IMG/VR virus record: IMGVR_UViG_3300025072_002799
Coordinates: 1 to 64,000 of that record
Reading direction: 5' to 3' (one strand)
Origin: a virus
Length of the DNA stretch: 64,000 nt
Shown here piece by piece: positions 1-64,000 of the stretch (its first letter is position 1; each line of letters opens with the position of its first letter). The translations under genes and the position numbers were made by a program. The notes below the pieces were generated by a model. That model did not search any database and was not told the DNA's origin. It worked only from the letters and a program-made list of their open reading frames with translations.

Positions 1-246
1 TTTCATCAAAAATGGGGATCTTATGTAGGAGTAATGACTCCAACGGTTTGTTTCATTGCACAAACATGAATGAGCAACAGGTGTAAGTGAACCATATCCA
101 GGGCAATTAGACGTATAAGTAATCGTATCAGTCTCAGCAGAGCCAGGACTTTTTTCAATGTAAATTTCCCACCCAGATTCTATCACATATCGCAACAGAC
201 TGTTTAGGGAATCTTTGGTGATCTTAGTTTCTAATTTGACATTCAT
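1..246 (-). CDS. Unknown phage protein, 5' part only (runs off window)
   Basis: A minus-strand reading frame opens with ATG at 246 and stays open to base 1, giving about 82 residues (start MNVKLETKITKDSLNSLLRY). The visible part is Cys-poor at first, then has a short Cys-containing stretch (SNCPGYG...HSCLCNE). I recognise no family. It lies downstream of the other small minus-strand genes in the same direction. A nine-codon ORF (MSDRKKDN) ends just upstream and looks like a duplicated start of the gene at 743. Confidence 0.55.
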   Translation of the reverse strand, partial: MNVKLETKITKDSLNSLLRYVIESGWEIYIEKSPGSAETDTITYTSNCPGYGSLTPVAHSCLCNETNRWSHYSYIRSPFLMK

Positions 247-272
247 CAGTTATCTTTCTTTCGATCTGACAT

Positions 273-288
273 AAAATTAAAACGCCCC
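273..288 (-). repeat. 16-bp repeat copy (GGGGCGTTTTAATTTT family)
   Basis: An exact copy on the minus strand, just after the stop of the gene at 297-518. It is one of at least eight copies or near-copies; the others are at 532-547, 744-759, 1298-1313, 1424-1439 (variant), 2038-2050 (variant), 3637-3652 and 11000-11015 (variant). A full inverted-repeat form is at 23304-23338. The block 252-288 is nearly identical to 723-759, including the start of a reading frame (ATGTCAGATCGA). Confidence 0.8.
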
Positions 289-296
289 TCAATGAA

Positions 297-518
297 TCAA
301 TCATGTATAATACATCCAACAATTTCCTTAAACGTTGACTCTTCGCCATCTACATCCACAGAACACCATCCAAAAGCCTGAATTGTCTTTTCTCTTTCCG
401 TCATTACCACAATGAGTTGTCTTGCAGATGTTTTGCATCCTCGTCCAGCCTGAATTGTTAAAAGGTTTAGAATCGGAGTGTAAGCATCGTAAATTTCTTT
501 TATCTCTCTATAAATCAT
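297..518 (-). CDS. Small hypothetical protein (73 aa)
   Basis: Starts with ATG at 518 behind a good ribosome site (GGAGAG). The protein (MIYREIKEIYDAYTPILN...) has no family I recognise. It is bracketed by two oppositely oriented copies of the repeat GGGGCGTTTTAATTTT (273-288 and 532-547), so the gene could sit in the loop of a long-range stem in its own mRNA. It belongs to the run of small minus-strand genes at the left edge. Confidence 0.55.
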   Translation of the reverse strand: MIYREIKEIYDAYTPILNLLTIQAGRGCKTSARQLIVVMTEREKTIQAFGWCSVDVDGEESTFKEIVGCIIHD

Positions 519-545
519 TGTGTCTCTCCAGGGGGCGTTTTAATT

Positions 546-743
546 TTACTTTATCTTTAAGGCGTCTTTGCCAGAAGCGGTAATATACACATAGTAATCT
601 GAACACCCCAATTCCTCGCCAGTCTGAATCCACCCTCTTTCAAATAGAGATTTTATAGTAAGGCTATGCGCCCAAATCGGTATAGGAGAAGGTTTGGCTC
701 TATTGGCAATCCAACTCAGTAGTCTTTGTTGTCGATCTGACAT
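546..743 (-). CDS. Small winged-helix-like protein (65 aa)
   Basis: ATG at 743. The sequence has a helical N-terminus (MSDRQQRLLSWI), a central helix-turn-helix-like stretch (HSLTIKSLFERGWI) and a C-terminal strand-turn segment (YYVYITASGKDALK) typical of small winged-helix domains, so a DNA-binding role is possible. The repeat at 744-759 lies directly before the start codon in place of a clear Shine-Dalgarno. Its stop codon overlaps the next repeat copy (532-547). Function is inferred from pattern only. Confidence 0.5.
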   Translation of the reverse strand: MSDRQQRLLSWIANRAKPSPIPIWAHSLTIKSLFERGWIQTGEELGCSDYYVYITASGKDALKIK

Positions 744-759
744 AAAATTAAAACGCCCC
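744..759 (-). repeat. 16-bp repeat copy overlapping a stop codon
   Basis: An exact copy of GGGGCGTTTTAATTTT on the minus strand. The TAG stop of the gene at 759-1103 and the ATG of the gene at 546-743 both touch it. The same intimate relation to a stop codon is seen at 532-547, 2038-2050, 3637-3652 and 11000-11015. Confidence 0.8.
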
Positions 760-1103
760 TATTCCAATATGTCTGGCAAGGCTTCAATGAATTCTTCTAA
801 TTGGTAATATTCCAGTAAAGGACAACTATGAACTTGTTCCCCCTCTGGGATTTCGTCTTTTTCAATAATTGTAGCTGCTTTGAATGCCTCTTCGAAAGAA
901 GACTTAAAAAGGTCATCTCCAATGTCATAAACATAAGAACCATAAATGAAATGATCTTTCTCCATATCACTAGGTTCTTCTGAATATCCCAAATCTGATC
1001 TATAGTAACAAATACTTGGCTCAGTGCGGAGAACCTTCCATTCCCCGTTTTCTTCGCCATAAACGCTTTTCTCGTACTCAAGTTTCAAAAACAACTGTAT
1101 CAT
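759..1103 (-). CDS. Hypothetical acidic protein (114 aa)
   Basis: The start is placed at ATG 1103 because AAAGGAG lies seven bases upstream; an in-frame TTG at 1106 is less likely. The product is acidic and aromatic-rich (VYGEENGEWKVLRTEPSICYY) with no recognised family, signal peptide or membrane segment. Its stop codon TAG is contained in the repeat copy at 744-759. Confidence 0.55.
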   Translation of the reverse strand: MIQLFLKLEYEKSVYGEENGEWKVLRTEPSICYYRSDLGYSEEPSDMEKDHFIYGSYVYDIGDDLFKSSFEEAFKAATIIEKDEIPEGEQVHSCPLLEYYQLEEFIEALPDILE

Positions 1104-1115
1104 CAATGATCTCCT

Positions 1116-1373
1116 TTATCCAGACATTAAACTATATTGGCAATCTCCGTCTTCTAACCAAGACTTTGAACACCATACAGCGACCTTACTTGCAAATACG
1201 GGAGATCCACATTTAGGACACCAGTATTTCTTGTCCGTAACTATTGCATCTTCCTGAAAGATACTTTTTAACTCAGTTAATTTTTTAATCTCTCCAGGGG
1301 GCGTTTTAATTTTAAGTTCTTCTGTAGAAGGCGTTACATTCTCTTCGATACTCGTTGGGCTGTTGATAGCCAT
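1116..1373 (-). CDS. Small zinc-ribbon-like protein
   Basis: The C-terminal half carries WCPKCGSPVF followed by WCSKSWLEDGDC, a CxxC plus Cys/Cys arrangement that could bind zinc. The frame also translates a repeat copy (1298-1313) as KIKTPPGE, and the N-terminal 40 residues have low complexity. The ATG at 1373 lacks a Shine-Dalgarno, so the start is uncertain and the true gene may be shorter. A good promoter lies upstream at 1500-1528. Confidence 0.45.
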   Translation of the reverse strand: MAINSPTSIEENVTPSTEELKIKTPPGEIKKLTELKSIFQEDAIVTDKKYWCPKCGSPVFASKVAVWCSKSWLEDGDCQYSLMSG

Positions 1374-1499
1374 GCCGGTGAGGTTAAAGGTGCGGAGGGT
1401 TCGAGGTGAGTCGGAAACCTCTGGGGGCGTTTCAATTAACTTAAACGTTGACTCCCCTCAATTCCCAGCAAAATAGGCGAATACCAGTTCATTTAAGTG

Positions 1500-1528
1500 A
1501 TTATACTTCATTTCGTCCTAAACGTAAA
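1500..1528 (-). promoter_or_regulatory. Sigma70-like promoter for the leftmost minus-strand genes
   Basis: On the minus strand a perfect -10 box TATAAT (1500-1505) follows a TTTACG -35 (1523-1528) with a 17-base spacer. It would drive the small genes from 1373 leftward. The -35 matches only four of six consensus bases. Confidence 0.5.
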
Positions 1529-1603
1529 CGATAATCCTAATTTTGTTCTAATTCGCCTTGAAATCTGCTAAAATGGGGGGTATAGGGGGGAAGTTGGTCG
1601 CAT

Positions 1604-1629
1604 AAAATTTTGCCTCTGGCAAAAATTTT
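1604..1629 (-). terminator. Stem-loop after the small membrane-protein operon
   Basis: An A/T-rich inverted repeat (AAAATTTTGCC, TCT loop, GGCAAAAATTTT) lies just downstream of the last minus-strand gene (1658-1921). It could stop transcription in either direction. Between it and the gene at 1373 there is otherwise only the promoter, repeat fragments and a G-rich tract (GGGGGG twice). Confidence 0.45.
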
Positions 1630-1657
1630 GACGCCCAAGGAACGCTAAATATATGAA

Positions 1658-1921
1658 TCAAAGAACTTCGTTATGCGGGTTGACGGGCAGGTAATATTCC
1701 GGTCTTTCTGGATCATAATCTCGTCTCCACGGATAATTTGGTCCAGCCCTTGACCCTATTTTGAAGTAAGCAACGGCAATAAGGCATGAAAAGCCGAACG
1801 TCGCATAAGCAATCAACGAAAAAGGGGATTTGAGTAAAATGGAAGTAAAAAATAACGCTCCTGACAGGCAGACAAACGCTGCAATTGACCAGTCACGAGT
1901 TGTTCTAATGTATTTGCACAT
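1658..1921 (-). CDS. Small membrane protein (87 aa)
   Basis: The start is set at ATG 1921, which overlaps the preceding small ORF (TAATG); GGAG lies upstream. After a short basic start (MCKYIRTTRDWS) come two hydrophobic segments (about residues 13-30 and 35-50), then a charged, Pro-rich tail (YPWRRDYDPERPEYYLP). The MC.YIR start resembles the neighbouring MCP(I/V/L)I proteins, suggesting a diverged paralogue. Likely in the inner membrane; function unknown. Confidence 0.5.
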   Translation of the reverse strand: MCKYIRTTRDWSIAAFVCLSGALFFTSILLKSPFSLIAYATFGFSCLIAVAYFKIGSRAGPNYPWRRDYDPERPEYYLPVNPHNEVL

Positions 1922-2037
1922 TACCATTCTTCTCCACGATTTCTTCTGCATGTTTGGCATGGGCACCAACGCCAAGGAAGCACAGCATTGGCGATCACAG
2001 TTAGGTTCGTTAATAATTTTCGTAGTTTTAAACACAT
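1921..2037 (-). CDS. Possible 38-aa ORF between membrane-protein genes
   Basis: ATG at 2037 lies two bases after the stop of the gene at 2040-2216, and the stop overlaps the ATG of the next gene at 1921. This position suggests translational coupling. The product is Cys/Arg/Trp-rich (PWRWCPCQTCRRNRGEEW). It may be only a spacer, so confidence is low. Confidence 0.25.
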   Translation of the reverse strand: MCLKLRKLLTNLTVIANAVLPWRWCPCQTCRRNRGEEW

Positions 2038-2039
2038 AA

Positions 2040-2216
2040 TTAAAACGCCCTTGTGTTGTTGTAAGCATTTGCAACAAAAAACATTGTGACGATAAATGTC
2101 AAAAACACCAACAACAATACGCTTGCTAATGAGGAAAATACAGCCAGCAATGTCCACAGTCCCATACCAAGTATGAATAATGCTAACATTGCTGACATTA
2201 CGTGCGGACAACTCAT
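2040..2216 (-). CDS. Small two-helix membrane protein (58 aa)
   Basis: ATG at 2216 overlaps the stop of the upstream gene (ATGA). The product (MSCPHVMSAMLALF...) is almost entirely hydrophobic, with two predicted membrane helices and a short polar tail NNTRAF. The stop codon TAA is part of a repeat copy (2038-2050). It resembles the neighbouring MCP-type small membrane proteins in its S/C-P start. Function unknown. Confidence 0.5.
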   Translation of the reverse strand: MSCPHVMSAMLALFILGMGLWTLLAVFSSLASVLLLVFLTFIVTMFFVANAYNNTRAF

Positions 2217-2458
2217 TCTTCTTCCTCACGTTCTCTCAAAAAACGATTGTAGTATTCTGCCACCACCAAATGTTGATGAATAAACCAACAGATTAAGGAA
2301 AATGAAAACGTTGAAAACGACGCAATAAAAACCCATGTTCTAGCATTATCCCCTATGGGAAGGAATGTCAATACTAAAATTAGGATTGACACCAACAGCC
2401 CATATGAGTCAAAGAACTTCGATCCATATTTTATAACGGTTCTAATGAGTGGGCACAT
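2213..2458 (-). CDS. MCPLI-type small membrane protein (81 aa)
   Basis: Starts MCPLIRTVIKYGSKFFDSYG and has two hydrophobic segments (about residues 20-40 and 45-63), then a very acidic tail (REREEEE). The first residues match those of the genes at 2889 and 3126, so these are members of a tandemly duplicated family. No function is known to me; phage small membrane proteins of this kind are sometimes superinfection-exclusion or envelope-remodelling factors. Confidence 0.55.
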   Translation of the reverse strand: MCPLIRTVIKYGSKFFDSYGLLVSILILVLTFLPIGDNARTWVFIASFSTFSFSLICWFIHQHLVVAEYYNRFLREREEEE

Positions 2459-2479
2459 TTTATTAAGGTCGCGGAACTG

Positions 2480-2611
2480 TCAAAACAACAATATGACGCA
2501 TATCCCTGTGATGATAAGTGAAAGTGTTACAAATTCAAATAACCACGAATTGTTCTTTGGAGGAATGTCTTTGTTTTCATTGTGGCATTTTGGTGATTCA
2601 TATGGATTCAT
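2480..2611 (-). CDS. Short membrane protein MNPYESPK (43 aa)
   Basis: ATG at 2611 overlaps the stop of the previous gene (TAATG). The product has a polar N-terminal half (MNPYESPKCHNENKDIPPKN) and one C-terminal membrane helix (FEFVTLSLIITGICVILLF), a tail-anchored layout. It sits in the same operon as the MCP-type proteins. It is short and unrecognised, but the coupling and composition support it. Confidence 0.4.
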   Translation of the reverse strand: MNPYESPKCHNENKDIPPKNNSWLFEFVTLSLIITGICVILLF

Positions 2612-2889
2612 TAAAGATCATCTCTACTCATTTCCCAAAGCAACATAAAAAACATTATGGCGAATATTGTAAGTGTTGTTGAGATTACGTCCGCCCAATG
2701 AAATTCGTCACCGAACATCCAAAACACTGCCATAGATATAAAAGTGATAAAAGAAGACACAGATGAAATTAACATCCATGTCATAAAATAAATGGTTATC
2801 TTTTCACCAAATACTTTAGACACTTTATTTACCAATGCCGAAAACACAAACCATAGAGAATCTAGTCCTTTTTTGATTACTGGGCACAT
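2611..2889 (-). CDS. MCPVI-type small membrane protein (92 aa)
   Basis: Starts MCPVIKKGLDSLWFVFSALV, with two hydrophobic stretches (roughly residues 32-55 and 62-85). It is a paralogue by N-terminus of the genes at 2213-2458 and 2890-3126. The ATG follows immediately after the stop of the upstream gene. Inner-membrane location is likely; function unknown. Confidence 0.55.
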   Translation of the reverse strand: MCPVIKKGLDSLWFVFSALVNKVSKVFGEKITIYFMTWMLISSVSSFITFISMAVFWMFGDEFHWADVISTTLTIFAIMFFMLLWEMSRDDL

Positions 2890-3126
2890 TTAATAATTGT
2901 CCATCGGAAAGAAAAACTCCCACGCTGTCAAAGCAAACGCCAATATTCCAGCCAAGCAAAAACACATTAAAACATCTGAGAAACACATTAAACTTGTATC
3001 TCTACAAAAATCCACGATTGCCATGGTGACACAAATCATCCCAGATAATGAAAATGTAAGAATAAACCAAACTACAACAAATACAGCTAATCTGCTTTCT
3101 GTTGCCTTTTTTATTATTGGGCACAT
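2890..3126 (-). CDS. MCPII-type small membrane protein (78 aa)
   Basis: Starts MCPIIKKATESRLAVFVVVW, with two hydrophobic segments (about 13-33 and 48-68) and a short C-terminal tail. It is the first of the tandem MCP family in transcription order. The conserved N-terminus suggests recent duplication with divergence of the membrane segments. Confidence 0.55.
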   Translation of the reverse strand: MCPIIKKATESRLAVFVVVWFILTFSLSGMICVTMAIVDFCRDTSLMCFSDVLMCFCLAGILAFALTAWEFFFPMDNY

Positions 3127-3170
3127 ATCAGTCTTTCAGTGTGTTAATTTATTAAATCGGCGGAAAGGCA

Positions 3171-3533
3171 TTAATAGTCTTTCTTTCTTCTTGATTCTTC
3201 TTTTAGAAACTGGGTACGTCTTTTGTCTTCGGCACGTTGTTCTTTTGTTGGGTTAATAATACGTTCACTATAATCTATAACATTTCGTCCATCATCGTAA
3301 GTTTTAAACGATGCAAATTTATCCGTGACAACAACTGACAAATCATGATGTAATATTTCATAATCCGTGAACCCTTTGTGCTTTCCATCTTCATCTTTGT
3401 GATAAATACGGAAGACTTTTTTACTTGTATTTACAATTGGAATTCCATCATCTGTAGTCTCATCAGTTGGTTCAAAACAAGAAATAATCATCCCTTGTAC
3501 GCCATCTGCTGGATTCTCTTTTACTTTTCTCAT
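3171..3533 (-). CDS. Hypothetical phage protein (120 aa)
   Basis: A soluble, charged protein (MRKVKENPADGVQGMIISC...) ending in a highly basic tail (EDKRRTQFLKEESRRKKDY). The central segment with FRIYHKDEDG and FTDYEILHHDL looks like a small beta-rich domain. I do not recognise a family. It heads the small membrane-protein operon. Confidence 0.55.
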   Translation of the reverse strand: MRKVKENPADGVQGMIISCFEPTDETTDDGIPIVNTSKKVFRIYHKDEDGKHKGFTDYEILHHDLSVVVTDKFASFKTYDDGRNVIDYSERIINPTKEQRAEDKRRTQFLKEESRRKKDY

Positions 3534-3636
3534 TTAAAGTAGTATTTTAAGGCTCTGTCAGCCTGTTTTGAAGGATTGCAGAGATTTTATGGCTCCACAC
3601 TCAATTTAGCCCCGCAAAGCCTCTAATGAGCCTTGT

Positions 3637-3652
3637 GGGGCGTTTTAATTTT
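3637..3652 (+). repeat. 16-bp repeat copy with flanking stem
   Basis: GGGGCGTTTTAATTTT on the plus strand, overlapping the stop codon of the gene at 3651-4064. Its GGGGC can pair with GCCCC at 3609-3613 across a partly complementary stem, so this copy looks like the right arm of a terminator-type hairpin. Confidence 0.6.
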
Positions 3653-4064
3653 ACATTTTTTCTTGCATAATTTCAAATTCGGCTTGAACCAGTTCAATAT
3701 CAAACATTAATACTGGTCCGTCAAATAAGGTGAGTCCAAAACTTTCGACTTTCACCTTTAATGTTTCATCAAAATAAACTGTATAAAGGTAATCTTCTCC
3801 GCAGTTTCTTGTACCGCTTGGATATAAGTAAAAGCCTCCTGCCTCATCTTTGAAATGTGTTACTAGTTGAGCAGCCAAGCATCCCATTCCATTGGCGGTT
3901 TTGCCTTCACCCCCTCTTAGACCATTTACAATTTCCATATCTTCAAGGAAGTCTTTAAGTTCTTTTCCATGTCCGTCCAAATACCCGTCATATTGACGAT
4001 AAAGAACAATAATGTCTTCTTCATTGTTTTGGTCTTTGACTACTGTTAAGCATCTTGTTCCCAT
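3651..4064 (-). CDS. Conserved phage protein, MGTRxLTVV family (137 aa)
   Basis: The start MGTRCLTVVKD, the segment IVLYRQYDGYLDGHGKELKDFL and the glycine-rich GLRGGEGKTANGMGCLA match a family of small proteins that I have seen in many large phages and some plasmids. No biochemical function is known to me. It is compact and soluble. The stop overlaps a repeat copy. Confidence 0.65.
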   Translation of the reverse strand: MGTRCLTVVKDQNNEEDIIVLYRQYDGYLDGHGKELKDFLEDMEIVNGLRGGEGKTANGMGCLAAQLVTHFKDEAGGFYLYPSGTRNCGEDYLYTVYFDETLKVKVESFGLTLFDGPVLMFDIELVQAEFEIMQEKM

Positions 4065-4075
4065 GATAGTTTCCT

Positions 4076-4369
4076 TTAATAAAGTTCAGTTTTTGATATA
4101 AAAAACATGCATTTACATTTTTTACAAAACATCCTAACAATGTATTTCTTTGCTCTTTTTCCATCTACCATCGTCTCGTTTTCATCTACTGCTTTATCAG
4201 TAAACACATCTTCTGTACATTCTGGGCATTGAATTTGCTTGTAATCATTTATCCACCACGTCCCATGGCTGATCACTGTTACTGCTGGTGGTGGGGAAAC
4301 ATCTTCTTCTTCAGTCATTTTTGTCCATGCTTTGAACATATCATTAATCATTTTGCACCAATTCAACAT
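4076..4369 (-). CDS. Small zinc-finger-like protein (97 aa)
   Basis: The C-terminal half has CPECTEDVF and, about 30 residues later, FCKKCKCMFF, a CxxC/CxxC pair expected to bind zinc. The N-terminus (NDMFKAWTKMTEEED) faintly resembles the capsid-targeting-like tags found elsewhere in this window but is not convincing. It overlaps the start region of the downstream gene by 26 bases. Confidence 0.5.
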   Translation of the reverse strand: MLNWCKMINDMFKAWTKMTEEEDVSPPPAVTVISHGTWWINDYKQIQCPECTEDVFTDKAVDENETMVDGKRAKKYIVRMFCKKCKCMFFISKTELY

Positions 4370-4577
4370 GTTCTGCCAACACGCCTACATCTTTGATCTC
4401 CAAAAACGTTTCTAAATAAACAAACTTATCATCAAAACGACTAACTGGGAGCCATGCTCCATGATTTTTAAGTGCATCAACCAACTCTATGCATGTATTG
4501 GTTGGAGCGCCGTGATCCAAGATGACCTCCAAAATGTCTTCTGAAATGACATCTTTTTTAAGTCTAGCTTCAATCAT
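4344..4577 (-). CDS. Hypothetical phage protein (77 aa)
   Basis: A short soluble protein (MIEARLKKDVISEDILEVIL...). The pattern resembles other small phage proteins with a WLPVSRFDDKFVYL-type beta segment, as in the gene at 6347-6571. Its ATG overlaps the stop of the coaC-M23 gene, so the two are probably co-translated. Confidence 0.5.
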   Translation of the reverse strand: MIEARLKKDVISEDILEVILDHGAPTNTCIELVDALKNHGAWLPVSRFDDKFVYLETFLEIKDVGVLAEHVELVQND

Positions 4578-5644
4578 CCAACTGACGCTCCTGATTCATT
4601 ATCCCAAGTTAACGTATTGGTTGGTGCGTTTGACGCTTGTATTAGATTTTGAGTTGGATCTAGCAAATCTGGATTTTTTTGTGGGTCATGCCAATTTGCA
4701 TAATCGCGAGTGCCAGGTTTATACAATTCAATATGAAGCATCGAAGTGCTATGACCAGGAATGTCTGGTCTATGTCGATCTTCGAAAAGAACTCTTTTAA
4801 CGGCTCCAATACGTTGCCCTCTCTTTACAGGCTCTCCTACCTTCAGTTCTGGGGAAACTTCTCCATAATTAACAACGCCGCTTGCACCTTCAATCATAAC
4901 TCCATAAGTTTCTTCCCACCAACTATGACCAACAGCAGGACCAGTAAACACGTCCGCTTTAACAACGATGCCATCTTCTACAGCGACAACTTCTTGTCCG
5001 TCATTGCAATAAAGATCTACGCCAGTGTGATGATTTTTCTTTCGATGAAATCCAAATGCTCCTGGGTGGTGATTGATAGGAATCCCATTACATTGTTCTA
5101 ATGGAAATTGCCATCTTAAGGAATTTTTTACATTTCGCACAATAGATTCAACAGAAGCCATTGCTCCAATTCCAACATCTCCACACGCCAGCTTCTTGCT
5201 TACAGGAGGGTCCATGAAAACGCCCCTATTTTGCAATGATTCAATTTGCATTCCTGTAGGATGATTATTCCACATCATTGTGTTCATTGCTGGCGCTACG
5301 ACAACTGGGTTTTTCCAATCCCATGCCCTATACAAGCAAGTCAGCAAATTGTCGCATATGCCATTATGAAGCTTTGCCAATGTGTTGGCTCCAAGAGGTG
5401 CAATGACAAGGCAAGATGCCCAATTCCTTAACTCGATATGTAAGATTGGATCACCAAGTTTATAATCATCTTTCCACTCATCTGCATCTTGGTACACTGG
5501 AAAGTTGATGTCTTTTGGGAAGAATTGCATCGCAGAAGAAGTTGCGACTATTCGAACTTCTCCAATTTCGCTTAGTGCTGATGCCAATTCATTCACTTTA
5601 ATAGCAGCAACACTTCCTGTTACTCCAAGAATGATGTTACGCAT
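4574..5644 (-). CDS. coaC: Phosphopantothenoylcysteine decarboxylase (CoaC-like) fused to M23 peptidase domain
   Basis: The start is at ATG 5644 (GVTGSVAAIK follows); a longer frame to 5680 lies inside coaB. Residues 1-180 are a flavoprotein of the PPC decarboxylase family: the active-site His of LHIELRNWA (H69), the PAMNTMMW motif (118-125) and the catalytic Cys in LACGDVGIG (C154) are all present, so it should decarboxylate phosphopantothenoylcysteine to phosphopantetheine. Residues about 190-335 are an M23 (LytM-type) domain: the HxxxD zinc pair (H206, D210) and H304 of MLHIEL are kept, but the usual catalytic His positions read Glu (YGEV) and Met (SMLH). I know of no such fusion. The overlap with coaB supports a shared pathway role. 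Confidence 0.8.
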   Translation of the reverse strand: MRNIILGVTGSVAAIKVNELASALSEIGEVRIVATSSAMQFFPKDINFPVYQDADEWKDDYKLGDPILHIELRNWASCLVIAPLGANTLAKLHNGICDNLLTCLYRAWDWKNPVVVAPAMNTMMWNNHPTGMQIESLQNRGVFMDPPVSKKLACGDVGIGAMASVESIVRNVKNSLRWQFPLEQCNGIPINHHPGAFGFHRKKNHHTGVDLYCNDGQEVVAVEDGIVVKADVFTGPAVGHSWWEETYGVMIEGASGVVNYGEVSPELKVGEPVKRGQRIGAVKRVLFEDRHRPDIPGHSTSMLHIELYKPGTRDYANWHDPQKNPDLLDPTQNLIQASNAPTNTLTWDNESGASVG

Positions 5645-6350
5645 TTGCAAGCTCCTCAATGCTATTAACAACTCCCTCAACTTGTTCTGCTTTTAGGATG
5701 TTTATTTTATCACGTTCAACCAACAGAACTTCATGATTCCCTGCTTTCAAAGAATTTAAGTCGTTTGCAATCACCAGATCACATCCATTACCTTCAATGC
5801 TTTTCATAGCCGCTTCGATTAACTCTTCTTGTGGAACGCCAACAAGAAGTTTGAATCCAACCAAGAACGTTGAAGGGTGCCATTCCTTTACTTTAGAAAT
5901 GATCTTTTCTGCTGGATGAAGTTCAATAGACATTTCATCTTGAGATCTAGCCTTTTCTTCTGACTTTTTCACAACATAGTCGCTGACTGCTGCTGCCAAC
6001 AGAACGACATCTGGTTTCTGTTCTTTTATTAGTTTTTCAAGACCACTTCTATAGTCTTCATAATTTCGGAACTGGCTCTCTTGATATTGGTCTTGTTTCT
6101 TCCAGCACCAATGAGCGTGATCTTGAAACCGATCCACTTGAACAATTGGATTTACGTTATCTGAGGCGAAATCATATTCAAACTTAAATGGAGTGCGTGA
6201 ACGCTTTGCGCAAAAAAGGTGAACTTCATGATCTTTATCAAGAAATTGTTTTGCAAGTTTTGAACCAAAAGTCCCATTGCTCAAATTCGTTATATCTCTA
6301 ACTGGGTCAATAGGAACCTTTGTCCCTCCACTCGTGATTAGAACCTTCAT
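5637..6350 (-). CDS. coaB: Phosphopantothenate-cysteine ligase (CoaB-like)
   Basis: The 237-aa protein begins with the family signature LITSGGTKVPIDPVRDITN, the nucleotide-binding start of CoaB. It keeps VVLLAAAVSDY, HPAEKI, FLVGFK and DLVIANDL. The expected reaction joins 4'-phosphopantothenate to cysteine using CTP, just before the CoaC step. In most bacteria CoaB is the C-terminal half of a CoaBC fusion in the opposite order; here it is a separate gene upstream of coaC, overlapping it by eight bases. A phage-borne CoA biosynthesis pair is an auxiliary metabolic function. Confidence 0.85.
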   Translation of the reverse strand: MKVLITSGGTKVPIDPVRDITNLSNGTFGSKLAKQFLDKDHEVHLFCAKRSRTPFKFEYDFASDNVNPIVQVDRFQDHAHWCWKKQDQYQESQFRNYEDYRSGLEKLIKEQKPDVVLLAAAVSDYVVKKSEEKARSQDEMSIELHPAEKIISKVKEWHPSTFLVGFKLLVGVPQEELIEAAMKSIEGNGCDLVIANDLNSLKAGNHEVLLVERDKINILKAEQVEGVVNSIEELANA

Positions 6351-6571
6351 ACTACTGTTAATTCAATGTATTCAGATGGGAAAAGATACGTTTCGTCGTA
6401 TGTGGCTACTGAAACCCAGCAGTCATCGAATGAATCAACGTCAAATTCGACACCTTGATCTTTGAATCCTTTTATCTGGTTAATTGTCCAATGATCCGGC
6501 TCACCTACCATTGCTTTCGCAAATTGATAAGGAGTGGCAGTTTTCTTGATTTTCGCTTTAATGGATGACAT
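6347..6571 (-). CDS. Hypothetical phage protein upstream of coaB
   Basis: The start is placed at ATG 6571 (MSSIKAKIKKTATPYQ), giving 74 aa; a GTG at 6598 would add nine residues. The sequence ends YDETYLFPSEYIELTVV, similar in feel to the small protein at 4344-4577. Its stop overlaps the coaB start. It is first in the operon driven by the promoter at 6616-6644. Confidence 0.5.
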   Translation of the reverse strand: MSSIKAKIKKTATPYQFAKAMVGEPDHWTINQIKGFKDQGVEFDVDSFDDCWVSVATYDETYLFPSEYIELTVV

Positions 6572-6615
6572 TTGCAGTCCGTTTGGGGGGTAGATCACAA
6601 AACAGTTTACGTTCC

Positions 6616-6644
6616 ATTATACTTCAAAAAATGGACTTTGTTAA
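6616..6644 (-). promoter_or_regulatory. Strong sigma70-like promoter for the coaBC operon
   Basis: Minus strand: -35 TTAACA (6639-6644), 17-base spacer, perfect -10 TATAAT (6616-6621). It lies just below a terminator for the preceding genes, so it defines a new transcription unit. Confidence 0.7.
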
Positions 6645-6648
6645 GTCC

Positions 6649-6682
6649 AAAAAAAAACGCTCGCTATTTTTCAAGCGAGCGT
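6649..6682 (-). terminator. Intrinsic terminator
   Basis: A nine-bp perfect GC-rich stem (ACGCTCGCT / AGCGAGCGT, eight-base loop) followed on the minus strand by a run of eight T. It terminates transcription coming from the gene at 6717-6977. Confidence 0.85.
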
Positions 6683-6716
6683 CTTTGGGCAACGTTCTCA
6701 ACATTCTTCTATGTTG

Positions 6717-6977
6717 TTATGTTATTGGCTCATAAGGTTCATCAGCTATGTCTGCCATTGCATCACTCAATAAATTTGCAGCAAATGCAATTCCGGCCTT
6801 TTGTGCCTCTTCTGCGGTTTTGAAGTGCTTAACCATACATTGTTCCATTAATCTACGTCTACCAAACGATACAGTCCAAGTGCCTTCATCTCGTCCACTA
6901 GAATGAGTCACAGACAAAACAAACATCCCTATTTTTGTCGTATAACAATCTGGTTTTGGGTTAGCTGTCCAATCCAT
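6717..6977 (-). CDS. Hypothetical protein (86 aa)
   Basis: Starts MDWTANPKPDCYTTKIGMFV. The composition suggests a small beta-sheet domain followed by an alpha-helical tail (KTAEEAQKAGIAFAANLLSDAM). Last gene before the terminator at 6649-6682. No family recognised. Confidence 0.5.
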   Translation of the reverse strand: MDWTANPKPDCYTTKIGMFVLSVTHSSGRDEGTWTVSFGRRRLMEQCMVKHFKTAEEAQKAGIAFAANLLSDAMADIADEPYEPIT

Positions 6978-6986
6978 ATAGGCTCC

Positions 6987-7214
6987 TTATTCAAAAGTTT
7001 CTCCGTTATTAAGACCTTCTATAACCTCTTCCATGACTTCCAATGCTTGTTGTGGCGAAAATCTTCTTCCGACTAATTTCAAGTCACTGACAGATACATC
7101 TTCTACATTGCGTGCATCGCCTTCAACCATAAATACTAATCCTGCAAAGGAATCTCTTCTCATAAGTTCATCAACAAGTTCTTCATTGGTGAGGTATTCT
7201 GCTGGTATTTCCAT
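6987..7214 (-). CDS. Hypothetical acidic protein (75 aa)
   Basis: Starts MEIPAEYLTNEELVDELMRRD and is acidic and helical, with no recognised domain. It lies two bases downstream of the ClpP-like gene and ten bases upstream of the next, so it is in the same operon. Confidence 0.5.
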   Translation of the reverse strand: MEIPAEYLTNEELVDELMRRDSFAGLVFMVEGDARNVEDVSVSDLKLVGRRFSPQQALEVMEEVIEGLNNGETFE

Positions 7215-7216
7215 TT

Positions 7217-7828
7217 TTATCCAAACTCAACCGTGACTTCAACACTTGTTCTTAATGTAGGTACACGAATGAAATTAATTAAATTAAGTTTTTTTGCTTG
7301 TTGAGCGGTAAGATACCATTCGGCATGTCCTTTTTCATGGATTTCTTTACTAAAGAAATTTCTATCTTGTCCACAATTTTTGTCCATCATGTTGAATATC
7401 ATCTTATTTAGCCGGTCTGTCTCAGAAGCCTCCGCTTTAATTTCTTCATTTTTTCCTGCCGCCATATTAGACACATCATGGATCATTATTCTTGAATTTA
7501 CATCACAATAACGATGCCCTTCTGTTCCAAAGCTCAATAAAATACTCCCGCACGACATTGCTTTCCCTTGGCAAATAGTTGCAACAGGGACTTCTGCATT
7601 TTGAATTTCAGAAATCATATGAATCAAGGCGTCTACTTGTCCTCCATACGAGTCAATGACAATTGGTATGATTGGTTGACCTGATTGATGTGCTTTTTGC
7701 ATGTCTAGTGAAAACGTCTTAGCAGATGCTTCTTTGAATTCATTTACATGAATTACAACCGGAAGATCCATAGGAACATCATTCTTCTTTAGCTTTAGCC
7801 TGGGGTCTATTGTCAGAAGATTTTTCAT
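7217..7828 (-). CDS. clpP: ClpP-like serine protease (S14 family)
   Basis: The 203-aa protein has the ClpP fold signature: INSYGG-type strand (VIDSYGGQVDALIHM), catalytic Ser in GKAMSCGSILLSFG, catalytic His in RIMIHDVS and the C-terminal helix WYLTAQQAKKLNLI. The usual catalytic Asp position appears as Glu-Trp (AEWYLT instead of DFFMS), an oddity. Phage ClpP-like proteins act either as prohead or scaffold proteases or as regulators of host ClpP; with no head genes nearby the role here is open. Confidence 0.75.
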   Translation of the reverse strand: MKNLLTIDPRLKLKKNDVPMDLPVVIHVNEFKEASAKTFSLDMQKAHQSGQPIIPIVIDSYGGQVDALIHMISEIQNAEVPVATICQGKAMSCGSILLSFGTEGHRYCDVNSRIMIHDVSNMAAGKNEEIKAEASETDRLNKMIFNMMDKNCGQDRNFFSKEIHEKGHAEWYLTAQQAKKLNLINFIRVPTLRTSVEVTVEFG

Positions 7829-8018
7829 TTTTAGCCAGTTCTGTTAGTGAATTTATTTTATTTTCAAGTTCATCTATTCTACTTTCAGATTCAATAAATC
7901 TTTCAGCGAATATACGTTCTAATTTAGTTGTAAGAGTGCATTCTTCCCACGTTTCTAAGTTTCTCAAAACAACTGGGTAGCTTCGTGTTGATATTTCATA
8001 CTTCGGCATTTTTGGCAA
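7779..8018 (-). CDS. Small coiled-coil protein (79 aa)
   Basis: The N-terminal beta-rich part (MPKMPKYEISTRSYPVVLRN) is followed by a coiled-coil-like helix (ESESRIDELENKINSLTELA) and a charged tail. It overlaps both neighbours (50 bases into the ClpP-like gene, 23 bases with the phosphatase gene), which is typical of compact phage operons. Function unknown. Confidence 0.5.
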   Translation of the reverse strand: MPKMPKYEISTRSYPVVLRNLETWEECTLTTKLERIFAERFIESESRIDELENKINSLTELAKNEKSSDNRPQAKAKEE

Positions 8019-8616
8019 TCCAAATTATTTGTCGTTCTTTAATATAAGTTAAACTACAGTAAGGAACTTTCTCAAAATTTACACTAAGGCCACTTACAAC
8101 CTCTGATAAACTTATAATAAAATCTGAATGTGTAATCAAGACCGATTTGAAAGGAATCTCTTTTGCAATTGAATCCAAACGTAGGCAAAAGGAATCTGGA
8201 GTCTCTTTTTCGGAAAAAGCTGATAATTCATCTCTCTCCTCAAAGGTTATATTAGTCTCATTTCTAAAAATTTCAGAAGTTTCCATGCACCTTCTGGCTG
8301 GACTACAAAACATTTCGTAATCAGTCAACTCAATTTGTCTAGAAAGAAAAAAAGCCGTCTTACTTGCTTGTAGACGGCCTTGTTCGCAAAGACTTGGATT
8401 ATCGCCATCCAAATTAGGTTGGGCGTGACGTATCAAAATTACTTGCTTGAGATAAAAATTCATATCTTCACTTCGAAACTCTTGGGATTGAGGATCTATA
8501 AAGCCACTTGTTATTTGACTATTATCCCGCTGTTCAGAAGTAAGCTTTCCAAATGCTTCGCCATGGTTGTATCCGGTGTATATTCTACCATCTACAAATA
8601 GTGCTGGCAATTTCAC
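7996..8616 (-). CDS. Histidine phosphatase superfamily protein
   Basis: GTG start at 8616 behind GGAGAAAAG. The C-terminal ~150 residues are a phosphoglycerate-mutase-like phosphatase: the nucleophile motif LIRHAQPN, the Arg of SPARRCMET and the second His in LITHSDFIISL are present. The N-terminal ~50 residues (ALFVDGRIYTGYNHGEAFGKL) form an extra small domain that I have seen on other phage proteins. It may remove phosphate from a small metabolite; substrate unknown. Confidence 0.75.
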   Translation of the reverse strand: MKLPALFVDGRIYTGYNHGEAFGKLTSEQRDNSQITSGFIDPQSQEFRSEDMNFYLKQVILIRHAQPNLDGDNPSLCEQGRLQASKTAFFLSRQIELTDYEMFCSPARRCMETSEIFRNETNITFEERDELSAFSEKETPDSFCLRLDSIAKEIPFKSVLITHSDFIISLSEVVSGLSVNFEKVPYCSLTYIKERQIIWIAKNAEV

Positions 8617-8774
8617 GACTTTTCTCCATCATTTGAATCACTATAATATATTTATTTATCTATCGTTATCGCAAAACACCAAACCAACGAGAACTTTTTG
8701 TATTTCTTGTTTTTATTTGAAATTTTCATTCATTAAACACTACTATACTATATCAAGTTTAAGTATAGGTATCA

Positions 8775-9941
8775 ATGGAAGATTACACATATAAATTCAG
8801 ACTCTATCCAACAAAGGAGCAAGAGATTAAGCTTGCCAAGCATTTCGGTTGTGTGCGTTGGGCATATAACCACTTTCTTGACCGACGTGTAAAATTCTAC
8901 CTTAATGCTAAAGAACAAGATCTTGAAAAGAAATCACTTAACTACAATGACGACTCCAGAGAATTAACAATTATCAAGAAAGAAAAAACTTGGTTAAACG
9001 AGGTTAATGCGCAATCATTACAACATTCACTAAAACATTTGGAATCAAGTTTCAATCGCTTCTACAAAAAGTTGGCAAAGTTTCCACGCTTTAAAAATAG
9101 TCGATCAAAACAAAGTTTTAGAGTTCCGCAGAGCATTAAGGTAAAAGACAATATGCTTTATATTGTAAAATTCAGAGAAGGCATTAAAGTTAATCTACAT
9201 CGTCAAATTGAAGGCAAAATTTGCAATGCTACGATCAGCAGAAATAAAGTTGGTCAGTATTATGTGTGTATTGGGGTGCAACGACATATTCCTAAACTCA
9301 AACCAAACGAAAACCAAGTTGGCGTTGATTTAGGAGTTAAAACACTTGTTACGTGCTCAGATGGCAAAGCGTTTAAGAACATTAAGCCATATCGCAATCT
9401 TCAAGATCGCAGACGCATTTATGCAAAAGCATTGTCACGGACAGAAAAGGGAACTCGTGGCAGAGACAAAGCACGACGCAAACTTGCGAAATTAGACTTG
9501 AAGATAGCCAATATACGAAACAATCATTTGCATAAAATTAGTCATCAACTTGTTAGCGAGAACCAAACTATCGTGATGGAAGATTTGAACGTAAAAGGAA
9601 TGTTGAGTAATCGCAAATTGTCCAAAGCCATTTGGGACTGTTCTTTATCAGAATTAACTCGACAGATCGAGTATAAATGTAAGTGGTATGGTCGAGAATT
9701 TTTACAAGTTAGCCGATGGTTTCCATCTAGTAAAACTTGTGAAAGTTGCGGATACGTCAACGATGGTTTGACGTTAGCCGATAGAGAATGGACTTGTCCA
9801 AGATGCAAAGTTAAGCATGATCGTGACATGAATGCTGCAAGAAACATTTTGCGACAAGGATTAAATCAAGAAAATAGAACCGTAGGAACTACGGAGATAG
9901 CCGATTGTCTTGGTGTAAGACCTGCTTTAGCAGGCAACTGA
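8775..9941 (+). CDS. tnpB: TnpB-type RNA-guided nuclease (IS200/IS605 OrfB), number 1
   Basis: 388 aa with the complete RuvC-like triad: Asp in QVGVDLGVKTLV, Glu in TIVMEDLNVKGM and Asp in HDRDMNAARNI, plus a zinc ribbon (CESCGY...CPRCKV). It lies alone on the plus strand between minus-strand genes and has no tnpA transposase beside it. The C-terminus (TVGTTEIADC) is the usual TnpB tail, where the omega-RNA overlaps the gene end. A hairpin (CCTGCTTTAGCAGG) and GGATCGGAAGCCACC follow, as in IS605-family right ends. Confidence 0.9.
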   Translation: MEDYTYKFRLYPTKEQEIKLAKHFGCVRWAYNHFLDRRVKFYLNAKEQDLEKKSLNYNDDSRELTIIKKEKTWLNEVNAQSLQHSLKHLESSFNRFYKKLAKFPRFKNSRSKQSFRVPQSIKVKDNMLYIVKFREGIKVNLHRQIEGKICNATISRNKVGQYYVCIGVQRHIPKLKPNENQVGVDLGVKTLVTCSDGKAFKNIKPYRNLQDRRRIYAKALSRTEKGTRGRDKARRKLAKLDLKIANIRNNHLHKISHQLVSENQTIVMEDLNVKGMLSNRKLSKAIWDCSLSELTRQIEYKCKWYGREFLQVSRWFPSSKTCESCGYVNDGLTLADREWTCPRCKVKHDRDMNAARNILRQGLNQENRTVGTTEIADCLGVRPALAGN

Positions 9942-9995
9942 TTGGATCGGAAGCCACCATATTTAAATTGGCTGGCATTTCACTGTATGGTTGAT
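9915..9995 (+). mobile_element. Right end of the first TnpB element (approximate)
   Basis: The 3' end of tnpB overlaps a CCTGCTTTAGCAGG hairpin. This is followed by GGATCGGAAGCCACC and a second imperfect hairpin (GCCACCA with TTGGCTGGC). These are features of IS605-family right ends and TnpB omega-RNA scaffolds. The left end (about 8620-8774) shows no clear hairpin, so the exact borders are not determined. Confidence 0.4.
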
Positions 9996-10004
9996 AATGA
10001 AATA

Positions 10005-10979
10005 CTAAATTGCTTTTTTTGTAGGTCCAAAACGAGAATTCTTAGGCTGTTTTACAATTTCGTTGCCCAACATGCCAGATGCATAATTCCACCAATTAGA
10101 TTTTGCTTCTGGTAGGTCGAATTTTTTTGCCAATGTGTCTGGAACTACAACATAATCAAAATCTTGAGAAATTATCCATTGATTATTTGGAAGTTCGACC
10201 TTAAATCCTCCTCCATATTGAGAATTATTCAACATATTTGGGTCATAATCTTCAAATCGCATGTCAATGGTGTCAATTTTAACATCTCCATCTGTTGGCA
10301 TTCCAAGTCCTGGCATCTTGATAACATTCTTAAGACTTACATATGCCATTTCATTTAGGTTGTGAGACATCATTGGCTGAGTGGCAATTGGAGGAGCGGG
10401 GGCGGCAGCGCCCTGAGTGGTGGATGCTGGACCACCTTTCTTGGCAGCAGCAGCCATTGCAGCCATGCCAGCCTGGAACGGATCTTTCTTTTGCACAGGT
10501 TGAACTTCATATATTTTTTGCATTGTTCTATACAAAGAGGATTTCAAATTATTTACAATTTCTTCTGGCACGTCTTTGCTGTTAGTGGCACGGTCTATGT
10601 TGTCCATAATTTGCTTTATTGAATGATCTTTTTTCATTCTATCATAAACTACCTTGACCAATGCCATAATTTTATCTTTATTGGCTGGAGTTTGTTGTGC
10701 CTTTTGATATATGGCTCTAATAGATGGAATGTGAGTAAAATAAGTGTTGAATAAATCACCTGAACTGCGTTTCTGCATTCCAGCCATTTTGCCATACTCG
10801 TCTGGGGTGATGCCCATCATAGAATGAACGCCTGTTTGTATAGCGCCATGTTGTAAAGCAGATTGGACATATGGATTTGCAGAGGCTTTTGTGGCAAGGT
10901 TCTTCGCGCCTGTAATGGCACTGTTTAGCCATCCAGCTTCATCTAAAGTCATCCACTCTTTGAAAGTAAGGTTTTCCAT
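10005..10979 (-). CDS. Putative packaged protein with capsid-targeting-like N-terminus (324 aa)
   Basis: The N-terminus MENLTFKEWMTLDE followed by Ala carries the TFxEW motif and an LxE site like T4 capsid-targeting propeptides. The rest is helical (residues 15-170), then a low-complexity Ala/Gly/Pro stretch (AAMAAAAKKGGPASTTQGAA), then a C-terminal beta-rich domain with a second N-terminal-like motif (MSHNLNEMAYVSLK). No enzymatic motif is visible. It could be an internal head protein injected with DNA. Confidence 0.55.
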   Translation of the reverse strand: MENLTFKEWMTLDEAGWLNSAITGAKNLATKASANPYVQSALQHGAIQTGVHSMMGITPDEYGKMAGMQKRSSGDLFNTYFTHIPSIRAIYQKAQQTPANKDKIMALVKVVYDRMKKDHSIKQIMDNIDRATNSKDVPEEIVNNLKSSLYRTMQKIYEVQPVQKKDPFQAGMAAMAAAAKKGGPASTTQGAAAPAPPIATQPMMSHNLNEMAYVSLKNVIKMPGLGMPTDGDVKIDTIDMRFEDYDPNMLNNSQYGGGFKVELPNNQWIISQDFDYVVVPDTLAKKFDLPEAKSNWWNYASGMLGNEIVKQPKNSRFGPTKKAI

Positions 10980-10999
10980 TATAAATTATTTAGCCAGTA

Positions 11000-11015
11000 G
11001 GGGCGTTTTATTTTA
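11000..11015 (+). repeat. Variant copy of the 16-bp repeat
   Basis: GGGGCGTTTTATTTTA, a close variant of GGGGCGTTTTAATTTT, overlapping the stop codon of the glycosyltransferase-like gene (11008) and placed before the start of the gene at 10979. Confidence 0.6.
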
Positions 11016-11832
11016 ATATTTTGGAAACTATAGTTTTCACATATTCTGACGTTTCTGTTCGGCTATTATTCACAAGAGTCTCAAGAGGTCCTTCACCTTG
11101 AAGCGAGATTTCTGGGTGTAGATACATTCTTTTATTGAATATTGGTGGCATTCCATGATTGTAGTGTATTAGATTGCTGTTCGCTGAGTTGTCCATAAGG
11201 TTTGTTTCATATTCATTATTGCCTTTTATTGAATATTCTTTTAATTTTTCAATAAATAAAATCATCCAAGCGATTTTGTCTGCGTACCTTTTGTCTGATG
11301 GGGCGTTTGTTGTTCCATTTATCTTTTTGAAGTCATTTTCAATTTTAACTCCAATTGAAATAACCCTTTCAAAGAACGAAGCGTCTACATCATTGAATTG
11401 CATAACACTTCCAACATTTAGCCAACTGTCACCTATGATTTTTTTTAAAAAATCATATCCAACTTTATAGAAATGACCTTGATCAAAGTCATAATCAACA
11501 CTAAAGCTTATGTTTGACTTTGATGGTTTTATAGGATTCGCAAGAACCATATCAGGCTCTATCACTACAAAATTGCTTCCCACCAGCCCCTTTGAGATTG
11601 CAAGAGTTATAGCATATGATTTATTCAAATATGGGTTTAACGATCTGCTATTAGAATGATTGAATTTATGCTTGTGATTGGCGAGGTTGTCGCACACAAC
11701 TGTATCATCATGAAGGTCAGCAATTGCAACGACTAAATCATCTTGCAAATTATGAAATTTAAAACTTTCTATAAGAATGTTTATTTGCCATTGAAAGTAT
11801 TCAGAATTTTCAATGCTTACTAGATATTTCAA
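11008..11832 (-). CDS. Glycosyltransferase-like protein (GT-A, HPAT-like pattern)
   Basis: The start is placed at TTG 11832, five bases after GGAGG; the first in-frame ATG (11868) lies inside a stem-loop. The order NPYLNKSYAITLAIS then FVVIEPDMVLANPI resembles the nucleotide-sugar-binding region and DxD-like motif (EPDM) of hydroxyproline arabinosyltransferase-type GT-A enzymes. A His near the C-terminus (LIHYNHG) could complete a metal site. Possible role: glycosylation of phage DNA or virion protein, or of host surface. Family assignment is by motif only. Confidence 0.5.
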   Translation of the reverse strand: MKYLVSIENSEYFQWQINILIESFKFHNLQDDLVVAIADLHDDTVVCDNLANHKHKFNHSNSRSLNPYLNKSYAITLAISKGLVGSNFVVIEPDMVLANPIKPSKSNISFSVDYDFDQGHFYKVGYDFLKKIIGDSWLNVGSVMQFNDVDASFFERVISIGVKIENDFKKINGTTNAPSDKRYADKIAWMILFIEKLKEYSIKGNNEYETNLMDNSANSNLIHYNHGMPPIFNKRMYLHPEISLQGEGPLETLVNNSRTETSEYVKTIVSKILK

Positions 11833-11854
11833 CTTTTCCTCCAACGCATAATGC

Positions 11855-11888
11855 AATAAGACCAGCATTTGGCAATGCTGGTCTTATT
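11855..11888 (-). terminator. Strong stem-loop between the sigma-like and glycosyltransferase-like genes
   Basis: A perfect 14-15-bp inverted repeat (AATAAGACCAGCATT and its complement) with a four-base loop. The tail is only moderately T-rich, so it may act as a terminator, as an mRNA stabiliser, or to separate the two genes. Confidence 0.65.
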
Positions 11889-11916
11889 GTAATAATAGTA
11901 AATTTTAAAATTTTAC

Positions 11917-13506
11917 TTAATTTATCATTGATTCAATGATCATTTCAATGCGATCACCAGTTATTTTAGTGTGATCCATAACGTGTAACTGTCTCATGAG
12001 GTTTGGCAGTTTTGCCATTGCACGTTTTTTAATTTGATCAAAATTGGCTCTATTGATATGAAGCTGTTCTGCTCCTTCTTCTGGGCTAACTCCTTGTGAA
12101 ACTAAAGACATGACATCTCTCATTGCATCAGGAAGCATTGCAATTGCTTTCCTTAGAGCCATCTTCTCTTCTTGCCCAACCATTGAACTTAAGCCTCCTG
12201 CTTTCTCTCTCCCAACCTCTTGGGAAAAACGATCACCAAGTTCATCATCACCTCCAGCGGTTCCTAGAACGCTTGGTCGATGTTTTTGACCTTTGCCGTG
12301 ATCCATTAATTTATTTCTAGCGACACTAAACACAAATGGGACAAATGTTTCTGGGTCTGCTGGGTTGCCATCTATAAGCTTTTGTCTGACCAATATAACA
12401 ATATCTTGAGCAATTTCCTCGGCAGTGTGGCTATTGAGTTTTTTGCTCAAAAGAAACCTTAATGCAAGTGTATGTGTTTTGTTTAGAACATCGTCCATGG
12501 CTTGTTTGTGGTCTGGATGTTCTGGACTTTGTGCCAAAAGGACATCTTGTTTGTCAACCTTTACATTTTCTACCAAATCAATTATTTCGCGTTGTTCGGC
12601 AAATTCCAAGAATGTGGTTCGTTTCATTTTATTTTCCTCTACAATTGATTCTATTATGATTTCAATGTAATTATTAGTTATTTTTGTGTGGTCCATCATT
12701 TTTTGATTGGACATGTCATTTTTGAGCATTTCAATTGCTCGTTTTTTAATTTGATCAAAATTAGCACGACTAATTCCAAGAGAGTTCGCAGCCTGCGCTG
12801 GTTTTTTGCCTTTTGTCAATGATTGAATAACTCTTTTCATTTTTTCTGGCAATCTAGAAATTGCTTTTCTTAGAGCAGCTTGTTCTTCACCTTTTACTGC
12901 TCCAGAATATGGTTGCGGAACGTCTGCTCTTACTCCTCTACCTCTAGAAAATGAAGCATAAGGAGAATGGAAGTCATCTTTTCCAATTATGTCTCCTCTT
13001 GACTTTGAGGCGCGTGTACGCATTCTCAGTTCGTTTCTTGCAATAGTTGTTACAAGTTTGAATAATGATCTTGGATGGTTTACGGTTTTTTTAAGTATTT
13101 TTTCTCTGATTATTAAAACAACATCTTGCACTATGTCATCTAAGTCTAATCCTTGAATGACTGGATCGACTTCATCATTGTCTAACTTTCCATAACCAGG
13201 ATTGGTCAAATAAAATTTAGATCGAGATTTAACGTATCTGTCAGTTAACGTATGAACTTTTTGCAATACTTCGTCAAGGGCGTTCTTGTCGCCATTTTGG
13301 GCATTCAAAAAAACTTGGTCATCAATCTTCAAATCGCTTGACTTAATTCCAAAATCGGAATTGTTGGGCTTCCAATCATATGATGGACTTGGCGAGTAAT
13401 GACCAGGAGGCGAATAATCACCCCTGCTGTCAGGGCTAAGACCGTAGCGATGTGCTTGATCGGGAGATCTTCCGATGCTCTCAACAAAGTCTTTAAATTT
13501 AATCAT
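11917..13506 (-). CDS. Double sigma-70-like (ECF-type) protein with two tagged halves
   Basis: 529 aa built from two tandem homologous halves. Half 1 (1-293) has region 2-like LDLDDIVQDVVLIIREKI and FKLVTTIARNELRMR, then region 4-like LPEKMKRVIQSL plus a helix-turn-helix (PAQAANSLGISRANFDQIK). Half 2 (294-529) repeats this (AEEIAQDIVILVRQKL, FVFSVARNKLMD, INRANFDQIKKRAMAKL). Both end with MDHTKIT..YIE(I)IIES-like tails. Each begins with a capsid-targeting-like motif (KFKDFVES; TTFLEFAEQ). An internal ATG at 12627 behind GAGGA may also yield half 2 alone. Likely role: redirecting host RNA polymerase. Confidence 0.7.
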   Translation of the reverse strand: MIKFKDFVESIGRSPDQAHRYGLSPDSRGDYSPPGHYSPSPSYDWKPNNSDFGIKSSDLKIDDQVFLNAQNGDKNALDEVLQKVHTLTDRYVKSRSKFYLTNPGYGKLDNDEVDPVIQGLDLDDIVQDVVLIIREKILKKTVNHPRSLFKLVTTIARNELRMRTRASKSRGDIIGKDDFHSPYASFSRGRGVRADVPQPYSGAVKGEEQAALRKAISRLPEKMKRVIQSLTKGKKPAQAANSLGISRANFDQIKKRAIEMLKNDMSNQKMMDHTKITNNYIEIIIESIVEENKMKRTTFLEFAEQREIIDLVENVKVDKQDVLLAQSPEHPDHKQAMDDVLNKTHTLALRFLLSKKLNSHTAEEIAQDIVILVRQKLIDGNPADPETFVPFVFSVARNKLMDHGKGQKHRPSVLGTAGGDDELGDRFSQEVGREKAGGLSSMVGQEEKMALRKAIAMLPDAMRDVMSLVSQGVSPEEGAEQLHINRANFDQIKKRAMAKLPNLMRQLHVMDHTKITGDRIEMIIESMIN

Positions 13507-13830
13507 TTATCCTCTTATGAAGTGCTTTTCAAAAAGCCTATAAACGTTTGAATATGCCAAGCCCCAAGCAGGACCGTGTACTTCTTCTCTGAATTTCTCT
13601 ATAGACCAATTATCGTACTCATCTGTCCAAGCCAATGTGTGAGCCCATTCGTGCAGTAAAACATCAATGACTTTGGATTCTGACAATTCCACATTTATTC
13701 TTATGTGAAACTTATCTCCTCTTTTTGTACAATAACCCTCTTCTTTTATCTTTGTTCGCCGGACTACTACAGGCAGTTTTGGCGGCATCTCTTTTTTTAA
13801 TAATTTCAAAACTTTGTAGTATGTCCTCAT
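13507..13830 (-). CDS. SprT-like zinc metallopeptidase-type protein (107 aa)
   Basis: A small protein with the zinc-binding helix VLLHEWAHTLAW (HExxH). A possible third ligand is in EEVHGPAWGLAY, in the manner of minimal SprT/WSS1-type or 'minigluzincin' domains. No signal peptide. Phage versions have unknown substrates, possibly host or phage DNA-bound proteins. The stop lies next to the start of the sigma-like gene. Confidence 0.65.
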   Translation of the reverse strand: MRTYYKVLKLLKKEMPPKLPVVVRRTKIKEEGYCTKRGDKFHIRINVELSESKVIDVLLHEWAHTLAWTDEYDNWSIEKFREEVHGPAWGLAYSNVYRLFEKHFIRG

Positions 13831-13835
13831 ACTAC

Positions 13836-14012
13836 TTATTTATATTTATCACCACTTTTTATTCCAAACAGCTTCTCTGCTTTTTTGGAACGTTTCGTAA
13901 CTGGCTTATATTTAGTACGTCCCTTTAATAATCCATTATTGCTAACATCTCCCATTCCCATGGAATTCTGTCCCAATCCTTGTTCTAGCCATTTTTTAAA
14001 GCATAATTTCAT
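13836..14012 (-). CDS. Small basic protein with capsid-targeting-like N-terminus (58 aa)
   Basis: ATG 14012 overlaps the stop of the HAD gene (ATGA). The start MKLCFKKWLEQGLGQ fits the CF-x-K-W-L-E pattern seen in other proposed packaged proteins. The remainder is very basic (GRTKYKPVTKRSKKAEKLFG). Small, basic and tagged is how T4 internal proteins look, so it may be co-injected with DNA. Confidence 0.5.
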   Translation of the reverse strand: MKLCFKKWLEQGLGQNSMGMGDVSNNGLLKGRTKYKPVTKRSKKAEKLFGIKSGDKYK

Positions 14013-14851
14013 TTTTTTACCGGAATATCAATGACATAATGACCTGACTGGTTGTTAAAAACTTGATGTATTACAAAAGACTCTAAATTTGGCCACATCT
14101 TAAACAGCTTGTCTCCCATAGACTTCCAATGGGGGATATGGTCGCTTCTATCGTCCCAAGTCTCTATAACTCTAATATTGTTGTGCATAAGCTTGTTTAC
14201 AACCGCATATTCTTTATGCGCCCAAGTATCTGCAACAGGCTTTCCTTTGGCGGTTTGTGGATAATCTGGCTCAGTTCTTAAATCTCCACTATAAAATTCA
14301 TCATGCGAACCAGGACCTTCATCGTTTGCATGAGGAACATGATTGTCAATTGCCTTCTCATTAGAGTCTGGGATGTATCTCTTTCCATGAAGGTCATGAT
14401 GCTTCAAAACATTTCTTACGTGGTCAGAAGCAACGTCACGTCGCCCTGTAATCATTGCCACATGAGTATTTGGGTCAACCTTAGCCTGTCTCATTGCATC
14501 GACTATAGAGTCATTCATGGGCTTTCCAGGGAAGTGCGTGTCTCCCAACGAAGCTTCGCTTCCCCACCAATCTTTTCCATCCCAGCCACCCAAATGATCA
14601 TGAACGACCTTTTCAGCGTTATCCATATCAAGTTTAGCGGACTGTCTTTGACGTGCTGTTGATGTTTCGCTTTTGTGAGCAGCCCTATGCTTCTTTCTTG
14701 CATTATTAAGCTTTTTAATGGAAGACTGAGCCTCTGTAGACCTATGTGGGGTTTCTGGAACTCTTGCAAGAGTGCTGTCAAAATCGAAAATTGCTAATCG
14801 TGTCTTCATCGGCTGGTGTGCCTCAAAAAAGTTTTTAAAGTATAGTTCCAT
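14009..14851 (-). CDS. HAD-superfamily phosphatase, 'Swiss Army Knife RNA repair'-like
   Basis: The start is most likely ATG 14851 (MELYFKNFFEAHQ) or ATG 14875; a longer frame begins inside a terminator. HAD motifs: I LAIFDFDSTLARVP, II AMITGRRDVA, III a Lys region near AHKEYAVV, IV ETWDDRSDH. The order GGWDGKDWWGSEASL between motifs I and II, and the DDRSDH motif, match the HAD family described as Swiss-Army-Knife RNA repair-like. The N-terminus (ELYFKNFFEA) fits the shared capsid-targeting-like tag. Probable 3' or 5' phosphate removal during RNA repair. Confidence 0.7.
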   Translation of the reverse strand: MELYFKNFFEAHQPMKTRLAIFDFDSTLARVPETPHRSTEAQSSIKKLNNARKKHRAAHKSETSTARQRQSAKLDMDNAEKVVHDHLGGWDGKDWWGSEASLGDTHFPGKPMNDSIVDAMRQAKVDPNTHVAMITGRRDVASDHVRNVLKHHDLHGKRYIPDSNEKAIDNHVPHANDEGPGSHDEFYSGDLRTEPDYPQTAKGKPVADTWAHKEYAVVNKLMHNNIRVIETWDDRSDHIPHWKSMGDKLFKMWPNLESFVIHQVFNNQSGHYVIDIPVKK

Positions 14852-14876
14852 ACGTTTATCTATGTGTGGGCGCATT

Positions 14877-14916
14877 AAAAAACCCACCAAGATGTTACCA
14901 TCTTGATGGGTTTTTT
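14877..14916 (-). terminator. Bidirectional intrinsic terminator ending the RNA locus
   Basis: A long stem (AAAAAACCCACCAAGATG with CATCTTGATGGGTTTTTT, loop TTAC) with T runs on both strands. On the minus strand it ends transcripts coming from the 14.9-16.3 kb RNA region, just before the HAD gene start. Confidence 0.85.
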
Positions 14917-15836
14917 ACAACGCACAATCCGCTAATCCACTATGGTTAAGTGAACTAACCTATTAACGGCAACTCTTAGCATTACTCCAGCAGGGATGTA
15001 CGTCACAACCTGTTGGCTCACCACTTGGGGATCTTTTTCTATATGCTCGAAATGTCATTTCACAAAAATTCTTGAATAATAGCCAACTACTGTTACCATA
15101 GATGGTCATTATTTTTCAAACTTTTCAAAAACAACACACTTGCATGTTAGGATTGGTCCAAGTTCTTAATGTTGCAAACGTCGTTTGCTATTCTGAATTA
15201 AGTAACAGAATCGTTTCTTTGGAGATCAATAATTCTCCAGGCTCAACAAAGCAATTGAAATGCGACCATTCCTTGAAGGCTTAATTTAGTAAATGCAAAC
15301 CTAAATGTATCCCGCTTTGTACCAAGGCTTCTATATCAAAAATCACACCAAATGGTAGATGCTCACCATTTTCGTATTGGTTTTTTTGATATAGATTTGA
15401 TTAAACTACTTTTGTTCCACATCTTCATTTCTGAGATTTGGTTTTCACTTAATCGCCTAATTCAGTCCTTTCACTCTCTAATATTTAGTTCTAACATAAC
15501 CAATTAGATGTGTGTCAACAGTGTTTTAACCCTTGCGGCGTGATCTCATTCTTGACGTTAGTAATTAGAATGATGTCCATAGTTAGTCAGACTTAGTTCC
15601 GAAGCCCACTCACAGGTTAACGGTTAACGTCCCCCAAAACAGCCAGTCTTGGTTTAGTTTCCCGTAAAGATTATGGCGTGTCCCATATTCTTTCCCAGCC
15701 TTATCAGCTTTTGCAAGAGTGGATTTCTCCACTCCTCTGTGAGATTTTTTGTTTCAAATTGTCAAAGATCTGATTTGTGTGGGCGAATTACATGCGATCA
15801 ACAGTGATGAACCTCCCGCAAGACACCAGCACACAG
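14917..15836 (-). ncRNA. Candidate large structured non-coding RNA (about 0.9 kb)
   Basis: No convincing gene lies on either strand here; the only 60-codon frame lacks a ribosome site and coding character. The sequence holds many local hairpins: a 66-base nested stem at 15330-15395 (outer TCTATATCAAAAA arm, inner ACCAA/TTGGT and ATGGT/ACCAT), a seven-bp stem with a GAAA (GNRA) tetraloop on the minus strand at 15717-15734, GGAGA/TCTCC, GCAAAC/GTTTGC and CCAGCAGG/CCTGTTGG stems. It lies between tRNA-like RNAs and a strong terminator. Size, tRNA proximity and phage setting resemble the GOLLD and ROOL classes. The identity is inference. Confidence 0.5.
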
Positions 15837-15917
15837 TGGGGTGGAAAGGGATCGAACCTTTCAATTTAACTCTTGCTCGAAAGCAAGGGTTACGTTTTTC
15901 CACTAAACTACACCCCA
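15837..15917 (-). ncRNA. tRNA-like RNA A (no normal anticodon loop)
   Basis: Read on the minus strand it folds as a cloverleaf of 81 nt: perfect seven-bp acceptor (TGGGGTG/CACCCCA), TA linker, four-bp D stem with GTGG loop, and a T arm with a canonical TTCGATC loop but a six-bp stem (GAAAGG/CCTTTC). In place of a 17-nt anticodon arm there is a 26-nt hairpin (TAAC, one mismatch, CTTGCT, TTCG tetraloop). A start at T is known for tRNA-Gln, but no anticodon can be assigned. Confidence 0.55.
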
Positions 15918-15984
15918 AATGAAGCACTAAAATTAATTAAAAATCATTGGCGACGACTTTCTGACTAATTGCTAGTGCCTCAAG

Positions 15985-16066
15985 CAGTAGGGGGAGGAAT
16001 TTAACCTCCCATCTCTTACTCTTGCCCGTAGACATGAGTAAACGCTTTACTATAAGCTACCTACTA
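15985..16066 (-). ncRNA. tRNA-like RNA B (no normal anticodon loop)
   Basis: 82 nt on the minus strand. Acceptor TAGTAGG/CCTACTG (first pair T-G), TA linker, D stem GCTT/AAGC, six-bp T stem GGGAGG/CCTCCC with loop TTAAATT. The anticodon arm is replaced by an extended hairpin (TTACTC, A-A mismatch, TGTC, TACG tetraloop). The same layout as RNA A shows this is not random. Confidence 0.5.
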
Positions 16067-16210
16067 TAACAGACGATGGCGAGAAACATTCAACCGAGTC
16101 AAAGCCACCATCTATTACGCGACAGAAACCGTTAGGTTATCTGTCATGAGATTAGTGCAATTGAAAATAACGGTTGGCCCATAATTTTAACTATGCAACA
16201 AAATCTCAAG
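16067..16210 (-). other. Spacer between tRNA-like RNAs with further hairpins
   Basis: No gene. It contains a stable hairpin on either strand (GACAGA with TCTGTC, inner AACC/GGTT) and GATGG/CCATC complementarity, but I could not build a full cloverleaf. Confidence 0.35.
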
Positions 16211-16292
16211 AGGTGGAGGAAGGTGTCGCGCCTTCCATCTCGACTCTCTCCCTAAGGAAAGTGTCGCGCTTTTCTAATTAAGCTATCCGCCT
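16211..16292 (-). ncRNA. tRNA-like RNA C (no normal anticodon loop)
   Basis: 82 nt on the minus strand, beginning at the last base of the stop codon of the gene at 16292-16513. Acceptor AGGCGGA/TCCACCT (one C-A mismatch), TA linker, D stem GCTT/AAGC, six-bp T stem GGAAGG/CCTTCC with a degenerate loop CGCGACA. The anticodon arm is a 26-nt hairpin (CGAC, A-A mismatch, CTTTCC, TTAG loop). The motif GCGCGACAC occurs twice, in the arm and in the T loop. Confidence 0.45.
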
Positions 16293-16513
16293 TATCTTTT
16301 TTTAATCTTTCCTACCACTTCAACTTGAACAGGAACTTCATCAATGTTTTCTGGAAGTTCTTTTTCTGTTGGTGACAACAAATTTACTTTCAATCCATAT
16401 CCATCATCTAAACGAACAATTCCGACAGACACATGTTTTCCGACTATTGAGACAAAAGTTTCAACCGCTTTTTCTTTGGCTTTTCTAGCCAAATCAATGT
16501 TAGCGCCTTTCAT
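16292..16513 (-). CDS. Hypothetical protein (73 aa)
   Basis: Starts MKGANIDLARKAKEKAVETFVSIV. A helix is followed by a beta-rich part (HVSVGIVRLDDGYGLKVNLL...VPVQVEVVGKIKKR), a small alpha/beta domain I cannot name. It sits directly before tRNA-like RNA C. Confidence 0.5.
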   Translation of the reverse strand: MKGANIDLARKAKEKAVETFVSIVGKHVSVGIVRLDDGYGLKVNLLSPTEKELPENIDEVPVQVEVVGKIKKR

Positions 16514-16525
16514 CTTTGCATCCCC

Positions 16526-16744
16526 TTATAGTTTATAGTGTCCACGTTTTCCTGGTCTGGAAATAAAATTTCCAATCGCCCTGAATGCATAACGAATATC
16601 GCCCACAAGAGACAAGCAATCGCCTTCTAATGTTAAAAAATCAGCGTCTCCAACATACTTGGCATCCAATTTTTCACCATCATAAGTCTCACACTCGTAC
16701 CAAACATCTACTACAAGATCTTTTTCTTCAATGTAACTTGCCAT
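16526..16744 (-). CDS. Hypothetical protein (72 aa), apparently leaderless
   Basis: ATG at 16744 (MASYIEEKDLVVDVWYEC). A consensus promoter ends only five bases before the ATG, so the message would start at or next to the start codon. The product is a small beta-rich acidic protein with a basic C-terminus (RPGKRGHYKL). No family recognised. Confidence 0.5.
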   Translation of the reverse strand: MASYIEEKDLVVDVWYECETYDGEKLDAKYVGDADFLTLEGDCLSLVGDIRYAFRAIGNFISRPGKRGHYKL

Positions 16745-16749
16745 AATCA

Positions 16750-16778
16750 ACTATAGTGGTTCAACCCATTCTTGTCAA
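16750..16778 (-). promoter_or_regulatory. Consensus promoter (TTGACA, 17-bp spacer, TATAGT)
   Basis: Minus strand: perfect -35 TTGACA at 16773-16778, 17-base spacer, -10 TATAGT at 16750-16755. The same -10 and adjacent context (AACTATAG on the plus strand) recur at 17476 and 17552. Confidence 0.75.
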
Positions 16779-16784
16779 GTGGAT

Positions 16785-17420
16785 TTATTCCTCGTATCTT
16801 TTGTTGGCTACATCTTGCAAATCGCGTTCTAATTGGAATACCAACTCTCTTGAATCATCAGCTTCACCTCCATCTTGACAACCACGAAACAACATTGTGC
16901 TAAGCAAGTCACGTCTTATTAGACGACAGAATTGTGACACAAGATTGAATTCCATAAAGTGTTCTGGTGGCTTGAATTCTTCCGGCAAACGTTCACAAAT
17001 TTCTTCAAAATCTATATCGTCTAACTTTCCTCTTTCCAGACCAATTTCTTTTAGAGTACCCGTAAACATCAATCGTTCAAAACAAAAATGTTTCAAATTT
17101 GATGTAACTCTATCAATAAGAGGCTGTCCCCACATCGTGGCAGTCTTTTGATATTCAATTACACGATCCCACGCATCCTGGTGAAAGAAAATAGCTCTTT
17201 CTTGATAACACTCTTGCATGTCTTCTTTAGTTTCGCCTTCAATCCATCCATAGTCGTTATATTTGCTTTCTTTGTAGATGGCAGAGACATGCCTCATGTC
17301 AAATGTTGACTCAAAGTTGCAATACTTATGCATTTCCTTGTCAAATAGAACCATTACACAATCTTGCCCATGAAAAATTGGCAGGAGTGTAATTGCACAA
17401 GTTTCGTCCCAACAACCCAT
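16785..17420 (-). CDS. Conserved phage protein, MGCWxETC family (211 aa)
   Basis: The N-terminus MGCWDETCAITLLPIFHGQD is a signature I associate with a family of uncharacterised proteins in large phages. Cys and His residues in the first 20 positions could bind metal. The C-terminus is helical and charged (VFQLERDLQDVANKRYEE). Driven by the promoter at 17476-17503. Function unknown. Confidence 0.6.
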   Translation of the reverse strand: MGCWDETCAITLLPIFHGQDCVMVLFDKEMHKYCNFESTFDMRHVSAIYKESKYNDYGWIEGETKEDMQECYQERAIFFHQDAWDRVIEYQKTATMWGQPLIDRVTSNLKHFCFERLMFTGTLKEIGLERGKLDDIDFEEICERLPEEFKPPEHFMEFNLVSQFCRLIRRDLLSTMLFRGCQDGGEADDSRELVFQLERDLQDVANKRYEE

Positions 17421-17475
17421 TTTTTATACCTTTCCAAATGCTCGCTAAGGCCACCGGAAGGCTCCTTTCTAAACA

Positions 17476-17503
17476 ACTATAGTGACAAAAGTTTCTTTGT
17501 CAA
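17476..17503 (-). promoter_or_regulatory. Promoter for the MGCW-family gene
   Basis: Minus strand: perfect -35 TTGACA (17498-17503), 16-base spacer, -10 TATAGT (17476-17481), about 55 bases before the ATG at 17420. Confidence 0.7.
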
Positions 17504-17551
17504 ACGATTTTCTTTTCGCTTTCGTTTGCGTCCGTCCCTCTCGACTAAACA

Positions 17552-17579
17552 ACTATAGACGCCTCAAAAAAAAATGCAA
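17552..17579 (-). promoter_or_regulatory. Second promoter-like site, embedded in a terminator
   Basis: Minus strand: TTGCAT (17574-17579), 16-base spacer, TATAGT (17552-17557). The -35 box is part of the right arm of the terminator stem at 17565-17615, so read-through and initiation may interfere. The same CTAAACAACTATAG context occurs at the neighbouring promoter. Confidence 0.45.
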
Positions 17580-17615
17580 GCGATTTTTCCCATTTTTGTT
17601 CGAAATCGCTTGCAT
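17565..17615 (-). terminator. Intrinsic terminator after the CCA-adding enzyme gene
   Basis: A 13-bp perfect stem (ATGCAAGCGATTT and complement, 16-base loop) followed on the minus strand by nine T. Confidence 0.85.
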
Positions 17616-17643
17616 TTAAGGGTTTTAGGCTAAAAAATAATGC

Positions 17644-19182
17644 CTACATGTTTAGTTTTGAGTGCTTTCCAAGGAAGTCACCATACATTTTTGCCACCAA
17701 TTGCTGTTTTCTGTTTCCTACAGATGGACCATGAACCTGTCCAGAAATAGGATCTCTCAAATCAGCAAAGTCTTGATGAAGGTTATCGTCATCGTCATAC
17801 ACAGAAGGCATTTTCGACTTCATCAGATCTCGGAGCGCATTAGTATGACCAGATGGTCGTTTCATAAGTTTTGACCACCTTTCCAATCTTCCTCCATCAT
17901 TGGCATATTCTCCTGGCCAAGGATTATTGGCATGCATCCTCATTAACTCTTTTCCATCTTCATGATCCATCGCAGAAGAATTCATCAACCATGTGATTGC
18001 TTTTACTTCTGTGTTTGGCCATCCAGCACTATTCAGCATTTTGGTAACTTTGCCAATGTCATTGTCTCTTAGAATCCAAGCAACAGATACCAAACGATCT
18101 TTCTCGTTGATAATGTCTTCTGGACCGTCTAACTTGAATGTCATTCCAGGGAATACCTTTTTGAGGAATCCAAGATCACGATACAAACGAATGTATTTCT
18201 TAGGATCAATCTCAGAGTCTTCCAACCCTTTCAAGAATTCGTCTCTAGCACGTTCTTTAGACACTGACTTGAAATTGTCTTCAACAAGAGTTTCAATGGC
18301 TTCTTTATACTTTGGAGGAATGTTTGCGACAGTTCCTTTTCCGTATTTGGAATAGAAACGGACATATCTAAATGCTCGCAATTGATCTTCCTCAAGTCTG
18401 TCTGATGCTTTTCCAACAAACAGAACATCAGAATTTCCTTTCCCACCAGACATATGGGTCAATCCGCCATGAGGGTCATGTAGTTTTCCATTGGCACCGT
18501 CTGCGTTGTCCAATTTGATGTACATGGCGTTAATGGTGAAGTCTCTACGACCAGCATCTCCAGCAAGGTCAGAAAAACTCATCTTGTCTGGAGTTCTACC
18601 ATCTCCACTCTTGGAGTCTTCGCGGAAAGTAGCAAGTTCCATTTCTTCGCCACCACCAATACGGATTCCAATGACAAATTCACTGCCCTCTCTATCCCAT
18701 CCTTTGGCATAAAATTGCTTATTCTTATCCTGAGTGACACCTTTGGGCGGTTTAATATTATCTACATTCGACTTTTTCCCAGCCCCGCCAGTACCTTCAG
18801 TCTCGGTAAATCCCTGAGAAAGAAGAATCATTCGGATTTCACTAGGAGTTGCATCTGTTGCCAAGTCAAGATCCTTGGGCTTTTTCCCAAGCATATGATC
18901 CCTAACAGCGCCACCTACCAAATAGAGGCTCTTTCTCTTTAGTTTGATGTCTTCGGTGCCGCCTTCTCCCTTAACGGTGTTGTATCCACCAGAGATAAAG
19001 TCTCCAACACGGACATTTCCACTTTCATTAAAAGCCTTGATGACAGGAACTAACACAGAGTTATTGCTTCTATCCACAATGAACTCTTGACCTTTTTCAA
19101 GTTTTCGGTCAGTGCTAGTTGCTTTTGGTCCGTCAGAACCCTCTTGAAGCTTAACGAAATTACTGAAAGATTGTTTTTTCAT
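17644..19182 (-). CDS. cca: CCA-adding tRNA nucleotidyltransferase with capsid-targeting-like N-terminus
   Basis: 512 aa. A class II nucleotidyltransferase core: GG-V-RD signature in LYLVGGAVRDHMLGK, catalytic DLDLAT, RRDFTINAM, and DRLEEDQLRAFRYVRF. It should add or repair the 3' CCA end of tRNAs. Bacterial enzymes are usually about 400 aa; extra sequence lies at the N-terminus (~80 aa), in the 140-180 region and at the C-terminus. The N-terminus MKKQSFSNFVKLQE followed by Gly carries the shared tag and an LxE site, suggesting packaging into the head. The gene lies just before the tRNA-like RNA locus. Confidence 0.85.
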   Translation of the reverse strand: MKKQSFSNFVKLQEGSDGPKATSTDRKLEKGQEFIVDRSNNSVLVPVIKAFNESGNVRVGDFISGGYNTVKGEGGTEDIKLKRKSLYLVGGAVRDHMLGKKPKDLDLATDATPSEIRMILLSQGFTETEGTGGAGKKSNVDNIKPPKGVTQDKNKQFYAKGWDREGSEFVIGIRIGGGEEMELATFREDSKSGDGRTPDKMSFSDLAGDAGRRDFTINAMYIKLDNADGANGKLHDPHGGLTHMSGGKGNSDVLFVGKASDRLEEDQLRAFRYVRFYSKYGKGTVANIPPKYKEAIETLVEDNFKSVSKERARDEFLKGLEDSEIDPKKYIRLYRDLGFLKKVFPGMTFKLDGPEDIINEKDRLVSVAWILRDNDIGKVTKMLNSAGWPNTEVKAITWLMNSSAMDHEDGKELMRMHANNPWPGEYANDGGRLERWSKLMKRPSGHTNALRDLMKSKMPSVYDDDDNLHQDFADLRDPISGQVHGPSVGNRKQQLVAKMYGDFLGKHSKLNM

Positions 19183-19599
19183 CTATTGAATCCCTAATTT
19201 ATAAATAATTATTGCTGCTGCAACCACAACTCCTAATTTGACAATAAAGTCAAAAATTGTAGTCCATCTATTTTCTTGTGTGGCAGTCTTTTGTTGTACG
19301 ACACCAATTCCAACTTCAATTTCATGAATTTTTTCACTAACTTCTTGCTGTTGTTTTAGAATTGCATCAATTTCTCTTTGAACATATTCTCCGTTTTTTG
19401 ACTCTAAAGCCACTATTCTCTCAACAAGTTTGGAGTGATTGTCCACAAATTTTTCCAATTTATCATCAGAATCTTCTTGTTTTTCACTAAGAGATTTCAA
19501 TCTCTCATCTACACGCGCCGTCAATTCAAACAATCCCTGTAGGGATTGCGTCACTTTGTCATTGAATTCTTTGTTAATACGGTCTGTGTTGTTCATCAA
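19183..19599 (-). CDS. Coiled-coil protein with C-terminal membrane helix (138 aa)
   Basis: A long predicted coiled coil (residues ~10-110, heptads in TARVDERLKSLSEKQEDSDDKLE and IVALESKNGEYVQ) is followed by one C-terminal transmembrane segment (FIVKLGVVVAAAIIIYKL). The tail-anchored layout could suit a spanin-like or membrane scaffolding role, but there is no lysis gene beside it. First gene of the minus-strand unit that includes cca. Confidence 0.55.
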   Translation of the reverse strand: MMNNTDRINKEFNDKVTQSLQGLFELTARVDERLKSLSEKQEDSDDKLEKFVDNHSKLVERIVALESKNGEYVQREIDAILKQQQEVSEKIHEIEVGIGVVQQKTATQENRWTTIFDFIVKLGVVVAAAIIIYKLGIQ

Positions 19600-19640
19600 G
19601 GAAGTCCTGTCAATAAACGCTCTTTTAGGATATATATTGT

Positions 19641-20186
19641 ATGAGCATCCAAAATGACAAAGACAACAGCAGGTTGACTGAGAATAACATTTCTGACAAA
19701 GAAAATCAAGAAACAGTTCAAAAACCTGAAGTTATTGAAGCAAGTCCTATTGAAAATTCTGAACTAATGCCACAAATGAACATCGCTGTCCCTGCTGGGA
19801 GACAAAATGGTGACATATCTACTTTAGTAGGTGATGACGCATTATTGGGGATTTACGATGAAATAACCAAACAACTTAGAAAAGATCGAGAAGAAATAGA
19901 TGGTTTAATGACAAATTTTGCCGATATGGTCTTTAATGATGGTGACGCTTCAAGTGCGAGCAAAGAGGCAGTAGTCAGTTTAATGAAGATGAAAACAGAT
20001 ACCGCCGATAAAATGACGAAGGTTGCAGATTTGATGACAAGATTGAAGATGAAAGAAAAAGATACAATGAGTAGCTTTCAAAAGTCTCAATACAATCAAA
20101 CAAATAACGTCACAATACAAACTAATAAATCAAAACGTGATTTGATCGAGCAAATAGAAAAGGACAAAAGAAATGGGAATTCATAA
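19641..20186 (+). CDS. Possible small terminase (gp16-like) or scaffold protein
   Basis: 181 aa, first gene of the plus-strand late module. A low-complexity start is followed by a helical middle (residues 65-145), then the segment YNQTNNVTIQTNKSKRDLIEQIE. In T4-like gp16 small terminases a similar helical core is followed by a NxxTVF-x-GS-x-x-ELMDEI-like end. The match is architectural rather than by residue, and no large terminase lies in the window, so the call is tentative. Confidence 0.35.
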   Translation: MSIQNDKDNSRLTENNISDKENQETVQKPEVIEASPIENSELMPQMNIAVPAGRQNGDISTLVGDDALLGIYDEITKQLRKDREEIDGLMTNFADMVFNDGDASSASKEAVVSLMKMKTDTADKMTKVADLMTRLKMKEKDTMSSFQKSQYNQTNNVTIQTNKSKRDLIEQIEKDKRNGNS

Positions 20187-21462
20187 CATAGAAGATTGGT
20201 TGGTAGAGGCAGAAATACCACCATTGGCTGGACAGCCAGATCCAGGCGGAATGCAGGCACCTGGAAGCACTCCTGATATGCCTAACGCTGCTGGTCTGCC
20301 ACCATCACAAAATGCTGGCGAAGAAATGGATGACCCAACTGAAGTGCCTGATACTTCTAATGATCCACATGCTCCAGACATGCCAGAAGAGAAAGCTGAT
20401 GTCGGAGACTTTGAATCATGGAGAATGCAATACTTTAGAGAACTGCTAAAAGGTGACTCAAATCATATGATTGATATGATTCACCAAGTCAGAGATAGAG
20501 ATCTTGATGAATATCAAAGAAAGTTTGTTGAAGACAATCTGCAAATTAACATCTTAAGACAAGACAGCAATATTGAAAAAGTTTCAAAAGACGTTATCAA
20601 GAACGTTAAAAATGAAATCAACAAAAACTCTCCAGGCGTGTCATTAGTCAATCACATCGCACTTGCACTAGAAGCCAACCCAGTCGTCAATTCCATTTTC
20701 ATCAAGCTGAATGGACTCTGGGGAGCAAAGGGAGATCTTCACCGTAAGTTTCTCGCATCTTTGCTGAATGCCGCTCAGGTAGGCTCTGGGGGCGTTGAGA
20801 ACGAAGACATAGTTTACAATGACAATGATTTCTCTGTGCAGATCTCCACAAGATGTAACTCAAAGTTCGGAAGCATTATGTTGGGAAGTTGGAGTCTAAA
20901 AGAAGATGACCCAGAAAGATACCTGCAACCACCTGAACTTAAAAGACTGCAAGAAGGAAGCCCAGAAGAAAAAGACGTTTTAAGAAGACGTGTTGTTATT
21001 GAATCTATAATAAACAAATTCAAAACAAGAGCTTTCATTACAACAATAACAAATACCGAAGGAACAATTTACAATCTTGGAATTGATCTTTCTGAAATGT
21101 TGCAGTCCTCATATAAAGATGGGAAGTTGCTGGTTAGAACAACAGAAGCAGAAAACTCTGAGGCAATGATTGATGATGACGGCAAAATACTTCCATACAT
21201 TGATCTAAATATTAAATATGCAAAACCTACTGGAAGACAAACTCCAGAAGGTAAGCCTGAAATCGAAGAATTAGAATTCCTAGAAAGAATAAACGGACAA
21301 TTGTTTATCTCAGGAAGTTTGCAAACAATGCAAGACGCAGCAACATCGTTGGCTGGGATTGTGTTAAAAGAATTGCCATACAGTGGAAACCCAACAGATT
21401 TGCATGCTATCGAAAGATGCGTGCCTTCTGTAGCAGAAATACTCCTTAGAAGGTGCGGATAA
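20173..21462 (+). CDS. Putative virion protein with tag-like N-terminus (429 aa)
   Basis: Overlaps the previous gene by 14 bases. The N-terminus MGIHNIEDWLVEAEIP has the EDWLVE-A pattern of the proposed capsid-targeting tag. Next is a Pro/Asp-rich linker (~20-85), then a folded domain with QYFRELLKGDS and a long beta/alpha C-terminal region. No enzyme motif is seen. The stop codon TAA sits at the insertion point of the downstream TnpB element. Confidence 0.5.
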   Translation: MGIHNIEDWLVEAEIPPLAGQPDPGGMQAPGSTPDMPNAAGLPPSQNAGEEMDDPTEVPDTSNDPHAPDMPEEKADVGDFESWRMQYFRELLKGDSNHMIDMIHQVRDRDLDEYQRKFVEDNLQINILRQDSNIEKVSKDVIKNVKNEINKNSPGVSLVNHIALALEANPVVNSIFIKLNGLWGAKGDLHRKFLASLLNAAQVGSGGVENEDIVYNDNDFSVQISTRCNSKFGSIMLGSWSLKEDDPERYLQPPELKRLQEGSPEEKDVLRRRVVIESIINKFKTRAFITTITNTEGTIYNLGIDLSEMLQSSYKDGKLLVRTTEAENSEAMIDDDGKILPYIDLNIKYAKPTGRQTPEGKPEIEELEFLERINGQLFISGSLQTMQDAATSLAGIVLKELPYSGNPTDLHAIERCVPSVAEILLRRCG

Positions 21463-22769
21463 TCAATTGCCCCGCCGCCAAAAGACGGCAGGGCTTGTTA
21501 CACTGCCTAAGCAGAAACATTAGCGGTTGTTAAACCACCGTTAGGCAAATTGACAGTTGCCCAATCTGGATAGCCTGTAGCGTCCAGATATTTGAGTACA
21601 ATATTTTTACTAGCATTAAGGTCAGCATTCAATTGGAAGCCACACTTTCTACATTTGAAATTGCTTTGGTTCTGGCGATTGCCTTTGTGTATGTGTCCGC
21701 ATTTGCTACATCTTTGCGAAGTGTAGCGTGCGTCAACATACACGACTTGACATCCTTTTGCCATCGCTTTGTAAGTCAAAAATTGTTCAAATTGAAAGAA
21801 ATTCCATTTATTCACTTCCTTGCGTTGTGGTTTACGAAATTTAGTCGCTCCACCACGAATGCCAGTAAGTTTTTCAAGAACGATGGTTGTTCCTTTTTCA
21901 AGATCTTTAACAATTTGTTTGGCAATACAATGGTTAATGTCCTTCCGCATAAGCCGTTCGCTTCGACTAATTTTAGCCAAGTGTCTTTTTGCAGAACGAG
22001 TGCCTTTACTTTGCAAAGCACTTCTCAACCTTTCATATCGTTCACTCAATCGTTTAATTCTTCCGCCACCGTAAAACCTATTGTCACTTACCGTAGCCAA
22101 TTTTCTGATGCCTCGATCAATGCCAATCATTTTTCCAGATGGTTCAACATCTTCAGTTTCTTTTTCAAAGACAATGTGCAGAAATGTTTTGCCTTTGACT
22201 TGAAAAAGATCTGCCGAGCATCGTTTCCATGTAAGATATTGTTCAAAATGTTTGGGGACAAAAATAGGAAGTCGAACTCTGCCTTTAAGTGTCAAAATGT
22301 TGATGGTCCTATTGGCAAAATCAACAGTCAAACTTCTGTCATCGTACCTAATTGTCGAGCATTTATTTTTAGGACAGGAAACTTTCTTTCCTTTCTTTTT
22401 ACTAACTTGAGTAGAAGCAAGTGCTTCTGTGGCTTTAACTCTGGCAGAAATAGCCAGTTGGCTTTTGAGTCCCGTGTCATTTCTGACTTGGTGGTAGGTC
22501 AAATGATGCAGACTAACTCCGTTAAACTCTTGGTTGTCCCAAGCAGTTTGACAAACATAATTGAAAGCGTCAGTATATGCTTCAAGCGTTGGCTTGAAGG
22601 TTTCACTGTCAACTTCCAATTTCAATTTAATGGTTCTCATCTGTTTCATATACGTACTCTATATAGAGTAGTCGAAGACAGATTTTGCCATAAATTATTT
22701 AAATTTTGTACTAATTATTTTGGAGACGGGCATCCTCACGGCTTTGACGTAGGAGTTTCTTGCTCGAAA
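21462..22769 (-). mobile_element. TnpB element (IS605-family, tnpB only), inserted between two late genes
   Basis: The element reads on the minus strand. The left part (22700-22769) carries a GGGCATCCTCACGGC block typical of IS605-family ends and a palindrome TACTCTATATAGAGTA (22654-22669). The right end has the hairpin GCCCTGCCGTC/GGCGGCGGGGC (21469-21496). ATCA occurs at both borders. Removing the element would join GCGGATA to ATCAG-ATG and place the next gene four bases after the previous stop. Confidence 0.65.
21507..22649 (-). CDS. tnpB: TnpB-type RNA-guided nuclease (IS200/IS605 OrfB), number 2
   Basis: 380 aa, intact RuvC-like triad: Asp in MIGIDRGIRKLATV, Glu in TIVLEKLTGIRG, Asp in LNADLNASKNIV; zinc ribbon CSKCGH...CRKCGF. 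It differs clearly from the copy at 8775-9941, so the two were acquired separately. No tnpA. The omega-RNA would span the 3' end of the gene and the hairpin at 21469-21496, with the guide read from the flanking end of the upstream late gene. Confidence 0.9.
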   Translation of the reverse strand: MKQMRTIKLKLEVDSETFKPTLEAYTDAFNYVCQTAWDNQEFNGVSLHHLTYHQVRNDTGLKSQLAISARVKATEALASTQVSKKKGKKVSCPKNKCSTIRYDDRSLTVDFANRTINILTLKGRVRLPIFVPKHFEQYLTWKRCSADLFQVKGKTFLHIVFEKETEDVEPSGKMIGIDRGIRKLATVSDNRFYGGGRIKRLSERYERLRSALQSKGTRSAKRHLAKISRSERLMRKDINHCIAKQIVKDLEKGTTIVLEKLTGIRGGATKFRKPQRKEVNKWNFFQFEQFLTYKAMAKGCQVVYVDARYTSQRCSKCGHIHKGNRQNQSNFKCRKCGFQLNADLNASKNIVLKYLDATGYPDWATVNLPNGGLTTANVSA

Positions 22770-22774
22770 ATCAG

Positions 22775-23284
22775 ATGAAAACATTCAAAGACTTTGCTGA
22801 TAAAAAAGATCGTTCAAACAAAAAACACCTAGAAATCGTTTACAAAGTGTGTGAACAAGGTGGATTAAAAGTATCAAATCATCTTGATGATGACGAACCT
22901 TATATATTTGTTCGAAATAATGCCGGGCAAACACTTTCATTTGATGGAGTAAGAATATACTCCATTGGAGATAGCATGGCATATAGAGTTCAAAAAGATG
23001 AAAATACCCATCCTTATGGTCGAGCATACTTGCTGGATCTGGAAGAAATGTTTGAAGATCTGGTGTCTGACAACACATCTACAGAAGATGCCGCAAAAGA
23101 AATAATTAAAACTGTTAGTGAAAACCTAAAGGGATTCTTTGATAAAAGCGAGAAGGCTGAAATAGAAATCAGAGATGATGACATTGATAAAGAAAAAGAT
23201 CCACTAGGAAGGGCTGCCGTTAAATCAACTGGAACTGATTACTCTAACACTGTTACGTCAAAGGGAACTAATTACGGAGGATAA
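22775..23284 (+). CDS. Hypothetical late protein starting MKTFKDFA (169 aa)
   Basis: The start is ATG 22775; a TTG at 22760 lies inside the inserted TnpB element. The N-terminus MKTFKDFADKKD matches the front half of the capsid-targeting-like tag but lacks a nearby LxE. Residues 20-90 look like a small alpha/beta domain, followed by an acidic linker and a Ser/Thr/Gly-rich end. The insertion removed its original upstream region, so its ribosome site is now poor. Confidence 0.55.
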   Translation: MKTFKDFADKKDRSNKKHLEIVYKVCEQGGLKVSNHLDDDEPYIFVRNNAGQTLSFDGVRIYSIGDSMAYRVQKDENTHPYGRAYLLDLEEMFEDLVSDNTSTEDAAKEIIKTVSENLKGFFDKSEKAEIEIRDDDIDKEKDPLGRAAVKSTGTDYSNTVTSKGTNYGG

Positions 23285-23303
23285 GTTCTTTTAAGATGTA
23301 AGT

Positions 23304-23338
23304 TAAATTAAAACGCCCCTTTTGGGCGTTTTAATTTA
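23304..23338. terminator. Bidirectional terminator, full inverted form of the genome's 16-bp repeat
   Basis: A perfect 15-bp inverted repeat (TAAATTAAAACGCCC, CTTTT loop, complement) lies exactly between a plus-strand and a minus-strand gene that converge. It contains the same AATTAAAACGCCC sequence that recurs as half-sites in the left arm of the window. Confidence 0.85.
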
Positions 23339-23339
23339 T

Positions 23340-23531
23340 TTACTTCTTACCTTTCTTCTTCTTACCCTTTAGCTTGAAGGGCCAAGTGGCTCCCATGTTA
23401 GCCATATGTCCAACATAATCATCGCTTAGGTTGTCTTTTTCAATAGACCTATTACCTTTTGACATTGTTTGTTTCCAATTAACATTTTTGCCAACGGCGT
23501 GTTCTTTTATCCATTCAGAGAATGTTATCAT
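23340..23531 (-). CDS. Small basic protein with capsid-targeting-like N-terminus (63 aa)
   Basis: MITFSEWIKE followed by His-Ala fits the TFxEW-I-x-E tag and an IxE cleavage site. The C-terminus is extremely basic (KGKKKKGKK). It is the size and charge of a T4-type internal protein. Its ATG overlaps the stop of the helicase gene, so the two are co-translated. Confidence 0.55.
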   Translation of the reverse strand: MITFSEWIKEHAVGKNVNWKQTMSKGNRSIEKDNLSDDYVGHMANMGATWPFKLKGKKKKGKK

Positions 23532-26176
23532 TATTCCTCCTTTGAGTCATCAACTACATGATATTCATCTTTGGCTCTTGTTTTTGCCACATACCTTGCA
23601 TTTTCCTCTTGTTCAAAATCTGCGTCTAATTTTGTTCTTGGGTGAGGGTACATGCTTGGCGTTAATTCAAACACTCTTTCAAATTCCAGACCTTTGGCTT
23701 TATGAGCAGTTGTAAGAATTACTGGATTTTCTTTCTCCATTTTCCTTTTGTGTTCTATCCTTTCATCTCTCGACATATCTTCACTAGATCCTCCAAGTCT
23801 TTTTTTCAGCCATTTTTTGAAATCCTTAACACTAACATGAGGATCTTCATAGCTTGGTATATCTTTTGACTTAAGCTGCTCTTGTGCAACTTCTATAGAA
23901 GCATGAAGTGCTTGTTGCGCCTCCAACAAATCCTGTAGATGTCCAATCTTTCTTGATTGTCCGCCCCAATCTTCTTTTTTCTTATCAACAAATTCGTCTA
24001 GTTCGTCCCTGAATTCATTTAAATTACTATCATCATTTACATTTTTCCATTTTCCCCAAGCCATAACTCTGTTTACCAAACCAACTACATCATTTGCTAA
24101 ATCTTTTCCATAAATAATAAAAGGTATTTTATGTTTCAAAAGATCCATAGCAGCTTTTGCCAATGGTTCATTTGTTCTTGCAATAAACGCTGTTTGTTTT
24201 TTCATTTCTCCAAGAGATCTCATCTCATCTCCCAAACGATCTATTGTATCGTCATATTTTAGTTCTTGATCGGAGACATATGCTGGATCGTCTGGGTCAT
24301 GTTCTCGACCTGCTCGCAAGTCATTTACAACAGTATTTTCATTGGCGTGATCAATGATTCCTTGTTTTGATCTAAAGTTCATAGTTAAAGGCTTCACCAC
24401 AGAATCTTTGTTTTTAGAGCCGTCAATAAGCATGGATGTAATATCTTTTAGAGCATTATCATCTGCCCCTCTAAATCTATACATTCCTTGATTTTTATCT
24501 CCTACAGCCACTACTCTAGCACCGTTTTCAATTAATTTTTGCAAAAGAACTTTTTGAGATATATTAAAATCTTGAACTTCATCTACAAGAACGTATTTGT
24601 ATTTTTGAGGCTTACTCCAATCCAATTCGTCTGCATGTTGGGCTGCGTACCAAAGATCATCATTGAAATCTCTTAATGTTTTAAGATTTCTTTTTACTGG
24701 CTTATCTAACTTTGTCCATTTCCTTTTTCTTTTGTCATATTTGTGAGTTTGCATAAACTCTTGATCAATTCCATGCGGTTGAGAACTCTTCAAAAGCCAC
24801 ACAGAAGCCTGTATCATTCTTTCCAAAAAGTCTTCACTGGCGAAATTATCTAACCCCATAAATTCAGATATTTGTTCATTAAAGAAATCAGAGTTTCCAT
24901 CTTTTTCCAATCTTTCTTTTGTTTGTTCCAGGGAAGTGTTTATGTCGTGTTCTTCTGCTATTTTTTTAATTCCCTCTGTAGCGTTTTCTGGAGACAGGTT
25001 GTAGGACTTCGCTAAGCCAGTCAATTTCTCTACTTCTTTATTGAATTCCCTCCAGATATTTTTCATATATCCACCAATATAATTTGACATGCCTGGATCT
25101 TCAAAGTGAGGAACGTCTAGATCTTTGATCATTGCCCTGTATTGGTTTCCATCAAGTATTTCTCTTATTTTGCTCGTATTTTTTGCTGGGGCATAATCAG
25201 CAATTCTTTCGGTTGGTTTAACATTGTTTGACTCTAAAACTCTCCCAGCGTAAGAATTTGTGGTAAATATATGCTTTTTCATCCATGTAGGGAAATCTTC
25301 AACAGCCTCTTCTCTATTTTTGGTTCCGAATACCAAATACAACCATTTTTCACCTTCTTTACCGAAATTCTCAGCCAAATGCTTTAACATTGTTGTTTTG
25401 CCAGTTCCGGCTAATGCTGGTATGACCATATGATCATCGTCTTCGCCATCTTTCATTTGTTTGAATCTGTCTGCTATATCCTGTTGCTCGTCAGTCAATT
25501 CAAAAGATTTTTTCTCTTCTTTGTATGTTGATTTGGCTAAGTCACTGGCTTTTGGTCCTTGAACTGTTTTTCCATCTTTGCCTAAGAATCTTTTGAACCT
25601 TTTTGGTAACTCTTCTTGTGACATGTGATAATTGTGCCATTGCAACTTTCCTTTCCAAATAGTCACATATGTCCAAGACCCTTCCCTGTCATCATTCTTT
25701 TTAAGGGCAACGTATTGACCTTTCTTTATTTTGTGAGGAATGCCATGATAGTCCTCAAGTTCTTCATCTTCTACTGCTGTTGCGAGAAGCCATTGTCCCT
25801 TGCCTGAACTTGCTGGAGTTGCAACCCTTCCTTGAGGAACCTGAGATTGCTGTTGTGGAGCGTCTTGAGACTGAGATTGACCGCCTCCTGTCATCATATT
25901 TATATGATCAATAACTTGCTTTCTGCTCCACCTTGTTCCATCTACTTCAATATCTGGAACCCAACCGTCTGGCTTTTCTGCTAGTTTTTTAGAAATAAAT
26001 CCCCACCACCAATCAGGAATTTTATCTATGCTAGGATATTCTGTCCATCCTTTGTTTTTCCCTCCGTAAAATCTTACGGATTCTTGAATTAAATCACCAG
26101 CCAACCATTCTTTGAATGATTCTGCTCGTGGCGCATCTGTTGGGTCACTGTATTGGGGCGTATAAAATTTATTCAT
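23531..26176 (-). CDS. UvrD/PcrA-type SF1 helicase with tagged N-terminal extension
   Basis: 881 aa. Superfamily 1A motifs in order: Walker A PALAGTGKTT (~residue 255), Walker B LVDEVQD, motif III VGDKNQGMYRFRGA, motif IV MNFRSKQGI, motif V TAHKAKGLEF, motif VI YVAKTRAKDEY. About 230 extra N-terminal residues include SFKEWLAGDLIQE followed by Ser (residues ~20-33), the shared tag with an IxE site, then a small domain and a Gln/Pro/Ser-rich linker. Likely a 3'-5' DNA helicase; the tag suggests delivery with the genome. Confidence 0.85.
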   Translation of the reverse strand: MNKFYTPQYSDPTDAPRAESFKEWLAGDLIQESVRFYGGKNKGWTEYPSIDKIPDWWWGFISKKLAEKPDGWVPDIEVDGTRWSRKQVIDHINMMTGGGQSQSQDAPQQQSQVPQGRVATPASSGKGQWLLATAVEDEELEDYHGIPHKIKKGQYVALKKNDDREGSWTYVTIWKGKLQWHNYHMSQEELPKRFKRFLGKDGKTVQGPKASDLAKSTYKEEKKSFELTDEQQDIADRFKQMKDGEDDDHMVIPALAGTGKTTMLKHLAENFGKEGEKWLYLVFGTKNREEAVEDFPTWMKKHIFTTNSYAGRVLESNNVKPTERIADYAPAKNTSKIREILDGNQYRAMIKDLDVPHFEDPGMSNYIGGYMKNIWREFNKEVEKLTGLAKSYNLSPENATEGIKKIAEEHDINTSLEQTKERLEKDGNSDFFNEQISEFMGLDNFASEDFLERMIQASVWLLKSSQPHGIDQEFMQTHKYDKRKRKWTKLDKPVKRNLKTLRDFNDDLWYAAQHADELDWSKPQKYKYVLVDEVQDFNISQKVLLQKLIENGARVVAVGDKNQGMYRFRGADDNALKDITSMLIDGSKNKDSVVKPLTMNFRSKQGIIDHANENTVVNDLRAGREHDPDDPAYVSDQELKYDDTIDRLGDEMRSLGEMKKQTAFIARTNEPLAKAAMDLLKHKIPFIIYGKDLANDVVGLVNRVMAWGKWKNVNDDSNLNEFRDELDEFVDKKKEDWGGQSRKIGHLQDLLEAQQALHASIEVAQEQLKSKDIPSYEDPHVSVKDFKKWLKKRLGGSSEDMSRDERIEHKRKMEKENPVILTTAHKAKGLEFERVFELTPSMYPHPRTKLDADFEQEENARYVAKTRAKDEYHVVDDSKEE

Positions 26177-26238
26177 TTAGGCTTTCTACCATTCATAAAA
26201 ATTAATCAACTATCTTCGTTAACAATGTATATATAAGG

Positions 26239-26856
26239 ATGGCTGACAATCCTCAAATACCTCCTGTAGGCGTTCCTCCACAATATCAACATATGTTTCA
26301 AGGAGCAGAACCCCAAGAAGCTCCCCAACCTTATAAACGTGTTGGGATGAATCAATACGGTCCCAGCGTAAAGAGCATTGCAAGAGGAAGTTTAGTCTGG
26401 TTTAAGTATTTGAATTATCAGCATGACCCAGCACCATTGGTCGTTGTAACAGATATTTGGCCGAATCACATTAGAGGAGTTAATTTGCATTATTTGACAT
26501 TTAATTACATAAAACGCTTATTAACTTTGCATATGCAAGGTCAAGGTCACTTATTCTCATATTTTCATGTAAGACAAGATCAATATTTAGTCAATTCATT
26601 TCGTACATATAAGAGAATGGGTGTAAAGCAAATTAAATCTTTAGACACAGATTTTTTACTTAATGTTCTTGGGAACGTAATGTCTTTTGACCCTGCTGAA
26701 GTTGAGCAAATGAGAGTTTACGTAAGAGAGCAAATGGGAAGAGATCCAAATCAAAAAGCAGAATCAACAACAGAGAAATATATGGGAATGCAACGTGGTA
26801 ACGCTGAGCATGGATTTGAACAGCCCCACCCTCCACAAGAGCCTAGAGGTATTTAA
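26239..26856 (+). CDS. Conserved T4-like virion or assembly protein upstream of the tape measure (205 aa)
   Basis: A central beta-rich domain contains PLVVVTDIWPNHIRGVNLHYLTFNYIKRLL, a pattern I associate with conserved structural genes of T4-like and jumbo phages, though I cannot name the protein. Pro/Gln-rich at both ends. It overlaps the tape-measure start by one base, so a tail-tip or tube-length role is plausible. Confidence 0.5.
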   Translation: MADNPQIPPVGVPPQYQHMFQGAEPQEAPQPYKRVGMNQYGPSVKSIARGSLVWFKYLNYQHDPAPLVVVTDIWPNHIRGVNLHYLTFNYIKRLLTLHMQGQGHLFSYFHVRQDQYLVNSFRTYKRMGVKQIKSLDTDFLLNVLGNVMSFDPAEVEQMRVYVREQMGRDPNQKAESTTEKYMGMQRGNAEHGFEQPHPPQEPRGI

Positions 26857-29800
26857 TGGCAGGTAATTTATTTGATGATTTAATGGCAGCAGTCAACATA
26901 ACGCCAGCCGGTGGAGGCAGTAGTGGTGGCGATGCACCTGATCTAGATGATATGATCGGTGCAATAGATGGACTCGAAGAAACTCTTGATAGTGCATCAA
27001 AAACTATGTCGGACATGTTTTCGAGCCTTGGTGAAGACGGAGAAATGGCTGGCGAAGGATTTAGGTCTGCTCGCGATGAAAGCATGGATTACGCAAAAGC
27101 TGTAGACAGCGTTGCAAAAAGCGTTGTTGCCTCGGCTGCTTCTATTGCTAAGGCATCAGTCAACCTTTCTATGGCTTTCACTGGTGGCGAAGGTTTTATA
27201 AAAGGAGTATTCAAAGGCGTTATAAAAGATGAAGTTGAATACCTTCAAGGAATCAGGGAGATTGCCTTTGTAACTCAGGGGATCACTAGAGACACCGAGA
27301 ATCTACAAAACCAATGGCAGGATGTTGGAAAGATTACAAGGATTACCGGGAAAAATATACTCGGATTCCAAAAACAATACATGAAAAACCTTAAAAAAGG
27401 TTATAAAACTCAAGAGAAAACTGTAGAAGTAACTAAAACTGGTCTTAATGTTGCAAATCTGATTGGCGCTGAGGCTGAGAGTACGGCAGATGTTTTTAAT
27501 TCATGGCATATGCAATTAGGAAGAAACACTTCCCAAATCGCTCAAATGGGTCGCGGAATGAGAACTGTTGCTCTTGAAACTGGTGTTATGGGCGACAATT
27601 TAGTTGAAGTCGCAAAAAATTCTGAAAGCACAATGAAAAGACTTCGCAATATGGGAAGTCTAACAGCAGACGCAACTCAAAATCTAATGACAGTGCTGGC
27701 AGAAGCAGGGAAGTTAGGTGCTGGGGAAACAGCAGCCGATCTCACGAATGCACTGAGTGGTATGAGTGGATTCATGGAAGCTTCTGGAGGAATGCAAGCG
27801 ATGCTTGCCAATTCTGGTCTTACAAGGGATGAATTGTTTGGAGGCGAAGCTCTGCAAAGTAAAGAGTCCATGAAAAAAGTTGCCGCAGGCGGAATGGATT
27901 TCATGAAACGCGCTGCCCCTGGACTTGGGGATGATGTTTCATTAGAAAAGCTTAAATCACTTAGTGGATCTGAAAAAGGTGGAATTGACGTACAACTCAA
28001 GGCTATGGGCTTCAAAGAAGGTTTTGCCGGTCTTTTTAACACCATTCAAGCTGCCGAGGAAGCAAGTAAATCATATTCAGAGAAACTTGGTGAGTTGAAA
28101 AAGTCAATGAAAGATGGGGCTAATACAACTCAAGAAAACAAACACATAAATGAGAAGATGGCTGACATGGAAGTCATGGAAAGTCAACGATTGTTGAGCA
28201 AGTTTTTAGAAAACTCTAAACTAAAAATAACACAGGCTGGGAAGGAAGGAGTCTCTGCCAGTGATGCATTCGCTTCTGCAATGAAAACTTCTCTTGCTGA
28301 TGAAGGGGATTCACTTAGTGCTTTGGGTGCCGGTGGTTTAGAAGGTGCGGACAAAATAAGAGCAGTGTTAGAAAAAGCTGCCGCAGGAGTAAACCAACAG
28401 TTGGAGGATGCTGGGATTGATGGCATGACAATTGATCCAAGTTCGATAAAAGATGCTTTGAAAGATCCAAAGCAATATGAGATTCTAATGAAGCAAATGG
28501 ATGAGGCTCAGAAGGCAGCAGATACAGCAGAAAAAGCTGCGTTAGATCCTATGTCAAAAATAGCATTTGAACAGGCAAAGCTTAATGAAACCATGAAAGG
28601 CTATAGTTCGGCTGCATTAAAACATCTTGGTTGGCTGCAAATCATTGCATTCCAATTAACGGCAACTGCCGCCGTCTCTGCTTTGGGTGCTGGAGGATTA
28701 TTGAACAGGGGTGGTGGATTCTTAAAGAGTTTAATGACTAAAACGCCAGGAGCAGCAGGAGCAGCAGCATCATCAGCAGGATCAGCAGCTTCTTCGGCTG
28801 CTGGAATGGCAGGCACACTAGGCGGAAGAATTGCTGGTGGTGGAAAAACTGCTTTGGGGGCTGTTGGGAAAGGTGCAGGTAAAGCGTTAAGAGGAGTCGT
28901 GGGTCCTATAACAACGGTTGTTGGAAACAGCATGGCATCTCTTGGTGCAGCAGCCACAAATCTTGGAACAAAACTTCCAGTTGTAGGAAGTGCTGTTTCA
29001 GGTCTTGGAGGTTCACTAACAAGCATGGGAACATCAATAGCTGCGGTTGGAGCGGGTCCAATTGCTGGGGTAGCTGCTGCCGCTGCGGTCGTTGTAGGAC
29101 TGGCTGGTGGAATTATTCAATCTTTTGCGGCTGCGAAAGAGGCGCACAACATGTTTGGTGTTGCGGTAGATGAAGTGACAATGAAGCAAAAAATGGCTGC
29201 TGAAAGTGCTGGATTCCTAACTGGAATATTAAACACTTTAACTTTAGGATTTTTCAAAGGTGCTTTAGGACCGGCTGGTGATTTGACTCAAAAATTAGCC
29301 AAATTTTTTGACATGTTCCCAGTTGCAATGATGTGGATTCAGGCAATATTGTTGCCATTCAAAATTCTTTGGGGAGTTCTTAAAGGTTTGTTCAGATTTG
29401 TAATAGAAGTATTCAAAGGCATTTGGGAAGGCATAAAGGCAATTCTCACTCCAATACAAGATGCATTCGCCGCTTTGGTTGATCCAATTATGGCAGCATT
29501 CGAACCATTTACTGGTTCTGGCGTAAAGGCAATTAGTGTTGTAGAAGGAATCGCTACCGCATTTCAAATGGTAGGAAAAGTCGTTGGCTTTTTGTTTACG
29601 ATATTAGGAAAATTGATTGGATGGGGTTTAAAGCCATTAATACTAGTGTTTTCTGTTGTTGGAAAAATATTAGGCTTTTTTGCCAAAGTGTTCATGAAAG
29701 TGTTTACTCCAATATACGCATTCTTTGAAGTCATTGTATCAGTCTTGGGGAAAATAGGACAATTGTTTGGTGGCGCAGAAGGAGGCGTTTCGATTTTCGA

Positions 29801-30920
29801 AACTTTAGGTTCAACTTTAGATTCAGTCCTTGGAGCCGTGGGAAAAGCCCTTATGTTTGTCCTGTCTCCACTTATGTGGCTCGGAAAAGTATTGTTTAAT
29901 ATAGTTTCTGTTCTTGGTTCAATTTTCATCATAGCCCCACTTGTTGGATTGTTCAACCATTTCAAAAATACTTTAAGCAATTTGTGGACGGTCTTGAAAT
30001 ATGTAGGGGCATTTTTATATGACACTTTTGCTCCAGAAATTGAATATATTGGTGGAATATTTGAATGGATGGGCGGAATTTTTGGTGCAGTTGGAGAAGC
30101 AGCCAATAGCTTTGGAGAAGCTGTTCAAGGATTGCTGAAAAAGTTTGGACTTGCCGAATTAGAAAAAGGAGACAAAAGAACGTGGGCTGGCTGGGCAGCA
30201 GGGCAAGATAAGGCACCAACTGCGGAGGGTGTGGCAAACGGAGGAGAAAGAACTTGGTTCCAATGGGCGATGGGAGAGGAAAAGACTCAAAAAACCCACA
30301 AGCAAAGAGGAGAGTTGCCAGAGGAGGAAAAGAGTTTCTACCAACATGGAACAAAAAAGGGAAGCATCTATACCCATGACATACATTTAGAAAAATTGCT
30401 AGATCAACTTATTCCAAAGAGTGGCGCAACTGTAGGCATGGGTGCTGTTGGCGCTATGGGAATGGCGGCAATGAATCCTCTTGGTGCTATAGGAGAATCT
30501 TTAATGGCTCCCGCTAATCTTGTGGCATCTGCTTTTGGATTTCCTGAGATGTTTGGCGATGGTGGCGCAACAAAAACAGCAGAACCAAAGTCGCTGATTG
30601 ATGTTGGAGACAAGCTGCAAGCAGATTATGCCTCTGAGGAACCTTCGGCTGGATCAGCAGCTAATGCAAATTTATTAGTTCAATTACTATCTCAACAAGT
30701 GGCTCAAACTGAATTGCTTAGAGAAGGAAATACATATTTAAGAACAATAGCTCTGGCTAATAGCGATAGCGGGTCAGTGGGTGGAGGGACGCTTGATGGT
30801 GGAAGCACAGACACAAAATCTAGACCTTCAATGAGTAAATTGAATGCAAATTGGCCATCTGTGTATCACCAAAGCAGTGCAACTCAAGTAGTAAATAGCG
30901 GGGGTAATGATGGACAATAA
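26856..30920 (+). CDS. Tail tape measure protein
   Basis: 1354 aa, the longest gene in the window, placed directly before the baseplate genes. It has an Ala/Gly-rich helical build with long coiled regions. An Ala/Gly tract (GAAGAAASSAGSAASSAAGMAG is part of it) lies near residue 640, and several hydrophobic segments (about 590-615, 735-760, 815-850, 890-960) are typical of tape measures that insert in the host membrane. GAGG precedes the ATG. It sets tail length and probably forms part of the DNA-ejection channel. Confidence 0.85.
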   Translation: MAGNLFDDLMAAVNITPAGGGSSGGDAPDLDDMIGAIDGLEETLDSASKTMSDMFSSLGEDGEMAGEGFRSARDESMDYAKAVDSVAKSVVASAASIAKASVNLSMAFTGGEGFIKGVFKGVIKDEVEYLQGIREIAFVTQGITRDTENLQNQWQDVGKITRITGKNILGFQKQYMKNLKKGYKTQEKTVEVTKTGLNVANLIGAEAESTADVFNSWHMQLGRNTSQIAQMGRGMRTVALETGVMGDNLVEVAKNSESTMKRLRNMGSLTADATQNLMTVLAEAGKLGAGETAADLTNALSGMSGFMEASGGMQAMLANSGLTRDELFGGEALQSKESMKKVAAGGMDFMKRAAPGLGDDVSLEKLKSLSGSEKGGIDVQLKAMGFKEGFAGLFNTIQAAEEASKSYSEKLGELKKSMKDGANTTQENKHINEKMADMEVMESQRLLSKFLENSKLKITQAGKEGVSASDAFASAMKTSLADEGDSLSALGAGGLEGADKIRAVLEKAAAGVNQQLEDAGIDGMTIDPSSIKDALKDPKQYEILMKQMDEAQKAADTAEKAALDPMSKIAFEQAKLNETMKGYSSAALKHLGWLQIIAFQLTATAAVSALGAGGLLNRGGGFLKSLMTKTPGAAGAAASSAGSAASSAAGMAGTLGGRIAGGGKTALGAVGKGAGKALRGVVGPITTVVGNSMASLGAAATNLGTKLPVVGSAVSGLGGSLTSMGTSIAAVGAGPIAGVAAAAAVVVGLAGGIIQSFAAAKEAHNMFGVAVDEVTMKQKMAAESAGFLTGILNTLTLGFFKGALGPAGDLTQKLAKFFDMFPVAMMWIQAILLPFKILWGVLKGLFRFVIEVFKGIWEGIKAILTPIQDAFAALVDPIMAAFEPFTGSGVKAISVVEGIATAFQMVGKVVGFLFTILGKLIGWGLKPLILVFSVVGKILGFFAKVFMKVFTPIYAFFEVIVSVLGKIGQLFGGAEGGVSIFETLGSTLDSVLGAVGKALMFVLSPLMWLGKVLFNIVSVLGSIFIIAPLVGLFNHFKNTLSNLWTVLKYVGAFLYDTFAPEIEYIGGIFEWMGGIFGAVGEAANSFGEAVQGLLKKFGLAELEKGDKRTWAGWAAGQDKAPTAEGVANGGERTWFQWAMGEEKTQKTHKQRGELPEEEKSFYQHGTKKGSIYTHDIHLEKLLDQLIPKSGATVGMGAVGAMGMAAMNPLGAIGESLMAPANLVASAFGFPEMFGDGGATKTAEPKSLIDVGDKLQADYASEEPSAGSAANANLLVQLLSQQVAQTELLREGNTYLRTIALANSDSGSVGGGTLDGGSTDTKSRPSMSKLNANWPSVYHQSSATQVVNSGGNDGQ

Positions 30921-30932
30921 GAAGGAGATTAA

Positions 30933-31511
30933 ATGGGAGATGGTTTAGCGACTGGCGTAAACGGACAATTAAGAGAAATAAGTGAGTGCTTTATAAAATT
31001 AGGTGCTCCCTCAAATCATGAAATTATTTTAAGGGTATTGCCAGAAATATCAGATTCAAAAAGTGCTGCGTACAATGATGAGCCAGTTGTTGGAAGATCA
31101 TTTCCGTTAAAAACGTTTTCTCATGGCGAGAATAGGACAATTTCAATGAATTGCCCTTTCATAACCACGCATAGAGATGACATTACAAGAAACCTAAGTG
31201 ATTTAAAGGCTTTAGAAAGTCTAGTTTATCCAAGAGATGCAGTTGGAAGTCAAAATCCATTTTTGCCACCACCAGTATGTAAGGTTAAATGCGGATCTCT
31301 TTTGGCAAGTCGAGGAAATGTTGGAGAACCTTTGTGTTGTGTGCTAAGAAGTTACTCTGTTAGTTTTCCACAAGATGTACCATGGGATCAAGAAACGTAT
31401 TTGCCTTACAGATATACAGTTAATTTACAATTTGAAGTAGTTTACATAACCTCCGATCTTCCTGGGCAAGAAAAGATATTACAAACCGGAGGTGCTTTAG
31501 GAGGCGCATAA
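30933..31511 (+). CDS. Baseplate-tail tube junction protein (gp48/gp54-like candidate)
   Basis: 192 aa with good AAGGAG site. The pattern IILRVLPEISDSK...Y.DEPVVGRSFPLKTFSHGENRTISMN resembles the tube-initiator family between tape measure and hub of contractile tails. Cys-rich in the middle (CKVKCGS...CCVLRSY). Its position right after the tape measure supports the call; residue identity to T4 gp48/gp54 is not evident. Confidence 0.5.
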   Translation: MGDGLATGVNGQLREISECFIKLGAPSNHEIILRVLPEISDSKSAAYNDEPVVGRSFPLKTFSHGENRTISMNCPFITTHRDDITRNLSDLKALESLVYPRDAVGSQNPFLPPPVCKVKCGSLLASRGNVGEPLCCVLRSYSVSFPQDVPWDQETYLPYRYTVNLQFEVVYITSDLPGQEKILQTGGALGGA

Positions 31512-31841
31512 ATGGCAAATTTCATTGAAGTGGTAGAAACTGTTTCCCCAACAGATTTCGTACCACAAACAAGCAGATATATTAACTCTGACGTATTGAG
31601 ATATTCTGATCAAAAAAAATTAACTTTTGAAACATACAAAAGATCTGAAACCCCAACATCAGCAGATGATAGATTCATTCTTTTAGACAAAGGAACAGAA
31701 TACAGACCAGATGTTGTTTCTTTAACGGCTTATGGAACTCCAGATTTTTGGTGGAGGATTTTAGAGGCCAACAATATAATTGATATATTTGATTTCAAGG
31801 CTGGTCTAACTGTACGAGTCCCTAACAATGTGGGTTTTTAA
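31512..31841 (+). CDS. Baseplate wedge protein, gp53-like
   Basis: 109 aa with AGGAGG upstream. The C-terminal end YGTPDFWWRILEANNIIDIFDFKAGLTVRVP is the LysM-like fold typical of T4 gp53 and related wedge subunits. Location between tube-junction and hub genes fits. Confidence 0.75.
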   Translation: MANFIEVVETVSPTDFVPQTSRYINSDVLRYSDQKKLTFETYKRSETPTSADDRFILLDKGTEYRPDVVSLTAYGTPDFWWRILEANNIIDIFDFKAGLTVRVPNNVGF

Positions 31842-31843
31842 TT

Positions 31844-33394
31844 ATGTCATTTGAACCATTTATTACTTCTAGCGAGTTTCATGCAGGGCAAGGAATAAGA
31901 AAGGCGTTAGGGGCAGATCACCGATTCCAAAGTTGGGCACCTTGGATTAAAGCGCAATTTTCTGATGGAGGCGATGTTTTCACTGTTGGAAACCAATCAC
32001 ATCCTCCAGACAATGCTGCTGTAATAAAGGGATTTCAATATTCTTTTAAGTGCAATGGAACTGGGGGCTGCTCGTGTGAATTAGAAATTCATGACACTCA
32101 AGGAGGTAGCTTTGACACCTTTTTCAAAAAATTAAATAAGAAGAATAAAGATATTGCTAAAAATTACGATATGTCTGTCGAATTTGGGTGGGCTGGCCTA
32201 AATTGCGATGGAGTATCTAGCGATCCTGTAGAGGCTCCCTGCACGAGTACATCTGCAAGACCTTTAAAGACTGGTAAAATATTCTTTATGCCCATGTCTA
32301 TATCAACGAATTATGAAAGTGGCAAAATCAAGTTCATAATTGAAGGAGTAGACACAATGCAAAGAATGATTGACACAAGAGAAGATTCTCCGAAAGGAAG
32401 CAATACAGACAAAGACAAAAAAGTGTCAATGCGTGAAGCCATAGTTCAAATGTTCGATGACAGGGGAGTTACTGTCAAATTTCAAAGAGTGACAAAGAAG
32501 GGAAAGTTGGTCGATGTTGGATTTAAGCAAGTTGAAAATTCAAAACCTGACAGCATTGGTCCTGGTCATGGTGGCGCTCAGGGATTGTACAACACAAATA
32601 ATAACGACCCATTTAGGGCTGCGCTTGAATGGTTGAAAGATGCGTTGTCAGAACATGGAGAACTGCCATTTGTTCCAATATGGGATGCATGCAAGGAAGA
32701 TCCTACTTTAATATTCTTAGAAAGCCCTAAGCCATCATGTGATTGTAAGGGTGGATTGCAGAGAAATATGGGGACATATCTTGTAAATGGAGGAGGCGAA
32801 AGTCCAGTAATATCATTTGCTCCAAAAATAAAATGGGCATATCAATACGCCAATCCGAGCGGAGGCGGTGATTCCACCGCGCAGGGCGGAGGAGCTACAA
32901 AGGTTGATGGCTCAGAACCAGACTGTGATCTTCAAGAAGAAAATGGCATGCTTGTCAATCTAATTCCAACTGAACAATCTGGAACCCAACATGGAGGCAA
33001 ACAAAATGAAGAAAATGCAAAGATTGCTCCTAAATTAAACAGGGCTTGGATCAACAATGAGCCAATTTCTTGTCAGTTAACTGTTCAAGGAGATCCAGCA
33101 TTTTTTGCTCCTGTTCAAATGGTTGCAAACGCATTTTCAATAATAGTAGTAAATCCATATCACTATATTAAATCACCGTCTGGCGCAAGTGGAGACTGTG
33201 GAGAGTGGATTGCAGAGCCAACTGTAAATACCCATTTTAGTAACAAAAATTGGATAATAAAAGGTATCACTCATCAAATAAAAGAAGGATCATTCCAAAC
33301 GTTATTTGATATGTGGGTTGCAGCGCCGATGGTGAATATAAGTAAAGATCAGCCAATTGGATGCAAGGGGTCTGGCGGAGTGACAGTCAGTTAA
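31844..33394 (+). CDS. Baseplate hub protein (gp27 / late-control D-like)
   Basis: 516 aa. It has repeated beta segments, and a C-terminal region LTVQGDPAFFAPVQMVANAFSIIVVNPYHY typical of D/gp27 hub proteins, then WIIKGITHQIKEGSFQTLFDMW. Several Cys pairs (GGCSCELE, CDCKGG) are unusual for a hub. It sits before the spike gene in canonical order. It should form the trimeric hub carrying the spike. Confidence 0.7.
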   Translation: MSFEPFITSSEFHAGQGIRKALGADHRFQSWAPWIKAQFSDGGDVFTVGNQSHPPDNAAVIKGFQYSFKCNGTGGCSCELEIHDTQGGSFDTFFKKLNKKNKDIAKNYDMSVEFGWAGLNCDGVSSDPVEAPCTSTSARPLKTGKIFFMPMSISTNYESGKIKFIIEGVDTMQRMIDTREDSPKGSNTDKDKKVSMREAIVQMFDDRGVTVKFQRVTKKGKLVDVGFKQVENSKPDSIGPGHGGAQGLYNTNNNDPFRAALEWLKDALSEHGELPFVPIWDACKEDPTLIFLESPKPSCDCKGGLQRNMGTYLVNGGGESPVISFAPKIKWAYQYANPSGGGDSTAQGGGATKVDGSEPDCDLQEENGMLVNLIPTEQSGTQHGGKQNEENAKIAPKLNRAWINNEPISCQLTVQGDPAFFAPVQMVANAFSIIVVNPYHYIKSPSGASGDCGEWIAEPTVNTHFSNKNWIIKGITHQIKEGSFQTLFDMWVAAPMVNISKDQPIGCKGSGGVTVS

Positions 33395-33427
33395 AGAGGA
33401 TAGGTCAATTAAATAGGTTAAAAAATT

Positions 33428-35497
33428 ATGGCTAATGTAACAGAACTAAACAACAGGCTTAAGGTGTTGGAAGAAAGACTCCAATCTATGAACACTGACT
33501 TAAGTGCTGTTGTTCAGAGCGAATTCAAAAGAAGATTTAAAACAGATATTCAAAAGCCGATGCAATTTGGCATGTATCGCGCAATGTGCGTTCAAACTAT
33601 AGATCCACTTAAGCAAAACAGAGTTCAATTTTATTCTCCTCTTTGGACAGACGCAGATACGACAATTGATCAATTGCCATTTGCAAATCAAGTAAGCTCA
33701 ATGGGAGGATTTGATGATTGTGGATTAAATTGGGTTCCGCCAGCAAGTTCAACTTTATGTTTAATGTGTGAGGCTGGTGATCGTGATGCAATTTATTACA
33801 TTGGTACAATATGGACAAGAGATCGTGGTCCAGATGGATCTGAATGTAATGGCAATCCTCATAATTTCAATTTTCCGGTGGATGAATATGATTGCATTTG
33901 GGAAGGACACCGGAAAGGGTATTTGGTAGGTCCAAATGACGGATCTCAGATATTCCCGCCTTGGAACACAGAAAACTACAACAACTTTGATTCAGACACA
34001 GAAAGCGACTTTTATGAAGATGAAGCCGCACAAAGAAGCGTTACATGGCCTCACATTTACGGATTTAAAACTCCAGAAAAGCACATGCTTAAAATGGTAG
34101 ATGGAAATGCAAAATGCAATAGAAGATATAAAAGACTTGAATTAATGTCTGGCACTGGGAATTGGTTGATGTTCAAAGATGATCATCTTAGACCGTGCGG
34201 AGAATGGTCAAACACAAACATGGGACCTCCAGAACCTCCTAGATTTGCAGTTAGATGCCAAAACCTAGAAAGAGTAGCCTTAGGCAGTCCTGCCTCATGT
34301 GGCGAATCTGGGGAAGATAAGAGTGAATGTGATTCAAGTACAAACTTCCTTGATTGCGGTCAACCAAAACCAATTCTAGGTGATTGTCAAGCAAGAAGTG
34401 GCGAACAAATTAAAGAGGAAATGAACAAAGGAACAAATCCTTACTTCAAGCACGCCAGCGAATGCAGACCATATCGTGGTCCTGGCACACCATTGAACCC
34501 TAAATGTGCATTGCCGCAAAGTGGTTTTCAAATTCAATCTATCTCTGGTCATAATTTAGTTGCTGATGATTCAGTGGATATGCCAGAGGGATGCCCAGAA
34601 TGGGAAAGGTCTTTAGAATCATTTGGTTTTGGATCAAATGATTTATACAAGGGGAAAACTCATCTTCAGTCTGCTACTGGTCACATACTTGAAATGATGG
34701 ACACAGAAGATACTCCAAGCAACAGAGATAAAGATAATGGAATAAGAATTGAAACTGCTTCTGGCAATAGTATTAAATTAAATGACCATACAACCCCAGA
34801 ATGTACCGCTGGTGATGAGAGAGGAATATTCCTTAAAAGCACAAGCAGCCACACCATAGAAATGACAGATGTTACCGCAAAACAATGCAGCCCTCCAAGA
34901 GCAGACAAGGGACAGCCTGCTCCAACAGCCAAAAGCGACAGAAACTTCATTAAGTTGAGAACTGGATATGGTGTTCAAATTGAAATGAACGACTCCTTTA
35001 CCCAAAAACAAGAAACACAGCAGCAATTTCTTCAGCTTACAACTCCACAATATGATGCTTGTTGCGGTCCTCACTTCCTAAGAATGCAAGAGCTTCCGAA
35101 CTGCGGGTATGTATTTTTACGGGCTGCTGGAGACTATATTAGATCAACTGCTGGTGTGGACATTAATGTTGTTGGTGACAAGGAAGGATGTTTGGGACCA
35201 CAAAATAAATTCACCCTTGTGACAGACAACTTTTTGATTGACACAGATCAAGTTTATTTTAATCACGCTCAATTACACGTATTCTTCTCAGAATCATACA
35301 TATTATTATTAGCGGGAAGAGATTGCGAGGATTCAAATGGTGAGCCAACTCCTTGCATCTACCCCGTTATTGTAGGAAGATGCCCAAAAGTGTGTCCAAT
35401 GACAGGATTTGTTCACTGGACGGAGAAATCCATGAGCATGCGAGTATTCGCATCTGCCGACACTCAAGGACCTGAAGCCGCTGATGGCGGCTGTTAG
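33428..35497 (+). CDS. Baseplate central spike protein (gp5/VgrG-like OB-fold)
   Basis: 689 aa. A coiled N-terminus (LNNRLKVLEERLQSMNTDL) precedes an OB-fold (residues ~45-140: GMYRAMCVQTIDPLKQNRVQFYSPLW, GTIWTRDRG). The long C-terminal part has repeated LKSTSSHTIEMTD / LQSATGHILEMMD units, typical of beta-helical spikes. I see no lysozyme domain. Many Cys may be disulphide- or metal-linked at the tip. Confidence 0.75.
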   Translation: MANVTELNNRLKVLEERLQSMNTDLSAVVQSEFKRRFKTDIQKPMQFGMYRAMCVQTIDPLKQNRVQFYSPLWTDADTTIDQLPFANQVSSMGGFDDCGLNWVPPASSTLCLMCEAGDRDAIYYIGTIWTRDRGPDGSECNGNPHNFNFPVDEYDCIWEGHRKGYLVGPNDGSQIFPPWNTENYNNFDSDTESDFYEDEAAQRSVTWPHIYGFKTPEKHMLKMVDGNAKCNRRYKRLELMSGTGNWLMFKDDHLRPCGEWSNTNMGPPEPPRFAVRCQNLERVALGSPASCGESGEDKSECDSSTNFLDCGQPKPILGDCQARSGEQIKEEMNKGTNPYFKHASECRPYRGPGTPLNPKCALPQSGFQIQSISGHNLVADDSVDMPEGCPEWERSLESFGFGSNDLYKGKTHLQSATGHILEMMDTEDTPSNRDKDNGIRIETASGNSIKLNDHTTPECTAGDERGIFLKSTSSHTIEMTDVTAKQCSPPRADKGQPAPTAKSDRNFIKLRTGYGVQIEMNDSFTQKQETQQQFLQLTTPQYDACCGPHFLRMQELPNCGYVFLRAAGDYIRSTAGVDINVVGDKEGCLGPQNKFTLVTDNFLIDTDQVYFNHAQLHVFFSESYILLLAGRDCEDSNGEPTPCIYPVIVGRCPKVCPMTGFVHWTEKSMSMRVFASADTQGPEAADGGC

Positions 35498-35521
35498 TTA
35501 ATTAATATATTTGGTAAATAA

Positions 35522-35947
35522 ATGGCAAAAAAATTCATTGGTGTTCCTTATCCAATTACTAAAAAACCAAGAGGACTGTTGCAAAGTTCCTCTGGCGTTG
35601 ATCAAATTAAAGCAGATCTTTTGCAATTACTTTTGACCAATCCTGGGGAAAGAGTGATGTTATTGGATTATGGCACTCCTCTAAAGGATCTAATGTTTGA
35701 GCCAAATGATGAAACTGTTCAAATTATGGCCAGAGAAATGATCATTAGAGCGATAGAACTTTGGGAACCACGAATAGCCGTCAATCAAATTGATGTTGGC
35801 GTAGGTCCTGAGTTTAAGGATTCCTTAAATCCTGCTCAAACATCTGATGACGAACTTCATATATTGTTTATTAGAATAAGTTTTTTCGACCCAGAAGAAA
35901 TACAGGAAGTTCAAGAATTAGTATTGCAAGTACCACTTGGAGGATAA
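35522..35947 (+). CDS. Baseplate wedge protein, gp25/gpW-like
   Basis: 141 aa with the family pattern: GVDQIKADLLQLLLTNPGERVMLLDYGTPLKDLMFE, then REMIIRAIELWEPRI. This is the lysozyme-like wedge subunit that initiates sheath polymerisation in T4 and P2-like tails. Placed immediately before the gp6-like gene, as usual. Confidence 0.9.
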   Translation: MAKKFIGVPYPITKKPRGLLQSSSGVDQIKADLLQLLLTNPGERVMLLDYGTPLKDLMFEPNDETVQIMAREMIIRAIELWEPRIAVNQIDVGVGPEFKDSLNPAQTSDDELHILFIRISFFDPEEIQEVQELVLQVPLGG

Positions 35948-37495
35948 ATGGCTGCTGATAATAATTGTCCCTTTGACGTAACACCACTAGGACAGTCCGA
36001 ACCTATAGAAAATCAAAATATAGTAAATCTAAATTACACTAATCAAAACTTTTGGTCAATGAAAAGTAGGTTGATTGATTTTATTAGAAATCGTTTTTCA
36101 ACAGATTTCAATGATTTCATTGAATCAGATTTGGCTCTTATGTTGATCGAGTCTTGGTCATTTATAGCAGATACACTCTCTTTCAAAACTGACCAAGTTG
36201 CCAATGAGATTTTCATTGACACCGTAACAGAAATAGAAAATGCCTTCAGACTTTCAAAATTAATGGGTTTTGAACCAACTCCGCCTATAGCAGCAACAAG
36301 TCAATGGAGTGCCGTAATCAATACTCCACTAACTACAGATCTTGTAATTGATGCCCCACTAATCGTAGACGTTGGAAATGTTAAGATAGAGTTATTTCCG
36401 GCAGATGCAAACAATAATCCAATATTTGACGATCCAATTATAATTACAGCAGGAAGCCTAGTTAACGACACAGTTATAGGAGTCGAAGGGAAAACATTTA
36501 CAGATATAGTTACAGGAACCGGAGAGGCAAATCAAACTATTCAGCTAGAGCAATCGCCAGTCATATTTGACTCAATCAGAGTTAGCGTAGACGGAATACC
36601 TTGGGAGCAAGTAGATTATTTCTCTGATTCACAGCCACGTAGAGAATTTAGGGTTGAATTTGATTCAGAATATAATGCTTTTGTTATTTTTGGAAATGAT
36701 ATTGCAGGGCTTTTGCCATCACGAAGTTCTACGATTGAAGCAACATATAGATCTGGTGGTGGCACAGCAGGTAATATTGTTACTGGATTTGCAGCAACAC
36801 AAAGAGGGTTTGATGTTCCAAACGTTCCATTTAGGGTTCCAGTATCATTTAGAAACTTTACCGCTGGCATTGGCGGATATGATGGGGATACCGTTGAAGA
36901 TATTAGAAGAAATCTTCCAAAATTCCTTAGAACACAAGATCGTGCAGTAACAGGGTTGGACTACAAAACATTAGCCGATCTTTTTGCTACTCCATATCAT
37001 GGTCAAGTTGGAAAGTCTACCGCTGTTTTAAGAAATCATGGGTGTGCTGGCAATGTTATTGATTTGTACATTTTGGCACGAGAAGGAGAAAACGGATTAG
37101 TCGAAGCTGGGAATGATCTAAAAGAAGATCTTGCCGATGAACTAGATGTTAAGAAAATGTTTACAGACTTTGTTTGCATCAGAAATGGAGAAGTGATTTT
37201 GTCCGATGTAAACATTGATGTTACTGTAAACAGGTTGCATAGAAACTTTGAAGATGAATTAAGAGAAAGGATTGACCGTCGCATAGATGGATTTTTCAAT
37301 TTAAATTCATGGGAATTCGGAGACAACCTAAAAGAAGCAGACATCATCAAAGCACTTTCTGATATGCGAGAACTAAGTGAAATTGATGTGACATTTACCA
37401 CTGATGACGAGGATAATTCTGGGGACATTGTTGTTGCCAGATACTTTGAAATAATAAGACCTGACACTGTTACAATAACATTTAATTTTGAATAA
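35948..37495 (+). CDS. Baseplate wedge protein, gp6/gpJ-like
   Basis: 515 aa. It starts with a helical N-terminus (SMKSRLIDFIRNRF...LIESWSFIADTLSFKTDQVANEIF) and has a middle with AGNIVTGF..., RAVTGLDYKTLA and FNLNSWEFGDNLKEADII, all characteristic of baseplate J/gp6 proteins. GGAGG precedes the ATG. Forms the iris ring of wedges together with the gp7-like protein. Confidence 0.9.
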   Translation: MAADNNCPFDVTPLGQSEPIENQNIVNLNYTNQNFWSMKSRLIDFIRNRFSTDFNDFIESDLALMLIESWSFIADTLSFKTDQVANEIFIDTVTEIENAFRLSKLMGFEPTPPIAATSQWSAVINTPLTTDLVIDAPLIVDVGNVKIELFPADANNNPIFDDPIIITAGSLVNDTVIGVEGKTFTDIVTGTGEANQTIQLEQSPVIFDSIRVSVDGIPWEQVDYFSDSQPRREFRVEFDSEYNAFVIFGNDIAGLLPSRSSTIEATYRSGGGTAGNIVTGFAATQRGFDVPNVPFRVPVSFRNFTAGIGGYDGDTVEDIRRNLPKFLRTQDRAVTGLDYKTLADLFATPYHGQVGKSTAVLRNHGCAGNVIDLYILAREGENGLVEAGNDLKEDLADELDVKKMFTDFVCIRNGEVILSDVNIDVTVNRLHRNFEDELRERIDRRIDGFFNLNSWEFGDNLKEADIIKALSDMRELSEIDVTFTTDDEDNSGDIVVARYFEIIRPDTVTITFNFE

Positions 37496-40400
37496 TGGCT
37501 GATAAAAGAATAAACGAAAATCCGAAAAATACGGATACAGTAATTTTACAATTCAAAACTCCAGTTGATAACTGTTTTTTGGAAAATCCATACAAAGTGG
37601 ATGATGTAAAAATATACTTTGTTTCTAAGGACTTTACCGCAACAAACGCACAAGCATTTGATAAGCGAATACCAGATGAAACATTAGTGGAGGTTGCAGA
37701 AGCGGCAGAAGAGGCTTCTTGTGCTGATCCAGGCAATGAAGAATTGGAGTCCGAAGCAATAAAAAGGCGAAGTGAGGCTGATGCATCAGGAACAGTAAGT
37801 CAATTTTATTTCAACAATGCAGAAGCAGTAAAAGTTATTGGCAATTCTGTAAGACCAGCGTGGCTTTCTACTGGATCTGACGAAGACAATCAATTGATAT
37901 TGATTGACGAAGACGAAGATGGAAACACTCAATTTGGACACTTTGAATATCATTGGCAATCAAATGGTCAGGCTCGCCCTGGCGATTATTTCGTTTGTTG
38001 GAAATGGACCCCTCATATAGCTGGGGATAAGTGCAGTGACTTTTTTCACTTCACACTTCATGGAGACACATTACAAAGTACCGCTATACCAACCCATAGC
38101 ACTGATCCAGAAAAATATTCTACATTATTAAAAAACTACACCCCAACCATGTATTCGCAAATAATTTGCGACAATGACAAAACACCAGAAACAATAGAGA
38201 GGCTTAACAATTCTGTTGCAGATGGATTTACATTCATAGAAGACTTCACAAATCAAATGATTGATTTGTTAGACGCAAATGCTACCGAAACTGCGCTTCT
38301 CCCACTTCTAGCCAATCAATTTAATGTAAAGCTAAAAGGAAATGATGTAACTCGTTGGAGAAGGCAAATCAAAAACTCAGTCCCGTTGTATAAAAAGAAA
38401 GGAACAAAAGGCGGATTAGAAGAGGCATTTGATCAAGCTGGAATGAAATTGACAAAATGTACTGCTCTATGGCAAATTGTGTCACAATCAACATATTGTG
38501 AATCCTTTTTTGTAGAAGAAGACCAAACTGTGTTTGTTCTCGCCAACACTCCAATAGATCCAACTGTCACCGATACAGATAATTTTGCATTGTCCATTAG
38601 ACTTGATGGCACAACAGAGTTTTTAGATTTAACATCTGACTTTGTTACTTTTGGGACAAATGATGAAGGAGATCCTATCATGACATGGGTTGGCGATTCA
38701 CTGTCCGTTGACCCAATTATATTAGAAACGGACGACATTGTAAAAGTCCTTTACAAAATAGCCGAACCTGATAGTCAGTCTGTGGAAGATTACATTAGAG
38801 CATTAGATCTAATGGATCAAAAAGACGTTTCTATAGTGTATCCTCCCAAAAATTGGAATGTAAGAGTCCTAGAAGAAGACGATCCACTTTTCAGTGTTTT
38901 AATTCCAAGCGTTCACCCTTACGCAGATCCTATTGTTTGGGGACAAATTAGAACAGAGTTTCCGTTTTCGGAAAACCTTTACAATATGGAAGAATACAAT
39001 GGTAGCAAAAGGAACTCTAATGACCCATGCAACATTGATAAAGCCTTTGTAGACGAATGCAGTGCTTGTCGTAGTAGCAAATACATATTGGATGTAGAAA
39101 TAGATGACCTTACTGATGATAGAATATTAGAAGTCACTGACATTGCCGAAGAATATGCTCCATTCCATGCAGTTTTGCATAGAATTAACTTTACAGGGGC
39201 AATTAATGAATTTATAGGACCTCCAATTGAAGACATTTCCATTCTCGTGTACTGGAGCATTGAACAAACGGTTCTTTCCGCAAATGGCGCACAGACGATT
39301 TTCAGCAGATCTATGGACGACCCTCACAACCCTGATGTGCAGGTATTTAGAGGCGACCCAAGTGATGGAAACAGGTATTTAACAGAAAACTTTGAAGTGG
39401 CTGCAAGTGCATCAGGAGAAGACGCACAGAACATAGACATCGTTTTGTATTCTCCAGATCAAGACTTCACACTTAATGAAATTGATTTGGATTATTCCGC
39501 TACAGCCTATCCTCCACACACTTCTCATAACGTTGTAGAAATACTTTCTCCACACACACATTCGGGCGTTTATTTTGATGCATTGTCCGATCCTGGGCGT
39601 AATTTAATTAAATTCACTGGAGTCTCAGAGCCAATTACAACGTCAGAATTCACATACAACCTATCAAGTGTAATTTATGACAATGGTGGTGGTGCCACAT
39701 TAGTGAAAGACAATCTTTATATGCTATCAGATGAGAATTTAGATTTCTCTGATGTAAAAACTCAATGGGACGTAGACAATTCGCCGGAATACTCTGGCGG
39801 TGCTTGGCAAGTTTCAATTCTTGCATATTCTGCCACAGCTTACGACATTCAAGAAATCCTTCCAGATGGGTCGTTGCTTTTAGTAGACCATACACCTGGA
39901 AGCCTGCCATCCAGCGATACATCATCAGTGAGTTACGATTTATTAGATGACTCAGCAATGACCATTGATACAAGTTCAACTGGAGAAATGGAAGTAAAGT
40001 TAAGAGCAAGAGTTGAATTGGTCGATGCAACAATTGAAGACATTAGAAAGTATGTGAAGCCTGGGAACAATATGGCTTATCCAACAAGCGGAGATCCACT
40101 CCTTCAATATGAGGTTTTGGGATATGTGGAAGGAGAAACCAAACAATTCTATGTTTTGTCAGACTCAACATTAGACGCTGCTTTAGCCCCATCTGTTGGA
40201 AGTGTGACAATTTCAGTATTAAATAGAATCATTGATGGAAAAGCCGGGAGCCTAAATCACAGAGGTCACAAATTAACGACAACTGTTGACTACGAAAGTT
40301 CACTGGCAGTTATGAATGGATCAAATCCTCCTGGCACAGTGCTGGAAAGCAATGATTTCATGGAGAATTATTTAGCTGAAATCACAACCGGAAGTGAAGT

Positions 40401-40770
40401 AGATTACTATTCTATTAGTGGGTGGGACGGAACTGAAATTACCCTAATAGGACCTTTTAATTCTTGGGGAACAACCGCATCTGCAAACGTAGATATTCGT
40501 TTATTGAGATTTGTCAAAGTGGAAGACGTAGATATACCAGAGTCTCCTAGTTATGCAACACAGCCTGGGCATGTATTTGATTACATAGATCGTCGAGGAA
40601 ATGAGGTCATTACAATAACTGAGGAAGCTGCCGCTACTTATGTCCCAATGGATATGTTAGCAAAAGAATTAAACGCATCTGGTAGAGATCAGGTGGTAGA
40701 CGTAACTGGCCAACACGAAGATATACAAATGAGTATCGAATGGGCTACAAAGGAAAACAAAAATGATTGA
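37495..40770 (+). CDS. Baseplate wedge protein, gp7 / P2 gpI-like with long C-terminal extension
   Basis: 1091 aa. The segment TNQMIDLLDANATETALLPLLANQFNVKL...WRRQIKNSVPLYKKKGTKGGLEEAFDQAG is the hallmark of the gpI tail-protein domain. The following ~700 residues are beta-rich, probably fibre-attachment domains. It overlaps its neighbours by one and eight bases. Together with gp25- and gp6-like proteins it would complete the wedge. Confidence 0.75.
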   Translation: MADKRINENPKNTDTVILQFKTPVDNCFLENPYKVDDVKIYFVSKDFTATNAQAFDKRIPDETLVEVAEAAEEASCADPGNEELESEAIKRRSEADASGTVSQFYFNNAEAVKVIGNSVRPAWLSTGSDEDNQLILIDEDEDGNTQFGHFEYHWQSNGQARPGDYFVCWKWTPHIAGDKCSDFFHFTLHGDTLQSTAIPTHSTDPEKYSTLLKNYTPTMYSQIICDNDKTPETIERLNNSVADGFTFIEDFTNQMIDLLDANATETALLPLLANQFNVKLKGNDVTRWRRQIKNSVPLYKKKGTKGGLEEAFDQAGMKLTKCTALWQIVSQSTYCESFFVEEDQTVFVLANTPIDPTVTDTDNFALSIRLDGTTEFLDLTSDFVTFGTNDEGDPIMTWVGDSLSVDPIILETDDIVKVLYKIAEPDSQSVEDYIRALDLMDQKDVSIVYPPKNWNVRVLEEDDPLFSVLIPSVHPYADPIVWGQIRTEFPFSENLYNMEEYNGSKRNSNDPCNIDKAFVDECSACRSSKYILDVEIDDLTDDRILEVTDIAEEYAPFHAVLHRINFTGAINEFIGPPIEDISILVYWSIEQTVLSANGAQTIFSRSMDDPHNPDVQVFRGDPSDGNRYLTENFEVAASASGEDAQNIDIVLYSPDQDFTLNEIDLDYSATAYPPHTSHNVVEILSPHTHSGVYFDALSDPGRNLIKFTGVSEPITTSEFTYNLSSVIYDNGGGATLVKDNLYMLSDENLDFSDVKTQWDVDNSPEYSGGAWQVSILAYSATAYDIQEILPDGSLLLVDHTPGSLPSSDTSSVSYDLLDDSAMTIDTSSTGEMEVKLRARVELVDATIEDIRKYVKPGNNMAYPTSGDPLLQYEVLGYVEGETKQFYVLSDSTLDAALAPSVGSVTISVLNRIIDGKAGSLNHRGHKLTTTVDYESSLAVMNGSNPPGTVLESNDFMENYLAEITTGSEVDYYSISGWDGTEITLIGPFNSWGTTASANVDIRLLRFVKVEDVDIPESPSYATQPGHVFDYIDRRGNEVITITEEAAATYVPMDMLAKELNASGRDQVVDVTGQHEDIQMSIEWATKENKND

Positions 40771-41239
40771 AAGTAAAATTAAGCCTAAAGGCGATATTGA
40801 ACTTGTTATTGAATATAAAAATACGCCCCAAAAAGAAGTCATAACCTTCCATAATGCAATTTTAGACACTGGAAGAGAGGCTTTGGCAAAAGTATTGGCT
40901 AATGAAGTCGGAGATGTATTTGAACTATACATAAGCAGATTGCTTTTTGGAAACGGAGGAACTGTCGGAGGAGTGCCACAAGTGGTAAACTCTAACCGAA
41001 CTGGTTTATTTGGCACGACAGTGGCAAATAAATCTGCGTCCTCTAATATTGATCAAAATGCTCCTTCTCAGGTTATTTTCAGTTCTGTATTAAAATTTGA
41101 CGATGCTAATGGGGAAGATATTAACGAAATAGCATTGCAGCTTGCTAATGGTGATCTTTACAGCATGGCAACGTTTGCTGGCGTGAGTAAGACTAGCGAC
41201 ATGCAGGTCACGTTTGGGTGGCGTCTCTCATTCGTCTGA
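40763..41239 (+). CDS. Baseplate- or fibre-associated virion protein (158 aa)
   Basis: Beta-rich, with the pattern LDTGREALAKVLANEVGDVFELYISRLLFGNGGTVGGVP and ASSNIDQNAPSQVIFSSVL seen in proteins that follow the gpI-like gene in large myophages. Probably a baseplate decoration or fibre-anchor subunit. It overlaps the preceding gene by eight bases. Confidence 0.5.
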   Translation: MIESKIKPKGDIELVIEYKNTPQKEVITFHNAILDTGREALAKVLANEVGDVFELYISRLLFGNGGTVGGVPQVVNSNRTGLFGTTVANKSASSNIDQNAPSQVIFSSVLKFDDANGEDINEIALQLANGDLYSMATFAGVSKTSDMQVTFGWRLSFV

Positions 41240-41245
41240 AAAATA

Positions 41246-41275
41246 TTGACCAAATTTTTGAAACTTAACTATATT
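41246..41275 (+). promoter_or_regulatory. Promoter of the homing endonuclease gene
   Basis: TTGACC (41246-41251), 18-base spacer, TATATT (41270-41275), about 30 bases before the ATG at 41307. It gives the inserted gene its own host-type promoter inside the late operon. Confidence 0.6.
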
Positions 41276-41306
41276 ATATTATACAACCTAAAACAAGGAT
41301 TTTATA

Positions 41307-42296
41307 ATGTTAAGTCAAAGACAAGAAGAAATTATTACTGGGTCACTGCTAGGAGATGGAACTATATGGACAAATTTTGTTGATCCACTAATGAAATTTC
41401 AATTGTCACAATCTAAAAAAGATTATGTGGGAGTGGATAAAAAACAATACATGGGCTGGTTTGTTTCAGAATTTATGGAAATAGGATGTTCCGTTAGACC
41501 AAAAAAAGTATACCCTGGTGGTGTAATAAAAGACAAAAACAAGGAATATCATCAATATGTATTCACGACAAAATGCAATGAGTTTTGGTGCAATTTAGAG
41601 AAAGAATGGTATGTTCCTAGAGGTGATCATTGGTTTTTCAAAAGAAGAAAAATTGTTCCCAATAACATTAAATTAACACCATTGACTCTATGCATATGGC
41701 ACATGGAAGATGGATCAAGTGACGCAAAAAGTGCCAATATGACGTTAGAGACTCAAAGTTTTACGGAAATTGAAGTTGAATTTTTGATTGAAAAACTAAA
41801 ACAAGATCTTGGAATTGATGCAAATAAGAAGAAAGCAAGAAACGGACAGTTTAGAATTTACATTGGTCGTAATAATTATTTCAAATTCATTGAAATAATT
41901 AAGCCTTTTGTCGAATGGGACTGTTTTCAATACAAAATAGACACTGAAACGTATGATAAAAAGCCTCATCGTGGAGAAGATCATTCAATGTCTAAGCTGA
42001 ATGAAGAAAAAATTAAGAAGATGTTTGAATTGAGAAAACAAGGAATGGAACACAAAGATATAGCCAAACAATTCAACATTACACCTGCCAATGTATCGTT
42101 AATACTGTCTGGGGACAGATGGAGTCATTTAGGGATTGAGCCAATCAAGGTATTAAGAAAACCAAGATTGTCAAAAGAAGGTAAAAAAGAAATAATAAAA
42201 CTCCACGAACAAGGTCTTGAACAACTAGAAATATCAAAAATCATGGATTGTCATCAAACTACTGTATCCAGAACACTGAGTGGCAAGCATAAATAA
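41307..42296 (+). CDS. LAGLIDADG homing endonuclease with C-terminal helix-turn-helix repeats
   Basis: 329 aa. Two LAGLIDADG helices: IITGSLLGDGTIW at the N-terminus and LTLCIWHMEDGSSD near residue 135. The C-terminus has two helix-turn-helix units (HKDIAKQFNITPANVSLILSG and LEISKIMDCHQTTVSRTLSG) of the kind attached to homing nucleases for target reading. Free-standing between virion genes, with its own promoter; it interrupts neither neighbour. Expected to cleave an allele lacking the insertion and so spread itself. Confidence 0.85.
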   Translation: MLSQRQEEIITGSLLGDGTIWTNFVDPLMKFQLSQSKKDYVGVDKKQYMGWFVSEFMEIGCSVRPKKVYPGGVIKDKNKEYHQYVFTTKCNEFWCNLEKEWYVPRGDHWFFKRRKIVPNNIKLTPLTLCIWHMEDGSSDAKSANMTLETQSFTEIEVEFLIEKLKQDLGIDANKKKARNGQFRIYIGRNNYFKFIEIIKPFVEWDCFQYKIDTETYDKKPHRGEDHSMSKLNEEKIKKMFELRKQGMEHKDIAKQFNITPANVSLILSGDRWSHLGIEPIKVLRKPRLSKEGKKEIIKLHEQGLEQLEISKIMDCHQTTVSRTLSGKHK

Positions 42297-42317
42297 TGTT
42301 CAAGGAGAAACAGCACA

Positions 42318-43127
42318 ATGCCTAATATTGAATCAGTACCACAAGTATATTACGAACCGCTCCACGTATACCATTATGAATTTGACAATTTGCCTTTGCG
42401 CAACATCATATTCAGACAGCAAATTATAAATAGTGCTCTAGACCTGCAAATATCAGATATGTCAGCAGCTAGAGGCGATGCGGGCACATTAGAGAATCGT
42501 CTTGCACAATCTCTTAACGATTCAGGGCAATTAAAAGATACTGCCATTGATTTAGCTTTGCACAACATTGCAAGCCATACAGATGGAAGCATTGATATAA
42601 GTGGAACTCCTGTCAGCTTCGTTAGGATGCTTGATGACGAAAGAGACAAGCTTGCACTTATTACAGATGAAGCAACAAATTTTTCATTGAGATTTGAAAC
42701 TGTCGGTCCTAGTTTGACCCCAGTTACATTTGATGATGGCATTTTGCCAATTGAAGATTCCAGCACGGTTACGTGGAGGTTGGATTCAGGTGGTTCGATT
42801 TTAGCTGATATGGTTTTTCCAACTTCAGCCGCACACCAGCATGTTTACGATGCTGAAGCAATAAGTGCGAGTCTTTCCTCCCCTGATTATACTAATTATA
42901 AGTCAACCTCAATTTCAACAGCATACGTAGAGGACAGCCTTCGGGTTTACATAAATGGATCACGTTTGAGTCAGGACGAGTTAATTTACGCTCCTGGCCC
43001 CACACCAACAGACGATTTCGTTCTTATTGGCTACACGGAAAGCCCTTCAGCAGGAACGTTCGTTCTAACCACAGCTATTACGGCTAGTGACGTGATTCGA
43101 ATTGATTTTGATATAGCTTTAGCATGA
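42318..43127 (+). CDS. Virion (fibre or neck-like) structural protein (269 aa)
   Basis: Good AAGGAG site. A helical region LENRLAQSLNDSGQLKDTAIDLALHNIASHTDG is followed by beta-rich repeats and a C-terminal domain ending FVLTTAITASDVIRIDFDIALA, a usual structure of phage fibre or fibre-connector proteins. Possible ATAAATA late-promoter motif 22 bases upstream (42289-42295). Function not known. Confidence 0.5.
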   Translation: MPNIESVPQVYYEPLHVYHYEFDNLPLRNIIFRQQIINSALDLQISDMSAARGDAGTLENRLAQSLNDSGQLKDTAIDLALHNIASHTDGSIDISGTPVSFVRMLDDERDKLALITDEATNFSLRFETVGPSLTPVTFDDGILPIEDSSTVTWRLDSGGSILADMVFPTSAAHQHVYDAEAISASLSSPDYTNYKSTSISTAYVEDSLRVYINGSRLSQDELIYAPGPTPTDDFVLIGYTESPSAGTFVLTTAITASDVIRIDFDIALA

Positions 43128-43660
43128 TTTTTTATCCCAAAGACCTGGATGCAGGCTTTGTGATACTTTGCTTAGACGGGAATTCTGGTTATTTAGAACA
43201 TACCCTGAAATCTATACGATTTAGGTATGGAGATATTCCCTGCATTGCAATAGTGGAACAAGGGACATCCAAAAAACAAATAAAAAGAATGGAAGAACTG
43301 TGCCCAATTTATAGGGGCAAAAACACTGTAACTTCCTTAATCAATACCGGAATGAGAAACAGCGACAATGGATGGAATATGTTCCTTGTTGCTGGCGTCT
43401 GGCTAGGCGGAACTGAAATTAAAAGGATGTCTATTTTTGTGGAAAGCGAAAAAGACATTCTTTTCCCAGTAATTGACAAAGCGTTTAATTGGGAAAACTC
43501 TACCTTAAATGGGCTTTTGATGCACAAGACTTCTTTCAAAGAAGTTGGTCCATTTATAGACAACAATACTCCTTTAGATATGTGCAAGTTTATTTGGGGA
43601 GTGGAAGCTGAACAGCGAGGATGTAAATTTAAGTCCGTATTAGGACCTAAAATAATTTAG
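43124..43660 (+). CDS. Glycosyltransferase-like fold protein (178 aa)
   Basis: ATGA overlap with the preceding gene. The layout GFVILCLDGNSGYLEHTLKSIRFRYGDIPCIAIVEQG resembles the first half of GT-A transferases, but the DxD motif is missing and the protein is short. It may be a degenerate glycosyltransferase fold used structurally. Similar small transferase-like genes occur elsewhere in the fibre region (51727, 53355). Confidence 0.4.
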   Translation: MIFYPKDLDAGFVILCLDGNSGYLEHTLKSIRFRYGDIPCIAIVEQGTSKKQIKRMEELCPIYRGKNTVTSLINTGMRNSDNGWNMFLVAGVWLGGTEIKRMSIFVESEKDILFPVIDKAFNWENSTLNGLLMHKTSFKEVGPFIDNNTPLDMCKFIWGVEAEQRGCKFKSVLGPKII

Positions 43661-43671
43661 GAATAAATAAT

Positions 43672-44250
43672 ATGATTAATGAGTTTTTTAACTATCTGTT
43701 TAAAAACAACGATGATATAAATGAATCGCACAAAGATGCTGTTGAGTGCAAAAAAACTGGGATGGGAATTGGCGTACTTCCTGGTCCAGTTGAACGCAAG
43801 CACAGACACAGATGGACCTATACATGGCTTGACAAAGAAACCAAAGAACAAATTGTGTCTCCACAATTTGTTGAATTAACCGCAAGACCAAGCATGCGAT
43901 TTGAAGAAACAGAACTTAATTATTTGTCAGACAAATCAGAAAAATCATGGGTTCCTGGCAAAGCAACTTGGGACAAATTGACAATCAAGTACATAAACTG
44001 CGACAATGAATTGCAGGATGGTTTAAACGATGTATTTAATGAATGTTTTTATCCCGCCAATGATACATCAATGAAAACTCACGAAGGGTCATTACAATTA
44101 TGGGATAACGGTGGAAACCTACTTGAATCTTGGAAATTAAAAAATGCATTCCCTCAGGATATTTCATGGGAATTCAACATGGAAATTGGAAGTGTAGAAG
44201 TCGGAATTAGATTTAGTGACTCAGAATACAAAGCAGGTAATGATGAATAA
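43672..44250 (+). CDS. Tail tube-like protein, copy 1
   Basis: 192 aa. The core has RHRWTYTWLDKETKEQ, VELTARPSMRFEETELNYLS, WVPGKATWDKLTIKYI and LLESWKLKNAFPQDI, the pattern of T4 gp19-type tube proteins in large phages. A homologous gene follows at once. Which, if either, is the major tube protein is unclear, since the main tube gene may lie outside. Confidence 0.55.
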   Translation: MINEFFNYLFKNNDDINESHKDAVECKKTGMGIGVLPGPVERKHRHRWTYTWLDKETKEQIVSPQFVELTARPSMRFEETELNYLSDKSEKSWVPGKATWDKLTIKYINCDNELQDGLNDVFNECFYPANDTSMKTHEGSLQLWDNGGNLLESWKLKNAFPQDISWEFNMEIGSVEVGIRFSDSEYKAGNDE

Positions 44251-44749
44251 TTTAAAAAATTATTGGCTATCGCATAAACTAAAAAATCCTAAAATACATC
44301 TTGGAATAATGACAACAAATGAAGTGAGATTCACAAGAAAGTTTAGATGGACTTATACATGGTTGGACAATGAAACTAAAGAAGAAATTGCAAAGGCTAG
44401 ATTTGTTAAATTAGATTCAAGACCTAATGTGAACTTTGAAGAAACAGAAATTAATTTTTTGTCAAACAAAACATGGATTCCAGGCAAAGCTAAGTGGAAA
44501 CCATTGGAATCCATCACTGTGACATACTTTGAAGGCATGGAAGATCTGTACGATCAATTTGAATACCTGCGATCAGAGCCAAAAAAGCATGAGGGATTGT
44601 TGCAATTATGGGATGGATGTGGAGGTCTTATTGAATCTTGGACGTTAAAAAATGCATTTCCATCATGCATTAATGGAGATCTTGATTATGTTGATATAAC
44701 AATTAAATATTTAGAATTACACTACAAGGCAGGTAATGATGAAAATTGA
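44240..44749 (+). CDS. Tail tube-like protein, copy 2
   Basis: The start is at ATG 44240 or 44243, overlapping copy 1 (AATGATGAATAA). It aligns with copy 1 throughout: KFRWTYTWLDNETKEE, VKLDSRPNVNFEETEINFLS, WIPGKAKWKPLESITVTYF, LIESWTLKNAFPSCI. Both end YKAGNDE, and the DNA at both gene ends is near-identical, showing a tandem duplication. Confidence 0.55.
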   Translation: MMNNLKNYWLSHKLKNPKIHLGIMTTNEVRFTRKFRWTYTWLDNETKEEIAKARFVKLDSRPNVNFEETEINFLSNKTWIPGKAKWKPLESITVTYFEGMEDLYDQFEYLRSEPKKHEGLLQLWDGCGGLIESWTLKNAFPSCINGDLDYVDITIKYLELHYKAGNDEN

Positions 44750-45077
44750 AACTAGAAGCAGTCACGGTCTAAAAGCGGAAATGACCGATGGCGTCACTGC
44801 AACGAATAATGATTACGAACAAAGAATAAGAGAAATTGCTGAATTGCTGTACAATGTCAGTCATGACATACACGATCATTCGGTTAGAGCTATATGGGAA
44901 GATGATTCCTGGGCTAAGACTGATAGCGTAATTCAAAATGGAATACGAGGGACGTTTTATGATAAAGCATTAAAGATGTGTGCGCATTATGAGACAAATG
45001 CAGAAATCAAACACATGGTAAGATTTTTAAATGAGGTAAATCCAAAGACTTTAAGACAACTAATTGAAGAACTTTAA
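44736..45077 (+). CDS. Hypothetical protein (113 aa)
   Basis: Overlaps the previous gene by 14 bases. Helical, acidic protein with AELLYNVSHDIHDHSVRAIWEDDSW and TNAEIKHMVRFLNEVNPKTLRQLIEEL. Possibly a tail-assembly factor by position. No family recognised. Confidence 0.45.
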   Translation: MMKIETRSSHGLKAEMTDGVTATNNDYEQRIREIAELLYNVSHDIHDHSVRAIWEDDSWAKTDSVIQNGIRGTFYDKALKMCAHYETNAEIKHMVRFLNEVNPKTLRQLIEEL

Positions 45078-45598
45078 ATTCTTCCGCACACTAGATCCCA
45101 TCTATCGTGAAGACCTTCATCGTTATTGTTAACTGAGTCCAAATAGTCGTATAAGCAATCCCAGCTAGAAAACATGAATTCAAGTGGTATGAATCCAAAA
45201 TACCACAAAGGCAAATAAGCAATGTCATCATTTGTTATAAGCAATGTTGGTTTTTTTGAGTCGTTGCTATTTATAATTTCATGATGAGTTCCAGTTGTAG
45301 GCATCTTATATGGAAGATAGGCAATTATAAAATCGCTTTTATCAACAACATCTAGGTCTTTTCTAACGAAGTCTCTAGCTATTTTTGATATTGTTTTATG
45401 ATCTTTTTCCTTTCTAGCCTTGTCTAACGATGGAACCCACTGCTGTTTTGGGTCATCAAAGGGATCAAATACATCAATTTTAAATCTATCATTTAAAACC
45501 TCTTTTGGCTCAATCCTCCAATTTACAACACTTTCTCCATCATGTTCAATTGCACCGCTAAGATAACATTTAGTTCCTTCAAGTGGTTTTTTATTCAT
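45074..45598 (-). CDS. Nucleoside 2-deoxyribosyltransferase-like protein
   Basis: 174 aa on the minus strand with AGAGGAG ahead of the start. KCYLSGAIEHDGESVVNWR, VRKDLDVVDKSDFIIAYLP and PTTGTHHEI match the nucleoside deoxyribosyltransferase-like fold. It may act in nucleotide salvage or on modified bases. It converges tail to tail with the gene at 44736-45077 (overlap of four bases) and interrupts the late operon. Confidence 0.65.
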   Translation of the reverse strand: MNKKPLEGTKCYLSGAIEHDGESVVNWRIEPKEVLNDRFKIDVFDPFDDPKQQWVPSLDKARKEKDHKTISKIARDFVRKDLDVVDKSDFIIAYLPYKMPTTGTHHEIINSNDSKKPTLLITNDDIAYLPLWYFGFIPLEFMFSSWDCLYDYLDSVNNNDEGLHDRWDLVCGRI

Positions 45599-45656
45599 GT
45601 TATACTCCTCTTTACTCTATTAAATAACACTCATATTATCGTATAAAGGACGCAAA

Positions 45657-46358
45657 ATGTCAACAGAATTACAGAAAGCGGAAGATTTTTTAAAACAAGT
45701 AAATCTTCCAGACCGTCACAGCTATTTTCAACTAAGATATTTCGTAATCGGAAAAGAACCGACGATGCAAGGCAAGATGTGGCAATGCCTTAGGGAAATC
45801 AGGTCCAGAAAAGACGCATTGGAAAATATAGTCTGGGAAGAGGAAGAATTGAAGGATAATAAGGAATTGTCAGAAATTCAAATTAAAAAAATAGAACGTG
45901 CAACAGAACTTGCAGTCGATGAATTGGACGTAAAAGAGGGAGATATTCAAATTCGCAAAATTAAAAGACAACTTAAAAGCACCGAAAAAAAGGCTGAGGA
46001 GCTTGTCAGAAGGAAGAAAAACACCGAAGAAGAACTTAATTTCTTCGTTCAATCATTAGAAACCCTGATGAAAACAGAAAATTTAAAGTCTTATGATGAT
46101 TTAGAGGCTCAAACTGAGTATTGGGGTGCCAAACTGTCACAAAAATTGAACTTAGGCAATTTGTTGGGTGGAAAGCTTGATGTGGAACTAGTAGATACAG
46201 TATTGGCTCTACCAGATACGTCTCCAATTAAAAAAGAAGTCGTATATATGATAGAGAACATTCAAAACAGACTACTTGAAGAAAAAGCTGACAGTGAGGC
46301 TATGCTAAGAACCTCAAAAGAAGCCGAGAAAAACGCTAAAGCTTTAACGGAGGATTAA
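45657..46358 (+). CDS. Coiled-coil assembly protein (233 aa)
   Basis: A charged, strongly helical protein: long coiled coil at residues ~45-130 (IKRQLKSTEKKAEELVRRKKNTEEELNFF) and a second at the end. It starts a new late transcription block after the minus-strand gene and overlaps the first fibre gene by one base. It could be a fibre chaperone. Confidence 0.5.
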   Translation: MSTELQKAEDFLKQVNLPDRHSYFQLRYFVIGKEPTMQGKMWQCLREIRSRKDALENIVWEEEELKDNKELSEIQIKKIERATELAVDELDVKEGDIQIRKIKRQLKSTEKKAEELVRRKKNTEEELNFFVQSLETLMKTENLKSYDDLEAQTEYWGAKLSQKLNLGNLLGGKLDVELVDTVLALPDTSPIKKEVVYMIENIQNRLLEEKADSEAMLRTSKEAEKNAKALTED

Positions 46359-47389
46359 TGACAAGAATTACAAGTCTTGATATTGGATATACAACTGGAG
46401 ATTTGTCGGTATATCCAGAGGCTATAGATTCTGTTGAGCAACTGTATGAAGCTCAAAACAATGCTGAAACAAAGCTGACAAATACGTTGACGTATGCCAG
46501 TCGTATTATCATTGTTGATGATACGACTGGCTTCCCTGATAAAGGCATATTGCGAGTAGGACCACCTGCTGGAACGCCTGGATCTCCAGAATTGATTTAT
46601 TATGGATCTAAAACATCATCAACATTTTTGAATCTGGTAAGAGGATACGCAGGATCTCAGCAAAACAAATGGCCTGCACAAAGTGATGTGGGGAATCCAG
46701 TTAACGCAGAACATCACAATGCTGCTAAAGATGCAATTCTAAATATACAAGCAAATCTTGGCATTGAAGAATCGGTTGCCACTCTTCCAACAGAAACGGG
46801 ACCTTTGAATGGAATATTGAAGGAAGTAGAAAACAAATTTCTATCTCCACGAGCTTTATTTAGAGCGACATATTTAGTTGGAGAGCCACCATTGACAGTG
46901 ACCTTTCAAAACATATCTACTGGGGACATTATTCGTTCTCTTTGGAACTTTGGTGATGGCGCAACATCAACAGACACAAATCCAACCCACACGTATACTG
47001 CTGTTGGATCATATACTGTTACGTTGGAAATAATCACATCTACAGGAGGAACTGGAACTTCTTCTAAATTCAACTACATAACTGTTGATGAAGAACATGG
47101 GTTTTCATTTTTTTACATTACGCCCTCAATAGGAGTATCTTCCGAAACTGCTACAGCCACCGCAACAAGTCCAACATCTTTTGAATTTGTTGATCAAACG
47201 GATGGTGATGTAGTTGCTAGGTTTTGGCTTTTTGGAGATGGAGAAAGTTTTGATCAAGATGACCCAAATGAACACACGGCAACTCACACTTATGCTATTC
47301 CTGGGACATACGAACCATCTGTATTGGTTCTTTTTAGCGACCAATCACTTCAAAGAATATTTTTACAAGAAACAATAACGGTTACTTAA
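46358..47389 (+). CDS. PKD-domain virion fibre protein 1
   Basis: 343 aa. Residues 1-165 hold an attachment-like module with IVDDTTGFPDKGILRVG, LIYYGSK, LVRGYAGSQQNKW and AEHHNAAKDAILNIQANLG. Two PKD beta-sandwiches follow (RSLWNFGDGATS at ~195; ARFWLFGDGESF at ~290). PKD domains on virions commonly bind host surface polymers. It shares its N-terminal module with the next two genes. Confidence 0.7.
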   Translation: MTRITSLDIGYTTGDLSVYPEAIDSVEQLYEAQNNAETKLTNTLTYASRIIIVDDTTGFPDKGILRVGPPAGTPGSPELIYYGSKTSSTFLNLVRGYAGSQQNKWPAQSDVGNPVNAEHHNAAKDAILNIQANLGIEESVATLPTETGPLNGILKEVENKFLSPRALFRATYLVGEPPLTVTFQNISTGDIIRSLWNFGDGATSTDTNPTHTYTAVGSYTVTLEIITSTGGTGTSSKFNYITVDEEHGFSFFYITPSIGVSSETATATATSPTSFEFVDQTDGDVVARFWLFGDGESFDQDDPNEHTATHTYAIPGTYEPSVLVLFSDQSLQRIFLQETITVT

Positions 47390-47390
47390 T

Positions 47391-49631
47391 ATGGCTGAAC
47401 CTACAGTAAGCAATTTCCCAACATCATTAGACAATGATGAAAATCTATATGTTGTTCACGACAGCTTAAGACTTAGATTGGCAGAAGATTACACTCCAGG
47501 GGACACAACTATAACCGTAGATTTGAACACGCTGGTTATGGAAAACTTTCCTGATTCAGGGCTGATAACATTGACAGATCAATGTAGCGATCTTGCCATA
47601 AGAGCAATATCCTTTCATTATACAGCGAGGACAGAAACTACATTTACTGGCGTTACTGTAAAAGAAGGGTTTACTGATGTAGCCAAACAAAAGAAAATAA
47701 CAAACGTAACAATGAATGTTATGGAAGATCACCATAACAATTTAAAAGACGCTCTCATAGCCGCTGAAGAGTTCATTGGAATAAAAGGAACTATAGACGG
47801 ATCTCCATTTGGCGACACAATGGAGGGGCGTATTAATTTTTTACATAAAATTGCCTTACGCCCCCATGCTTGGTTTTCCGTGAACAAAAGGGTTGGCGTC
47901 ATTCCTTTAGAAATAGAGTTTACGGACTTAAGTTTAAGGACTGCCACTGGATGTGAGGTTGGCACTGTATCATATATATTTGATTTTGGTGATGGAACGA
48001 CATCAACGACCTCTGTAGAGTTTCCGTCTACCACTGAAAGTACGCTTTCTGTAACTGATCTCAATGGAGGCACCGTAAGCAAGATATACGCCGCACCTGG
48101 GATTTACAATGCCTCCTTGACCGTTATAGACAACTTTGGAACAGATACGATTGTTTTCCCTAATTTAATTAACGCAAGGCTAGAGGCTCCCTCAGAGGCA
48201 AATATAATAATTGTTCCAACTACGCAACAGACATTAGAGGATGATGTTCTTAGAACTGCCTCTGACACTCTTATAAACATTCAGATTTTAGAAGGAACAG
48301 ATCCAGGCACTTCAGATCCAGAAAGAACATATTCTGGCGAAGAGGTGGATGGCAATGGAGATCCTTTAGATCCAATTACAGTTTACACTTGGGACTTGTC
48401 TGATGATTTAGAGCATGAAAACACGCAGAACACCTTCGCCTCTTATAGTGTTGGCGGACTGTATGACATTGCATTGAGAGCGGACACTCAATTCGGCGCA
48501 TATAGAATTACATCTGTAGATAGTTCTATTGATGTTGTTGAGAATTCTAATTTATGGGTATGGACAGCACCAAGTTCATCGTTGCCAAATACAGTCCAAG
48601 CATATGAAATGGGACTCATAAGCGAAAGCTTCAAAGTTGGATCTGGTCAAACAGTTTCTTTAGATAGAGATGATTCATTCTTAGATGGAACAAACAATGA
48701 AACGCAAGCAAAAAGAGAATTTAACAGGAATAATGGATTTGCTTCTAGGCAAACAACTGGTTCTAACAAGACAGGATCTACAACATTAATTTATAACGCA
48801 ACAGGACGTACAGATGCAGAGCCATCTACATCTGAGGAAGTTGCATTCTTTTCCTACAATGGATTTCTAGACTCTTACACATCAGAGTCTTCAATAACTA
48901 GACCTTGGAACTGGGCTACATTTTCTTCAACAAGCAATGCATATTTGTTTTCTGGAACTGAATCAGGATCAATACCAGCAAACACTGCACCAACAAATCA
49001 ATTAAGGGCAGCAATTGATTTATCGACACTCTCTGCTTCAAACATAACATTTACATCTGGAAGTTACTTAAATGGTGCGGAAGAACTTGAAGAATACGTA
49101 GCAACGTTTGAAGAAGGCACAGTTCCAGATGATGGATATTTTGGAGTTCACAGAACTGCGTGGAAGGGTACGACAGGATATTTGATAAGAAACTCTGGTG
49201 TTGGTTCGTTTTTTAGACTATTGAACTTTTATCAAACAGACGGTACATTTTCAGATAACTTCACTCAAATGACAAAATTAACCGATATGCTTGGAACAGT
49301 AAAGTTAGAAGGGCAACTTGTTGACTTATCAGAGGGTGTTTATTTTTTCAATAACTCTGGAGCGATTTCTGCATACAATACAACAGATCAATCATGGCAT
49401 ACTGGTGGGAATGTCAACTCGGCAGCATTTGTATCACTTCAAGACGCCACAATATCTGGGTTTAGTAGTGCAGAAAACACGCTTTTGGCTACATCAAACG
49501 GAGACAGACTTGCATATCTGAGTTTTGACTATAGCCCTTCTGCTATGACTAAATTTAATGAAGTTGATACAACATTCACATCATTGGTTTCTAGACCTAG
49601 TGGAGATCAATGGTTAATGGGTATTTACTAA
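47391..49631 (+). CDS. PKD-domain virion fibre protein 2
   Basis: 746 aa. The same N-terminal module appears (DTTITVDLNTL, EDHHNNLKDALIAAEEFIGIKG). A PKD domain (YIFDFGDGTTST) near 200 is followed by a long second part with YTWDLSDDLEHENTQNTFASYSVGG (PKD-like) and a C-terminal ~300-residue domain rich in Ser/Thr/Asn, probably receptor-binding. Begins one base after the previous stop. Confidence 0.7.
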   Translation: MAEPTVSNFPTSLDNDENLYVVHDSLRLRLAEDYTPGDTTITVDLNTLVMENFPDSGLITLTDQCSDLAIRAISFHYTARTETTFTGVTVKEGFTDVAKQKKITNVTMNVMEDHHNNLKDALIAAEEFIGIKGTIDGSPFGDTMEGRINFLHKIALRPHAWFSVNKRVGVIPLEIEFTDLSLRTATGCEVGTVSYIFDFGDGTTSTTSVEFPSTTESTLSVTDLNGGTVSKIYAAPGIYNASLTVIDNFGTDTIVFPNLINARLEAPSEANIIIVPTTQQTLEDDVLRTASDTLINIQILEGTDPGTSDPERTYSGEEVDGNGDPLDPITVYTWDLSDDLEHENTQNTFASYSVGGLYDIALRADTQFGAYRITSVDSSIDVVENSNLWVWTAPSSSLPNTVQAYEMGLISESFKVGSGQTVSLDRDDSFLDGTNNETQAKREFNRNNGFASRQTTGSNKTGSTTLIYNATGRTDAEPSTSEEVAFFSYNGFLDSYTSESSITRPWNWATFSSTSNAYLFSGTESGSIPANTAPTNQLRAAIDLSTLSASNITFTSGSYLNGAEELEEYVATFEEGTVPDDGYFGVHRTAWKGTTGYLIRNSGVGSFFRLLNFYQTDGTFSDNFTQMTKLTDMLGTVKLEGQLVDLSEGVYFFNNSGAISAYNTTDQSWHTGGNVNSAAFVSLQDATISGFSSAENTLLATSNGDRLAYLSFDYSPSAMTKFNEVDTTFTSLVSRPSGDQWLMGIY

Positions 49632-49657
49632 AATTGATGGAGAATCATAAATAAAGT

Positions 49658-51727
49658 ATGGCATCTATAGGCTTTCCACCCGAACCCGTATTCCCTAACG
49701 CAATTGATTCAGACAGAACGTTGTTTCTTGTGTATAATAGCACAGAAAGCATTCTTGCTGTGGACAATGAGCCTTGGTGTACGGAAATTGAAATAACACC
49801 AGTATTAGAAGATGATGACGATTTTTGGGCTGATAATGGATTTGGAAACATTGACGGAGAGCTTTTCTATTACGACAGCGTAGAAAAGGACTCTAATGGA
49901 AAGGTTTCCAAGTTACTAAAATGCGCCCGTAATTTGGGTGGGATACAAACTCACTTTGTTAAATCTGGTGGTAGCAACTGCCAAGTCAGATCATTTGTTG
50001 TTGCAGAGCATCACAATCAGTTAGTAAAGGCTATTTGCCAAGTAGAGAAGTTCGTTGGATTTAATTTCGACACAGACACAGACACCCTTGACTTTAGAAT
50101 CAGATGCCTAAGAGAAGTTCCAATCTGTCAAGATGACTTTAATTGCCCTGTTGTGACATTTAAGACCAGTGTTGTAGATGACGATCCTTGTGACGGAATT
50201 TTAATAGATTATGAAATAGACATAGATGGAGACTTCTCTGGCGTATTGATTAATTTTGGTGATGGAATAACCACAGATACAATTGTTGCTGGTCAGCATC
50301 GCTATCCGCCAGGAGTCTCAGTTGACCCTGTAGTGACCGTTACTAGCACAAATTGTCAGATTTGCGCTACGCCAAGTGAGAGAGAAGGTGACAATACATT
50401 ATGTGCAGTTGTTGTTCCTGAGCCGTTTACTATTCCGATACCAGAAGTGACGCTGCCAAATATAAGTTTTACAATACCTGAAATCCCAGCGCCACAAGTA
50501 GAGTTGCCTCCTGTAATTCTTCCGTGCGTAGAATTGTCCGTACCTGAGTTTCCAGAGTTTCCTGAAATTTCTATACCTGATTTTCCTGGCATAAGCATTT
50601 CTATTCCAGATATTGACATTCAAATTCCAAGCGTAATAACCATTGTGCCTGACACGATCAGCATTGTTCCAAATGAAATAACAATCAGTCCTTCTGTAAT
50701 TGAGTTTGGGAATGTCCCATTCATTCCAACTCAAATTGCATTTGTTAACAACCCAACAATTACATCTACAATTACATGGATTAACAACCCAACAATTACG
50801 TCTGTAATTTCATGGGCAGAGACACCTGTAATTCCAGACGTTTCATGGGCAACCACACCTGTAATTCCAGACGTTTCATGGGCAACCACACCTGTAATTC
50901 CAGACGTTTCATGGGCACCTACACCTACAATTCCAGACGTTGGATGGGCACCTACACCTTCAATTTCTGATGTTCAATTCGCAGATGCACCAGTAGTTTC
51001 AGTGGAGTGGGGAACGCCACCAGATTGTTCTTGTACTGTTGTCATTGAATGCCCAGCAACGAGCATTGCTGCTGGAATGAATGCAAAAAGAAACAGTGCA
51101 AGCGCTGCTTTTGACGAAGATTGGAGTAATCTCGTTGATTCTTGGGAAGACAATGATGAAGACAATTTGAAAATGCAAATGGACCTAAACAACATAGGCA
51201 TACCATCTGAAATTAAGGTCATTGCACCAGAAAGAATGCCAGATGTTAAGGTGTTTCATGATATTCCTGATGTAATTTCTGTTGAATTTCCAAAAATACC
51301 TACTGTTATAAATGTAGAGCATGATATACCACATAAGATTGAATTGATTGACAAGCTTCCAGAATTTATAAAACTTGAGGTTCCTGGTCCGATTAAGATT
51401 GATGCCTCTGATTTACCAGCATTAGTGTTAGAGTTGTCGGATAATTTTCCAAGTGTGTTCAAATTGGAAGCCATTGGAATACCAGACAAAATTCAAGTGG
51501 AAGGAATACCAGATACAATCGCAGTGTTGCATGATATTCCAGATGTAATTGAACTTATATTGCCTGGAGATCCAAAAGTTAGTTTGGTTATGCCAGATAA
51601 TCCAAAAATAGAAATGGTGTATGAAGGTGCTCCTATAGAAATGAAAGTCAAATTAGGAGTGGACACGGCGCTAGGTGGAGATGACGATGACAATCCTTGC
51701 GTCATGATTGTTCCATGCAATAAATAA
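49658..51727 (+). CDS. Virion fibre protein 3 with IPxV repeat shaft
   Basis: 689 aa. The N-terminal module shares AEHHNQLVKAICQVEKFVGF with the two preceding genes, followed by a PKD-like LINFGDGITTD. Residues ~250-450 form a long shaft of short Ile/Pro/Val repeats, including an 11-residue tandem unit (SWATTPVIPDV) repeated almost exactly at 50810-50965. The C-terminal part carries another series of IPDxIxVE-type repeats, ending in an acidic tail. The repeats suggest a thin fibrous stalk. Confidence 0.7.
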   Translation: MASIGFPPEPVFPNAIDSDRTLFLVYNSTESILAVDNEPWCTEIEITPVLEDDDDFWADNGFGNIDGELFYYDSVEKDSNGKVSKLLKCARNLGGIQTHFVKSGGSNCQVRSFVVAEHHNQLVKAICQVEKFVGFNFDTDTDTLDFRIRCLREVPICQDDFNCPVVTFKTSVVDDDPCDGILIDYEIDIDGDFSGVLINFGDGITTDTIVAGQHRYPPGVSVDPVVTVTSTNCQICATPSEREGDNTLCAVVVPEPFTIPIPEVTLPNISFTIPEIPAPQVELPPVILPCVELSVPEFPEFPEISIPDFPGISISIPDIDIQIPSVITIVPDTISIVPNEITISPSVIEFGNVPFIPTQIAFVNNPTITSTITWINNPTITSVISWAETPVIPDVSWATTPVIPDVSWATTPVIPDVSWAPTPTIPDVGWAPTPSISDVQFADAPVVSVEWGTPPDCSCTVVIECPATSIAAGMNAKRNSASAAFDEDWSNLVDSWEDNDEDNLKMQMDLNNIGIPSEIKVIAPERMPDVKVFHDIPDVISVEFPKIPTVINVEHDIPHKIELIDKLPEFIKLEVPGPIKIDASDLPALVLELSDNFPSVFKLEAIGIPDKIQVEGIPDTIAVLHDIPDVIELILPGDPKVSLVMPDNPKIEMVYEGAPIEMKVKLGVDTALGGDDDDNPCVMIVPCNK
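50808..50970 (+). repeat. 33-bp tandem coding repeat in fibre gene
   Basis: Four to five head-to-tail copies of a 33-base unit encoding SWATTPVIPDV; the central two are identical. Being an exact multiple of three it keeps the frame and can expand or contract by slippage. Confidence 0.8.
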
Positions 51728-52587
51728 TGAGAATTAGAAAACACGAAAACAAAAACCATTACATACGAACTCCTGAAGGCGTATGGGTGAGAGACTTTAC
51801 GAAAGTCGGTGTCGTTCCAAAAGACATAAACAGCTTATCTAATCTTGACGATAAGAGAATTCTTCTGAAAAATGAGTTTGAAAACATAAGAAAAAAACTC
51901 AACATTGTAGAAGACATTAGACAAGTCTATAATAATGTAGTCATTGTTTCTGATGGAAACAAATTCAAAGAAAGACATCGCATAATTTCAGATATGCCTA
52001 CAGCAGTTCCAATAGGAGTCAATGGATCTCTCAGAAAATGGGAACTAGCTGGCGATGATTGCCCAGCAGAAAAGCAACGCAACATGTTTTATGTTGTAAA
52101 CAACCCATATGATGAATGCAATAAATATCTTCCTAACGATTCATTCTATCCAAACTGTTTGGCATCTTTAAGAACTAATCCAGATTTCATAAAAGCATAC
52201 AGAGGAGAAGTTTATAGATACTCAACAACGCCAGAAGTGAAGTTTCACAATCCATACAATGATGCAGAGTACACAATAGACGATTACAGAAACTCAATTT
52301 GTGCCGCCATTTGTTTTGCAAATGTGTTCAAAGTTAAAAAATTATTATTACTGTGTTGCGATGATTCATTCGAACAAGAAAGACCAGGATCTATCGAGAC
52401 TGGCAAAGGAACGTGGATGTATCCACAACAAAAAGAATTGCATAACATCATTGACGCTAATCTATTTTGGCTAAAACAAAACGATGTTGAAATTGCAGAA
52501 TATTCTGACGGACCTCATTATAATAACGCTACATACATACAGTCAGATGACGAAGCTATTCAATTTTTTAAGGATGACAATGAATAA
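51727..52587 (+). CDS. Rossmann-like DUF115-type protein (286 aa)
   Basis: Contains VVIVSDGNKFKERHRIISDMPTAVPIGVNGSLRKW and later SICAAICFANVFKVKKLLLLCCDDSF, a Rossmann layout like the DUF115/MAF glycosyltransferase-associated family. In a fibre locus it may modify virion or host surface with sugars. Its stop overlaps the next start. Confidence 0.5.
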   Translation: MRIRKHENKNHYIRTPEGVWVRDFTKVGVVPKDINSLSNLDDKRILLKNEFENIRKKLNIVEDIRQVYNNVVIVSDGNKFKERHRIISDMPTAVPIGVNGSLRKWELAGDDCPAEKQRNMFYVVNNPYDECNKYLPNDSFYPNCLASLRTNPDFIKAYRGEVYRYSTTPEVKFHNPYNDAEYTIDDYRNSICAAICFANVFKVKKLLLLCCDDSFEQERPGSIETGKGTWMYPQQKELHNIIDANLFWLKQNDVEIAEYSDGPHYNNATYIQSDDEAIQFFKDDNE

Positions 52588-52873
52588 TAATAACAACGAA
52601 GGATTTTTTGACATTAATGAATTCAAGAAGTGGATGGAAGAAGATCCATCCAACAAACAAAAGAGATCTAAGTTCATTGGAATCCAAGTTGAGTCTAAAA
52701 TATCGTCAAGCAAGCTTGTAAACAAAATAGAAACCGAAAATGAAATTGATGAAGTAGTTGAAGACTTTATTGAAAACGGTGGTTTCATCACAAATGTTGA
52801 AGGCAATTGGTTTACAGTTGAAGTAAACTCTGGTGATTTTATTGTTCCAAGAAAATACGTTCGCCGTTCTTAA
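52574..52873 (+). CDS. Hypothetical protein with tag-like N-terminus (about 99 aa)
   Basis: The start is at ATG 52574 or 52580. INEFKKWMEEDP fits the EFKKWMEE pattern of the proposed capsid-targeting tag, preceded by Asn repeats. The rest is an alpha/beta domain (IGIQVESKISSSKLVNKIE; FTVEVNSGDFIVPRKYVRR). It overlaps the end of the previous gene and converges with the gene at 52870. Confidence 0.45.
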   Translation: MTMNNNNNEGFFDINEFKKWMEEDPSNKQKRSKFIGIQVESKISSSKLVNKIETENEIDEVVEDFIENGGFITNVEGNWFTVEVNSGDFIVPRKYVRRS

Positions 52874-53232
52874 CGACCCTTTCTTATCATAGTTTTTTGA
52901 TGTGGAAGCTTGTCCGTTTTAATGGATGGTGCTTCCATAATCTTTTTCAAATTCATTATAGACGCAGGCGACATAGGGATTTGCTTGTACCCTCTAGACG
53001 CAACAGCCTTTCTAAATTCTTGGTAAGACGAAGCACTCTCTGCCCACACTTCCCACATCATTCTGTTTTTGTGAATTATTGCTTCCATCTCTGACTCTAA
53101 ATCTTGAGGAAGTCCAAGAACCTTAGGGCTTTCCATCTTTGTTGGATTCACCTTTTGAGGAGCGTTTAATATCGCTACCACCTTCACTGCCTTCTTGTCT
53201 CTCCTCGCCAGATAAACGTATATCTTTTCCAT
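52870..53232 (-). CDS. Hypothetical protein (120 aa)
   Basis: ATG 53232 follows AGAGGA. Predicted alpha/beta start (MEKIYVYLARRDKKAVKVVAIL) then helices with MWEVWAESASSYQEFRKAVASRGYKQI. Ends very basic (HQKTMIRKGR). The 5' 110 bases overlap the gene at 53123-53356 in another frame. Function unknown. Confidence 0.5.
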   Translation of the reverse strand: MEKIYVYLARRDKKAVKVVAILNAPQKVNPTKMESPKVLGLPQDLESEMEAIIHKNRMMWEVWAESASSYQEFRKAVASRGYKQIPMSPASIMNLKKIMEAPSIKTDKLPHQKTMIRKGR

Positions 53233-53356
53233 TTAATATTTCCTCTAAAAAGACTTCTAATACCACTCTTTTATAAACAGAGTTTTCTTTGCCAAGTAAA
53301 TCAAAGAAATTGACCAATCCCTCTGATGCTTCTACTTCTTTTTTTTGTTTTTTCAT
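53123..53356 (-). CDS. Hypothetical protein (77 aa) overlapping its downstream gene
   Basis: MKKQKKEVEASEGLVNFFDLLGKENSV..., a helical first part then a Gly/Ser/Lys-rich tail. Its last 110 bases overlap the gene at 52870-53232. The tail looks unfolded, as expected when another frame is under selection. The start codon shares the sequence CATG with the divergent gene at 53355. Confidence 0.4.
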   Translation of the reverse strand: MKKQKKEVEASEGLVNFFDLLGKENSVYKRVVLEVFLEEILNGKDIRLSGEERQEGSEGGSDIKRSSKGESNKDGKP

Positions 53357-53672
53357 GTTTATTACCGATTACATAAAAGTCAAAGACAAATACCTGCTAT
53401 GCTACTTTGGATCTGATGAAAAGTGCATAAACCAATTAATATATTTACGCCCACTGATTGAAAAAGAATTCCCAGGCATTACAATATTCCTATCATTCTC
53501 TGACAGGATACTAGAAAGCAATTTCATCAAAAGATCAAAAATAGATAAGTACGAATGCAAAAAATATGCTTATGTTAGATCTCTAAAAGGAGAAGATCCA
53601 ATAAGACAATTGTTGGAAGAGTCTCATTTATGCCATTTGAATAAAGAATTGCCAACTGAATTGCGTATATAA
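53355..53672 (+). CDS. Hypothetical protein (105 aa) in the glycosyltransferase-like region
   Basis: ATG 53355 (MFITDYIKVKDKYLLCYFGS). It contains INQLIYLRPLIEKEFPGITIFLSFSD, a Rossmann-like alpha/beta pattern similar to the N-terminal half of GT9-type proteins. It could be a small partner or a truncated relative of the GT9 gene at 54933. No Shine-Dalgarno is visible, so the start is tentative. Confidence 0.4.
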   Translation: MFITDYIKVKDKYLLCYFGSDEKCINQLIYLRPLIEKEFPGITIFLSFSDRILESNFIKRSKIDKYECKKYAYVRSLKGEDPIRQLLEESHLCHLNKELPTELRI

Positions 53673-53724
53673 ACTTGTAAGCTGGAGTATTAGTAAGGCT
53701 CAATTATTCACAGGGAGTATACAA

Positions 53725-54345
53725 ATGAGCGTATTTAGAGTAAAATTAAACAACACCGACCAGGGAGTAATGGATCTTGATCCAAGCACCGCATCTGCTG
53801 ACGTGTTGGGAAGTCAAATGGACCCTTCGATTCAACGTAGCGTATACGTAATGGGACCAAATCTAATCAATCGTCTTTTGGTTGATGGTTCAACTTTCAC
53901 CGACTGCAATTACTGGAAGCGTTTTGCGTATCCACAAGTTGCTTTGAATGAAGCAATTGTTGAAGTTGTAACCGATGACGGAAGCGTATATTCTGACGTT
54001 GCATCAGAAAACACCTTCCCAGTTGTGTATGATCGTAGCATTGCTGCGGCTGACACCTATGGTGACAACGAAATTGACATCGTAACTGATCATGGCGGAT
54101 ATGCTGTCTTCACCCAGATCACCAATCAGGAAACTGCTGGTGGCGGATTGGACATCAAGGTTGGTCTTAATGGTAGCGTTGGTACGCCAGCAGCCATCTT
54201 CGACCTAGTAGCTGGCGACACTCAGATTTTCAACGCTGGTGACTTGAGCGTAAGCTTGATCCAGTTTGATAATAGTGTTTCTGGTGCCGGTGGCCCAGTT
54301 GATGTTCAGGTTCTTCTATCTGTTCGTTCGGTATGCAATAGCTAA
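53725..54345 (+). CDS. Probable abundant virion (decoration or fibre) protein (206 aa)
   Basis: GGGAG site, then a compact beta-rich protein with many Asp/Val/Gly (VEVVTDDGSVYSDVASENTFP; GNEIDIV-like DNEIDIVTDHGGYAVFTQIT). Base composition is visibly richer in G and C than neighbouring genes, and the gene stands alone before a strong terminator. These signs suggest a highly expressed structural protein. No family recognised. Confidence 0.5.
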   Translation: MSVFRVKLNNTDQGVMDLDPSTASADVLGSQMDPSIQRSVYVMGPNLINRLLVDGSTFTDCNYWKRFAYPQVALNEAIVEVVTDDGSVYSDVASENTFPVVYDRSIAAADTYGDNEIDIVTDHGGYAVFTQITNQETAGGGLDIKVGLNGSVGTPAAIFDLVAGDTQIFNAGDLSVSLIQFDNSVSGAGGPVDVQVLLSVRSVCNS

Positions 54346-54370
54346 ACCAAGCTATAAAACCAAAATAAGA

Positions 54371-54397
54371 AAGCTCAGCGAAAGCTGGGCTTTTTTT
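54371..54397 (+). terminator. Intrinsic terminator after the abundant virion protein gene
   Basis: AAGCTCAGC, GAAA tetraloop, GCTGGGCTT, then a run of T. Nine paired bases with one G-T. Confidence 0.9.
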
Positions 54398-54420
54398 ATG
54401 CACCAACATAAATAACTTTA

Positions 54421-54918
54421 ATGCATTATTATAAAATACTAGAAGTTCCAATTACGGCGACAACAGAAGAAATAAATGTTGCTTACAGAAATCTTGCAAT
54501 CAAATACCACCCAGATTCAAGCAAAGACCCAAATAGCGTTAAAAAATTCAAAGAAATAGCTGCCGCTCATGAAACCTTAAGTGACAAAGGAAAGCGTGCG
54601 CAATACAATCTGAGATATTCAATATTAATATCACCGCCTCCAAAACAAAGACCAGTTCAAAAACCTTCGTCCAAGCCAAAGCCAACTCCTAAGCCAACTC
54701 CTAAGCCAAAATCTGACCCTCAAAAACAGTATCCTCACAATGTCCATACAATTAATGATGCAAATAAACCAATACCACCGGATTTGAGAGGGACATCATT
54801 AAATGGAGATGTTGGAACTGTAGATTTATGGAAACAATCTGGGCTTGAGGAATATGAAAAGCCTGCCTTTCAATATTATAAAAAACAACCACGACAATCA
54901 AATTTCATTGATCCATAA
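54421..54918 (+). CDS. J-domain protein with Lys-Pro-rich linker (165 aa)
   Basis: Residues 1-68 are a J-domain: YYKILEVPITATTEEINVAYRNLAIKYHPDSSKDP includes the HPD motif that stimulates Hsp70. A Pro/Lys repeat (KPKPTPKPTPKPK) and a polar tail follow; no zinc or client-binding domain of full DnaJ. It may recruit the host DnaK for virion assembly or replication. The actin-like (Hsp70-fold) protein at 56163 is nearby, but a link is speculative. Confidence 0.8.
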   Translation: MHYYKILEVPITATTEEINVAYRNLAIKYHPDSSKDPNSVKKFKEIAAAHETLSDKGKRAQYNLRYSILISPPPKQRPVQKPSSKPKPTPKPTPKPKSDPQKQYPHNVHTINDANKPIPPDLRGTSLNGDVGTVDLWKQSGLEEYEKPAFQYYKKQPRQSNFIDP

Positions 54919-54932
54919 ACTCTTTTAATTAC

Positions 54933-55889
54933 ATGATAATTAAGAGATCTCTGAAACAATCAAATAAACCAGAAGATTTATCTATAAAAGACTTTTACCA
55001 AATGAGAAACAAGGTATTGGTCTTAAGACAAACTGGTGGCATAGGAGACATTCTTATGCAAAGAATGATGTTTGAGGATTTTAAACGTATATTCCCAGAG
55101 TCGCACATAACTTATTCATGCCCAAGCAAGTACAAATCACTAGCAATGAATCACCCGTTCATTGATGAATGGCTTCCATCTGAAGATATTGACCTGTCAA
55201 AGTATCTACTGTATTTCAACATCACAACTGCATGTAATCGTCACGAAATGAGAGTTGCACCATTAAGCGATAAACATAGAAGCGATATATGGGCAAATAA
55301 TTGTGGAGCCATTCTATCTAACCACAATATGCACATTACAATTGAAGAAGAAAATAAAAAATACGCCCAAGAAAGGCTAAAAGAATTAAACACTGAAGGA
55401 AAACCAACCGTATGTTTTTGCCCAATATCTGCGATGTTGGGCAAAAACCTGCAAAGCGAGCAAATAACAGACACAGTTAAAGGTCTTTGGGATATGGGTC
55501 TTTTTGTTTATTCAACTCACATCAGAGATATTCCAGAACTTACTAAACTAAAAGTGCCAGTAATCAAGGATATATCCGTATCTCAGTGGATGGGAGTCAT
55601 TGATGCTGCTGACCATGTTGTTAGTGTTGATACTGGAGCATTTCATTTAAGTGGGGGACTCGGAAAGCCATTAGTTGGGGTTTTTGGATGGACTGATGGA
55701 AAGGTGTATGGGCGTTATTATAAATTCGCTTTGGTACAAAGACACAGAGATGATGGCGATTGGGATTGCGGACCTTGCTACAGTTGGCATGGATGTCCTA
55801 AGGAAAGGCAAAACAGAAGAAAACCCTGCATTACCAGCATTACGGCAGATAACATACTAAAAGCGACAGAGCAAATACTGGATAAATAG
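54933..55889 (+). CDS. GT9-family glycosyltransferase (heptosyltransferase-like)
   Basis: 318 aa. LRQTGGIGDILMQRMMFEDFKRIFPESHITYSC is the first nucleotide-binding motif of GT9; VSVDTGAFHLSGGLGKPLVGVFG is the donor-binding motif of the C-terminal domain. Possible targets are host LPS (to block superinfection) or virion glycans. A C-terminal Cys cluster (CGPCYSWHGCPKE) could bind metal. Confidence 0.85.
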   Translation: MIIKRSLKQSNKPEDLSIKDFYQMRNKVLVLRQTGGIGDILMQRMMFEDFKRIFPESHITYSCPSKYKSLAMNHPFIDEWLPSEDIDLSKYLLYFNITTACNRHEMRVAPLSDKHRSDIWANNCGAILSNHNMHITIEEENKKYAQERLKELNTEGKPTVCFCPISAMLGKNLQSEQITDTVKGLWDMGLFVYSTHIRDIPELTKLKVPVIKDISVSQWMGVIDAADHVVSVDTGAFHLSGGLGKPLVGVFGWTDGKVYGRYYKFALVQRHRDDGDWDCGPCYSWHGCPKERQNRRKPCITSITADNILKATEQILDK

Positions 55890-55903
55890 CATATATAAGA
55901 ATT

Positions 55904-56146
55904 ATGGCTCAATTAGTAAAATCACAACAAGTACAGGTCACTACGTCTAAGGGCGAGTGTCACATCACTTTGGATATAAACATCACTCTTAACCACCAAG
56001 GATTAATCCAACAGGTTGGCGTAGATGCTACGGAAGCTACTATGATAGATAAGAAGGAAAAAAAGGACCCAGAAGAAGAGAAGTTCAAATGGGAAATACC
56101 CGATTTTGAAGATGGTCCATCAGAAAAAATTGATTTTGGTAAATGA
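55904..56146 (+). CDS. Hypothetical protein (80 aa)
   Basis: A beta-rich N-terminal half (VQVTTSKGECHITLDINITLNH) and an acidic-basic C-terminal half (KKEKKDPEEEKFKWEIPDFEDG). An ATAAATA motif lies 15 bases before the ATG. It precedes the actin-like gene by 16 bases and may belong to the same unit. Confidence 0.5.
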   Translation: MAQLVKSQQVQVTTSKGECHITLDINITLNHQGLIQQVGVDATEATMIDKKEKKDPEEEKFKWEIPDFEDGPSEKIDFGK

Positions 56147-56162
56147 TTAAAAGGAGATAGTT

Positions 56163-57173
56163 ATGAGTGCTCGCGGAATGGACATGGGGACGTACAATTT
56201 AATTGCTTGTCATCGTGATGATAATGGAGATTTCGTACACAAGAGGGAAATCAATGCTTTTTTGGAATTGCCACTAGAAGAAAGATTTGTTTTCAACATG
56301 ATGAAAAAGTCTGGCGTCCCTCTCATTGAACGTGAAAAGGTTGCATACGCTTTGGGCGAAGCTGCCGTAAAGATGGCTTATACAATGCCTAATATAGATT
56401 TAAAACGCCCAATGAAAGATGGGTGTTTGAATCCTCAAGAAAAAGATGCTATGAATATCATAAAAGTTATGATTCACAGTTTGATAGGCGAAATTGAAGA
56501 AGATGGAACATTAATTTATTACTCTATTCCGGCTAACGCCATCAACGAGGAAACCGATGCCGATTATCATTCAGAAGTTTTGGCTTCCATATTGAGATCT
56601 TATAGTTCATCAGATGGTTACAAACTAGATCCAAGACCAATCAATGAAGGTTTGGCTTTGGTGTTTTCTGAGTTGGGAGAAAAGCAATTTACGGGAATTG
56701 GAATTAGTTGTGGCGCAGGAATGGTGAACGTATGCTTTTCCGTATTTTCCCACCCAGTGTTTAGCTTCTCAATTGTCAATAGTGGAGACTGGATTGACAA
56801 GATGGCTGCTAAAGCGGCTGGAGAGAATGCAACATATATAAATCAAAGAAAAATGACTGTTGCCCTGGATAAAGAGCCAGAAGATATTGTTGAAAGAGCC
56901 ATTCAAACCCAATACAGATTGATGATTATGAATACAGTCAAACACATAAAGGAAGGTTTGTCCGATGCAGGCAAAAAGGCTCGTACTGGCGCACCAATAG
57001 ATATTGTTATCGCTGGTGGAACGTCTTCTCCTCAAGGATTCGACACATTGTTTGCAGAAGTCCTTAAAGAGATGGACCTGCCAATTGATGTAGGAAATAT
57101 AATTCGCCCCAAAGATCCGCTTTACAGTGTAGCGAAAGGTTGCTTAATTGCAGCAGAAAACTCTGTGTCTTAA
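56163..57173 (+). CDS. Actin-like ATPase (MreB/ParM-type fold)
   Basis: 336 aa, preceded by AAGGAG. Phosphate-1 loop RGMDMGTYNLIA, MreB-like LKRPMKDGCLNPQEKDAM, phosphate-2 GIGISCGAGMVNVCF, SGDWID, and adenosine motif IVIAGGTSSPQGFDTLF are all present. This is a complete actin/Hsp70-family nucleotide site. Possible roles are a filament for DNA or capsid positioning, or a chaperone. The genes at 57200 and 58070 follow closely and may be its partners. Confidence 0.75.
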   Translation: MSARGMDMGTYNLIACHRDDNGDFVHKREINAFLELPLEERFVFNMMKKSGVPLIEREKVAYALGEAAVKMAYTMPNIDLKRPMKDGCLNPQEKDAMNIIKVMIHSLIGEIEEDGTLIYYSIPANAINEETDADYHSEVLASILRSYSSSDGYKLDPRPINEGLALVFSELGEKQFTGIGISCGAGMVNVCFSVFSHPVFSFSIVNSGDWIDKMAAKAAGENATYINQRKMTVALDKEPEDIVERAIQTQYRLMIMNTVKHIKEGLSDAGKKARTGAPIDIVIAGGTSSPQGFDTLFAEVLKEMDLPIDVGNIIRPKDPLYSVAKGCLIAAENSVS

Positions 57174-57199
57174 AGTCAATTAGAAAAGTAGGAGATAAG

Positions 57200-58051
57200 A
57201 TGGGAAATGAGAAAAAGGTGTATGTCGATGACATAAGTTGCATGCAGCCAAAGTTAAGAAAGTCATCAGTGATTTCTACAAGGGAATTCAATGATACCTT
57301 AAGTGATGAAGATGTTGACTATAACGAAAGGTTGGTTAAAGCATCATTGGAATTTAAGGTAACGCCAGAAAAAATAAAAAAAGTAATTTGTCCTGAGTTG
57401 TCGGCTAAAAAGATGTGTGAAAGTCCAGCTTATGAAAATTTTGGAGATTCGGAAAAGGATTTTGGAAAAGATGGTGTAATCGACTTAAACAAAGGCATTC
57501 CAATAACAGGTCACGATGGAGTGCCATCTCGTGATCCTGGCGGAGTATTGCCAGGAACGGGTGGAGGAACCACAGTAGATGAGTACGTCCATCTTAGAAA
57601 TTTGATTAAACATGCTTATGGACATAATTCAGCAACTATCATACCTGATAAAAAGCCAGAAATGTACGAATTCAAAGAATGGACTGAGGAAGAGTTGAAT
57701 TCACTTAAAGAAAAGGAGGGATATTTCGAATTGTCGATGACATATGAAAATGATGATGATTTATCAATGCATGAAATATTTGAAATTGCAAATGGTCCAG
57801 AAGACAGTGAATGTTACAAAAATTTGATTTCAGACTTAAATGAAGAGTTTCCAAAAATGGACTTTACGTGGATCTGCGCAGATCTATCAATTGAATGGAA
57901 GTCTGGGATATTGAATGGGAACAAAGTAATAACGGCTATCAATAAGCCTATTGTTGACGAACTAAAACAAACGCTTGAAAAGATAATGGATGATGAAACA
58001 AAAGTATACGATATTGTAAAGCGATCCATTATAGAAGCACTAGATTTTTAA
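57200..58051 (+). CDS. Unknown protein encoded next to the actin-like ATPase (283 aa)
   Basis: The start is at ATG 57200 because AGTAGGAGATAAG precedes it; an upstream in-frame start (57140) lies in the actin-like gene. An acidic N-terminal part is followed by a Gly/Pro linker (DPGGVLPGTGGGTTVDEY) and a C-terminal domain with amphipathic helices (SIEWKSGILNGNKVITAINKPIVDELKQTLEKI). A filament adaptor is possible; nothing recognised. Confidence 0.5.
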   Translation: MGNEKKVYVDDISCMQPKLRKSSVISTREFNDTLSDEDVDYNERLVKASLEFKVTPEKIKKVICPELSAKKMCESPAYENFGDSEKDFGKDGVIDLNKGIPITGHDGVPSRDPGGVLPGTGGGTTVDEYVHLRNLIKHAYGHNSATIIPDKKPEMYEFKEWTEEELNSLKEKEGYFELSMTYENDDDLSMHEIFEIANGPEDSECYKNLISDLNEEFPKMDFTWICADLSIEWKSGILNGNKVITAINKPIVDELKQTLEKIMDDETKVYDIVKRSIIEALDF

Positions 58052-58069
58052 AGAAAGAAAGAGAAAGAA

Positions 58070-58525
58070 ATGGGAAAAGTTTATAAACACGTTAGCGACT
58101 TGGGAATGGCTGCTTATTTGTTGATGCATGGCTACGATGTGGCTGGCAAGAAAGGCAGATCATATTACTTCAATATCAATGAAGATGATGTAAAAGCATT
58201 AGATGATTTAACATTGGATTATTTCAATGAGAGAAACTATCATCTATTTGATCACTGCATCATGTCTATGAAGAAAGTCCTTGAAGTTAAAATGTCATCC
58301 AATTCACTTAAGTCTGTAAATGACTTAGGATTGGCTGCTTATATCTTTATGCATGATTTTGATATTGCTGGAAGACAGGGAGGGAGCTTCTTTTTCAAGG
58401 TAGAAGATAATGAATTAGAAGAAAAATTCAATAAATTGACAATGGAATATTTGTCGAGTCAATTTCATAGATTTGATCATTGCATCATGGCACTGAAAAA
58501 AGTCCCTGAGTATTCTCCTAAATAA
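58070..58525 (+). CDS. Tandem DUF5659-like protein (151 aa)
   Basis: Two copies of one domain: VSDLGMAAYLLMHGYDVAGK...FDHCIMSMKKV and VNDLGLAAYIFMHDFDIAGR...FDHCIMALKKV. This pattern matches the DUF5659 family, usually a single copy of about 70 residues. Function unknown; it follows the actin-like operon. Confidence 0.7.
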   Translation: MGKVYKHVSDLGMAAYLLMHGYDVAGKKGRSYYFNINEDDVKALDDLTLDYFNERNYHLFDHCIMSMKKVLEVKMSSNSLKSVNDLGLAAYIFMHDFDIAGRQGGSFFFKVEDNELEEKFNKLTMEYLSSQFHRFDHCIMALKKVPEYSPK

Positions 58526-58563
58526 AGAATATGCGACTCATATATAAATGAAAAGGGACAATT

Positions 58564-60054
58564 ATGAGAACTTTCGGACAATATCTTGAAGAAAATGCAC
58601 CTGAAGAACCAGTTATGGCCACTGCTGTGGAGCCAGTTGACTTAGATGCAAGCTTGGATGCAATGGTAAACTCTTTAGTAGTAGACCTTAAAAAACGCAT
58701 TAAATCCGCAATTCCACAAAGGGAAAAGAAGAAAAACCTTTTTGACCGATTTGGGAAGTGGTGGAAAGATATGAACGACCCAAATTATGAGACGCCCTAC
58801 ACACCTGGACATCGCATGAATCAAAATCGTGCTGCTGGGCTTCATACTGGGCAAGCCAGCGATTTGGGAGAGTCCGTGATCCCTATTGAGGTTTATAATT
58901 TCTTTAAGGAGTCTGCCGAGAAGATTTGCGAAGCAGAAGCTCATGACATAGATTCGCCAAATTTGCATGGAGATCCAAGCAGATATGGAACTTATGAATT
59001 TAGCCCAAATCCAGAAGTTGCAGCAGCAGCTAGAGCGGGAAGACAGCCTCCACAATCATCTCAGCACTTAGGTCCTGGCATGACTCATGTTGGAGGGAAT
59101 TATTATCACAATCAAGAAACAGGGAAGACTCAACAGATCAATCCAGTGGCTCAGTTGGGAATTTATTTAGATGGTGAATTTAAGAAAAAATTGAAGGGAA
59201 TATTAAGCGCCCATATGAAAAACGCACAAAGCAACAAAGACATAGAAGCTGGAAACATACCTGCCGCACCAAAAGCGCCTCAGGCTGCTGGTCCAAATGA
59301 TCCACCGACAGCACCAACAGCACCAAAGTTTTCTGATGGACCCGCTTCTGAAAGACCTCCTGTTGGACCTGGACCTTCATTAACAGATGACAAAGCAACT
59401 TCCGCTTCTTCTGCAAAGCCAGTTTTAAGTCCAAATGACGATCACAAAAAACTAGTGGCTTCTGCCGACAGCAAAAAAACAGACGAAGAAAAGGCTGAAG
59501 TGTATTTGCCAAATTACAAACAAAATCACACTGCACAAGAAGTAATGGATGCTGTAGATAAACTTATGGATGGTGGAAAAGCTTTTGATGATACAATTGT
59601 AAGTGTGCAAGATTTTAGAGATGACTTAAAAACTGTGTTAGGTGTCAAAATAAAACCTAAATCAACCCCATCTGACTTCAATCAAGTTGATGAAGATGAA
59701 AGTAGCAGTAAGTTAATCAACATGCTTGGGAACAAAAGTGATGAACAACAGGCTGAATTGCTTTCTCCTGGTTATGAAGAAAAAGGTTATAAAGTTGATG
59801 ATATTTTGCAAGGCGCTAAGAGTCTTCAACAACATGACAAGAAGAAGAAAACTGTTAAGCAATTCCGTGATGGACTTGATCAATATCTTGGATTGACAAT
59901 TGGACACGCTGAATCCAATATGGTTGACAGATACAAGCAAATGTTGAGAGAGCAAGATCTAAAAGGCTACATGACACCAGTGGTAAGATGGAAAGTGGAC
60001 GATTTGCCCGTTTCTGAACGAGCAAATTATTACCGTCAACTAATGCGTAATTAA
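58564..60054 (+). CDS. Putative packaged protein with capsid-targeting-like N-terminus (496 aa)
   Basis: MRTFGQYLEE followed by Asn-Ala matches the TFxxYLxE tag. The body contains a helix-rich part (DLDASLDAMVNSLVVDLKKRIKS), a WW-like stretch (HVGGNYYHNQETGKTQQINP), a Pro/Ala-rich linker and two related repeats (EVYLPNYKQNHTAQEVMDAVDKLMDGG and ELLSPGYEEKGYKVDDILQGAKSL). No enzyme motif. Last plus-strand gene of the window. Confidence 0.5.
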   Translation: MRTFGQYLEENAPEEPVMATAVEPVDLDASLDAMVNSLVVDLKKRIKSAIPQREKKKNLFDRFGKWWKDMNDPNYETPYTPGHRMNQNRAAGLHTGQASDLGESVIPIEVYNFFKESAEKICEAEAHDIDSPNLHGDPSRYGTYEFSPNPEVAAAARAGRQPPQSSQHLGPGMTHVGGNYYHNQETGKTQQINPVAQLGIYLDGEFKKKLKGILSAHMKNAQSNKDIEAGNIPAAPKAPQAAGPNDPPTAPTAPKFSDGPASERPPVGPGPSLTDDKATSASSAKPVLSPNDDHKKLVASADSKKTDEEKAEVYLPNYKQNHTAQEVMDAVDKLMDGGKAFDDTIVSVQDFRDDLKTVLGVKIKPKSTPSDFNQVDEDESSSKLINMLGNKSDEQQAELLSPGYEEKGYKVDDILQGAKSLQQHDKKKKTVKQFRDGLDQYLGLTIGHAESNMVDRYKQMLREQDLKGYMTPVVRWKVDDLPVSERANYYRQLMRN

Positions 60055-60977
60055 TTTCCGTGTTCTGCCGTAACCCATCTGATAGTTTTGCTTTCAGATC
60101 TCATGAACACTGAGTTAGTGGTCGGTTTCGCTCTATTCCACTTAACACCTCTCAACAGACTGCCATCGGTGATTCCCGTTCCAGCAAACGCACACTCTCC
60201 TTTAACTAATTCATTTTCATCCAAAATAGGCTCAGAAGACTCTCCTTCTTTAGTGCATTCTTGACCTTGTAGCCCTCCACCCAAGCATTTGATCGCACAA
60301 GCGGACAGAATAGCCTCTGGCGAGCCTCCAATGCCATAAAGGATGTCTATGTCACTATCTGGAAGGCAAGCCGCAACAGCCCCAGAAACGTCACAATCTT
60401 GAATTAATTTAATTCTGCACCCTAGTTCTCTTAATTCTTTGATTGCCTCATGATGTCGTGGTCGATCTAAAATGCATACCAACACCTGTTCTGGCTCCTT
60501 TCCTGTTGCCGAACAAACCAATTCTATGGTTCTTTCTAGTGGGTCGTTTAATTTTAATTCTACTTTACTTGCTATTTCAGGTCCGTATGCCAACTTTCTC
60601 ATATAATACGAAGACGGACTAAACATAGCTCCTTCTAGTGCGACAGAAATGACGCTCATAGCTTCTGGTCCAGAAGTTACAGTTGGAGTTGTTCCTTCAA
60701 TTGGATCTATTGCTATATCATTGAATTTTCCGTGGTATCCATCGCATGACCCCCACCTACTTCCGATTTTCTCTCCTGCGAACAAGCCATATGACTTATC
60801 CTTTTCTCCTTCGCCTATTACAATCTTTCCAGCAAAGTCCATTCCATTAAGACGATCTCTCATTGCATCAGTAGCGGCTTTATCTGATTCTAGTTTATTT
60901 CCGCTTCCGACCCACTTTGAGCCTGCTATTGCTCCTGCTTCTGTAACTCTAATTAAATCAAGGCTTATATGTTTCAT
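60051..60977 (-). CDS. glpX: Class II fructose-1,6-bisphosphatase (GlpX family)
   Basis: 308 aa, normal family length. Metal and phosphate motifs are present: KIVIGEGEKDKS, DIAIDPIEGTTPT, TKVELKLNDPLE-type segment, VCILDRPRHHEAI, GIGGSPEAILSACAIKCLGGGLQG and TGITDGSLLRGVKW. It would convert fructose-1,6-bisphosphate (in some bacteria also sedoheptulose-1,7-bisphosphate) to the monophosphate, steering carbon toward gluconeogenesis or the pentose phosphate pathway and so toward nucleotides. An auxiliary metabolic gene. Confidence 0.9.
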   Translation of the reverse strand: MKHISLDLIRVTEAGAIAGSKWVGSGNKLESDKAATDAMRDRLNGMDFAGKIVIGEGEKDKSYGLFAGEKIGSRWGSCDGYHGKFNDIAIDPIEGTTPTVTSGPEAMSVISVALEGAMFSPSSYYMRKLAYGPEIASKVELKLNDPLERTIELVCSATGKEPEQVLVCILDRPRHHEAIKELRELGCRIKLIQDCDVSGAVAACLPDSDIDILYGIGGSPEAILSACAIKCLGGGLQGQECTKEGESSEPILDENELVKGECAFAGTGITDGSLLRGVKWNRAKPTTNSVFMRSESKTIRWVTAEHGN

Positions 60978-61192
60978 TGTTGTTCCGTTAATGAGTATGT
61001 TTTATTTCTAAATCGGTCACATGAAACCCAAAAGTTTCTAACGCCATCAACAACAGGAAGATGACCAGAACTTGGATGTATCCAATATTTTATTCCTGGC
61101 TTAGGATTAGACCAACATGTGTGTGGATAACCAGGAAGTATTATGCCGGGACTTGTTGTGTTTGAAGGTGGAAACCCTTTCAGAATTGCCAT
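60974..61192 (-). CDS. Hypothetical protein (72 aa)
   Basis: Rich in Pro, Ser, Trp and Gly (FPPSNTTSPGIILPGYPHTCWSNPKPG), with a Cys-containing C-terminus. It overlaps the glpX start (ATGA) and the preceding gene. No family recognised. Confidence 0.45.
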   Translation of the reverse strand: MAILKGFPPSNTTSPGIILPGYPHTCWSNPKPGIKYWIHPSSGHLPVVDGVRNFWVSCDRFRNKTYSLTEQQ

Positions 61193-61656
61193 TAATCCTC
61201 CTCTTTGAATTTCTTAGCCAGATTAGATAGTTGATTAACATCTACAAATGGACTTTTATTTTCTGGTTCTTCTTCATCCAGCCAAGTTGGTTCTTTTTCT
61301 ATCTTTGGCATTTCAGGCTTTTGTTCTTCACGATGTGCGAATTTAGCGCCTTTCTTTTCTTCCATTTTCTTTTCATATTCATCCATGATTGCATCATAAT
61401 TGGGGTCATCTTTTTTAAGAACTTGTTCCTCTGCGAATCCGATGAGATGCGTCCAGGTGTAGAAATTCTTGCTCAAAGTTGTTGGGTGCGTAAGCCAAAT
61501 TCCCAATTCACAAATATAGTCCACTCTTCCAACGAAGTAGTCTGTCATTTGTGAATCTTTGAAGTCCCAATTTATATTAGCAACAAACATTGTTACAACT
61601 TTTCCAACAAAATAGTTGGATAAGCGATTTAGTTCTGTTTCGTTTGGTGTTTCCAT
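61192..61656 (-). CDS. Hypothetical protein next to primase (154 aa)
   Basis: The N-terminal half is an alpha/beta domain (VGKVVTMFVANINWDFKD...VGRVDYICELGIWLTHPTT). The C-terminal half is charged and helical (DEYEKKMEEKKGAKFAHREEQKPEM). It starts seven bases after the primase stop, so it may be a replication accessory protein. Not recognised. Confidence 0.5.
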   Translation of the reverse strand: METPNETELNRLSNYFVGKVVTMFVANINWDFKDSQMTDYFVGRVDYICELGIWLTHPTTLSKNFYTWTHLIGFAEEQVLKKDDPNYDAIMDEYEKKMEEKKGAKFAHREEQKPEMPKIEKEPTWLDEEEPENKSPFVDVNQLSNLAKKFKEED

Positions 61657-61663
61657 AATTTCC

Positions 61664-62686
61664 TTATCTAGGATTTGGCCATTTAGTGAACGGCACTGTT
61701 GTCTTGTTGATGTATTGTTTTATTGTTTCTGGATTTATGACCTGCAACATAGCATTCCAATCTTTGAATCCTTCTGGTGGCGAAACCTGTCTAACTTCTA
61801 TTCCATTGGAATTCAAAGAATCACCAATAACCTTTAGAGCACTTTTGCCAGCACTGTCATTGTCTAATGCAATGCATACATTGAACCCACGCAACATCTC
61901 TAGCTGCTTAGGAGTTAATGTTTTGCCTCCACAGGCAACAGAGGCACGCCCACAAGCTATTGTCAGGCTAATGGAGTCCAATTCTCCTTCGGTCAAGAAT
62001 ACCCAACCATCATTCGGCCAATAAGTAAAAAATAAAACGTCTCTTTTTCCAACTCCATAGACCTCTTCTTCTGGACCGAGGTACTTTGGCTTGGCACTAT
62101 CTGAAAGATGTCTTCCATTCCAATAAATTAAATTTCCATCTTTATCGTAATATGGAATGATGATTCTATTTCTGTACTTGTCTTGAGTGCAGAATTCTAT
62201 ATTAAACTTTTCGTAATCTATTTTCCTAGATTCAAGATAGGCAATTGCTTCTGAACCTTTATAGTGTTGTGTCAATTGAGACAAAGGATATGTGAATGGA
62301 GGAAGCCTCATGTGTGGAGGCTTTTCTGGATCAATCTCTATCTTCGCTGGCTTTTTGTCAGACTTTTTATTCGCATTAAAAAAATCGTCTAGATCGCTGT
62401 AGACTTTTGACATTTCTGTTTCGCCACGGATTTGATAAACAGCCTCTTCGTAAGGCAATCCATCAACCTTCATGACTAAACCAACTAAGGTTCCTCTCTT
62501 GTCACTCTTCCAGCACCTAAACACGCCGTCTTCTCTGCCATTCTTTCCCCCATCGACATTACACCAGAGGTGATTTTTATTGTCGTCCGCAAAGGGGCTA
62601 TTAACCATGATCTCTCGACCATTGGTTTTTACATTGTCAAAACGGCTCTCAGCCCATGACAGAAAAGCATCGTAATCTATTGACAT
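61664..62686 (-). CDS. DnaG-type DNA primase with TOPRIM domain
   Basis: 340 aa. A short N-terminal region has FRCWKSDKRGTLVGLVMKVDGLPYEEAV, like a degenerate zinc-binding primase domain with only one clear Cys in VFRCWK. The TOPRIM domain is plain: VFLTEGELDSISL and NVCIALDNDSAGKSAL provide the catalytic Glu and Asp residues. It should make RNA primers at the phage fork; no fused helicase. Confidence 0.8.
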   Translation of the reverse strand: MSIDYDAFLSWAESRFDNVKTNGREIMVNSPFADDNKNHLWCNVDGGKNGREDGVFRCWKSDKRGTLVGLVMKVDGLPYEEAVYQIRGETEMSKVYSDLDDFFNANKKSDKKPAKIEIDPEKPPHMRLPPFTYPLSQLTQHYKGSEAIAYLESRKIDYEKFNIEFCTQDKYRNRIIIPYYDKDGNLIYWNGRHLSDSAKPKYLGPEEEVYGVGKRDVLFFTYWPNDGWVFLTEGELDSISLTIACGRASVACGGKTLTPKQLEMLRGFNVCIALDNDSAGKSALKVIGDSLNSNGIEVRQVSPPEGFKDWNAMLQVINPETIKQYINKTTVPFTKWPNPR

Positions 62687-62691
62687 AATTT

Positions 62692-63057
62692 TTACTCTGT
62701 GAAGCCAGATTCCAAACTTATGAAATTGATGTCTGAACTAGAAGCCCTAACTGGGAGCAAAAATATAGCAATATCGTCAGGAAGTTTTTTGTTTGCTTTT
62801 TCTAGATCTCCAAGCAATTTATCTTTCATTCTCTCCGCAAGATTAATACCCTTTTCTGAAGAAAGTGTACCAATATTTACATTCATTGCTAAAATGCCTC
62901 TGATCTCTGTTGGATTTGCGGCATAGGGTTTGTCGTCTTCGTGCATATTTGCATCCATCTTTGCCTCCTCTTGACAATATCCGTCTGGTCTGCAATTAAA
63001 TTCTTCACCCACATATAATTCGCCACCAACGCCATTATTCAAATTTTCTGCTGCCAT
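62692..63057 (-). CDS. Hypothetical protein between primase and methyltransferase (121 aa)
   Basis: The N-terminal part is Cys-containing and acidic (EEFNCRPDGYCQEEAKMDANMHEDD). The C-terminal part has helices (GINLAERMKDKLLGDLEKANKKL). It resembles no family I know. It overlaps the 3' end of the methyltransferase gene by 19 bases. Confidence 0.45.
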   Translation of the reverse strand: MAAENLNNGVGGELYVGEEFNCRPDGYCQEEAKMDANMHEDDKPYAANPTEIRGILAMNVNIGTLSSEKGINLAERMKDKLLGDLEKANKKLPDDIAIFLLPVRASSSDINFISLESGFTE

Positions 63058-64000
63058 AATCTTTCCTCTATTTGTTTGATATAATCTTCGTATAGCTCAA
63101 ATCCAGTATACAATCTTTTTAAGCCAATGCAAGCCAATGCTGTAGTTCCTGAACCCATAAATGGATCAAGAACCAAGTCTCCTTCGTCTGTGGTTAAAAG
63201 TATTAATTTCTCCACAATTTCAAGGGGATAAATTGCTGGATGCTTGGTTCCTTTAATGCTCTCAACGGGGCATTCTATTATATCTTTTAACATAGTCTTG
63301 CCAGATAATCTAATTACAGAAAAGCCGTTGTTTTTTATCTGGTTATTGCGACCGCCCTCCTGTCCACCAAACGCCAAAGCGTGAATGCCTCTGACTTTCA
63401 TCCTAAACCCACTGATTTTGCCACTTTTGACTTCATCTATGACAGCACCTAACTCATTAATAGCATTGCACTTCTCTTCTTCAGATAAATCAGAATTTTC
63501 TATAATTTTAAAATATTTACGCCCCACTTTAGTATCGGGATTTGGCTTATTTTCTTTAACCTTAGTCAACCTATCTCCGTAATACTTGTATTTGTTAGAT
63601 TTCACAAAATGAAAGAATGGTTCATGTGATGACACCATTCTTCGATTGAATTGACGTGGAACAGGGTTTGATTTAGACCAAGATATGTTGTTAATTAAAA
63701 TGGCGTCAGTTTCGTCTACCACTTTGGCTGCGAATCTATAAGGTGCCAATTGTAGCGAACTATTCAAATATTTATCGCCCATATTCCATATGATGCTTCC
63801 ATCTTCTTTTGTGACTCTAAGACACTCTCTGAACACTTCCAATAAAACATCAAGATATTCATCTAAATCACCCTCTTGACCTATCTCTTCTTTGTCTCCA
63901 TATTCTCTTTGTAAAAAATATGGTGGACTGGTAATTGTCAAATCAACTGTGTTGGTCGTTAAATTTTTAATTAGTTGACGGCAATCGCCTTGGATTATTT
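63039..64000 (-). CDS. DNA methyltransferase (N4/N6, TSPPY type), 5' end beyond window
   Basis: The frame stays open to base 64000. Upstream of the first possible start it encodes IIQGDCRQLIKNL...VDLTITSPPYF, the normal beginning of this class, so the gene is cut by the window edge and does not start at the TTG at 63941. Catalytic TSPPY is near the visible N-terminus; the AdoMet-binding DLVLDPFMGSGTTALAC is C-terminal, giving a beta-class order. It would methylate adenine N6 or cytosine N4, probably to protect phage DNA. Confidence 0.85.
   Translation of the reverse strand, partial: IIQGDCRQLIKNLTTNTVDLTITSPPYFLQREYGDKEEIGQEGDLDEYLDVLLEVFRECLRVTKEDGSIIWNMGDKYLNSSLQLAPYRFAAKVVDETDAILINNISWSKSNPVPRQFNRRMVSSHEPFFHFVKSNKYKYYGDRLTKVKENKPNPDTKVGRKYFKIIENSDLSEEEKCNAINELGAVIDEVKSGKISGFRMKVRGIHALAFGGQEGGRNNQIKNNGFSVIRLSGKTMLKDIIECPVESIKGTKHPAIYPLEIVEKLILLTTDEGDLVLDPFMGSGTTALACIGLKRLYTGFELYEDYIKQIEERLWQQKI

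Follow-up and report, generated by a model that had tools for sequence, protein, structure and literature searches.

The tRNA genes of phages have been explained by codon use and, more recently, by the replacement of tRNAs that host defences destroy. Three tandem tRNA-shaped RNAs in which a sealed hairpin occupies the place of the anticodon arm raise the question of what a phage may gain from a tRNA body that can no longer read a codon. The window analyzed here is a stretch of 64,000 nucleotides from a 111,202-base IMG/VR virus record. For the major capsid protein of this phage (gp23), identity is 78% with its counterpart in the 595-kb huge phage LR756511.1 and 80–100% with those of many IMG/VR contigs of up to 533 kb; judging by this closeness, we are very likely dealing with a fragment of a huge-phage genome.

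The three RNAs are located at 15837-15917 (copy 1, 81 nt), 15985-16066 (copy 2, 82 nt) and 16211-16292 (copy 3, 82 nt), exactly where the initial annotation had placed them without naming a strand. All are encoded on the minus strand, where they follow one another 5′ to 3′ as copy 3, copy 2 and copy 1, with spacers of 144 and 67 nt. They share a layout of a 7-position acceptor, a TA linker, a 4-bp D stem, 1–2 nt, a long arm, 4–5 nt and a 6-bp T stem with a 7-nt loop, so that the cloverleaf proposed earlier is recovered in the folds, apart from the fully paired 7-bp acceptor, which in copy 3 is broken by one C-A mismatch. Specifically, copy 1 has the acceptor TGGGGTG/CACCCCA, the D arm GTTT-AGTGGAA-AAAC, the T arm GAAAGG-TTCGATC-CCTTTC and, at 15892-15867, the long arm TAACCCTTGCT-TTCG-AGCAAGAGTTA. 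Copy 2 has the acceptor TAGTAGG/CCTACTG, the D arm GCTT-ATAGTA-AAGC, the T arm GGGAGG-TTAAATT-CCTCCC and, at 16041-16016, the long arm TTACTCATGTC-TACG-GGCAAGAGTAA with an additional outer T-G pair. Finally, copy 3 has the acceptor AGGCGGA/TCCACCT, the D arm GCTT-AATTAGAA-AAGC, the T arm GGAAGG-CGCGACA-CCTTCC and, at 16266-16241, the long arm CGACACTTTCC-TTAG-GGAGAGAGTCG. Base 1 of copy 3 is also the final base of the stop codon of the upstream ORF. The same copy bears an 18-nt direct repeat (16217-16234 and 16255-16272, 89%), and its T arm resembles the junction of its D stem and long arm.

In every copy, the anticodon arm is replaced by a hairpin of 26–28 nt with a 4-nt loop, consisting of 11–12 positions with one mismatch. 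The tetraloops, UUCG in copy 1, UACG in copy 2 and UUAG in copy 3, all fit YNMG and are the TTCG, TACG and TTAG loops read earlier from the DNA; the one-mismatch hairpin described with them is likewise present in all three folds. None of the three offers the 5-bp stem and 7-nt loop, with U33 and a readable anticodon, of a canonical tRNA. A helix of 11 pairs with a tetraloop extends past the anticodon position and cannot pair with a codon, hence decoding on the ribosome is excluded unless the arm is processed. Compared with a canonical tRNA, the three RNAs retain the order of the cloverleaf, the stacked acceptor and T arms, the D stem and TA at positions 8–9, but they carry a tetraloop-capped helix where a tRNA has a 17-nt arm, their T stem is of 6 bp, and ahead of the D stem the 5′ strand lacks one base for a 7+5 arrangement. 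The acceptor/T helix amounts to 13 bp with the end pair counted (7/6), or to 12 bp (6/6) if the end base is the discriminator. Non-standard lengths of this kind are shared with allo-tRNAs and tRNA-Sec (7/6 or 6/6 here; 8/4, 9/3 and 8/5 cloverleaves there), which have a normal anticodon stem and 7-nt loop.

Tools for tRNA detection mostly pass over these genes. ARAGORN, one of the checks named by the initial annotation, detected no tRNA in the window, a result that does not extend to normal tRNAs of the phage as a whole, the record being a 111-kb fragment of a probably much larger genome. The Rfam tRNA model (RF00005) reported copy 1 only, at 35.1 bits against a gathering cut-off of 29, with 13 nt inserted in place of the anticodon loop. 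Since ARAGORN misses all three and the Rfam model two of them, such genes may be under-annotated in huge phages. The tmRNA families of Rfam gave no match in 14800-16800 at E-values up to 5. The tRNA core is nevertheless kept in all copies, namely U8, A9, A14 and A21 (the first and last A of the D loop) and G26/A44, the arm of copy 2 being flanked by an extra nucleotide at each end. The elbow motifs are found in copy 1 only, as the D-loop GG (AGTGGAA) and the canonical T loop TTCGATC that had been noticed in one RNA; copies 2 and 3 lack both GG and TTC. Copy 1 also resembles Gln tRNAs in its U1-A72, G2-C71 and G3-C70 pairs and in its D loop AGTGGAA, which is also that of a tRNA-Gln of LR756511.1. 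Compared with a set of 297 tRNAs from related phages, it reaches a best score of 25.0, the best of 100 shuffles reaching 18.0, and the matches of copies 2 and 3 to known tRNAs lie barely above shuffles.

The fold of the three RNAs is well beyond chance. The folding energy of each copy is better than that of all 200 of its dinucleotide shuffles (z = -3.5, -4.4 and -3.7 for copies 1, 2 and 3). A strict descriptor, demanding a 6-bp T stem with a 7-nt loop, at least 6 of 7 acceptor pairs, a 4-bp D stem and an arm of at least 10 of 11 pairs with a 4-nt loop, matched exactly the three RNAs in the window, and 200 Markov-randomised 64-kb windows gave no match at all. Additionally, with copy 2 held out, a covariance model of copies 1 and 3 returned it at 51.9 bits (E = 5e-11 over the 111-kb record) as the sole further match, the next-best hit in the 111 kb reaching 12.5 bits. 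Sequence identity among the copies is 56–62% (54–69% in the long arms), and 94% of the pair cells of the alignment hold standard pairs, compared with 49–57% after sliding. Two-sided compensatory changes are seen in 12 of the 24 counted pairs (6 in the acceptor, 4 in the long arm and 2 in the T stem; small counts, from three sequences), and none of 500 shuffles reached the observed pairing and compensation. The absence of such changes from the long arm of homologues had been named beforehand as grounds for abandoning the proposal. The recovery of copy 2 and the maintenance of pairing despite sequence change indicate that the three RNAs are homologous and that pairing has been maintained in the long arm too. 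Because the stems still pair while their sequence changes, selection appears to have acted on the altered shape once the copies had arisen by duplication; if they descend from different tRNAs, some differences in the acceptor or T stem could be older than the loss of decoding. The three RNAs are non-decoding paralogues derived from tRNA and kept in shape.

The view that they form a separate RNA class and not the product of random decay is thus well supported within the phage, where a distinct non-decoding RNA type is indicated by homology and by compensated pairs in the acceptor, the T stem and the long arm; as a class that is widespread with this exact sequence, it did not hold up. The covariance model that retrieved copy 2 found no further copy of this type in the remainder of the 111-kb record, and a search of about 90 related virus records, chosen by their CCA enzyme, baseplate wedge or gp23, with covariance model R1 yielded no orthologue of the trio, only ordinary or otherwise altered tRNAs. 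A degenerate DNA pattern of D arm plus long arm matched nothing in IMG/VR or GTDB contigs, and a blastn search with the region as query yielded no useful match among 50,697 phage records. An unrestricted tRNA-like descriptor returned mostly chance folds in coding DNA when applied to the relatives, and stricter filters were used instead. Single tRNA-like genes with altered arms were identified in huge phages of the gp23 clade or in those sharing the CCA enzyme or the phosphatase described below. LR756511.1 has one with an 8-bp arm and a GAAA loop (290616-290689), called tRNA-??? by ARAGORN; record G089 has one with a long arm and a GCAA loop (156248-156330); phage G059 has one with a 28-nt arm and a 5-nt loop (L254:15704-15784); and that of G014 (L225:15190-15267) keeps a normal 7-nt loop of UAA type, on an arm of 9 positions with one mismatch. 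Other tRNA genes of the relatives bear structured inserts of 12–54 nt in or beside the anticodon arm. Altered anticodon arms are thus a recurring feature of the clade, and among the records examined the window holds the only tandem homologous set.

The RNAs lie between two genes of the tRNA repair and processing kind. The trio lies in a gene-poor stretch (14891..16291, minus strand), the only long one without convincing genes in the 111-kb record, which contains about 950 nt of further, unassigned sequence with structure. Downstream of the trio, 15331-15420 and 15661-15750 (minus strand) fold into strong structures (z = -3.7 and -4.6) that are not tRNA-like and include a GAGTGG/CCACTC hairpin and a 13-bp TCTATATCAAAAA stem. 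Also downstream is a gene for a HAD phosphatase (14009..14890, minus strand) related to polynucleotide kinase and to the "Swiss Army Knife" (SAK) RNA-repair phosphatases, with a Pfam match just below the cut-off and two relatives in IMG/VR at 33% identity. Directly upstream of copy 3 there is an ORF of 73 aa (16292..16513), followed by ORFs of 74 aa (16526..16750) and 211 aa (16785..17420), all on the minus strand; the first two belong to no Pfam family, and for the third no family was found and no relative in IMG/VR. Further upstream, a tRNA nucleotidyltransferase of the CCA-adding type is encoded at 17644..19182 (minus strand) with the motifs GGAVRD, DLD, RRDFTINAM and EEDQLRAFR. The CCA-enzyme gene, the three ORFs, the RNAs and the phosphatase gene therefore stand on one strand in that order. 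A sigma-70-type promoter-like site (TTGACA-17-TATAGT, 11/12) at 16750..16778 precedes the two small ORFs and the RNAs, and a second (TTGACA-16-TATAGT, 11/12) lies at 17476..17503, both on the minus strand and both consensus matches in a region whose total of such sites is no greater than chance. Elsewhere in the window, over the ranges 4574-9941 and 21507-22649 taken together, we observed flavoprotein/DFP (CoaBC-like) ORFs on the minus strand, one of them joined with a peptidase M23 domain, along with a ClpP-like protease (7217-7828), an IS605-type transposase (8775-9941) and another transposase (21507-22649).

Concerning function, the initial annotation had offered substrates, decoys or sensors for tRNA-processing or tRNA-cutting enzymes as possible roles. 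The role that we tentatively rank first for these three non-decoding descendants of a phage tRNA is tRNA mimicry in the conflict between phage and host, with the RNAs acting as competitive decoys. A phage tRNA ancestor would have kept its body while its anticodon stem-loop was exchanged for a longer helix sealed by a stable YNMG tetraloop. The RNAs would probably be transcribed from the minus strand together with the two small ORFs, trimmed like tRNAs by an RNase P-type activity and possibly supplied with CCA by the phage's own CCA-adding enzyme. They could then occupy tRNA-directed enzymes, be they host tRNA nucleases or enzymes of tRNA maturation and quality control, and, offering no anticodon loop to cut, may inhibit them by competition. 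Gene context and published precedents make such a role plausible. The adjoining CCA-adding enzyme and SAK-type phosphatase point to tRNA repair or processing, and both kinds of enzyme have been listed among the defences of jumbo phages against tRNA-cutting effectors (PMC7824862). 

The relatives' ATP-dependent RNA ligases (encoded in 8 of 11 related huge-phage records) and their GAAA- and GCAA-capped tRNA-like genes with long arms count in the same direction. Among the precedents, retron-Eco7 and PrrC are neutralised by phage tRNAs (PMC11555353), a possible decoy role has been raised for a phage tRNA-Tyr against Septu (PMC13096335), and the tRNA-like domain of the bacterial Y RNA YrlA is not cut by an anticodon nuclease, for which competitive inhibition of that nuclease was suggested (PMC7790460). 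Like the defence-countering tRNAs, the window RNAs have a phage-encoded tRNA body and occur in a phage with tRNA-repair genes. The T5 tRNA-Tyr acting on retron-Eco7, the tRNA-Lys acting on PrrC and the mycobacteriophage tRNAs with altered anticodon loops still have an anticodon and still decode (PMC11555353, PMC10264068), whereas the RNAs described here cannot. This difference also weighs against the decoy role: the phage tRNA-Tyr no longer neutralised retron-Eco7 once its anticodon or one of its stem-loops had been changed (PMC11555353), so an RNA without an anticodon may escape recognition by such enzymes. Copies 2 and 3 no longer carry the GG of the D loop or the TTC of the T loop, motifs that are read by many enzymes binding tRNA, and the failure to find orthologues of the trio among the records searched counts against it as well. 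A broader proposal, which we put forward with more doubt, is that this clade of huge phages has turned tRNAs into tetraloop-sealed, non-decoding mimics that serve as uncleavable competitive inhibitors of host defences targeting tRNA, with the three-gene array beside the tRNA-repair genes as the clearest case.

Alternatively, the hairpin itself could be the working part, for instance a protein-binding site, displayed on a tRNA body that stabilises or protects it. We regard this as unlikely, while noting how closely the architecture follows that of the engineered tRNA-Lys scaffold, a tRNA body with a closed foreign hairpin in place of the anticodon stem-loop (PMC3753655), from which the window RNAs differ in being natural, phage-encoded and present in three diverged copies. 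The trio would in itself amount to a natural version of that laboratory tool. Twelve of the 26 arm columns are invariant across the copies (including AGAGT and AC.C), copies 1 and 2 agree better in the arm (18/26) than in the body (29/55), and copies 2 and 3 keep their stems while losing the elbow motifs that tRNA functions need. The tetraloop and the position of the mismatch vary among the copies, however, which argues that no single protein-binding hairpin is being displayed.

That the genes are functionless relics, tRNA genes decaying after hairpin insertions in the anticodon arm, is to our judgement less probable again. The diverse inserts in or near the anticodon arm of many tRNA genes of the relatives, the Gln-tRNA likeness of copy 1 and the degeneration of both D loop and T loop in copies 2 and 3 would all be expected of relics. 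Decay would not conserve pairing, yet pairing is conserved here through 12 two-sided changes at 56–62% identity, and the nearly equal arm length and the YNMG loop of all three copies likewise speak for maintenance.

A lower probability still is given to the RNAs being substrates of the phage's own enzymes, processed, CCA-tailed and perhaps charged, which would tune the neighbouring CCA-adding and repair enzymes or deplete the aminoacyl-tRNA pools of the host. The location of both genes on the same strand fits this, as does the fact that CCA is not encoded in any copy while a C follows each acceptor, as in the tRNAs of the clade. Against it, the homologous CCA enzyme of the relatives (about 40% identical) has no such RNAs nearby, and copies 2 and 3 lack the T-loop features that such enzymes usually read.

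Very improbable is the reading of the three genes as intron-containing tRNA precursors, from whose arm the removal of about 9 nt would leave a normal 7-nt anticodon loop. Related phages do have tRNA genes whose anticodon arm seems interrupted by 12–50 nt, the relatives encode RNA ligases, and the inner arm of copies 1 and 3 starts with CT, making T33 available. Copy 2 would have A33, so T33 is not available in every copy; neither an archaeal-type tRNA splicing endonuclease nor RtcB was detected in the 11 records searched; the tetraloop caps resemble end-points rather than splice substrates; and we know of no precedent for a 9-nt intron. A YrlA-style partnership with a Ro60-like protein, in which the tRNA-like domain recruits RNA-processing enzymes, is scarcely credible even with the permuted YrlA-like units of a related phage. 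In YrlA the order of the arms is permuted, the acceptor is closed and a stem binds Ro60; the window RNAs keep the usual order and show the reverse topology, with the acceptor open and the arm closed. The TROVE/Ro60 gene (PF05731) was not found in the 30 records searched, this record and relatives alike. What YrlA and the window RNAs do share is a tRNA-shaped body without an anticodon loop (PMC7790460).

In the part of the literature covered, we found no account of phage tRNA-like genes whose anticodon arm is capped by a tetraloop. A conserved tRNA body that does not decode separates tRNA shape from tRNA code within one phage gene cluster, and RNAs of this kind make the decoy idea directly testable.

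Other unusual tRNA-like elements were observed in the related phages. The YrlA-like case is a non-coding unit at L090:7110-7545 (G034:40110-40545), in a relative whose baseplate wedge is 58% identical, with a near-consensus promoter (TTGACA-17-TATACT) and a terminator-like hairpin; the same sequence occurs in G023 around 43028-43220. It comprises two circularly permuted tRNA-like units, each with a T arm, an 8-bp acceptor closed by a loop with CGCCCAAAC, a D arm and an opened long stem, and resembles the bacterial Y RNA; a TROVE gene was not found in that record. An Rfam match to "Plastid-psbl-rps4" in a relative was rejected as a tRNA T arm read backwards. A conserved insert of ~45 nt, TCTCNNCG..TGNCC-tetraloop-GGNATG..GNNGGGATTACA with a covarying 7-bp base helix, is present in tRNA genes of G059 (L252:907-950, L252:4872-4969, L252:6212-6335 and L260:13553-13597) and G083 (L256:9599-9721), and takes the place of the anticodon arm in one case. 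It has no Rfam match, and a pattern scan of IMG/VR returned these two phages only. In LR756511.1, two tRNA genes on the minus strand (L244:13626-13751 and L244:16312-16437) share an insert of ~50 nt 5′ of the anticodon stem, made up of a GAAA-capped hairpin followed by TACAAACAGCG. Finally, huge-phage tRNA genes of the Met, Met, Lys and Thr types (L241:2340-2431, minus strand; L230:4410-4492, L252:13184-13276 and L234:1548-1634, plus strand) carry inserts of 12–21 nt, mostly hairpins, in the anticodon loop, and would be normal once these were removed.
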